DNA from: a virus | Length of the DNA: 28,248 bases | Virus record (IMG/VR): IMGVR_UViG_3300013114_000324 | Location: 1-28,248 of that record | Reading direction: 5' to 3' (one strand) | Shown: piece after piece, positions 1-28,248 of the stretch | Position numbering within the stretch: the first letter of the stretch is position 1 | Layout of the letters: each line of letters starts with the position of its first letter | Program-made: the position numbers and the translations under genes | The notes under the pieces: model-generated | Databases searched by the model: none | Told to the model about the DNA's origin: nothing | Seen by the model: the letters and a program-made list of their open reading frames with translations, nothing else

Positions 1-189
1 TTGCCTTCCAAATATGCCCAAACAACTGTTATTGTAGGTGGTGATACTGGCAGTTTTTCTGGATTTACAAATGGCAATCGTGGAACATACCGTTTTCCAA
101 AACCAGGTGCTGGGTATGAGCCAGCAGTAAGTGTCACAATTGGTGATACTTCTTTTACGGTGGATAATCCAGCCACACGTAGAGGTTAA
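1..189 (+). CDS. C-terminal end of an unrecognised protein (5' truncated by the window)
   Basis: The reading frame is open from the first base and ends with TAA at 187-189. The first codon is TTG, but there is no visible ribosome binding site because the window starts here, so this is most likely the tail of a longer gene. The visible 62 residues are rich in Gly, Thr and Val (for example GGDTGSFSGF) and end in NPATRRG, a composition seen in beta-rich virion proteins. That suggests a fibre or other structural protein, but I do not recognise a family. Confidence 0.55.
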   Translation: MPSKYAQTTVIVGGDTGSFSGFTNGNRGTYRFPKPGAGYEPAVSVTIGDTSFTVDNPATRRG

Positions 190-211
190 TCAAGACCTTT
201 GTCTTAAATAC

Positions 212-240
212 TTGACATTTAAATATAAATCAACTATAAT
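212..240 (+). promoter_or_regulatory. Consensus sigma70-type promoter (early promoter)
   Basis: A perfect -35 box TTGACA (212-217) and a perfect -10 box TATAAT (235-240) are separated by exactly 17 nt. The start codon of the next gene is at 247, where transcription would be expected to begin, so the transcript would be leaderless or nearly so. Such host-type promoters normally drive early phage genes. Confidence 0.8.
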
Positions 241-246
241 ATAACA

Positions 247-927
247 ATGCTATTATTAGAGAAATACGAATACTCTCCTATTGACAGAGTAACAACAATA
301 GACAGAAAACGCCATTATAAGTTACCTGATGGCTCAAGTGTTCCTAGTGTTACAACTATACTAGATGCAACAAAATCAAAAGAAAAAAGAGAAGCATTAG
401 CAAATTGGAGAAAGCGTGTTGGCACAGAGCAAGCACAGCAAATTACTACAGAAGCTGCTAATGTTGGCACGTTAATGCATAAAAATTTAGAATTATACAT
501 TAACAGTGAAAAGAGAAAAGTAGGCAGTAATCAAATACATCAGCAAGCATATAGTATGTCTAATGTTATTATAGCGGAAGGTTTTAGGCAAGTAGCAGAG
601 ATATATGGCACAGAAGTTTCGTTGTATGCCAGTGGTTTATATGCCGGCACAACAGATTGTGTTGGTTTATGGAATGGTAAGTTAGCAATTTTAGATTTTA
701 AGCAAACAAATAAACCAAAGAAAAGAGAATGGGTTGATGATTACTTTTGCCAACTTACTGCTTATGCTCAGGCTCATAATGAGATGTTTGATACAGAAAT
801 AAATACTGGAGTTATACTAATGTGCAGTCGTGATTTAACATATCAAGAATTTGTTATTGAAGGTGAGGAGTTTGACACCGTGGCTGAAGGTTGGAATGAT
901 AAAGTCGCCCAGTATTATAATGTATAA
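247..927 (+). CDS. PD-(D/E)XK superfamily nuclease (RecB/Cas4-like exonuclease)
   Basis: The 226-residue protein has the core of a PD-(D/E)XK nuclease. A GTLMH segment (G74, H78) resembles the upstream conserved His motif of RecB/Cas4-type nucleases. It is followed by an Asp in TTDCVG (D137), then LDFKQ (D150, K152), and finally the QLTAYA helix (Q169). These give the metal-binding acidic residues and catalytic Lys expected for a Mg-dependent DNA exonuclease. Such single-domain nucleases are common in T4-like marine phages and probably act in DNA processing or host DNA degradation. The gene follows a consensus early promoter and has no Shine-Dalgarno sequence; its ATG sits at the predicted +1. 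It overlaps the next gene by 8 nt, implying coupled translation. The fold call is firm, the exact substrate is not. Confidence 0.8.
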   Translation: MLLLEKYEYSPIDRVTTIDRKRHYKLPDGSSVPSVTTILDATKSKEKREALANWRKRVGTEQAQQITTEAANVGTLMHKNLELYINSEKRKVGSNQIHQQAYSMSNVIIAEGFRQVAEIYGTEVSLYASGLYAGTTDCVGLWNGKLAILDFKQTNKPKKREWVDDYFCQLTAYAQAHNEMFDTEINTGVILMCSRDLTYQEFVIEGEEFDTVAEGWNDKVAQYYNV

Positions 928-2200
928 TCTCAACGATATTAAAAGTGTTCAAATAGAAATAACAGAGCGGTGCAATGCCGCTTGTCCTGCCTGTCCGCGA
1001 AATTATTTTGGTTATGGGGCAAAACCCGGTATATATAAAGGCAATATGACACTTGAGCAGTTTAAAATACTATTGCCCGAAGAATTTTTGCAACAATTAA
1101 ACGATATAAGTTTTTGTGGTAATCTGGGTGATGCCCAAATGAATCCTTATTTGCACGATATGGTAGAATATTTGTTTAGTGTTAATCCAGAGATTTGGGC
1201 AACCCTCAATACTAATGGTTCAATGTATGAGCAACATTATTGGGCAGAGTTTGCAAAGTATGGTAAAGGGATGAAAATAATATGGGCAATTGATGGCACT
1301 ACAGAAGAAGTGCATTCGTTTTATAGGCGTAATACAAGTTATCTTAAAGTATTAAGTAATGCAACAGCATTTATTGATGCTGGAGGAAATGCATGTTGGC
1401 AATTTATATTGTTTAAGCATAATCAACATCAATTAGAAGAAGTAAAAAGATTAGCTAAAGCATATAATTTTAATAATATTGATGTTATTAAATCAGATCG
1501 TCCTAATGGTACTCCTGTTATGGATAACAAAGGAGTATATGTTGGACAATTGGAAGACTCAACTATAGATGAATATGGTTATATGAATGCTACAACAAAT
1601 TTAAAAGAAAATACTAATGTAGATGCACTTGATGGGCATACTGTTGATATGAAACAAACAATAGAATTTGGTAAAATTGTCAGTAAAAAATATTTAAATC
1701 AAGAAAAGTCTTGGGAGAAAGATATTACAGAGAAATCTTGGCTTGAAGGTTATTTAGGTGGATATGCCAATATTACTAATAATTTTGATAATGTAGATAT
1801 TAATAATATTTTACGTGGTGGAGGAGAAGCTCGTTTTATTGAGAATCGTAAAATAGATTGTATGGCAGTTGATTTACAACGAATTTTTATTACAGCAGAT
1901 GGTTATGTATATCCATGTTGCATGATGGGATTGAACCATACAAGAATAGCAAATGAATATACATATGATACTCGAGAACTTTTAAAATACGCAGGCTTAC
2001 AACAAGATGTAAATGATGCATTAAAGCATGGAAGTATTAAAGCAGTATTTGATAGTGGATTTATGAATCTTGTCAAACAAACTTGGAAACCAGATACATC
2101 AGAAAATATATTTCTCCAAACAGTAAATGCACCATATAATAGTAAAAATGGAAATTTACATATTTGTGCTTCAACCTGTAGTAATTGTAATTACAGTTAA
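920..2200 (+). CDS. Radical SAM protein with SPASM-like C-terminus
   Basis: I chose the ATG at 920, which overlaps the upstream stop codon, because the radical SAM domain begins right there; an in-frame ATG at 851 would add an implausible tail. In the 426-residue product the CX3CX2C cluster motif is C18, C22 and C25 (RCNAACPAC), which binds the [4Fe-4S] cluster that cleaves S-adenosylmethionine. The GNLGDAQ segment takes the place of the usual GGEP motif. A Cys-rich C-terminus (VYPCCMMG and a final CASTCSNC) matches a SPASM/twitch auxiliary-cluster domain. Enzymes of this architecture often modify peptides or proteins. T4-like marine phages often carry one or more, with unknown substrates. 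It lies between a nuclease and a tail fibre gene, which does not reveal the substrate. Confidence 0.85.
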   Translation: MYNLNDIKSVQIEITERCNAACPACPRNYFGYGAKPGIYKGNMTLEQFKILLPEEFLQQLNDISFCGNLGDAQMNPYLHDMVEYLFSVNPEIWATLNTNGSMYEQHYWAEFAKYGKGMKIIWAIDGTTEEVHSFYRRNTSYLKVLSNATAFIDAGGNACWQFILFKHNQHQLEEVKRLAKAYNFNNIDVIKSDRPNGTPVMDNKGVYVGQLEDSTIDEYGYMNATTNLKENTNVDALDGHTVDMKQTIEFGKIVSKKYLNQEKSWEKDITEKSWLEGYLGGYANITNNFDNVDINNILRGGGEARFIENRKIDCMAVDLQRIFITADGYVYPCCMMGLNHTRIANEYTYDTRELLKYAGLQQDVNDALKHGSIKAVFDSGFMNLVKQTWKPDTSENIFLQTVNAPYNSKNGNLHICASTCSNCNYS

Positions 2201-2202
2201 AG

Positions 2203-2210
2203 TATAAATA
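2203..2210 (+). promoter_or_regulatory. T4-type late promoter, TATAAATA
   Basis: A perfect T4 late promoter octamer TATAAATA lies 5 nt before the ATG of the tail fibre gene. In T4 the octamer spans about -13 to -6, which would put +1 on the ATG itself (2216). No Shine-Dalgarno sequence is present. Confidence 0.75.
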
Positions 2211-2215
2211 TAGAT

Positions 2216-4045
2216 ATGGCAATAGTACAAATTTCAAGAATACAACATCGTAGAGGATTGGAATCAAATCTTCCACAACTATCACATGCAGAATTAGGTT
2301 GGGTTACTGATTCTCGTAAATTATATATTGGCAACGGCCCAACGAGTGCCGGCGCGCCAATTGTAGGTAATACACAAGTATTAACAGAACACAGTAATAT
2401 TGTGTCATTGTTAAACTATACTTACGAGGGAAATGCAACATCAACAGTTCAAACAGGAGCCACAGCAGGCGCACCAACTGTTAGAAAATTGCAAGATAGG
2501 TTAGATGATTATGTTAGTGTAATGGATTTTGGTGCAAGTGGTAATGGTTCAGTAGATGACACCGCCGCAATTGATAGGGCAATGTATGAATTGTTTGTTA
2601 AAGATACTACACAAAAAGCACGTAGAAGTTTATATTTCCCTGCAGGTGTTTATAAAGTAACTGCTCCAATAAAAATACCAACTTGGGCAACTATTTTTGG
2701 TGATGGTCCAGGTAAATCACTTATACAGTATAATGAAACACAAACTAATGCAACTGCTACCGCTACTTTAAGTTCAGGTGCTGTGGCGAGTATTGCTGTT
2801 AGTGCTGGTGGTGCAGGTTATACAACTGCTCCAGTAGTAACAATTACAGGTGATGGTAGTAGTGCAACAGCAACAGCAACAATTGTTGGTGGAGTAGTTA
2901 CAGCAATTACTGTTACAAATGGTGGTTCAGGTTATTCAAGTGCTACAGTAACTATTACTTCTTCAACAACGGCAGGACATGATAGTTGTGTAATGCGTAC
3001 ATCAGATTCTAAAAATCAAATCGCACCAAATATTGGTAATAACAGTGCTATACAACCACAGAGTTTAGTAGTTAGCAACCTATGTATTAAAACGACAGAT
3101 ACAACACATTTACTACAAGATTGTATTCAAATTGATTCAACACTTAATTCATATTTTGAAAATGTGGCATTTATGGGCACATATACTAATGGTGATGGTT
3201 TAAATAGTACTGATAGACCAGCTGCTGTAAAAGTTACACAAACAAATGCATTAAAAACACGAAATATTACATTTAACAATTGTCAGTTTTTGGGCGTTCC
3301 AATTGGAGTATATTCAAATGACGCCATTGAAGGTTTTAATTTTACAAATTGTAATTTTGACATTGCAAACAGAGGTATATGGTTAGGTGAATCAACATCA
3401 TCAGGAACTGGCCCGACAAGTTTTAAAGTAATGGGGTCTTTATTTCGTGATATAGATTATGAAGCCATTAACGTAGACTATGGTTCAGCCATTTATTCAG
3501 TTGGCAACACATTTGATGATGTAGGTAATAATAACTCAGGTGATGGTACTACTAGTGCTGTTGCTGATGTAATTAACTATGCTAGTTCAAATGTATCTAA
3601 TTGTACTAGTATTTCAGATAACTTTAAACGTCCAGATGGAGATGTAGGAACATTTGATAGAATTGCTACAAATAATGCTGATGTTTATTACAATATACCT
3701 AATGAAAAACAAGTATGGGGTAAACATGAAGCACGTATTCCTACAACAATAACATTGGCAGATAATCAAACTGCTGTTACAACTGGACTTACTTTTGCTG
3801 AAGCTTCAATAAAAGATGTTAAAATTTCTTATAAAATTACACGTGGTTCAGAGTCTAGAGTAGGTACTTTAGATATAGCAATTAAAACAGGTGCATCAAG
3901 TATTAGTGATGAATATGAAGAAACAGCCGCAACTGGAGTTTCGTTTACAGTTACTCATAGTGGTGGTATTGCAACGTTGAAGTATACTACTACAAACACT
4001 GGTACCGTGGCCTCGTTTGTAAACGCAATAGAAATCATTAATTAA
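2216..4045 (+). CDS. Tail fibre / tail spike with MTD-like N-terminus and pectate-lyase-like beta-helix
   Basis: This is a 609-residue structural protein. Residues about 6-41 (ISRIQHRRG through LYIGNG) match the N-terminal module shared by phage receptor-binding proteins of the major tropism determinant type. From about residue 100, DYVSVMDFGASGNG and VDDTAAID start a pectate-lyase-3-type right-handed beta-helix, with LYFPAGVYKV typical of its first coils. Residues about 180-250 contain two GGxGY-(S/T)(S/T)A-VTIT repeats embedded in Ala/Thr-rich sequence, an insertion often found in marine phage fibres. The protein should trimerise at the virion surface and bind or trim host envelope glycans. 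Transcription is predicted from the late promoter just upstream, consistent with a virion protein. The tip region gives no clue to the receptor. Confidence 0.85.
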   Translation: MAIVQISRIQHRRGLESNLPQLSHAELGWVTDSRKLYIGNGPTSAGAPIVGNTQVLTEHSNIVSLLNYTYEGNATSTVQTGATAGAPTVRKLQDRLDDYVSVMDFGASGNGSVDDTAAIDRAMYELFVKDTTQKARRSLYFPAGVYKVTAPIKIPTWATIFGDGPGKSLIQYNETQTNATATATLSSGAVASIAVSAGGAGYTTAPVVTITGDGSSATATATIVGGVVTAITVTNGGSGYSSATVTITSSTTAGHDSCVMRTSDSKNQIAPNIGNNSAIQPQSLVVSNLCIKTTDTTHLLQDCIQIDSTLNSYFENVAFMGTYTNGDGLNSTDRPAAVKVTQTNALKTRNITFNNCQFLGVPIGVYSNDAIEGFNFTNCNFDIANRGIWLGESTSSGTGPTSFKVMGSLFRDIDYEAINVDYGSAIYSVGNTFDDVGNNNSGDGTTSAVADVINYASSNVSNCTSISDNFKRPDGDVGTFDRIATNNADVYYNIPNEKQVWGKHEARIPTTITLADNQTAVTTGLTFAEASIKDVKISYKITRGSESRVGTLDIAIKTGASSISDEYEETAATGVSFTVTHSGGIATLKYTTTNTGTVASFVNAIEIIN

Positions 4046-4149
4046 AATACCTAGAAGTTAATATTAGCAAATGTTAAACACGTGGATAATCTGGTTACAG
4101 ACCAGGTAAATACTTCAAATATCATTTTCTCGATATATACATATAAGGC

Positions 4150-4178
4150 GTGACAATCAAAGCGTTTTATTGTATAAT
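4150..4178 (+). promoter_or_regulatory. Sigma70-type promoter of the nrdJ operon
   Basis: A -35 box GTGACA (4150-4155) and a perfect -10 box TATAAT (4173-4178) are separated by 17 nt. The predicted +1 near 4185 leaves a leader of about 20 nt containing AAGGA before the nrdJ ATG. The rest of the 4046-4204 gap holds only a weak 5-bp hairpin (4091-4105). Confidence 0.75.
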
Positions 4179-4204
4179 AGATATTATAATTAAGGATCTC
4201 AACT

Positions 4205-6118
4205 ATGGCAGATAATCAATTACCCTCCCTATACCAGCAATACATTCATTTATCAAGATACTCTCGTTACCGTTATGAAGACAATCGACGAGAAACATGG
4301 GAAGAAACAGTAGACAGATACTTTACTTTCTTCGCAGAACATTTAAAGGAGACATGTAGTTATAATTTGTCAAAAGATCTTAAAGAAAAACTTCAAGATT
4401 CTGTATTAAATTTAGAAACAATGCCTTCTATGCGCTGTCTTATGACTGCTGGAGAGGCATTACATCGCGAGAATGTCGCGGGTTATAATTGTTCATTTGT
4501 AGCAATTGATAACCCACGTGCATTTGACGAAATACTTTATATCTTAATGAATGGTACGGGCGTTGGCTTTAGTGTTGAACGCCAAATGATTAATGAAATG
4601 CCCCGAGTTGCTGATGATTTTTATCCAACAGAAACTACTATTGTAGTAAGTGACTCTAAATTGGGTTGGGCCAAAGCACTCAAAGAATTAGTTCATCTAT
4701 TGTACGGCGGACAAATTCCTGTATGGGATTTGACGCGAGTTAGAGCCGCAGGTTCTCCATTAAAAACATTTGGTGGTAGAGCATCAGGTCCAGAACCTTT
4801 AGAAGACTTATTTAATTTTTGTGTAGGTATTTTCAAAGGCGCCGCTGGACGTAGACTAACATCCTTAGAGTGTCATGATATTACATGTAAAATTGCGGAG
4901 ATAGTAGTAGTAGGTGGTGTAAGGCGTTCTGCGTTGATCAGTTTGTCAAATTTGTCTGACGACAGAATGCGTTTAGCAAAATCAGGACAGTGGTGGGAAA
5001 CACAAACTCAACGAGCATTAGCAAATAATTCTGCTTGTTACACTGAACGTCCTGATATTGGTATTTTTATGGAAGAATGGAAATCTCTCTATGAGTCCAA
5101 ATCCGGTGAGCGTGGCATATTTAACAGACGTGCCGCTAAAGAACAAGCAGGCAAAAATGAACGTAGAGATCCAAATCATAATTTTGGCACCAACCCTTGC
5201 AGTGAAATTATTTTAAGATCAGAAGAATTTTGTAATTTATCTGAAGTAGTAATTCGTCCAAACGATACTTTTGAAACATTAAAAGATAAAGTTATTAATG
5301 CAACTATTTTAGGCACATTCCAATCAACACTTACTAATTTTAGATATCTTAATAAGAGATGGTTACAGAATTGTGATGAAGAGCGTTTATTGGGTGTTTC
5401 TTTAACAGGTATTATGGATAATCCATTAACAAATGGTAAAAAGAAAGGTTTAGAGGAATTACTCACAGAACTTAAAAAAGTTGCTGTTGCTACTAATAAG
5501 GATTGGGCAAAGAGACTTGGTATTAATCAATCTGTTGCAATTACTTGTGTAAAACCATCAGGTACAGTAAGTCAATTAGTAGATAGCGCAAGTGGAATAC
5601 ATGCAAGACATAATCAATATTATATTCGAACAGTTAGAGCAGATAAAAAAGATCCATTAGCAAAAATGATGATAGAAGCAGGATTTCCTGTAGAAGATGA
5701 TGTAACAAAACCAGAACATACTGTAGTATTTTCCTTTCCAATGAAAGGGCCACAATATGGTGTTTATAGAAAAGATATGACAGCCATAGAACAGTTAGAA
5801 TTATGGAAAATTTATCAAGATAATTGGTGTGAACACAAACCCTCAGTAACAATTAGTGTCAAAGAACACGAGTGGTTGGAGGTCGGAGCGTGGGTTTATG
5901 AACACTTTGATCAAATGTCTGGTGTATCGTTTTTACCGTTTAGTGATCATACGTATCGGCAAGCACCATACCAAGATTGCACTAAAGAACAGTATGAACA
6001 AGCAATGCAAAGTATGCCCAAAAATGTAAGTTGGGAAACTTTAAGCGAATATGAACAACAAGATATGACTACAAGCAGTCAAGAATTAGCATGTGTAGCC
6101 GGAGGATGCGAAATATGA
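4205..6118 (+). CDS. nrdJ: Class II (adenosylcobalamin-dependent) ribonucleotide reductase
   Basis: The enzyme reduces ribonucleotides to deoxyribonucleotides for phage DNA synthesis, using coenzyme B12 to start radical chemistry. The 637-residue protein has the family's landmarks in order: YNCSF near residue 96 (first active-site Cys), NGTGVGFS, NPCSEI near residue 332 (radical Cys and catalytic Glu; the usual Gly after Cys is Ser), and CVKPSGTVSQL near residue 450. The C-terminus CVAGGCEI has two Cys five apart (630 and 635), which relay electrons from thioredoxin or glutaredoxin. It most resembles the monomeric Lactobacillus RTPR type (about 740 residues) but is about 100 residues shorter. 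It heads an operon in which each of the next three genes starts inside the preceding stop codon, including a glutaredoxin that could be its reductant. Start chosen by AAGGA 8 nt upstream. Confidence 0.93.
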   Translation: MADNQLPSLYQQYIHLSRYSRYRYEDNRRETWEETVDRYFTFFAEHLKETCSYNLSKDLKEKLQDSVLNLETMPSMRCLMTAGEALHRENVAGYNCSFVAIDNPRAFDEILYILMNGTGVGFSVERQMINEMPRVADDFYPTETTIVVSDSKLGWAKALKELVHLLYGGQIPVWDLTRVRAAGSPLKTFGGRASGPEPLEDLFNFCVGIFKGAAGRRLTSLECHDITCKIAEIVVVGGVRRSALISLSNLSDDRMRLAKSGQWWETQTQRALANNSACYTERPDIGIFMEEWKSLYESKSGERGIFNRRAAKEQAGKNERRDPNHNFGTNPCSEIILRSEEFCNLSEVVIRPNDTFETLKDKVINATILGTFQSTLTNFRYLNKRWLQNCDEERLLGVSLTGIMDNPLTNGKKKGLEELLTELKKVAVATNKDWAKRLGINQSVAITCVKPSGTVSQLVDSASGIHARHNQYYIRTVRADKKDPLAKMMIEAGFPVEDDVTKPEHTVVFSFPMKGPQYGVYRKDMTAIEQLELWKIYQDNWCEHKPSVTISVKEHEWLEVGAWVYEHFDQMSGVSFLPFSDHTYRQAPYQDCTKEQYEQAMQSMPKNVSWETLSEYEQQDMTTSSQELACVAGGCEI

Positions 6119-6246
6119 TAGAAAAGGATTGTGGATGCACTAATCCAGATTGTAAATGCGATGAGACAGGAATTTGTACCTGTGAAGATTGTGGCTGTGA
6201 TTGCCACAAAGTAGATCATAGTAAAGACTGGAAAGGTTTAATATGA
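6115..6246 (+). CDS. Small Cys-rich metallothionein-like protein
   Basis: This 43-residue protein starts at an ATG overlapping the nrdJ stop (ATGA) and ends with a stop that overlaps the glutaredoxin start. It has nine Cys arranged mainly as CXC pairs (CGC, CKC, CTC, CGC) plus a DCH, with Asp and Lys between them and almost no hydrophobic residues in the first 33 positions. That is the layout of metallothioneins, which bind Zn, Cu or Cd through thiolate clusters. A metallothionein has been described in a marine cyanophage (Syn5), so the class has precedent. Its position between B12-dependent RNR, glutaredoxin and a metal transporter supports a role in metal handling, but metal binding is inferred from Cys pattern alone. 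A Cys-rich zinc-ribbon-like regulator is a less likely alternative. Confidence 0.75.
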   Translation: MIEKDCGCTNPDCKCDETGICTCEDCGCDCHKVDHSKDWKGLI

Positions 6247-6476
6247 TCAAAATTTATAGTAAGAACTCTTGCGCTTTCTGCGTAAGAGCAAAGCAGTATC
6301 TAGAATCAAAAAATATAACATATGAAGAGGTAAATATCGAACAAGATCTAGAAGCACGCCAATGGATTTTGGAACAAGGTCATAGAACCGTTCCACAAAT
6401 TTATATCAATGATCGATTAGTAGAAGGCGGATTTAATGGACTAGTGGAGACACCAGATACTCTACTACTGGGATAA
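6243..6476 (+). CDS. Glutaredoxin
   Basis: The 77-residue protein has a complete glutaredoxin fold: beta-strand KIYSKN, active site CAFC (residues 10-13), the TVPQIYI cis-proline segment, and a GGFNGL glutathione-binding turn. The usual CPYC or CPFC is altered to CAFC, losing the Pro between the cysteines, which should shift its redox potential. It uses glutathione to reduce disulfides and is a likely electron donor for the NrdJ encoded two genes upstream. Its ATG overlaps the stop of the metallothionein-like gene, and its TAA overlaps the ATG of the CDF gene, so the four genes are probably translated as a coupled set. Confidence 0.92.
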   Translation: MIKIYSKNSCAFCVRAKQYLESKNITYEEVNIEQDLEARQWILEQGHRTVPQIYINDRLVEGGFNGLVETPDTLLLG

Positions 6477-7096
6477 TGTTTCGAATATGTTTAGACGATG
6501 ACTGTCATGATTTAGAAGAATGTGGCGCATGTGAACGCAATGCTTTAATTATATGTTTTTTAATTAATGCGTTGATGTTTGTTGTTGAGTTATATTTTGG
6601 TGTAATATCCCATTCTGCTAGTTTACTTGGTGATAGTGCTCATAATATAGGTGATGCTTTAATCCTATTAGGCAGTATATTTGTTATGAGTTCTAGTCTG
6701 ATAGTAAAAGCAAAAGTCGCATTATTAAAAGCAATAATAATGTTAAGTTTTGGTATATTAGCGTTATGGTATGTTATTCAAAATGTAATAACAGGATATG
6801 TGCCTAATGCTACGCCTATTACTTTAGTAGGAGTTTTTGTATTAATAGGTAATATAGCATCTGCTATGTTATTGTTATATTATAAAAATAAAGACATTAA
6901 TTTAAAGAGTGCATATATTTGTTGTAGAAATGATGCCATATCAAGTGTTGGTATTATTATTGCTGGTATATTAGTAGGACTAACGCAGAGCAATATACCA
7001 GATGTCGTAATTGGTGGTGGTATAGGCCTATTAATATGTTATAGTGCTATTAGAATTTTTAAGGAAAGTATGGATGTTAATCGAAATCAATCATAA
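6476..7096 (+). CDS. CDF-family cation efflux transporter lacking the cytoplasmic domain
   Basis: This 206-residue protein has six predicted membrane helices and the cation diffusion facilitator signature in helix 2: SASLLGDSAHNIGDA with D53, H56 and D60. CDF proteins export Zn, Mn, Co, Fe or Cd in exchange for protons. In helix 5 the usual (H/D)xxxD metal site reads CxxxD (C149, D153), so a Cys replaces the usual His or Asp. The C-terminal cytoplasmic dimerisation domain of typical CDFs (about 300 residues) is absent and the protein ends soon after helix 6. The N-terminus holds a short Cys/His/Asp-rich stretch (CLDDDCHDLEECGAC) that could capture metal. It is the last of four overlapping genes with nrdJ, a metallothionein-like gene and a glutaredoxin. 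The family is clear; the metal transported is unknown. Confidence 0.85.
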   Translation: MFRICLDDDCHDLEECGACERNALIICFLINALMFVVELYFGVISHSASLLGDSAHNIGDALILLGSIFVMSSSLIVKAKVALLKAIIMLSFGILALWYVIQNVITGYVPNATPITLVGVFVLIGNIASAMLLLYYKNKDINLKSAYICCRNDAISSVGIIIAGILVGLTQSNIPDVVIGGGIGLLICYSAIRIFKESMDVNRNQS

Positions 7097-7367
7097 AAAA
7101 GGTGATGTAATATCAATTAAGTTAGTAACTGGTGAAGAATTAGTTGCTAGATTTGAAGAAGAAACAGATACTCATATTACAGTAGACAAGCCAATGTCTC
7201 TACAAGTAGGACCGCAAGGTGTAGGTATTAGTCAATTTATGTTAACAATGGAAATGGATACCACTGTAACTCTTTCTAAACATAATTGTATAGTAATTGC
7301 ACCAACAAGAAAAGAAATGTCTGACCAGTATATCCAAGGAACTACTGGTCTTGCCATGCCAAGTTAA
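7074..7367 (+). CDS. Small beta-barrel (Sm/LSm-like) protein, unknown function
   Basis: I chose the ATG at 7074, preceded by AAGGAAAG, giving 97 residues; it overlaps the CDF gene by 23 nt. The sequence KGDVISIKLVTGEELVARF followed by ITVDKPMSLQV resembles the first strands of an Sm/LSm small barrel. The later Met-rich strands and TVTLSKHNCIVIAP fit the remaining strands. Some barrels of this kind bind RNA (Hfq) and others are structural. Similar short proteins occur in T4-like marine phages without an assigned role. Its position between the metal operon and the baseplate genes is uninformative. The fold assignment is pattern-based and tentative. Confidence 0.55.
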   Translation: MLIEINHKKGDVISIKLVTGEELVARFEEETDTHITVDKPMSLQVGPQGVGISQFMLTMEMDTTVTLSKHNCIVIAPTRKEMSDQYIQGTTGLAMPS

Positions 7368-7374
7368 ATAAATA
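7367..7374 (+). promoter_or_regulatory. T4-type late promoter, AATAAATA
   Basis: AATAAATA overlaps the last base of the upstream stop codon and ends 5 nt before the ATG of the PAAR gene at 7380. That is the same spacing as at several other starts in this window, and no Shine-Dalgarno sequence intervenes. Confidence 0.65.
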
Positions 7375-7379
7375 GTAGT

Positions 7380-7670
7380 ATGGCATGGAAAGCACAGCGG
7401 GACAAAGACCCTAATTCAGCAGGCGGCATCGCTCAAGGCGGTGCTGAATCTGTCTTAATTAATGGACGAAAAGCAGGCATACCTCAAATGGATGTCACTC
7501 CTCATGCACCTTGTCCATTACCATCCCCACCTCATTGTAGTGCTAAAACTGTATCAACATGTAAGTCAGTTATTATTGAAGGAAAGCCAGCATTGCGAAC
7601 TAAAATTGATAAAGATACTTGTGGCCATCCACGTGCTGTGGGCAGTGAAGACGTTATTATAGGAGAATAG
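7380..7670 (+). CDS. PAAR-domain spike-tip protein
   Basis: This 96-residue protein is a PAAR-type cone that caps the central spike of contractile tails (T4 gp5.4 position). Visible hallmarks are the Pro/Gly-rich coils, VTPHAPCPLP, PPHCSA, IEGKPALRTKIDKDTC, and CGHPRAVGSEDVIIGE. The His/Cys set (H42, C45, H52, C53, C61 and the CGH near 81) would bind the tip metal ion. The tip sharpens the spike and helps pierce the outer membrane of the host. It is driven by a late promoter and is followed 3 nt later by a large structural gene, consistent with a baseplate module. Confidence 0.88.
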   Translation: MAWKAQRDKDPNSAGGIAQGGAESVLINGRKAGIPQMDVTPHAPCPLPSPPHCSAKTVSTCKSVIIEGKPALRTKIDKDTCGHPRAVGSEDVIIGE

Positions 7671-7673
7671 GAC

Positions 7674-9323
7674 ATGGCAGGCGGTGAAAGCATTTATGGA
7701 GAAGGCGGCGTAGGTGCCCAGGGCAGTTGCGAAGTTGGAGACAAATGTTTAGAATCTGAAGCATTGGCAGAATTAATGGAAGGTAATGGTTTGGCTATGC
7801 CAACAACTACCAAAGCATTAATAGATTCTATTAAAGAATTGCCAATTCAGAAAGCCGCTAAAGATATGGTAGATGCTATTGCTAATCTAGAATGTACCGG
7901 ACAAGAAGGTGGTATGTTTGGTATACCATCCGCCCAAGCGGACCAATTAAAATCAATAGCTAGTAAAATTGCTGGCGGTGGTTTGGGAGATACTGGTACT
8001 TTAATGGATTCAGTTCAAGCACATACAGATAAAATACTTGGTGGTGGTGATCCATCAAAATTTGCTGAGAATTTTGGGCAAATGGAACAAGCAATGGAAC
8101 AATCTGCTCAAGCAATGCATGCCGCTGTAGTAGGTGCTACAGAAACAGTATCTTCTCCTCTTGCTAAAGTAGCAGGACAATTTGGCCCAATGATGGAAGG
8201 AGGTCCTGAAGGTGGATTTAGTGGTGCTACGGCTGGAGCAAATTTAGCAAAACTAGGAGAATTACCACTTGATCAAAATCCAGTTGATGTTGTAGATAAA
8301 CTTATAGCAGGTAATGCAGTAGAAGCAAAAGCAGCTTTTATGGCGGCTCATGGTAGTTTAGACACAGATAGCATCACATCTGCCCAAGCAACATCTGTTC
8401 TTTCTTCACTTAAAAGTTCTAAAGCAATGGATGAAGTAAAGACAATATTAAAGACACCAGATGCTACATTAACATCAGGTAGTGATATTATGGATTATGC
8501 TAAAGCATCAGGTGGTGCAGTAGAAAACTTCTCAGCAATGACTAAAGATTTTGGTGATGATTTTGGACAATTAAATACTGCTAGTGATATGGGAACAGTT
8601 GTTAAAGATTTAAGTGCCACTGCAAATCCTAATTTCCCAGCAGGAACAGAAAAAGTAACTGCCGCAACTGCTACCAATTTAACATCACAATTTGGTGGTG
8701 GTAGCGGAACTAATGGTGCAAAGACGTTTAAAGATGTCATGGGTTCAGTAATGGGTAAAAATGGCCCAATGGATGCGGCTTTAACGAACTATAAAAGTGC
8801 TATGAGTGGCATTAGTACAACAGTTTTTTCAGATATAGCAAATGCCTGCAATGGAGATTGGAGTAGTGTTACATCAACTAGTGATACTGGTGAAACAATA
8901 ACAGGGCCAGGAGCAGCTGAAGTAGAATTAGGAACTGATGCAGCTGATCAAACATCTTTACAAGCAGTATTAACTAAATTAATACCAGATGCTGAAGCGG
9001 CCGCCGCGTCTGCCAGTGCAGCTATGCAATCGTCGGCTAGTGAAATTACTTCAATAATGACAAAGGAAAATGCTACGATGAAAGATATGAGTTTAGCGAT
9101 GTCGGATGCGGCTAAAAAAATACAAAGTCAAGGTGCATTATCAGGGTTTGCATCTTCATTGTCATCTAAAATGGCAAATCCAGAAATTAAAAAAGCATTA
9201 GGAGAATGTTTATCCGGTGCTACTAAAGCATTAGCAGATAGTCAAGTATTTGATGATGCATTACAAAATAAAGCGGGCGTAACAGGGACAAATACGTTAT
9301 CTCCACGTCCAGGACCACACTAG
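7674..9323 (+). CDS. Large Ala/Gly/Ser-rich structural protein, probably baseplate or tail associated
   Basis: This 549-residue protein follows the PAAR gene and has an AGGAGAATAGG ribosome binding site. It is rich in Ala, Gly, Ser, Thr and Met and alternates predicted amphipathic helices with Gly-rich loops (GGGLGDTG, GGGDPSKF, GGGSGTNG). There is no signal peptide or membrane segment. It ends in TNTLSPRPGPH. Position immediately after the spike-tip gene and the helical, low-complexity make-up suggest a virion component such as a baseplate or spike accessory protein. I do not recognise a named family. Confidence 0.6.
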   Translation: MAGGESIYGEGGVGAQGSCEVGDKCLESEALAELMEGNGLAMPTTTKALIDSIKELPIQKAAKDMVDAIANLECTGQEGGMFGIPSAQADQLKSIASKIAGGGLGDTGTLMDSVQAHTDKILGGGDPSKFAENFGQMEQAMEQSAQAMHAAVVGATETVSSPLAKVAGQFGPMMEGGPEGGFSGATAGANLAKLGELPLDQNPVDVVDKLIAGNAVEAKAAFMAAHGSLDTDSITSAQATSVLSSLKSSKAMDEVKTILKTPDATLTSGSDIMDYAKASGGAVENFSAMTKDFGDDFGQLNTASDMGTVVKDLSATANPNFPAGTEKVTAATATNLTSQFGGGSGTNGAKTFKDVMGSVMGKNGPMDAALTNYKSAMSGISTTVFSDIANACNGDWSSVTSTSDTGETITGPGAAEVELGTDAADQTSLQAVLTKLIPDAEAAAASASAAMQSSASEITSIMTKENATMKDMSLAMSDAAKKIQSQGALSGFASSLSSKMANPEIKKALGECLSGATKALADSQVFDDALQNKAGVTGTNTLSPRPGPH

Positions 9324-9332
9324 GAATCAATC

Positions 9333-9467
9333 ATGGCAAAAAGTATAGGGTTTCAAAAGAGAATCTATGTTAAAAAGAAAACATCTATAGGGAATAGTAC
9401 AAGATCACGTCCAACAAACAAACATAAAAAGCGCAGTTGGAAAAAATATAGAGGGCAGGGAAAGTAA
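9333..9467 (+). CDS. Small very basic protein, unknown function
   Basis: A 44-residue ORF begins MAKSIGFQKRIYVKKK and contains 18 Lys or Arg and no acidic residue. It starts 9 nt after the preceding stop and its TAA overlaps the ATG of the SNase-like gene (TAATG), which supports real, coupled translation. The composition suggests nucleic acid or ribosome binding. No family is recognised with confidence. Confidence 0.6.
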   Translation: MAKSIGFQKRIYVKKKTSIGNSTRSRPTNKHKKRSWKKYRGQGK

Positions 9468-9817
9468 TGTATGAGTATCCTGCAACAATAGATCGTGTTG
9501 TAGATGGTGACACAATAGATGTTGATATTGACTTAGGATTTAGTATTATACTTAAAAAGCAACGAGTTCGCTTATTAGGTATCAACGCCCCTGAAAGTAG
9601 AACACGCGATTTAGTAGAAAAAGAAAAAGGACTCGCCGCTAAAGCAAAAGTGCAAGAAATGTGCCCAGTAGGATCTAATGTTGTTATTAAAACATACTTG
9701 GATAAGAAAGGTAAGTTTGGTAGATTACTAGGTGAAATTATGATAGAAGAAGTAAATCTTAATAATTATCTTGTAGAACATGGGTTTGCAACTGAATATT
9801 TAGGCGGTAGTAGATAA
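9467..9817 (+). CDS. Staphylococcal-nuclease-like (thermonuclease) protein
   Basis: This 116-residue protein is a compact SNase fold (OB barrel), a calcium-dependent nuclease of DNA and RNA. Visible motifs are VDGDTIDVDIDLGF (with the Ca-binding acidic residues), RVRLLGINAPESR with R35 and E43 at the catalytic positions, and GKFGRLLGEI with R86 as the second catalytic Arg. All three catalytic residues of the family are therefore present. There is no signal peptide, so it acts inside the infected cell, perhaps in host DNA recycling or genome processing. It overlaps the preceding small basic gene by one base. It is shorter than the secreted staphylococcal enzyme (149 residues mature), mainly at the C-terminus. 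Confidence 0.88.
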   Translation: MYEYPATIDRVVDGDTIDVDIDLGFSIILKKQRVRLLGINAPESRTRDLVEKEKGLAAKAKVQEMCPVGSNVVIKTYLDKKGKFGRLLGEIMIEEVNLNNYLVEHGFATEYLGGSR

Positions 9818-9843
9818 ATATATTAAATATACTTGGATTTATT

Positions 9844-10548
9844 ATGAAAATTAAACAAATTTTAGAAGGTAGAGCTGAAGACATTGATAAGCAAATTGCA
9901 ATGTTGCAGGCCGAGAAAGCCATGTTAGGTGGCGCCAAGCTGATAAAAGGTGGTGACGCTGAAGGAGGAACCATTGGCGGCGGCAATATGGGCGCCGCTG
10001 GCATTATGACACCGACAAGGGTACCAGCCGCAGGCACAGGAGCAAGTGGCCCTCCAGGAAGGAATTATGCACCAAGACAGGTAGCCGCTGGCACAGGAGC
10101 AAGTGGCCCTCCAGGAAGGAATTATGCAACACCACGTCCAGGTACACCACGTCCAGGTACAGGCGAACATGGCCCAGCAGGGCGTTATGCACCAAGACAG
10201 GTAGCCGCAGGCACAGGTCAGCATGGGCCAGCAAATCGTTATGCACCAAAACCAAACTATGCAACTGGTGGTGATCCACTACTTCAAAGTGGTGGTGAAT
10301 TTGATAGTAAACAAGATGGTGATCCATATCTTCAAAACTTGATACGAAATGCCGGTGTAAAACCACGAAATAGTATGGCTCCCACACCTAGAAAGAACCC
10401 GTTTCGAGGAACACCAAAAAGAGGTGATGATAGTCCAGAATGGTATAATAAAGGCAATACTAAAACAGCAAAGCCGAATTTACTGAAGTGGATGAAGAAA
10501 AATGCAACACAACCTAAAGCATTTGATCAAGATAACGTTAATAAGTAA
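9844..10548 (+). CDS. Pro/Gly repeat protein with capsid-targeting-like N-terminus
   Basis: This 234-residue protein starts MKIKQILEGRAEDI and continues as a short coiled coil (to about residue 35). It then passes into Gly-rich and collagen-like repeats (TGASGPPGRNYAPRQVAAG and variants) from about residue 60 to 140, followed by a basic Pro/Asn-rich tail. The N-terminus resembles the T4 capsid targeting sequence (MK-x-x-x-x-(I/L)-x-E), with ILE at residues 6-8 matching the gp21 prohead protease site (I/L)xE. The next gene starts in nearly the same way. A virion-internal or head protein is therefore plausible but unproven. TAAATA octamers at 9813-9820 and 9822-9829 are possible late promoters. 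Confidence 0.55.
   Translation: MKIKQILEGRAEDIDKQIAMLQAEKAMLGGAKLIKGGDAEGGTIGGGNMGAAGIMTPTRVPAAGTGASGPPGRNYAPRQVAAGTGASGPPGRNYATPRPGTPRPGTGEHGPAGRYAPRQVAAGTGQHGPANRYAPKPNYATGGDPLLQSGGEFDSKQDGDPYLQNLIRNAGVKPRNSMAPTPRKNPFRGTPKRGDDSPEWYNKGNTKTAKPNLLKWMKKNATQPKAFDQDNVNK
10027..10260 (+). repeat. In-frame 57-nt tandem repeats encoding collagen-like units
   Basis: Two nearly identical 57-nt units begin at 10027 and 10084 (GCCGCxGGCACAGGAGCAAG...), with diverged units from about 10147 and 10204. They encode AAGTGASGPPGRNYAP-type peptides. The repeats stay in frame and are likely to vary in copy number. Confidence 0.8.
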
Positions 10549-11102
10549 TGAAAATTAATGAAGTAATACTTGAGAATAAAGATCGCCTTGCTAAAAAGAT
10601 TGAAAAACTCAATCAAGAAATAGAGATTGCTAAAGAAAAAACTGGCAAGGCGCCTGCTAAATTACAAAAAGAACTTGATCGTTTAGTAACGGCTTTTCCT
10701 GATTTTGCTGATTACCAGGCAGAAAAACAACAAGCGGCTCGACAATCTAGTCATGATGATATGTTGTCAAGAATTAAAACAGCCGAGTTTGGTGTTGGTA
10801 CAAGTACAAATTTAATAGCTGCCGAAGCAGGTGATATGGCAATAGCATTACATATGCTACGTGATGTGCCTGGCCAATTGGATGATGACATAGCAAATGT
10901 ATTAATGTCATTTAATGGCAGGTCAAAAACAAATCCACCATCAAGACAAGAAGTAGAAATAGCAAAAGCAATTATTGTTCGTGCTAAAGAACTTGGTGTA
11001 CTTGATGCATATAAAAAACGAGCAATAAAAAAATTAGATAAAGATAAAATGAAGTGGGATTATGATAAAGAAAATCCTGCAGAGTTTCAAGACGAAGATT
11101 AA
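10548..11102 (+). CDS. Hypothetical protein with capsid-targeting-like N-terminus
   Basis: A 184-residue charged protein whose ATG overlaps the preceding TAA (TAATG). It begins MKINEVILENKDRLAKK, a Lys-rich amphipathic helix similar to the start of the upstream protein. ILE at residues 7-9 fits the prohead protease rule (I/L)xE. Residues 1-65 look like a coiled coil. The middle (residues about 85-125) is a helical domain with MAIALHMLRDVPGQ, and the C-terminus is very charged (KKLDKDKMKWDYDKE). No membrane segment or signal peptide is visible. I do not recognise a family. Confidence 0.55.
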   Translation: MKINEVILENKDRLAKKIEKLNQEIEIAKEKTGKAPAKLQKELDRLVTAFPDFADYQAEKQQAARQSSHDDMLSRIKTAEFGVGTSTNLIAAEAGDMAIALHMLRDVPGQLDDDIANVLMSFNGRSKTNPPSRQEVEIAKAIIVRAKELGVLDAYKKRAIKKLDKDKMKWDYDKENPAEFQDED

Positions 11103-11105
11103 AAT

Positions 11106-11468
11106 CTAATCAATAGTTTTATCACCTTCCGTTAAAGATCGTACAGTTAATATCTCACCTTTTTTAAGTGGTCGGTTAATAGATAAATGTAAGCACCATG
11201 CTTCTTCATACCGTAGTCCCCAATCATAACCACCTGATAACATCATTTCTCGCAGTGAGCAGTTGGGGTTGTCTGATGTTGTTAAAAATGCACCTAATTC
11301 TGTAGTTATTAAAGAACCCTCGCCAGCATGGCCGCGACCTTGCCCCACATGAATGTGAGGATGAGTAACTGAAGTTATTCCGACAAATCTTCTATGTGGT
11401 ATATCTTCTGCGGCGCATAGGACAAAAACGCCTTTCTTTTTTCGTATTGTTAAGAATGTAGGTAACAT
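11106..11468 (-). CDS. Divergent SET-domain-like protein
   Basis: The 120-residue product has the order of elements of a minimal SET fold: a KGVFVLCAAEDIPH strand-turn (as in GxGxxAxxDI), a GSLITTELGAFLTTSDNPNC segment in place of NHSxxPN, and INRPLKKGEILTV in place of xxIxxGEELTxxY. The catalytic Asn-His pair and final Tyr are not conserved, so lysine methyltransferase activity is doubtful. A second, better preserved SET gene lies at 27572-27892, also on the minus strand. This gene is transcribed opposite to its neighbours. Its ATG lies 4 nt after a TTTAAATA octamer on the same strand, suggesting late expression from its own promoter. Confidence 0.6.
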   Translation of the reverse strand: MLPTFLTIRKKKGVFVLCAAEDIPHRRFVGITSVTHPHIHVGQGRGHAGEGSLITTELGAFLTTSDNPNCSLREMMLSGGYDWGLRYEEAWCLHLSINRPLKKGEILTVRSLTEGDKTID

Positions 11469-11472
11469 ATAA

Positions 11473-11480
11473 TATTTAAA
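11473..11480 (-). promoter_or_regulatory. Late-promoter-like octamer for the SET-like gene
   Basis: On the minus strand, TTTAAATA ends 4 nt before the ATG at 11468. This is close to the 5-nt spacing of other late promoters here, and no Shine-Dalgarno sequence is present. Confidence 0.5.
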
Positions 11481-11534
11481 GTGGTTTCTGATATAATAAT
11501 AACTTGACTTAATTGTACTATAATAAAGAAAAGG

Positions 11535-11542
11535 TATAAATA
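11535..11542 (+). promoter_or_regulatory. T4-type late promoter, TATAAATA, of the synthetase-tRNA unit
   Basis: A perfect TATAAATA octamer predicts +1 near 11548, right at the base of the hairpin at 11550-11575. It would drive the AsnRS-like gene and, by read-through, the tRNA. A TTGACT/TATAAT pair just upstream has the wrong spacing for sigma70. Confidence 0.65.
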
Positions 11543-11549
11543 AAAACAG

Positions 11550-11575
11550 TTTAGGCGGCTTGTCTTGCGCCTAAA
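11550..11575 (+). other. Perfect 8-bp hairpin in the leader of the AsnRS-like gene
   Basis: TTTAGGCG (11550-11557) pairs perfectly with CGCCTAAA (11568-11575) around a 10-nt loop. It starts about 2 nt after the predicted late transcript start and ends about 10 nt before the GGAG ribosome binding site. It may stabilise the 5' end or regulate expression. Confidence 0.55.
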
Positions 11576-11597
11576 AAAATTTGACTGGAGAATAAGA

Positions 11598-12455
11598 ATG
11601 ACGCAATTAATTAACCCTCAACAGTTTACTGAAGCCACAGGCCTATTAAGGTCTTTTTTTATGGCTAAAGGATTTGAAGAGGTACATACTCAAAATAGAT
11701 TATCAATATTAGCCGCGTGTGAAGATCCAACAACTGTAGCAACATATAACTATGCCGGAGAAGTTTGGCCACTTCCACAAACTGGCCAAATGTGGCTCGA
11801 GTACGAGCTTTTAACTAAACCCCATGTCCCGGGGTTTTTTTGTGTTTCAACATCCTATAGGCAAGAACCTAATGTTGTAGAAGGTAGACATGATTTAATT
11901 TTCCCAATGTTTGAATTTGAAATGCCAGGTGACATGAATGATTTAGAAAAAATGGAAAAAGAACTTATGGAATACTTAGGTTGGTGTTCTAAGGGTGGAG
12001 TTGTTGCAAAGGATTATCTTGCATGGTGCGAGGATTTTGGTGTTCAAGAACTCGAGCATGAGCACGAAGACGCAATGTGTAAGAATTGGCAAGGTAGAGT
12101 TTGCATGATTAAAAACTTCCCTAATTACACAAGTCCTTTTTGGAACATGAAACAAAATGGTGACGGAACGGCCGCAAAAATTGATGTAATTATAGCGGGC
12201 ATGGAAACTATTGGTTCAGCAGAGCGCAGTAGTGACACTACTGAAATGCGAGAAATGTTTCATACAATTAGTGATGGTATGTATGCAGATTTATTGTTTG
12301 GAACATTTGGTAAAGATCGTGTAACAAAAGAACTAGATGACTTTTTACAATTAGATTTTATTCCAAGAGTAGGTGGTGGAATAGGCATGACACGTTTTAT
12401 TCATGCGATGGAACAATATAAGTTGCGTGGTATAGTAGCAAATATGCACCGATAA
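11598..12455 (+). CDS. AsnRS/AsnA-like class II aminoacyl-tRNA synthetase catalytic core
   Basis: I chose the ATG at 11598 (CTGGAG 8 nt upstream), giving 285 residues. The protein is a class II aaRS core of the Asp/Asn type. Motif 1 region: LLRSFFMAKGFEEVHT (16-31). A PQTGQMWLEYE segment matches SGQLYLE of AsnRS. Motif 2: TSYRQEP...GRHDLIFPMFEFEM (86-109). Then TSPFWNMK, then IDVIIAGMETIGSAERSS (195-212), matching the Asx signature GE(I/T)IGGSxR. Motif 3: GGGIGMTRFI (259-268). The N-terminal OB-fold anticodon-binding domain of true AsnRS (about 430-470 residues) is missing. It could be an asparagine synthetase A-like paralogue, a protein-modifying enzyme like EpmA, or a synthetase for the odd tRNA that begins 7 nt after its stop. 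The family is firm, the substrate is not. Confidence 0.82.
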   Translation: MTQLINPQQFTEATGLLRSFFMAKGFEEVHTQNRLSILAACEDPTTVATYNYAGEVWPLPQTGQMWLEYELLTKPHVPGFFCVSTSYRQEPNVVEGRHDLIFPMFEFEMPGDMNDLEKMEKELMEYLGWCSKGGVVAKDYLAWCEDFGVQELEHEHEDAMCKNWQGRVCMIKNFPNYTSPFWNMKQNGDGTAAKIDVIIAGMETIGSAERSSDTTEMREMFHTISDGMYADLLFGTFGKDRVTKELDDFLQLDFIPRVGGGIGMTRFIHAMEQYKLRGIVANMHR

Positions 12456-12462
12456 AAAATGA

Positions 12463-12549
12463 TCCGGGGTGCTGGAATAGGTATACAGGCCCTACCGTTT
12501 ATAGGGTGCCCAATGGGCAATGTTGGTTCGATCCCAACCCCCGGAGCCA
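12463..12549 (+). tRNA. Long-variable-arm (class II, Leu-like) tRNA with atypical anticodon loop; anticodon position reads GTT
   Basis: The fold is complete, with encoded CCA. Acceptor TCCGGGG (12463-12469) pairs with CCCCGGA (12539-12545), followed by discriminator G and CCA (12547-12549). The D stem is CTG/CAG with a Leu-like loop. The anticodon stem is CCCTA (12490-12494) with TAGGG (12502-12506). The variable arm is TGCCC/GGGCA, and the T arm GTTGG/CCAAC has loop TTCGATC. The 7-nt anticodon loop is CCGTTTA, so positions 34-36 read GTT (Asn), position 33 is C instead of the near-universal U, and position 37 is U instead of a purine. D-arm shape and long variable arm indicate Leu or Ser, not Asn. 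I cannot assign an identity with confidence. It lies 7 nt after the AsnRS-like gene. Confidence 0.8.
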
Positions 12550-12553
12550 ATTA

Positions 12554-12576
12554 TTTATGCTTGGAAATAGCATAAA
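12554..12576 (+). other. 7-bp hairpin after the tRNA
   Basis: TTTATGC (12554-12560) pairs perfectly with GCATAAA (12570-12576). It has no U-tract, so it is more likely a processing or stability element than a terminator. Its 3' arm overlaps the late promoter of the next gene. Confidence 0.4.
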
Positions 12577-12578
12577 TA
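12571..12578 (+). promoter_or_regulatory. T4-type late promoter, CATAAATA
   Basis: CATAAATA ends 6 nt before the ATG at 12585. No Shine-Dalgarno sequence is present between them. Confidence 0.6.
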
Positions 12579-12584
12579 TGTATT

Positions 12585-14591
12585 ATGAAGTTTGGAATAT
12601 TTGTTCTGTTGACGGCGCTGTCGATCAGCGCCGTTGCCGCATATTATAGTATTATTGGCTTAATGGCAATATTTGCCGCGGCCGCTGTGCCTATAGCAAT
12701 TATGGGTGTAGTATTAGAGATAGGTAAGTTAGTAACTGCCTCGTGGCTCTACCAGTTTTGGGCTCGCATACCAAAATTTCTAAAGTATTATCTTACTATA
12801 GCAGTTGTTGTCTTAATGTTCATTACGTCTATGGGTATCTTTGGCTTTTTATCCAAAGCACACGTAGAGCAAACAAGTAATACAACACAAGCAGAAGCAA
12901 AAGTAGAGCGTATTAATGAAAAGATTAATCGATTTACTGGGCGAGTAAATGTTACTAAAGAGAAAATAGAGCGGTTGCAAAGTAAAGATCACGGTCAGCA
13001 TAATACAAATATTGCCTCAGCTATTGAACAACAAGAAGAAATACGTGATGGTGCTTGGGGTAGAGTCAGCAGTAGTATTAGCCAAGAGAATCAACAAATA
13101 ACAGCATTAAGAGCGCAATTAGAAAAAGATATTGCTATACAAGAACAACGAGTGTCTAATGCTATAGATCGTGTGCGTGATGATGTTGCTGTTAAACAAC
13201 AAGCAATAGACCGTATAAATCAACAATTAGCACAATTAGATAAAGAAGTTCAAGCATATGTAGATAAAGGCGTAGAGAAGCGGACATGGGGACAACCGAT
13301 TGATTGGATTAAGCGTGGTAAAGAATTGCGTGAAAAACAAAAACCCGAGCGAGAGGCCTTGGCATTTAAAATTAGAGAGATTGAGCAAGAGATAGATGGT
13401 ATAAGGCAGGATGAACTTGCCATCTCAAATGAAGTGCAAACAGAAATTACTGCATTGCGCGAAGCATTAGCAGTTGCTATTCGACCACATCAAAATAAAA
13501 TAGCACAATTGCGTGAAAATACCCAATCAGAAATTGATGAAGCTAATGCTGAAATTAAACAACTTCAAGAACAAATGGGTATGAAAGCAGATGAAGTAGA
13601 AACAAAAGTAAATGAATTAGAAGTAGTAATAGAAGATTACTATACACAGATAGATACACTTAAAGAGCAACGTTTTGTACTTGCTACAGAAGTACGCCAG
13701 TTAGAAGTAGAAGTAGGGCCTATTAAATACATTGCTGGTTTAGTATACGGATCTAATGTTACACGTGATTTATTAGAAGAAGCAGTACGTTGGGTAATTA
13801 TTACAATTATATTTGTATTTGATCCACTTGCAGTATTATTAGTTGTTGCTGGTAATATGACATTAAAACGTTTTAGAGATCCTTCCGAAAAAAAAAGACC
13901 GATCCACGCTGGGCCGAAGCAGGATTCTAACCAGGAAGAAACAGTGAGAATAGAGGAAGTTGTTGTTGAAAAGGAAGTAGTTGTTGAAAAAGAAGTTCCT
14001 GTAGAAGTAATTAAAGAAATCATTAAAGAAGTAAAAGTTCCTGTTGAGAAAGAAGTTATTGTTGAGAAAATAGTAGAGAAGGAAGTTCCAGTAGAAGTAA
14101 TTAAAGAAGTAGAAGTAGAGAAAATTGTTGAAAAAATTGTAGAAAAAGAAGTGCCAGTAGAAGTTATTAAAGAAGTTATTAAAGAGGTAGAAGTTCCTGT
14201 TGAAAAGATTGTAGAAAAAATTGTAGAAGTTGAGAAAATAGTAGAGAAGGAAGTTCCTGTAGAAGTAATTAAGGAAGTAGAAGTAATTAAGGAAGTTCCG
14301 GTAGAAGTTGAAAAAATAGTAGAAAAAACTGTAGTAGAAACAGAGCAATTAGAAGGCACTCCCATAGTAGTATTAAAAGAGGATAAGAAAAAAGTTAAAA
14401 AGTTAGAAAAAGAAATAGCACAATTAAAAACTAAACTAACTGGTGCTGAAAATACTGCTAATTTTAATCAGGAACAGGTAGATAATTTACTTACTCGCTT
14501 AAATAGTGGTGTAAACATAGAAGAGTTTACAGATGAGGAACAAGAGTTCTTACAAAATTATTTAAGCAGACAAGATGTCCTCGGCGGATAA
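12585..14591 (+). CDS. Large membrane-anchored coiled-coil protein with Val-Glu-Lys repeats
   Basis: This 668-residue protein has three N-terminal hydrophobic segments (residues about 3-22, 23-55 and 66-90). A long coiled coil rich in Glu, Gln, Lys and Arg follows (about 95-385), then another membrane segment near 405-425 (IITIIFVFDPLAVLLVVAG). A low-complexity repeat of EKEVPVEVIKEVEV type covers about 459-587, and a final short coiled coil closes the protein. Architecture resembles DUF4407-type membrane coiled-coil proteins, and similar proteins occur in T4-like marine phages, but the function is unknown. It could span the inner membrane with the repeat rod as a spacer. It is preceded by a late promoter, and its end overlaps the next gene by 17 nt. 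Confidence 0.7.
   Translation: MKFGIFVLLTALSISAVAAYYSIIGLMAIFAAAAVPIAIMGVVLEIGKLVTASWLYQFWARIPKFLKYYLTIAVVVLMFITSMGIFGFLSKAHVEQTSNTTQAEAKVERINEKINRFTGRVNVTKEKIERLQSKDHGQHNTNIASAIEQQEEIRDGAWGRVSSSISQENQQITALRAQLEKDIAIQEQRVSNAIDRVRDDVAVKQQAIDRINQQLAQLDKEVQAYVDKGVEKRTWGQPIDWIKRGKELREKQKPEREALAFKIREIEQEIDGIRQDELAISNEVQTEITALREALAVAIRPHQNKIAQLRENTQSEIDEANAEIKQLQEQMGMKADEVETKVNELEVVIEDYYTQIDTLKEQRFVLATEVRQLEVEVGPIKYIAGLVYGSNVTRDLLEEAVRWVIITIIFVFDPLAVLLVVAGNMTLKRFRDPSEKKRPIHAGPKQDSNQEETVRIEEVVVEKEVVVEKEVPVEVIKEIIKEVKVPVEKEVIVEKIVEKEVPVEVIKEVEVEKIVEKIVEKEVPVEVIKEVIKEVEVPVEKIVEKIVEVEKIVEKEVPVEVIKEVEVIKEVPVEVEKIVEKTVVETEQLEGTPIVVLKEDKKKVKKLEKEIAQLKTKLTGAENTANFNQEQVDNLLTRLNSGVNIEEFTDEEQEFLQNYLSRQDVLGG
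13960..14345 (+). repeat. Degenerate in-frame repeats encoding (I/V)VEKEVPVEVIKEV units
   Basis: The DNA repeats GTAGAGAAGGAAGTTCC(T/A)GTAG and close variants at least six times. The antisense strand is consequently also open and low complexity, which is an artefact of the repeat. Confidence 0.85.
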
Positions 14592-14967
14592 ATTAACAAT
14601 AATAACACCACCAGATAGATATTATGGTGCTGATGTAAACATATTAATATCAGGTTTTAGTAAAGACGAACAAAGTGAATTAATATTAGTACTTGATAAT
14701 ATAGATGCAGAGTGCTGTTTAGCAATAAATGATATGACTCCCGAGAGAGATACAGAATGGATGCTTGACACAGCTCTAAGATGTAGTATAATAATATTTA
14801 ATCTTAAATGGGCAAAAGTAGAGAGAGATGCAATATGCTTTGGTTGGTTATTAAGTAAGAGTAATTGTTATTATAAGTGTGATGATAAAACTGCTAAACT
14901 AGTAGGATTATTTAACACAAATAGAATAGAAAGTATTATAGAGCCTATAAAACAATTGGAGGAATAA
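14575..14967 (+). CDS. Conserved-looking hypothetical protein
   Basis: A 130-residue protein overlaps the preceding gene by 17 nt and ends on the base where the bS21 gene begins (TAATG). It has an alternating strand-helix pattern (LTIITPPDRYYGADVNILISGF; SELILVLDNIDAECCLAI; SIIIFNLKWAKVERDAICFGWLL), suggesting a small Rossmann-like or flavodoxin-like alpha/beta fold. No catalytic motif is visible. The tight coupling to bS21 hints at co-expression rather than function. Confidence 0.6.
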   Translation: MSSADKLTIITPPDRYYGADVNILISGFSKDEQSELILVLDNIDAECCLAINDMTPERDTEWMLDTALRCSIIIFNLKWAKVERDAICFGWLLSKSNCYYKCDDKTAKLVGLFNTNRIESIIEPIKQLEE

Positions 14968-15287
14968 TGGCACGGGATTGGAATAATAAAAATACAAGTT
15001 GGGATAAAAATAGAGGTGGAAAGAAACCTTATAGAAAACCAATAGATTATAAAGTTAGTCCAGTAAAAATATCTGGACTTAAAGTTTGGGTGCAAAATGG
15101 TGATGTGGATAAAGCCTTACGCAAATTTAAAAAGAAAGTAGCCAATTCCGGTAAATTACAAGATTTAAAAGCTCGTGAACAATATGAAAAACCTAGTATT
15201 GCAAGAAAACGTGCTAAAGACATTGCCCGTAAGCGACATTTAAAAGAAGTTGCTGAAAATTCCATCCATCGTAAACGAAAATATTAA
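14967..15287 (+). CDS. rpsU: Ribosomal protein bS21 with N-terminal extension
   Basis: Residues from about 37 carry the bS21 signature: KVWVQNGDVDKALRKFKKKV, then LQDLKAREQYEKPS and a basic RKRAKDIARKRHLKE helix. bS21 sits on the 30S platform near the anti-Shine-Dalgarno end of 16S rRNA and helps mRNA selection. Cellular versions are 55-75 residues; this one has 106 residues with a basic, Asn/Lys-rich extension of about 35 residues in front. Virus-encoded bS21 is known from marine phages, including pelagiphages, and is thought to exchange into host ribosomes. The gene overlaps its upstream neighbour by one base and has GGAGGAAT before the ATG. A second ribosomal protein gene, bL33, is 4.5 kb downstream. 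Confidence 0.92.
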   Translation: MARDWNNKNTSWDKNRGGKKPYRKPIDYKVSPVKISGLKVWVQNGDVDKALRKFKKKVANSGKLQDLKAREQYEKPSIARKRAKDIARKRHLKEVAENSIHRKRKY

Positions 15288-15302
15288 CCCTGCCGTGTGA
15301 AG

Positions 15303-15326
15303 AAAAAGGGGGGCACAATGCCCCCC
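15303..15326 (-). terminator. Intrinsic terminator of the hsp20 gene
   Basis: GGGGGGC (15308-15314) pairs perfectly with GCCCCCC (15320-15326) around ACAAT. On the minus strand it is followed by TTTTT (15307-15303). The stem could also stop the convergent bS21 transcript, though the plus-strand U-tract is poor. Confidence 0.85.
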
Positions 15327-15349
15327 TCTCCTCTTTGGGTTAGCGAAAC

Positions 15350-15781
15350 TTAGAACTTAATTTCGATCTCCTTTGGCTTCAGTGCTTCAGGTACTTCCTG
15401 TTTAAGACTAACCTTTAACATTCCGTCCTTGCATACTGCCGATACAACTTCGACATATTCTGCCAAGTTCCAAGAGCGTCTGAAGTCGCGTGTTGCGATG
15501 CCCTTGTGTAGCCAATTCTGTTCGTCTGAGTCCTCTTTGTGACCAGCGACAGTCAATTGTCCATTATCAACAGTTACTGAAAGATCACCCTGAGAAAACC
15601 CAGCAACGGCAATGGTAATTACATACTCAGAGTCGCTGATGCGTTCAATATTGTAGGGTGGGTAGGACGGTGCTTGATGTGTAAAAAGCCTGTCCATATC
15701 GCCAAATAAGCGATCGAATCCGACCATGTGTCGGTTAAGTGTGGGGATAAGATTTCCCGCAGTGATTCTATACTCAGTCAT
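15350..15781 (-). CDS. Small heat-shock protein Hsp20 (IbpA-like chaperone)
   Basis: The 143-residue product is an alpha-crystallin-type holdase. It begins MTEYRITAGNLIPTLNRH and has the FDRLFGDMDRLF N-terminal helix. The alpha-crystallin domain includes YPPYNIERISDSEYVITIAVAGF, LTVAGHKED, RDFRRSWNLAEYVEVVSA and KDGMLKVSLKQEVPE, and the protein ends PKEIEIKF (the IxI-like C-terminal motif is IEI). It binds unfolding proteins in the cytoplasm without ATP. Hsp20 is a common auxiliary gene in marine T4-like phages. It is unusual here in having its own perfect sigma70-type promoter, a strong AAGGAGG ribosome binding site and a dedicated terminator, so it can be expressed independently of the surrounding late genes. 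Confidence 0.93.
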   Translation of the reverse strand: MTEYRITAGNLIPTLNRHMVGFDRLFGDMDRLFTHQAPSYPPYNIERISDSEYVITIAVAGFSQGDLSVTVDNGQLTVAGHKEDSDEQNWLHKGIATRDFRRSWNLAEYVEVVSAVCKDGMLKVSLKQEVPEALKPKEIEIKF

Positions 15782-15846
15782 TTTAAGTTCCTCCTTATGT
15801 TAAGCGAGTAAGTTTATGAGCCTCCAAATTGAGCACTCATATACAT

Positions 15847-15875
15847 ATTATAGCACCATTACTATGATATGTCAA
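15847..15875 (-). promoter_or_regulatory. Perfect sigma70 consensus promoter of hsp20
   Basis: On the minus strand, TTGACA (15875-15870) and TATAAT (15852-15847) are separated by 17 nt. The start codon is about 65 nt downstream, preceded by AAGGAGG. Confidence 0.85.
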
Positions 15876-15880
15876 TATAT

Positions 15881-16960
15881 TTATCGTTTTCTTAACCGAT
15901 CAATTAACTCTTTTTCACGTATGAACTCTTTGGTTTGTGTAAATTCTTCAAAATCTTTATCGGTAAAATTCATAGATCTGTGATCGTTGCATAAGAATAT
16001 CATATCATAATAGTTCCAATTTTTGTATTCCGGAATGAGATAATTTTTTACAGGTTCAGTCCATCTTTCTTTGATGTAGTCTATTGTTTCATTAATTGAA
16101 TCGTAATTATATGCTGATTTTGTTAAATTGAATCCTATCATAAAAAACCAATTGTCACTTACTTTAGTTGCACATACTTGATCAACCCAATTATCTATAT
16201 TATCTCTTACTTTATTCCATTTTGCCGGCCAACGAATTTCTTCAAAAACATCATCTATGCCATCTATGCTGTATGTCATGGTAACTGATCTAAATTCTTT
16301 AAAGATTTTGTATTTTTCACTATTAGTATCTACTTTTACTGTACCATTAGTATTATATTCTACTCGTACTGAACTTCGTTGTTCTTTTGGTATTTTTTCT
16401 AAAGTTTTAAGATGAGTAGCTGTGAGTAATGGTTCTCCACCATTAAAATGTATCCATTCTAAATTTTTATAATCAATGTTTGGAGGATCTTCAGTAATAG
16501 GTTTCCATTCTTTTATATCAATGCTGTTTCTGTGATTTCTATCATGGCCAGCCGGTCTTTGTAGTAACGTATTCCATGTTGAACTATAATAAGATGTACA
16601 TGTATTACATGCTAAATTACATAAATTACCTACCCAAAAATCAAATCTATATGGAGCATCAGAATCGATGTAATCTTCATAATTATTATGTAGTTTTAAC
16701 CAATTTCTGTTAACGTCTAGTCTTCTACTCGAGCGTCCGTCACTATGTTTTTCGTTTTCGACGCAACCTTCACATTCTTCTGGTATTTCTCCCCGGTCAA
16801 ATTTTGCTCTAATATCTTTAAGGTAAGGATCATTCCATACATCGTCAGGAGTAGTTACTTTACCTCCTTCATGTAAACAACAACAAAATACCTTGCCAGG
16901 TTCTGTTATTGACATACTAACATATGGTTCTATGCAGAAGAATTTATGATTTGGATTCAT
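15881..16960 (-). CDS. Radical SAM protein (second in window)
   Basis: The 359-residue product has the CX3CX2C motif at C114, C118 and C121 (NLCNLACNTC). It has HFNGGEPLL for the GGEP SAM-binding motif, then EYNTNGT and TYSIDGIDD strands typical of the radical SAM barrel. Upstream of the barrel is a Cys-rich section (FCCCLHEG and CEGC near residues 26-66) that could hold an auxiliary Fe-S cluster, so the auxiliary-cluster part lies N-terminal rather than C-terminal. There is no obvious precursor peptide gene next to it. Similar proteins are frequent in marine T4-like phages with unknown substrates. The ATG lies 5 nt after a minus-strand TATAAATA and lacks a ribosome binding site. Confidence 0.85.
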   Translation of the reverse strand: MNPNHKFFCIEPYVSMSITEPGKVFCCCLHEGGKVTTPDDVWNDPYLKDIRAKFDRGEIPEECEGCVENEKHSDGRSSRRLDVNRNWLKLHNNYEDYIDSDAPYRFDFWVGNLCNLACNTCTSYYSSTWNTLLQRPAGHDRNHRNSIDIKEWKPITEDPPNIDYKNLEWIHFNGGEPLLTATHLKTLEKIPKEQRSSVRVEYNTNGTVKVDTNSEKYKIFKEFRSVTMTYSIDGIDDVFEEIRWPAKWNKVRDNIDNWVDQVCATKVSDNWFFMIGFNLTKSAYNYDSINETIDYIKERWTEPVKNYLIPEYKNWNYYDMIFLCNDHRSMNFTDKDFEEFTQTKEFIREKELIDRLRKR

Positions 16961-16965
16961 TCCAA

Positions 16966-16973
16966 TATTTATA
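16966..16973 (-). promoter_or_regulatory. T4-type late promoter, TATAAATA, for the radical SAM gene
   Basis: A minus-strand TATAAATA ends 5 nt before the ATG at 16960. It diverges from a plus-strand late promoter only a few bases away. Confidence 0.7.
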
Positions 16974-16979
16974 GATTGC

Positions 16980-16987
16980 GCTAAATA
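16980..16987 (+). promoter_or_regulatory. Late-promoter-like octamer, GCTAAATA
   Basis: GCTAAATA predicts +1 near 16993 and a leader of about 19 nt with TTAGGAG before the ATG at 17012. It forms a divergent pair with the radical SAM promoter. Confidence 0.55.
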
Positions 16988-17011
16988 CTGAAGACGGATT
17001 AGGAGCGACGA

Positions 17012-17482
17012 ATGCGATCAAATTGCTTTCTCAAGTGGTGGCTAATAACATGTGCTGTACTTGCCTCAACGGCAGTAGTACATTATTTCGATATGTGGGT
17101 CACCCTCTGGCATTTAGACCAAACCAAGATAAGCTTTGGTATATTAATACTGTTTTATGGTTTAACTGCCCATTTAGGACATCAATCATACAAACTCTAT
17201 AAAAGCCGACCTTTAAATTTCCGCACAATAGAAGTATCATGGTTCTTTGCTGAATCAATGATAACTTTGGGGTTAATTGGTACAGTAACAGGTTTTATCA
17301 TAATGCTAGGTGGCGCTTTTGCTGACTTAGATTTAACTAATATAGGACAAGCCAAGGAAGTTATACGAGATATGGCCGCGGGAATGAGTACCGCGTTAAC
17401 AACTACATTGGTAGGCCTTGTGTGCTCAATTATTACCAAATTACAATTGATGAACTTAGAATATGACCACAGGAAAGCGTAA
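17012..17482 (+). CDS. MotA/TolQ/ExbB-like proton channel subunit
   Basis: This 156-residue membrane protein has an N-terminal hydrophobic pair (residues about 8-25 and 38-55). It then carries the family hallmark FFAESMITLGLIGTVTGFII and a GMSTALTTTLVGLVCSII helix, which line the ion pathway in ExbB, TolQ and MotA. These proteins form pentamers around two ExbD/MotB-type subunits and convert proton motive force to work across the periplasm. The next gene, overlapping by 20 nt, encodes an ExbD-like single-span protein, so the pair is complete. The large cytoplasmic loop of MotA is absent, making it ExbB/TolQ-like in scale. The ribosome binding site is TTAGGAG. Confidence 0.8.
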   Translation: MRSNCFLKWWLITCAVLASTAVVHYFDMWVTLWHLDQTKISFGILILFYGLTAHLGHQSYKLYKSRPLNFRTIEVSWFFAESMITLGLIGTVTGFIIMLGGAFADLDLTNIGQAKEVIRDMAAGMSTALTTTLVGLVCSIITKLQLMNLEYDHRKA

Positions 17483-18287
17483 CAGATATCTATCAGGATT
17501 AGGATTTACTGATTTATTGTTTAATACTTTAATCGGTTTTGTGTTCCTTTTTGTTATAGCATTCTTGCTTATAGCACCTCCTGTCCCCACAGATAAAAAA
17601 ATAGATCCAAAGGCAGAGATATTGCTCATATTAACTTGGCCTGAAGGATCGTCTAAAGATATTGACATGTGGGTTAGAGATCCATTAGGACAAATTGTTA
17701 GTTTTAGAGGCAGGGATAGAGGACTGATGCATTTGGATCGAGATGATCTAGGTACTAGTAATGACACTGTTCAATTAGCAGATGGTCGTTATGTAACAAG
17801 TGATATGAATCAAGAGATTGTTACAATACGTGGTTTCCTTCCAGGCGAATGGACTGTTAATATTCATTATTATGCGTATAGGCAAGGCTCTACTGCAGAT
17901 GTACCACAAGAAGAAATAACTGCACCTGTCACAGTGGAATTAATTAGAATTAATCCATATAAATCTAAAGGTTTAATTAAATTTGATTTGGTTAAACCAG
18001 GGCAAGAAAAAACAGCGTTTAATTTTACTGTAGTAGAAGAAACATATACTAAACGAAAAGGTGGAGAACTAACTGAAGAAAAGATTTATCATATAACAGA
18101 TGTTAATACATATATGACACCATTTGTATATGACCAAAGGTGGCAATCAACATATCATGAAGGCCCTGACGGAAATTTAATTGAACGTACACATGGAGAC
18201 CAAACACCTGAGTCACCAGTGCCCCCTGATCCTGCTGGCAATTTTGCTGGTATTAAAGAAGAATTTTTACACTTATGGGGATATTGA
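17463..18287 (+). CDS. ExbD/MotB-like membrane stator with DUF2135/YfaP-like periplasmic domain
   Basis: This 274-residue protein has one N-terminal membrane helix introduced by GFTDLLFNTLIGFVFLFVIA. Asp17 sits where ExbD and MotB carry the proton-accepting Asp. The periplasmic part (about 50-165) reads LLILTWPEGSSKDIDMWVRDP, then GEWTVNIHYYAY and PVTVELIRI. That matches the beta-sandwich of DUF2135/YfaP-type domains, which often follow LTW-x-DIDLWV. The C-terminus is Pro-rich. It lacks the peptidoglycan-binding OmpA-like domain of MotB and ZorB. The architecture suggests a proton-driven machine reaching into the periplasm. Translation is coupled to the channel gene upstream and to the membrane gene downstream (TGATG). 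Confidence 0.72.
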   Translation: MTTGKRNRYLSGLGFTDLLFNTLIGFVFLFVIAFLLIAPPVPTDKKIDPKAEILLILTWPEGSSKDIDMWVRDPLGQIVSFRGRDRGLMHLDRDDLGTSNDTVQLADGRYVTSDMNQEIVTIRGFLPGEWTVNIHYYAYRQGSTADVPQEEITAPVTVELIRINPYKSKGLIKFDLVKPGQEKTAFNFTVVEETYTKRKGGELTEEKIYHITDVNTYMTPFVYDQRWQSTYHEGPDGNLIERTHGDQTPESPVPPDPAGNFAGIKEEFLHLWGY

Positions 18288-18925
18288 TGATTGATGAACA
18301 ACAAGAAACTCAAAACATTACAGACGCAAGTCATCATCAAAACAATGCAGAGGCAAATATTATGGCAACAGCACAAGAAAAAGCAATAGATTTTTCCACA
18401 ATAGCAGGTGATGAGAAACTTGAATGGAATGCTTGGTATGATATACTATATGCGTTTAATATTGAGTTTATTACTGCGGTGTTGTTAATTATTCTTGTTA
18501 GTTATATATTAATACGTACTCCTGCGAAACTTTACATCAAATTCTTAACAATTCCCTTGCTTTTTTTCTTATTATATAGTACAATGGATAAGTTAAATGA
18601 CGTTCTAGGGTATGCTTATCCTACGATTCCTGTTGGAAAAGTAATTGTAATGGACGGCCAAAGACAAGGTAAAGTTATTGAATTATGGGTTAAACATTTA
18701 GGTAAAACAGATACTCGATTATATAAATTACCGTATACTAAAAAATTGCAGAAAAAGTTAAAGCAAGCAAAAGAAGCACGAGAACAAGGTAATCCAATGG
18801 TCTTAGAATGGAAGAGAGCCGCTAAACATAAAGGACGAGCAGGGCAACGTAATCCAGGAAAATTTATAGTATATAATTTACGTGACTTAATGGAAGGGCC
18901 AAAAAAGAATTATGAGCAACAATGA
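18287..18925 (+). CDS. Two-helix membrane protein of the ExbB/ExbD-like operon
   Basis: I chose the ATG at 18287, which overlaps the previous stop by one base (an ATG at 18275 is also possible). The 212-residue product has an acidic, Gln/Asn/His-rich N-terminus and two close hydrophobic segments (about 62-82 and 90-105). A basic cytoplasmic or periplasmic tail follows, with a VGKVIVMDGQRQGKVIELWV beta-like part and a Lys-rich helix. It may be the third component of the membrane complex encoded by the two preceding genes. The end overlaps the clpS start. I do not recognise a family. Confidence 0.65.
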   Translation: MIDEQQETQNITDASHHQNNAEANIMATAQEKAIDFSTIAGDEKLEWNAWYDILYAFNIEFITAVLLIILVSYILIRTPAKLYIKFLTIPLLFFLLYSTMDKLNDVLGYAYPTIPVGKVIVMDGQRQGKVIELWVKHLGKTDTRLYKLPYTKKLQKKLKQAKEAREQGNPMVLEWKRAAKHKGRAGQRNPGKFIVYNLRDLMEGPKKNYEQQ

Positions 18926-19224
18926 TGTCAGATACTGCAACTAAAATAGAAGAAAATTTAAAGTTAAAAGAACCACCTTTGTATAAGGTAGTTTTTATTA
19001 ATGATGATGTTACACCAATGGATTTTGTTGTAAATTGTTTAATGTCTATTTTTATGCATGCCATTGATGCCGCACAAGATTTGACACATAAAATACATCA
19101 AGAAGGGTTTGCTATAGTAGCAGTATTGCCGTATGAAATAGCAGAACAAAAAGGTATTGAAACCACTGTACTATCTCGTAACAATAATTACCCGTTACAA
19201 GTAAAAATAGAAGCAGATAATTAA
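18922..19224 (+). CDS. clpS: ClpS, adaptor of the ClpAP protease
   Basis: This 100-residue protein is a full-length ClpS. PPLYKVVFINDDVTPMDFV carries the N27-D28-D29 residues that hold the alpha-amino group of N-degron substrates, KIHQEG has the pocket His (H59), and the fold ends YPLQVKIE. The first 18 residues match the flexible extension that enters the ClpA pore. In bacteria ClpS delivers proteins with N-terminal Leu, Phe, Tyr or Trp to ClpAP and blocks ClpAP degradation of ssrA-tagged proteins. A phage copy could steer the host protease during infection. It overlaps the preceding membrane gene (ATGATG; Met1 or Met2 can be the start), and the phage tmRNA lies 0.7 kb downstream. Confidence 0.93.
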   Translation: MMSDTATKIEENLKLKEPPLYKVVFINDDVTPMDFVVNCLMSIFMHAIDAAQDLTHKIHQEGFAIVAVLPYEIAEQKGIETTVLSRNNNYPLQVKIEADN

Positions 19225-19229
19225 TATTT

Positions 19230-19237
19230 TATAAATA
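19230..19237 (+). promoter_or_regulatory. T4-type late promoter, TATAAATA
   Basis: A perfect TATAAATA predicts +1 near 19243 and a 17-nt leader with TAGGAGA before the ATG at 19260. It may drive the run through bL33 and the tmRNA. Confidence 0.75.
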
Positions 19238-19259
19238 TAAACCATAGGAGAATAACAAT

Positions 19260-19421
19260 ATGGACTATTTAAAAGCACGATGGGCAGAAAGATCATCATG
19301 GGATGGCGGCGTATTAGTCGCTGTTGGTGTAGTATGCCTCTTATTTTCACCACTGGTTAAGTGGGCGGCCTGGGGCGCAATAATTTATGGTGCATGGACA
19401 CTATTTAAAGGCGAAGAATGA
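19260..19421 (+). CDS. Small membrane protein (53 aa), unknown function
   Basis: The ORF has a good TAGGAGA ribosome binding site and a late promoter. A charged N-terminus (MDYLKARWAERSSWDGG) is followed by two hydrophobic stretches (VLVAVGVVCLLF and a Trp-rich AAWGAIIYGAWTLF), ending KGEE. It resembles a membrane hairpin and could be a small inner-membrane protein. Its TGA overlaps the next ATG (ATGA). Confidence 0.7.
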   Translation: MDYLKARWAERSSWDGGVLVAVGVVCLLFSPLVKWAAWGAIIYGAWTLFKGEE

Positions 19422-19762
19422 TTGATTCAACACATATAAGATTAGAATGTCTTAAATTAGCAGGTGGTGATTTGACTTTAGCATCAGAGTATGTTAAGTT
19501 TGTCACAGATGAGGCCGAGAAAAAATATGGTCCTTCTAGCTATATGGAAATTTATAATGACTATAAAGACATTTTCGATAAAGCAATGGGACAAAAATCA
19601 CAAAGTTTTGATGATGTACAAACAGCATCAAGATTTTATACTACAGGAAGTTCTGTAGATGTGCCACCGCAAAATATATCTTATGGTGATAAAGAAGAAG
19701 TAAAAGAACATGTTATAGAAAATGATAATTTCGCTAAACCACAATTTAAGGATGCATGGTAA
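19418..19762 (+). CDS. Hypothetical protein
   Basis: A 114-residue acidic protein whose ATG overlaps the previous stop and whose last base is shared with the bL33 start. The first 60 residues look like a helical bundle ([31 protein letters not shown]), and the rest is polar and probably disordered. No family is recognised. The ordering within the bL33 transcript suggests late expression. Confidence 0.6.
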
Positions 19763-19935
19763 TGGCAAGTAAAAATATTACAATTATTAAATTAGTATCA
19801 ACTGCTGGTACCGGGCATTATTATACCACAACCGTTAATAAAAGAAAGATGGGTGGCAATAAACTTAAATTAAAAAAGTATGACCCAGTTGTACGCAAAC
19901 ATGTTTTATATGAAGAAAAGAAAATAAGTAAGTAA
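19762..19935 (+). CDS. rpmG: Ribosomal protein bL33
   Basis: The 57-residue protein is full-length bL33. It begins [18 protein letters not shown] and ends [21 protein letters not shown], which follow the bacterial pattern nearly residue by residue. The zinc-binding Cys of C+ forms are absent, so it is the Cys-free form used by Gram-negative bacteria. bL33 sits near the E site of the 50S subunit and is dispensable in E. coli, so exchange on assembled ribosomes is conceivable. Virus-encoded bL33 has been reported in surveys of viral ribosomal proteins but is rare compared with bS21. The start ATG overlaps the preceding TAA, and the tmRNA acceptor piece begins within a few bases after the stop. 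Confidence 0.93.
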
Positions 19936-19938
19936 CTT

Positions 19939-20002
19939 TATTGTCGTATGATGTAGACAATATGCATTCTGGACGTGGGTTCGATCCCCACCACCTCCAC
20001 CA
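19939..20002 (+). ncRNA. ssrA: tmRNA acceptor piece (3' tRNA-like half) of a circularly permuted ssrA
   Basis: This segment is the 3' end of a tmRNA but lies upstream of the 5' end. A T arm GTGGG-TTCGATC-CCCAC (19975-19991) is followed by acceptor strand CACCTCC (19992-19998), A, and CCA (20000-20002). ATTCTGGAC before the T arm matches the conserved TTCGGAC of E. coli tmRNA. CACCTCC pairs over 7 bp with GGGGGTG at 20195-20201, including the conserved third G-U pair of tmRNA acceptor stems. GTCGTAT near 19943 can pair with ATACGGAC of the coding piece with one bulge (P2). The 5' boundary is approximate. Confidence 0.85.
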
Positions 20003-20015
20003 AAAGGAGATTAAA

Positions 20016-20120
20016 ATGAACTATAATACATTGATAGGAGGAAGCGACGATGCGATTCCTCCGGAACAAGATAAAAACATTACCAAGGCCTTTCAGGAAA
20101 GCTATAGAATATATGTTTAA
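20016..20120 (+). CDS. Small ORF (34 aa) in the tmRNA intervening segment
   Basis: The ORF starts 14 nt after the acceptor CCA, with AAGGAG (20004-20009) placed right for initiation. It encodes a polar peptide, MNYNTLIGGSDDAIPPE and onward, with no membrane segment. It overlaps the next small ORF by 8 nt in another frame. The good ribosome binding site and overlap argue for translation, but the peptide matches nothing I recognise. Confidence 0.55.
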   Translation: MNYNTLIGGSDDAIPPEQDKNITKAFQESYRIYV

Positions 20121-20193
20121 AATATATGTCGCATGGAGTATCTGTGCCGACATAATTATTATTGGTGGTATAGTATACTTAATCTTTTTTTGA
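20113..20193 (+). CDS. Small single-span membrane peptide (26 aa) in the tmRNA intervening segment
   Basis: The 26-residue ORF starts MFKIYVAW and is followed by a hydrophobic stretch (ADIIIIGGIVYLIFF), a plausible single membrane helix. Its stop TGA ends at 20193, one nucleotide before the coding piece of the tmRNA starts at 20195. Translation probably depends on the preceding ORF, because no strong ribosome binding site is visible. Confidence 0.5.
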   Translation: MFKIYVAWSICADIIIIGGIVYLIFF

Positions 20194-20194
20194 C

Positions 20195-20376
20195 GGGGGT
20201 GACATGGCTTCGACAGGGTGAGGACGATATACGGACGACACATGGGAGCAGTTCCATGTTAAAAAACAGCAAACTAAAATAATTGCAAACGACGATTATT
20301 ACGAATACGCATTAGCCGCTTAATCACGGCAGTATTCCGGGGTATAGAGCATACCTTGTTACCCAATCTGCTTTTT
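20195..20376 (+). ncRNA. ssrA: tmRNA coding piece with tag ANDDYYEYALAA
   Basis: GGGGGTG ACATGGCTTCGACAGGG matches the 5' tRNA-like half of tmRNA (E. coli: GGGGCTG then GGATTCGACGGG). A 7-bp hairpin CATGGGA/TTCCATG (20241-20258) sits at the PK1 region. The resume codon GCA is at 20285-20287. The tag reads A-N-D-D-Y-Y-E-Y-A-L-A-A and ends in TAA at 20321-20323. The AL-A-A terminus is the ClpXP/ClpAP degron, and the TAATT before GCA resembles the conserved pre-tag sequence. The piece should act with SmpB to rescue stalled ribosomes. The 3' end is approximate and followed by a terminator. Confidence 0.88.
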
Positions 20377-20377
20377 T

Positions 20378-20407
20378 GGAAGGGCCCGTTTAGGGCCTTT
20401 CCTTATT
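20378..20407 (+). terminator. Intrinsic terminator after the tmRNA
   Basis: GGAAGGGCCC (20378-20387) pairs with GGGCCTTTCC (20393-20402) around GTTTA, a 10-bp stem with one G-U pair. The following TTATTCT is a weak U-tract. It overlaps the stop of the convergent oxygenase gene. Confidence 0.7.
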
Positions 20408-20984
20408 CTATAACTGTAGCAACTAAATGGACGCGATCTTCCTCGCCTCCGTTAAACGCATTATGATATTTTGTATTATCAGTAATCCATACTTTGCCAT
20501 CTGCGGGCATATGTTTTACTTCATCATCAATAATCATTAGTGCGCCTGGGTTGGTTACGATAGGTATGTGTAATCTGCGTTCAGGATCCCTGTGCCAACT
20601 CAATGTTGTGCGTGGCATTTTCCAAAGCAATCTTACTCTGCCTAATTTATAATTGGGAATAAGTGTATCGTATACTTCTTTGAAGTAAGTATCTTCAAAT
20701 AGTTTAACAAACTCAGTATATTGGGATTCGTCTATTGGATTTTCTCGTTGGACCTCTTCACCACTGCTTGTTGGGCGTGTCCAAAATAATCCTCTTACAT
20801 TACCACCTGTGATAGAGTTTGGATCACCGGGAATTTGTGTTAGACAAATAGCATTGATGTCTCTTTTGCCTAAAGGAGATTGTCTTGCGACTCGCGAATC
20901 AACTTCGCGCAATGCATCCTGTAATTTGCTCACGTCAAAGCAAATATCAGGGTCAATGAAAAAGTTATTCAATTTAGGTAGCAA
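20403..20984 (-). CDS. Aspartyl/asparaginyl beta-hydroxylase-like 2-oxoglutarate oxygenase
   Basis: The 193-residue product belongs to the AspH-like Fe(II)/2-oxoglutarate cupins. WHRDPERRLHIPI supplies H131 and D133, ITDNTKYHNAFNGG supplies H174 of the iron site, and EDRVHLVATV supplies R184 for 2-oxoglutarate. Such enzymes hydroxylate protein side chains or small molecules; the target is unknown. The most upstream plausible start is TTG at 20984, with no nearby in-frame ATG. It is 12 nt after a minus-strand TATAAATA, which would make a leader of only about 7 nt. A second oxygenase gene of a different subtype lies directly upstream on the other strand. Confidence 0.82.
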   Translation of the reverse strand: MLPKLNNFFIDPDICFDVSKLQDALREVDSRVARQSPLGKRDINAICLTQIPGDPNSITGGNVRGLFWTRPTSSGEEVQRENPIDESQYTEFVKLFEDTYFKEVYDTLIPNYKLGRVRLLWKMPRTTLSWHRDPERRLHIPIVTNPGALMIIDDEVKHMPADGKVWITDNTKYHNAFNGGEEDRVHLVATVIE

Positions 20985-20996
20985 CCTGTAAAGTTC

Positions 20997-21004
20997 TATT
21001 TATA
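20997..21004 (-). promoter_or_regulatory. T4-type late promoter, TATAAATA, for the AspH-like gene
   Basis: A minus-strand TATAAATA ends 12 nt before the TTG start at 20984. It abuts the repeated 28-nt element at 21003-21030. Confidence 0.6.
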
Positions 21005-21030
21005 ATAGTGGATAACTTATAGCAGTATTA
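21003..21030 (+). repeat. Copy 1 of a 28-nt intergenic repeat (TAATAGTGGATAA-type)
   Basis: TAATAGTGGATAACTTATAG followed by CAGTATTA matches, with 3 mismatches, a second copy at 21643-21670. The two copies flank the oxygenase gene, and each is soon followed by a TAAATA promoter octamer. Confidence 0.75.
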
Positions 21031-21031
21031 C

Positions 21032-21039
21032 GTTAAATA
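21032..21039 (+). promoter_or_regulatory. Late-promoter-like octamer, GTTAAATA
   Basis: GTTAAATA ends 5 nt before an ATG at 21045 that begins a 4-codon ORF. It is the likely promoter for the oxygenase gene at 21112, leaving a leader of about 67 nt. Confidence 0.55.
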
Positions 21040-21044
21040 TTGAC

Positions 21045-21059
21045 ATGGCGGTAACATAG
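21045..21059 (+). other. Four-codon leader ORF (M-A-V-T-stop)
   Basis: ATG GCG GTA ACA TAG starts exactly at the predicted +1 of the GTTAAATA promoter. It could be a minimal leaderless upstream ORF or chance. A 5-bp hairpin (21084-21101) just downstream partly covers the GGAGG of the next gene. Confidence 0.35.
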
Positions 21060-21111
21060 CTATATATTAATCATAATCGACTACCATTTTATTAATAATG
21101 GAGGACGATTT

Positions 21112-21645
21112 ATGCGTGTTACTGAAGTAAAAGATTTCTTTCCTCAAGAAATTCTTGATAAAATCTTATCGATTGCAAACAATAATGAATTTGTGGATAT
21201 AAATTATTCTGTTGCGAGTGGTATTCGTAAAAAATTAGATCTTTGGGATTTAGATGTTAAACAAGATATTGAGAAATTTTGTGATTCTGTTATAAAAACC
21301 GCAGTTGATCACCCTGTTATTATTAATAATGCCTTTTTGTGGAAGGATGAACCAGGATTCTCTATGAGTAATCATGTTGATAATTATAAAGTTCATCTTG
21401 CAATACAAATTTATTTAAATGATAATGATAATTTTGGAACTATATTTAAAATGGATGGTTCAGACAAAATAATAAAATATGGTTTAAATAGGGGTTATAT
21501 TAATCATAATTATCTTGAACCAAGAATTGTTCATTCGGTTCCCAAATGTAATTATAAAAGATTAAGTCTTTATATTATGTACGCTAAAACCGATAAAGAT
21601 GGTAATCCAATAGTTTTAGAAAATGAACAAGCTAATATGAAATAA
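21112..21645 (+). CDS. 2-oxoglutarate/Fe(II) oxygenase (prolyl-4-hydroxylase-like)
   Basis: The 177-residue protein has the P4H-like double-stranded beta-helix. HVDNY gives H88 and D90, RIVHSVP gives H141, and KRLSLYIMY gives R150 for 2-oxoglutarate. AIQIYLND and the N-terminal FFPQEILDKIL helix also fit the family. Such oxygenases are widespread in marine T4-like phages and may hydroxylate virion or host proteins. GGAGG lies 7 nt before the ATG. Upstream and downstream intergenic regions share a 28-nt repeat, so the gene looks like an inserted cassette. Confidence 0.85.
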   Translation: MRVTEVKDFFPQEILDKILSIANNNEFVDINYSVASGIRKKLDLWDLDVKQDIEKFCDSVIKTAVDHPVIINNAFLWKDEPGFSMSNHVDNYKVHLAIQIYLNDNDNFGTIFKMDGSDKIIKYGLNRGYINHNYLEPRIVHSVPKCNYKRLSLYIMYAKTDKDGNPIVLENEQANMK

Positions 21646-21670
21646 TAGTGGATAATTTACAGCAGTAATA
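21643..21670 (+). repeat. Copy 2 of the 28-nt intergenic repeat
   Basis: TAATAGTGGATAATTTACAG followed by CAGTAATA begins on the last bases of the oxygenase gene. It is followed 29 nt later by the TTTAAATA promoter of the next gene. Confidence 0.75.
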
Positions 21671-21699
21671 TAGTAGTGCTTTAATCATTAAAACATCAC

Positions 21700-21707
21700 T
21701 TTAAATA
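21700..21707 (+). promoter_or_regulatory. Late-promoter-like octamer, TTTAAATA
   Basis: TTTAAATA ends 5 nt before the ATG at 21713, with no ribosome binding site between. Confidence 0.6.
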
Positions 21708-21712
21708 TTGGC

Positions 21713-22084
21713 ATGAGTAAACAAACAAGTATGACAGTTAGTGATTCATCAATGATAACTATCCCAGTTCGTAATTTGATAGCATTGTTCGTCTTTGTAG
21801 GTCTTGCTATTACTGGTTATTTTAATGTAACAGGACGTATTACGTTTTTAGAGCATAATCTAGCAATTCAAGATGTCCATGTTAAAGCAAATAATGAATT
21901 TCGTGTTAAATGGCCTCGTGGTGAATTGGGTTCATTACCTGATGATGCTGAACAGAATATGAGATTAAATCATCTAGAGAACGAATTAAAAGAAATTCAA
22001 GAAAATATTAAAATTTATAAACAAGTAAGTGAAGAAGTTAATCTGCGTGAACAAATGAACGCAATTGAAGTTAAATCAAATTGA
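21713..22084 (+). CDS. Single-span membrane protein with coiled-coil tail
   Basis: This 123-residue protein has a polar N-terminus, one membrane helix (about 20-41, LIALFVFVGLAITGYF), and a C-terminal part with a helix (about 85-115, RLNHLENELKEIQENIKIYKQ) likely to form a coiled coil. Its layout resembles small phage membrane proteins such as spanin-like or holin-associated proteins, but there is no specific motif. It is followed by a periplasmic thioredoxin-like gene with a single base between them, suggesting joint periplasmic or membrane work. Confidence 0.6.
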   Translation: MSKQTSMTVSDSSMITIPVRNLIALFVFVGLAITGYFNVTGRITFLEHNLAIQDVHVKANNEFRVKWPRGELGSLPDDAEQNMRLNHLENELKEIQENIKIYKQVSEEVNLREQMNAIEVKSN

Positions 22085-22085
22085 T

Positions 22086-22517
22086 ATGAAAAAGTTCCTA
22101 TTTGTATTGCTATTATTAGTGGCTATGCCCGCACAAGCATTGGAATTGTTAGTAGTTACTGCTAACTGGTGCCCTGTTTGTGCTCGTTGGATAGACGAAA
22201 TTCCAGAGTTTTATGATGATATTGATTTACCAATGATAAAAATAGACATCACTAATGGTATTATTGCAAATCAAGAATATTTAGAGCATTATTGGGAAGG
22301 CAATATAAAGAGATTATATGCTGTTCCTACGTTTATTATATGGGATGAAGTTAATAAACGCGAACTAGTACGTTGGGCAGGTTATCAAAGTGAAGAACAT
22401 TGGTATGAAATGCTAGAACGTGCTAAATTAAAAGCAGATATTAGCATAATAGACTGTGAAGCGGTCGGCCACTGCGAAAGTTTTAATCTCGGTCCCATAC
22501 CACAAAACCAACCATAA
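22086..22517 (+). CDS. Secreted thioredoxin-like protein
   Basis: I chose the ATG at 22086 because it opens a signal peptide: MKKF, a hydrophobic core and an AQA cleavage site after residue 18. The mature part begins with a thioredoxin beta strand, LLVVTANW, and the CPVC active site (C29-C32). It has AVPTF with the cis-Pro, and WAGYQSEEHW. Two more Cys near the C-terminus (DCEAVGHC) may form an accessory disulfide. It should act in the periplasm on disulfides, perhaps of host envelope proteins or phage lysis or tail proteins. Phages commonly carry cytosolic thioredoxins; an exported one is less usual. Confidence 0.82.
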   Translation: MKKFLFVLLLLVAMPAQALELLVVTANWCPVCARWIDEIPEFYDDIDLPMIKIDITNGIIANQEYLEHYWEGNIKRLYAVPTFIIWDEVNKRELVRWAGYQSEEHWYEMLERAKLKADISIIDCEAVGHCESFNLGPIPQNQP

Positions 22518-22530
22518 GACTAAATCCTAC

Positions 22531-22538
22531 ACTAAATA
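22531..22538 (+). promoter_or_regulatory. Late-promoter-like octamer, ACTAAATA
   Basis: ACTAAATA ends 5 nt before the ATG at 22544, with no ribosome binding site between. Confidence 0.6.
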
Positions 22539-22543
22539 TCTAT

Positions 22544-22897
22544 ATGGATATCTATCATGTTTGGTGTGATATCGAAGGTGATATTACCGATAAAGAATGG
22601 GCACATAACCTTCGAGAATTTTTAAAATCACTCAAAGAAGAACACAAAATCGAGTCTTATCGTATTACTCGGTGTAAATTAGGCTTTCGTAGTATACAAG
22701 ATTTGCCTGAATGGCATATTATGATTGAAACAAAAGACATGTCTCAATTAGAAAATGCTTTTCAGAGAGTCGCTAAAGTAGAACATCATGCATTAGACGA
22801 AATAGAAAGTCAACTTAAAACAAAGCATCATGCCTTTAATCAGCATGTTGCAGACAATATACAACACGCATTATTCAGAGATTGGCCTGATGAGTGA
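22544..22897 (+). CDS. Hypothetical protein (ferredoxin-like fold suggested)
   Basis: The 117-residue protein begins MDIYHVWCDIEGDITDKEW. It alternates strands and helices in a beta-alpha-beta pattern (NLREFLKSL; SYRITRCKLGF; WHIMIETKD) and ends in a His-rich helical tail. This fits a small dimeric alpha/beta (ferredoxin-like) protein, but no function can be assigned. Its predicted mRNA starts on the ATG, and the end overlaps the next gene by 8 nt. Confidence 0.6.
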   Translation: MDIYHVWCDIEGDITDKEWAHNLREFLKSLKEEHKIESYRITRCKLGFRSIQDLPEWHIMIETKDMSQLENAFQRVAKVEHHALDEIESQLKTKHHAFNQHVADNIQHALFRDWPDE

Positions 22898-23165
22898 CGA
22901 TAATGTTATTGACTTTGAAGGGAAGAAAGCAGACAGAATTCCGTTAAAGGAAATTATTGAAACTGACTTTCACGGCAAAGGAGATGACATTTTCAATGAT
23001 GAAACAACTCGCGTAATATCCGAAGTTTGGTTGTGGGATACGTTAGCTTTATTAGATGAGCACGGTATCGATACTACAAATAATGATTTCAACCATGACT
23101 TAACAATTATACTTCAATTAATAGATACACTAATATATCGATACAAGGATAAAAAGCATGATTAA
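22890..23165 (+). CDS. Hypothetical small protein
   Basis: I chose the ATG at 22890, overlapping the end of the preceding gene. The 91-residue product starts MSDDNVIDFEGKKADRIP and has a helical C-terminal half (EVWLWDTLALLDEHGID, then LTIILQLIDTLIYRYKD). A VIDFEGKKA start is common in uncharacterised phage and bacterial proteins. The end overlaps the SbmA-like gene by 8 nt. Confidence 0.55.
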   Translation: MSDDNVIDFEGKKADRIPLKEIIETDFHGKGDDIFNDETTRVISEVWLWDTLALLDEHGIDTTNNDFNHDLTIILQLIDTLIYRYKDKKHD

Positions 23166-24192
23166 GGCATTTTTTAGAAGTAAAAAATGGGCCTTATGGG
23201 CATATGGTGGTGGGGGATTATTAGTTTTATCATTGTGGGTACAAGTACAAATAACTGTAGCAATAAACAAATGGTACGGTGGCTTTTATAACTTACTACA
23301 AACATCGGGTACATACAAAGACAACTCAGCAGAAGGTATTGCACTATTTTACGACAAGTTACTCAGTTTTGATTATTGGCTTAATGGCTTTGAAGGCGAG
23401 CCGTCATTCGCAGTTTTAGCGTTCCCATATGTTATTTTGGCGGTGCTAACTGGATGGTTTACCCGTATATATGGATTGCGTTGGCGACAAGCAATGACAT
23501 TTGATTATATTCCGCGTTGGCGCACAGTTAAAGAAGAAATAGAAGGTGCGTCTCAACGTATTCAAGAAGACTGCAACCGGTTTGCACGAATTGTAGAATC
23601 ATTGGGACTCCAAGTAGTAAGAGCAATTATGACACTTGTAGCATTTATTCCAGTATTGTGGGGATTAAGTGAGCACGTTGCTATTCCATTCTTTAGTGAT
23701 ATACCCGGCTCATTAGTTTGGACTGCGTTAACAGTATCGGTTGGTGGTATAATTATTTCATGGTTTGTGGGTTGGAAACTGCCTGGACTTGAATACAATA
23801 ACCAAAAAGTAGAAGCGGCATTTAGAAAAGACCTTGTATTAGGTGAGGATGACAAAGTAAATTATGCACAGCCAGAAACACTGTGGAGTTTATTTACTGG
23901 CATACGTTTTAACTATCAGAGACTATATCTTCATTATGGATATTTTGATACGTGGATGATTATGTATGATCAATTTATGATTATTGTTCCATACTTAATA
24001 GTAGGCCCGGGTTTGTTTACTGGTGCAATATTGTTAGGTGTAGTAGTACAAGTATCTAATGCATTCCAGAAAGTACATGGTGGATTTGCATTGTTCTTAC
24101 ATAACTGGACTACAATTACAGAACTAAGAAGCATATGGAAACGTTTGCATGAATTCGAACGAAACCTTGACAAATACGCTACGATCGCATAG
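23158..24192 (+). CDS. sbmA: SbmA/BacA-like peptide transporter
   Basis: This 344-residue inner membrane protein matches the SbmA/BacA family. It has WVQVQITVAINKWYGGFYNLLQ in the first helix region, TRIYGLRWRQAMTFDYIPRW, the family hallmark EGASQRIQEDCNRFARI, and the LEYNNQKVEAAFRKDLV loop. The ABC-like nucleotide domain is absent, as expected; SbmA uses the proton gradient to import peptides, including antimicrobial microcins and bleomycin-like drugs. Cellular SbmA is about 400 residues, so this is slightly short. A phage copy may import peptides as a nutrient source, or alter sensitivity to peptides made by competitors. The end overlaps the next ORF by 44 nt. Confidence 0.88.
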   Translation: MIKAFFRSKKWALWAYGGGGLLVLSLWVQVQITVAINKWYGGFYNLLQTSGTYKDNSAEGIALFYDKLLSFDYWLNGFEGEPSFAVLAFPYVILAVLTGWFTRIYGLRWRQAMTFDYIPRWRTVKEEIEGASQRIQEDCNRFARIVESLGLQVVRAIMTLVAFIPVLWGLSEHVAIPFFSDIPGSLVWTALTVSVGGIIISWFVGWKLPGLEYNNQKVEAAFRKDLVLGEDDKVNYAQPETLWSLFTGIRFNYQRLYLHYGYFDTWMIMYDQFMIIVPYLIVGPGLFTGAILLGVVVQVSNAFQKVHGGFALFLHNWTTITELRSIWKRLHEFERNLDKYATIA

Positions 24193-24757
24193 TATAGATA
24201 AATTAACAAGCAAGTATCCAAATGCTAATTGGGAAAATGTTTTTAGTAAAGGACAGTTAGAAAGTAAATCATGGCTTGTTGATAAATTACTACACTGGGA
24301 TGTGGATTTAGGCATTGTGTATATATGTGGTGGTTGGTATGGCCAATTGGCTTCTATGCTGTTTATTAGTAAACTTCCTATTATTAGAATTTATTCGTAT
24401 GACATAGATTCATTTTGCACCCAAATAGCAAATGATATGAATTCTTTCAAATACGTTAATAGGTTTATGGCAATAACAGAAGATATACATAATTTAGACT
24501 ACAATAAGTGTGATACTATTATTAATACATCCTGTGAACATATAAAAAACTTTAGTGATTGGTATGATAATATTCCAGATAACAAATTATTAGTATTGCA
24601 AAGTAATAATTTTAATGAATTAGAAGAACATGTTAATTGTGTTGATAGTTTAGAGGAATTTAAACAACAATGTTATATAAGTAATCTCTTATACGGTGGG
24701 GAGTTGGATATTAATGTTGCAGGATATACTCGTTATATGTTAATAGGTAGAAAATGA
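24149..24757 (+). CDS. Methyltransferase-like protein
   Basis: The 202-residue protein resembles a class I SAM-dependent methyltransferase. VYICGGWYGQLASML stands in for motif I (GxGxG degenerated to GGWYG), IRIYSYDID for motif II with an Asp at strand 2, and CDTIINTSCEHI for motif IV. A paralogue lies at the right end of the window (INTSSEHM, HINCSDSKEEF). The ATG at 24149 gives a 44-nt overlap with sbmA; TTG at 24167 is an alternative start. It heads a run with a glycosyltransferase-like and an ATP-grasp gene, so it may modify a sugar or small molecule. Confidence 0.6.
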   Translation: MNSNETLTNTLRSHSIDKLTSKYPNANWENVFSKGQLESKSWLVDKLLHWDVDLGIVYICGGWYGQLASMLFISKLPIIRIYSYDIDSFCTQIANDMNSFKYVNRFMAITEDIHNLDYNKCDTIINTSCEHIKNFSDWYDNIPDNKLLVLQSNNFNELEEHVNCVDSLEEFKQQCYISNLLYGGELDINVAGYTRYMLIGRK

Positions 24758-24758
24758 A

Positions 24759-25496
24759 TTGGATATTATTTTCATTTCTTATAAAGAACCCAATGCTGAA
24801 GTAAATTATCAAGATTTGTTAAGTAAATTTCCTCATGCTAAAAGGGTTCATGGAGTAAGAGGGATTTATGAGGCATATTATAAAGCATCTAAATTAAATG
24901 AGTCTGATTGCTTTATTACTGTAGATGGTGATACAGTGGTTTGGGATAATTTAAAAGATATAGAGTTTAATTTTACTAATGATAATCAATTAATTAGATA
25001 TCCTACAAAAAATAGTATATTAGGTGCTACAGATGCAAGTGGATCTATAAAATGTTGGACTAAAAATACATTTAACTATATAACAAAAGATAACTTTAAT
25101 AAAAATTTAGAATGGTATAGATGTGATAATATTGAACAAACTGATGGAAATGTTTGTGTTGGTGAAACTGTCATTAATAGTTCTACATATCAAGCATTTT
25201 GTGCAGGGTTTAGAGAAGCATTTAAAACACATTCGTTGTTTGGTGAACCTAGAATAAATTATACACTTTCATGGTGTATAAAACGAGAAGTAAAAAATGG
25301 AAAATCTTGTGCGTTTGGAGCAAGACTTGGCTTTTTATATGCTATAGATAATAAAATTAGTCTTCAAGACGTTAATGATTTTAAATTTTTAGAAGAGTTA
25401 TTTACAAATTCTAATATTGAAAACTATATAGATGTAACTAATGAATTAAAAGAAAAATTATATCAAAAACAGTATAAAATAAAAATTACTATATGA
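24759..25496 (+). CDS. Glycosyltransferase-like protein (GT-A type)
   Basis: The 245-residue protein starts MDIIFISYKEPNAEVNY, the beginning of a GT-A Rossmann-like domain, and has CFITVDGDTVVWD, whose DGD fits the DXD metal and nucleotide-sugar site. Later HSLFGEPRINY and FGARLGFLY fit acceptor-side motifs. No ATG is available in frame near the front; the TTG at 24759 follows the upstream stop by one base, so translation is probably coupled. The substrate is unknown. It is followed, overlapping by 4 nt, by an ATP-grasp gene. Confidence 0.62.
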   Translation: MDIIFISYKEPNAEVNYQDLLSKFPHAKRVHGVRGIYEAYYKASKLNESDCFITVDGDTVVWDNLKDIEFNFTNDNQLIRYPTKNSILGATDASGSIKCWTKNTFNYITKDNFNKNLEWYRCDNIEQTDGNVCVGETVINSSTYQAFCAGFREAFKTHSLFGEPRINYTLSWCIKREVKNGKSCAFGARLGFLYAIDNKISLQDVNDFKFLEELFTNSNIENYIDVTNELKEKLYQKQYKIKITI

Positions 25497-26728
25497 ACAT
25501 ATTATTATTGTGCCATAGTAGAGGTTGGAATAAATGTACTGGTATGATTAAAGGGTTAAAACTTTTAAATCATAGAGTATTTCTTGTGTCAGATCATTAT
25601 TGGCCAGATCAAATTGAAAGTTTTGAAATATATAGGGCGGAGTTGTTTATAAACTCGACATATGATATTAAACAAATTCTATTAGATGTAAAAGAAGTAG
25701 ATGTAGTTTACAGTCTTACTGAAGATCTGTTGCCATTACAATGCAAACTTGAGCAATATTATGGGTTAAGTAATTTATATTATGAAACAGCACAAGTGTT
25801 GTCTGATAAACAAAAGTTTGATAATCATTGTAAAGAAATAGGGTTTGGAGAACTTATACCAGATAGTGTTATACCTGTATGTCATGAAGATTTAGATATA
25901 TTTAAAGATAAAGGAATATTTGTTAAACCTACTGTTGGATCAGGTATGAGATGTTTAACTCCTTATAAAGATTATGAATATACAAGTTTTAAAAATAAAA
26001 ATAGTTTTATGAAAGAGTTAGGGCCAACATTTTTTAAAGATAATAAACAAGGATTTGCCCATCCAGATTTCAATAATATAAGATATCATTTAATGGCACA
26101 AGAATGTTTATCGATTAGTACACAAGTGTTTGGACTTTATACTCGTATTACGAAAAAAGGTATTCCTGAAATAATATTTTGGTTATCAATAAAGTTAGAA
26201 GATAATCAAGTTATTTCGCATCGTAGTATTAATGAAAATGAAGTACCTATTAAATTAGTAGAAATTGCTAAACATTTTTTAAGTACATTTGTTACTTCAT
26301 TAGAAATAAAAGATATGATATTTTCTGGCCCAGACTTTTATATGTATGATGGTAATATAAAAATAATTGATTTAAATCCTCGTCCTGGTGGTGGTATATC
26401 TTTTATGGATCAAATACATGATAATGAATTGTTTTCATCTATATTACAAGATAAGTTTATTCCTTTAAGGAAACATTTTCTATGGACTATTGCTAATATA
26501 AAACCAGGAAAAATTAAAAGTATTAGTGATATATCTCATTTAAAACCTTATATAAGAGATACAAGTTTGCATCAATTAAAACCTGGTTATACGTTGCCTG
26601 AAAATATGTATATACCAAAAGGGATTGAGATTATGTTGTCAACAGATGAAAAAAATGGATCTAGTTTAGATAGTAAACATAGATCCATTTCAGAACAGTT
26701 ACAGGCGTGTATTATATATGAAAATTAA
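25493..26728 (+). CDS. ATP-grasp ligase-like protein
   Basis: The 411-residue protein has an N-terminal Rossmann-like region (ILLLCHSRGWNKCTGMIKGLK). This is followed by the ATP-grasp core: LSDKQKFDNHCKEIGF, GIFVKPTVGSGMRC for the ATP-binding lysine and glycine-rich loop, and KIIDLNPRPGGGISF with the metal-binding Asp and Asn. These enzymes join a carboxylate to an amine or thiol by way of an acyl phosphate; the substrate cannot be read from the sequence. The gene overlaps the glycosyltransferase-like gene, and the two may modify one compound together with the methyltransferase-like gene. Its last 80 bases contain a terminator for the opposite strand. Confidence 0.8.
   Translation: MNILLLCHSRGWNKCTGMIKGLKLLNHRVFLVSDHYWPDQIESFEIYRAELFINSTYDIKQILLDVKEVDVVYSLTEDLLPLQCKLEQYYGLSNLYYETAQVLSDKQKFDNHCKEIGFGELIPDSVIPVCHEDLDIFKDKGIFVKPTVGSGMRCLTPYKDYEYTSFKNKNSFMKELGPTFFKDNKQGFAHPDFNNIRYHLMAQECLSISTQVFGLYTRITKKGIPEIIFWLSIKLEDNQVISHRSINENEVPIKLVEIAKHFLSTFVTSLEIKDMIFSGPDFYMYDGNIKIIDLNPRPGGGISFMDQIHDNELFSSILQDKFIPLRKHFLWTIANIKPGKIKSISDISHLKPYIRDTSLHQLKPGYTLPENMYIPKGIEIMLSTDEKNGSSLDSKHRSISEQLQACIIYEN
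26649..26690 (-). terminator. Intrinsic terminator for the TctC-like gene, inside the ATP-grasp coding end
   Basis: AAATGGATCTA (26653-26663) and TAGATCCATTT (26680-26690) form an 11-bp stem. It is extended inward by GTTTA/TAAAC with one bulged A. Read on the minus strand it is followed by seven T (26655-26649). Confidence 0.8.
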
Positions 26729-27495
26729 TTTGAAAAATTACTAATAGCACTATTAACTTTAGAAGTTATAGCACCACTATTAATTATATATGCCATAGTT
26801 CCACCAAATGCAGTTTCCCATGCTTCTGATTGTACTAGTTTAGCAACAACACTTCGAGCATTGTTTACGGCAGTTTTAGATGCGTTGATAGATACAATAA
26901 CATCAACAAATGCAAAATCTAAATCTCCATTTGCACTAAATGCAAAGCATTTACCATCCGCTTCTACTTTAGCTTGTTTAGTTTGAGTTGTAAAAATAGT
27001 ATCAGTGTCGTTTCCTAGATAACCTCTGGTAGTTGCACCACTTCCGTCATAAGGAACAATAACAAAATTTATATTATTGTCTTTTCCTACCCTATCAAGG
27101 AATTTTTTAACAGGGGGTGATTTCCCCCATGTTGCTATTTTAATTGTTTTACCAGACATGTCTGACATTGAAGTAAAAGTGCGAGAACACATTATTGTTT
27201 CATATGTCATAATACCGATAATTGTATTTTCATTCATTTCTACTGATGGCATAGATGAATCGCCTGGCCACTCTGTACTCCACATAGTAAGTACATTTTT
27301 ATTATTAAAATGACTGGCCGCAACTACAGGATTATTGGCCTGTATAAATTTACTATCAACTTGATTGCCAATCATTGACAATACTGCTTTAAAATCTCCT
27401 GAGTCGCTACCAGCATTTACGATTGTATAACTGTCATCTGCTGTAGCTGAAAAAGAAGTTAAAAGCATAGATAGTGCTACTATAACTTTTTTCAT
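26725..27495 (-). CDS. TctC/Bug-family periplasmic solute-binding protein
   Basis: The 256-residue product has a signal peptide (MKKVIVALSMLL core, ATA cleavage site near residue 19). It then carries a Bug/TctC-type fold: TIVNAGSDSGDF, MSGKTIKIATWGKSPP and the family hallmark VPYDGSGATTRGYLGNDTDTIF, where the glycine-rich segment contacts a carboxylate substrate. In tripartite tricarboxylate transporters this protein delivers the substrate to a TctAB membrane pair, which is not present here, so it would have to work with host permeases or act alone. It is shorter than the usual 300 residues. AAGGAG precedes the ATG, and a terminator follows inside the convergent gene. Phage-encoded binding proteins (PstS) are known; a TctC type is unusual. 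Confidence 0.75.
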   Translation of the reverse strand: MKKVIVALSMLLTSFSATADDSYTIVNAGSDSGDFKAVLSMIGNQVDSKFIQANNPVVAASHFNNKNVLTMWSTEWPGDSSMPSVEMNENTIIGIMTYETIMCSRTFTSMSDMSGKTIKIATWGKSPPVKKFLDRVGKDNNINFVIVPYDGSGATTRGYLGNDTDTIFTTQTKQAKVEADGKCFAFSANGDLDFAFVDVIVSINASKTAVNNARSVVAKLVQSEAWETAFGGTMAYIINSGAITSKVNSAISNFSN

Positions 27496-27571
27496 TGATT
27501 TAACTCCTTGTTGTAATTGATATCAACTAATTTTATTTACTATAATAATAACATATAACATTAATTTCTGG

Positions 27572-27892
27572 TTATGAATTGTTCTTCTTTGGTGGCCACG
27601 GCTCATTGCAATACCACTTCCCATAATTCAAGGTTAATTCATCTCCATCTATTACATCTTTTATTGTTTTTATATGATATCTATTGCCTATTTTAATTAT
27701 CATACAATTAGGCTCATCACTATGATTAAAGAATCCACCTAATGGCGTTCTTATGTCCTCACCATTATCTAATATTATATGACTCATACCAAAGTCTGTA
27801 TCTTTTTTTATATCTTTAGTTGCAAACATTCCCAATCCCTCAATTGATGATTCTTTAATTGTTAAACAATCTGGTAATGGTCTATATAACAT
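27572..27892 (-). CDS. SET-domain protein (putative lysine methyltransferase)
   Basis: The 106-residue product is a minimal SET domain. ESSIEGLGMFATKDI is the SAM-binding GxGxF element, GGFFNHSDEPNC supplies NHSxxPN, and IDGDELTLNYGKWYC supplies GDELTxxYG with the catalytic Tyr. SET enzymes transfer methyl groups from SAM to lysine side chains. All core motifs are present, unlike the divergent copy at 11106-11468. The target is unknown; phage or host proteins such as ribosomal proteins are possible. It starts 2 nt after the stop of the methyltransferase-like gene upstream and is followed by the TctC-like gene on the same strand. Confidence 0.88.
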   Translation of the reverse strand: MLYRPLPDCLTIKESSIEGLGMFATKDIKKDTDFGMSHIILDNGEDIRTPLGGFFNHSDEPNCMIIKIGNRYHIKTIKDVIDGDELTLNYGKWYCNEPWPPKKNNS

Positions 27893-27894
27893 AT

Positions 27895-28248
27895 CTATTT
27901 TTTTATTCCTATTCCTAAATATCTATCATAATTATTACCTAACGGACCATTTGGAGATTTCCAAGGTTTAGTAAAGGTAACAAACTCATTAAAATACTGA
28001 TGGTATCTACTAGCAAATTCTTCTTTCGAGTCCGAACAATTTATATGGTCTAGTAATCTGTCGCCACCATATGCTTCTCCAAAATGTGTAAAGTCATTAC
28101 TTTCTAAAACAAATATGGTTCCAGAATCAGAAGAATTTATTGTATGATTTATTGTTTCTTGTACCATATGTTCGGATGAAGTATTAATAATTATATCATA
28201 AGTGTTACCAAAATTTATTTCAGCAACATCTTGTACATAATAATTAAC
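27895..28248 (-). CDS. Methyltransferase-like protein, 5' end outside the window
   Basis: The reading frame runs from the right edge of the window to a stop at 27895 on the minus strand, so the start is missing; the ATG at 28167 is internal. The 117 visible residues include DIIINTSSEHM (motif IV-like), FVLESNDF, and DHINCSDSKEEF, each matching the order of the protein at 24149-24757 (TIINTSCEHI, LVLQSNNF, HVNCVDSLEEF). They are clearly paralogues within one phage. The SET gene follows 2 nt downstream. Confidence 0.6.
   Translation of the reverse strand, partial: VNYYVQDVAEINFGNTYDIIINTSSEHMVQETINHTINSSDSGTIFVLESNDFTHFGEAYGGDRLLDHINCSDSKEEFASRYHQYFNEFVTFTKPWKSPNGPLGNNYDRYLGIGIKK

Follow-up and report, generated by a model that had tools for sequence, protein, structure and literature searches.

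Permuted two-piece tmRNAs have already been described in marine phages such as Melnitz and Mosig, and the sections of that work covered here count 53 two-piece forms among 133 unique phage tmRNA structures (PMC9004378). The earlier note on this DNA had listed such tmRNAs as known from bacterial groups, a list to which these published phage cases must be added. The same sections mention a glutamine riboswitch but no genes in the intervening segment (IVS) that separates the two pieces (PMC9004378). The tmRNA analysed here is likewise permuted, phage-borne and marine. It differs in its IVS: that of Mosig, which we located in this analysis, forms a 44-nt hairpin and has no long ORF, whereas the IVS studied here is 192 nt long and holds two ORFs.

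A tmRNA survey provides two further comparisons. The parts of it covered here describe group I introns with a homing endonuclease in tmRNA genes (36 of 883 intron forms), and two permuted IVSs, one containing a tRNA and the other a repeat (PMC11915505). The group I case resembles ours in that the protein gene sits within precursor RNA that is removed, or in our case is expected to be removed. There, however, a self-splicing intron lies in the T-loop, whereas here the genes lie in the IVS of a permuted tmRNA that has neither an intron nor a homing endonuclease: the Rfam matches are to tmRNA only and the ORFs encode 34 and 47 amino acids. The tRNA and repeat IVSs resemble ours in holding foreign content; the words ‘ORF’ and ‘open reading’ are absent from the survey text (PMC11915505). 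Our literature search, which worked from titles and abstract openings and covered subscription journals thinly, found no report of protein genes in a permuted tmRNA IVS. The permuted tmRNA of phages is thus known, and protein genes in its IVS are the feature for which we found no report.

The window, meaning the whole 28,248-nt stretch that was analysed, is an IMG/VR virus record, and its permuted tmRNA is real. The Rfam model RF04321 (tmRNA_permuted) matches 19942-20323 on the plus strand with 119.7 bits (cut-off 47; model positions 1-213) and beta_tmRNA matches 19891-20405 with 99.6 bits (cut-off 84), both with the pieces in permuted order; these two are the only Rfam matches above cut-off in the window. 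From 5' to 3', all on the plus strand, the RF04321 alignment and the covariance-model matches give an acceptor piece with its CCA end (19942..20002), the IVS (20003..20194) and an mRNA-like coding piece (20195..20405), in which the alignment and the sequence place the tag ANDDYYEYALAA, with its alanine end and stop, at 20285..20323. The acceptor stem pairs 5' GGGGGTG (20195-20201) with 3' CACCTCC over 7 bp, with a G-U third pair, and is followed by ACCA. The earlier note had proposed this two-piece architecture, with the same acceptor pairing, tag and IVS length, and had suggested the covariance-model search for the order of the pieces; every one of these points held. ARAGORN returned two overlapping tmRNA calls, both with tags other than ANDDYYEYALAA. 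A terminator-like hairpin in the coding piece (20378-20402, plus strand) was the one such site found where 0.9 were expected. The IVS has the same length in four other loci (L123, L125, L127 and L130), and near-identical copies in other records (L125, L127, L130 and L147) make a single assembly error unlikely.

Our preferred reading, to which we give a probability of about 0.78, is a permuted tmRNA gene with a removable IVS that houses two translationally coupled ORFs as a cassette. Sequence comparison supplies the tmRNA structure, the selection on the membrane gene, the start and frame of the leader, the covariation of the closing helix and the presence or absence of the cassette; folding supplies a predicted hairpin around the second Shine-Dalgarno (SD) sequence.

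The tmRNA lies just downstream of a gene for ribosomal protein bL33 (19756..19935, plus strand; PF00471, 54.3 bits), with a gene for the N-degron adaptor ClpS further upstream (18922..19224, plus strand; PF02617, 85.3 bits). Their position beside the tmRNA suggests a phage module for translation and proteolysis. Among the distinct cassette IVS loci, many of which are short, bL33 was detected beside two (L121, the copy in the window, and L123) and ClpS beside L121 only. The window also encodes a phage-borne HSP20 small heat-shock protein (15350-15781) and a ribonucleotide reductase (phrog_367; 4205-6118).

The second ORF of the cassette (20050..20193, plus strand) encodes a 47-aa protein with a single membrane span, read from the sequence, and has its own SD, GGAGG. 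A second ORF had been noted before, read as a 26-aa membrane peptide; the ORF stands, but the 26 residues are its C-terminal part, and we rejected that reading because it starts at an internal ATG while the longer frame has its own SD. We collected 79 distinct phage IVSs with this family, yielding 72 unique coding sequences and 68 proteins of 34-47 aa (script-called) in two sequence types, ...GIVYLIFF and ...GIIALLLGYGKISF. Pairwise Nei-Gojobori dN/dS across the 72 coding sequences was about 0.2 (median 0.22, 10th-90th percentile 0.10-0.38, over 1105 pairs restricted to pS 0.1-0.6). It was 0.19 between the window and L144; between the window and L123, whose membrane proteins are 66% identical, synonymous sites are saturated. 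Past the overlap with the leader, the ORF frame in the 159-nt class had a pN/pS of 0.20, whereas the two alternative frames had 0.99 and 3.46. A dN/dS below 1 in relatives had been named in advance as support for the ORFs, and for the membrane ORF it is strongly borne out; by these comparisons it is a conserved protein under coding selection. It had no tblastn match in 50,697 named phage records, where the BLAST low-complexity filter may hide such proteins, and neither the window protein nor one family representative had a family match at E 0.01. Against PHROGs the 47-aa ORF gave two weak matches of unknown function (E 0.049 and 0.21).

As the earlier note stated, the stop codon of this ORF, TGA, ends one base before the coding piece. 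Stop codon and following base form TGAC at 20191..20194 (plus strand; TGAT in most relatives), opposite the ACCA tail. TGAT, however, is also the end of 21 of the 31 phage IVSs that lack such ORFs, so the position of the stop by itself proves nothing, and we dropped it as independent support.

The first ORF follows an SD, AAAGGAG (SD1; 20003..20009, plus strand), that abuts the CCA, and runs for 34 aa (20016..20120, plus strand), overlapping the membrane ORF in the +1 frame; the earlier note had both, with the SD read as AAGGAG. A leader start lies about 13 nt after the CCA (10-16 in those listed) in 73 of the 73 eligible IVSs, those whose membrane ORF starts 25-70 nt in; GTG is used in 36, ATG in 34 and TTG in 3. 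The leader frame stays open past the second start in all 73, against 27 starts with 5 open in one of the other frames and none in the other. In the remaining six of the 79 IVSs the membrane gene either lies further in (L154, L246 and L273) or starts directly at SD1 (L175, L236 and L254). The IVSs of L246 and L273, 260 and 256 nt long, have an extra ORF upstream of the cassette that ends ..YEDLCM or ..YDDLCM; an ORF with the YEDLCM ending stands alone in L498 and appears as YEDLCK in L515.

The residues of the leader are only weakly constrained, with a pN/pS before the overlap of 1.02 in the 159-nt class and 0.51 in the 177-nt class, and the 34-aa ORF had no match in PHROGs. The membrane ORF shows less synonymous change inside the overlap than outside it (0.327 vs 0.546, and 0.198 vs 0.525). 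Because start and frame are conserved while residues vary, it is the start and the frame that seem to matter, and the peptide less. Of the ORF conservation expected for the leader, that of the start codon, the frame and the overlap was thus found, and that of the amino acids was weak. We therefore rejected a conserved peptide as the main reading of the 34-aa ORF, which looks more like a coupling leader than a functional peptide.

Coupling is what the predicted folding suggests. A hairpin at 20037..20062 (plus strand), which recurs in two further folds, would enclose the second SD in its stem, paired with the first codons of the membrane gene, and leave the AUG of that gene in the loop, as in most of the structures listed. 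The arms differ in sequence and keep a similar shape: GGAGGAA/UUCCUCC in the window, GGGCAUCU/AGAUGUCC in L123 and AGGGG/CCCCU in others. The mean pairing probability of the SD, which the script picked as the most purine-rich 5-mer, was 0.86 in the 76 IVSs with the membrane gene at least 25 nt in (73 of them with a tested leader) and 0.01 in the three where the gene starts at SD1 with no leader. The shuffle control, made on the stability of the hairpin, gave a z below -1 in 62 of the 76 and not in 14. As the SD is predicted to be hidden where a leader precedes it and free in the three IVSs that lack one, the leader and the membrane gene are likely to be translationally coupled.

SD1 also belongs to a second structure. 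The first bases of the IVS (20003..20014), SD1 among them, fold with the final codons of the membrane gene (20179..20190; both arms on the plus strand) into a closing helix that is predicted by folding and shows covariation across phage tmRNAs. In its register, position 1 after the CCA pairs with the fifth base upstream of the coding piece, and successive pairs follow towards the interior, leaving four bases, mostly TGAT, opposite ACCA. In the 31 phage IVSs that lack such ORFs, where our census criteria detect no ORF behind an SD, the mean pairing over ten positions is 0.80 and each position shows three to four Watson-Crick types; seven other registers give 0.35-0.54. Pairing is 0.98 in the 79 cassette IVSs (other registers 0.57-0.77), with one or two pair types per position, 0.93 in eight IVSs with other genes (0.47-0.70) and 0.61 in 16 alphaproteobacterial host IVSs (0.41-0.52). 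Against shuffles at 0.05, the helix passes in 68 of 79 cassette IVSs, with 11 failing, and in 40 of 63 others. Since it is nearly invariant in cassette IVSs, the covariation comes mainly from the other IVSs. SD1, for its part, lies in one arm of this old helix, and part of its conservation is therefore structural. The SD, the stop codon and the C-terminal codons look like parts of a seemingly older RNA structure as well as of genes.

The cassette is found mostly, and not exclusively, in tmRNA genes. Queried with the membrane proteins of the window and L123, a protein search gave 27 loci. Of the 25 inspected by eye, the majority are flanked by a CCA on one side and a G-rich coding piece on the other, the exceptions being L146, L159, L160, L165, L166 and L167. 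A broader protein search yielded 362 loci. Of the best 80, which are those closest to the query, the script placed 60 in a tmRNA IVS and 14 outside, five more were placed inside by eye (L579, L584, L609, L610 and L618) and the motif was not located in L627. A DNA search for CCTCCACCAAAAGGAGATT, which selects IVSs by the exact SD1 sequence, gave at least 120 stretches; among the 117 loci new to the set, the script recognised a permuted tmRNA in 101. Where Rfam matches were not used, the pieces were called by our own script (T-stem, acceptor pairing and TCGAC), which misses variants. Most loci are related by descent, so these counts do not represent independent events.

Outside tmRNA genes, L562, L563, L565 and L567 have leader, hairpin and membrane ORF with no adjoining tmRNA sequence; L165, a 4.5-kb record without a tmRNA match, retains all three; and L596 and L620 have the leader with a weaker hairpin (-5.2 kcal/mol). 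The hairpin of L580 is stronger, at -10.8 kcal/mol. The converse also occurs: the relative L068 has a coding piece 89% alike over 139 nt, yet an IVS of only 9 nt. The tmRNA of L217, which has the second type of membrane gene, had no blastn match in the 50,697 named phage records.

Among the 119 matches listed from bacterial genomes to SD1 directly after a CCA, the script recognised no permuted tmRNA, a weak search because the 16-base pattern is short. A tmRNA match was present in 270 of 289 alphaproteobacterial genomes, over the cut-off in 263. At 34 host loci (the 30 best matches and four others), 30 IVSs could be parsed, all of 48 nt or less, and four could not. Of five further host regions with longer matches, two were parsed, at 165 nt (with no ORF of 20 aa) and 48 nt; the other three, including the long match L554, were not. 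In Alcaligenes phage QDWS595 (L286) a permuted tmRNA, unannotated in the region fetched, has a 74-nt hairpin IVS and adjoins what by eye are tRNA-like sequences.

Other genes occupy the same position. The IVS of L120 encodes a 146-aa SNase (PF00565, 44.6 bits), that of L128 an ORF that matches phrog_4098 (E 1.1e-10) and continues into the coding piece, those of L253 and L257 an 82-aa protein, and those of L055 and L074 a 41-aa hydrophobic peptide. The ICINNYS family (six members of 35-36 aa, pN/pS 0.33) ends inside the coding piece. Nine of ten IVS proteins scanned had no match in PHROGs at E 0.01. We estimated the frequency of such genes from a search with one coding-piece sequence type, which gave at least 120 stretches, of which 116 loci were used. 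Both pieces were present in 108 of the 116, giving 99 unique IVSs, six with the membrane gene and 93 without. An SD-preceded ORF filling at least half of the IVS occurred in 14 of the 55 that are 80-600 nt long (1.1 expected from dinucleotide shuffles), one of which, L468, belongs to the membrane-gene family. By these criteria, 19 of the 99 IVSs contain a gene and 80 do not. An acceptor-piece sample of 39 unique IVSs, 19 of them 80-600 nt long, had such an ORF in three, against 0.4 expected from a simpler shuffle. The IVS appears, from these sequences, to be a cargo site for unrelated small genes in many marine phages.

Two further arrangements were seen. L101 has a 237-nt IVS (after position 1176) with a tRNA-like sequence, by eye. 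In a group of tmRNAs without the closing helix (L004, L017, L018, L020, L082, L118, L122, L124 and L126; pairing 0.37, n=9, with L062 counted in), a single frame is open across the whole IVS and extends into both the acceptor and the coding piece, encoding a peptide with ..WYYTENEWSRLG..PPERN.. In seven loci this frame is under selection (pN/pS 0.36 vs 1.06 and 1.57) and has no clear start. It may be a protein gene that overlaps both tmRNA pieces.

The use of one site by unrelated genes speaks for the main alternative, that the cassette is plain cargo: a small gene in a tolerant spacer, co-transcribed and with no regulatory link to the tmRNA, with the helix serving only tmRNA maturation. The copies of the cassette outside tmRNA genes and the presence of the closing helix in IVSs without such ORFs agree with this. 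Set against it are the pairing, in almost every cassette IVS, of SD1 with the final codons of the membrane gene to form the helix, and the location of 60 (by script) to 65 (with the five by eye) of the best 80 homologs in a tmRNA IVS. We regard it as a substantial contender that falls somewhat short of an even chance.

The mok ORF overlaps hok. As far as the parts of the source covered here describe it, hok is a 52-aa membrane peptide with mok upstream, and the 3' end of its mRNA competes for the mok initiation region (PMC8309996). The cassette is alike in having a small membrane peptide, its span read from sequence, behind an overlapping leader ORF, and, by covariation and fold, a leader initiation region paired with the mRNA 3' end. 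By this analogy the protein might be a toxin, a small membrane-depolarising peptide directed at the host in the late phase of infection or at competing phages. Unlike hok/mok, though, the cassette is embedded in a tmRNA, no sequence relation is shown and no antisense RNA that could serve as antitoxin was found: the six promoter-like sites, one of them on the minus strand inside the IVS, compare with 5.4 expected by chance. The size and topology are those of many harmless small proteins, and at E 0.01 neither the window protein nor the representative matched a family. We consider a toxin unlikely. The idea that the spacer is non-coding and its ORFs are open by chance can be dismissed: TGAT presets the stop at -1, but purifying selection is confined to one frame, the starts are conserved, homologs also occur outside tmRNA genes, and L165 retains the ORFs.

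The preferred reading, a removable IVS with coupled ORFs, suggests how one transcript might be used. Ribosomes would load at SD1 directly after the CCA and translate the leader, which would melt the hairpin hiding the second SD and AUG and allow the 47-aa membrane protein to be made. Its translation would stop on the UGA of the conserved UGAU adjoining the coding piece. The closing helix that contains SD1 would stack on the acceptor stem. Because SD1 lies inside this helix, loading would take place mainly before the 3' arm has been transcribed or while the helix is open, and a precursor restricted in this way would be either tmRNA or mRNA at a given moment. We infer that the ORFs are translated and coupled, that translation competes with tmRNA folding, and that the IVS is released as a free RNA. 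A further step, which we consider doubtful, would make the IVS a built-in sensor: with translation and folding mutually exclusive on one precursor, small proteins would be made only when tmRNA maturation or rescue capacity is short, and ORFs that enter the coding piece (such as the 35-aa ICINNYS family and L128) would be cut before their stop and become substrates of the released tmRNA.

If the preferred reading is true, this tmRNA gene combines two genes on a single transcript, one for a ribosome-rescue RNA and one that serves as mRNA for small proteins. IVS genes are easily overlooked because they lie inside an RNA gene, and ARAGORN misread the window tmRNA itself. The layout would allow a direct test of the competition between RNA maturation and translation on one molecule, and the IVSs point to a reservoir of small phage proteins.
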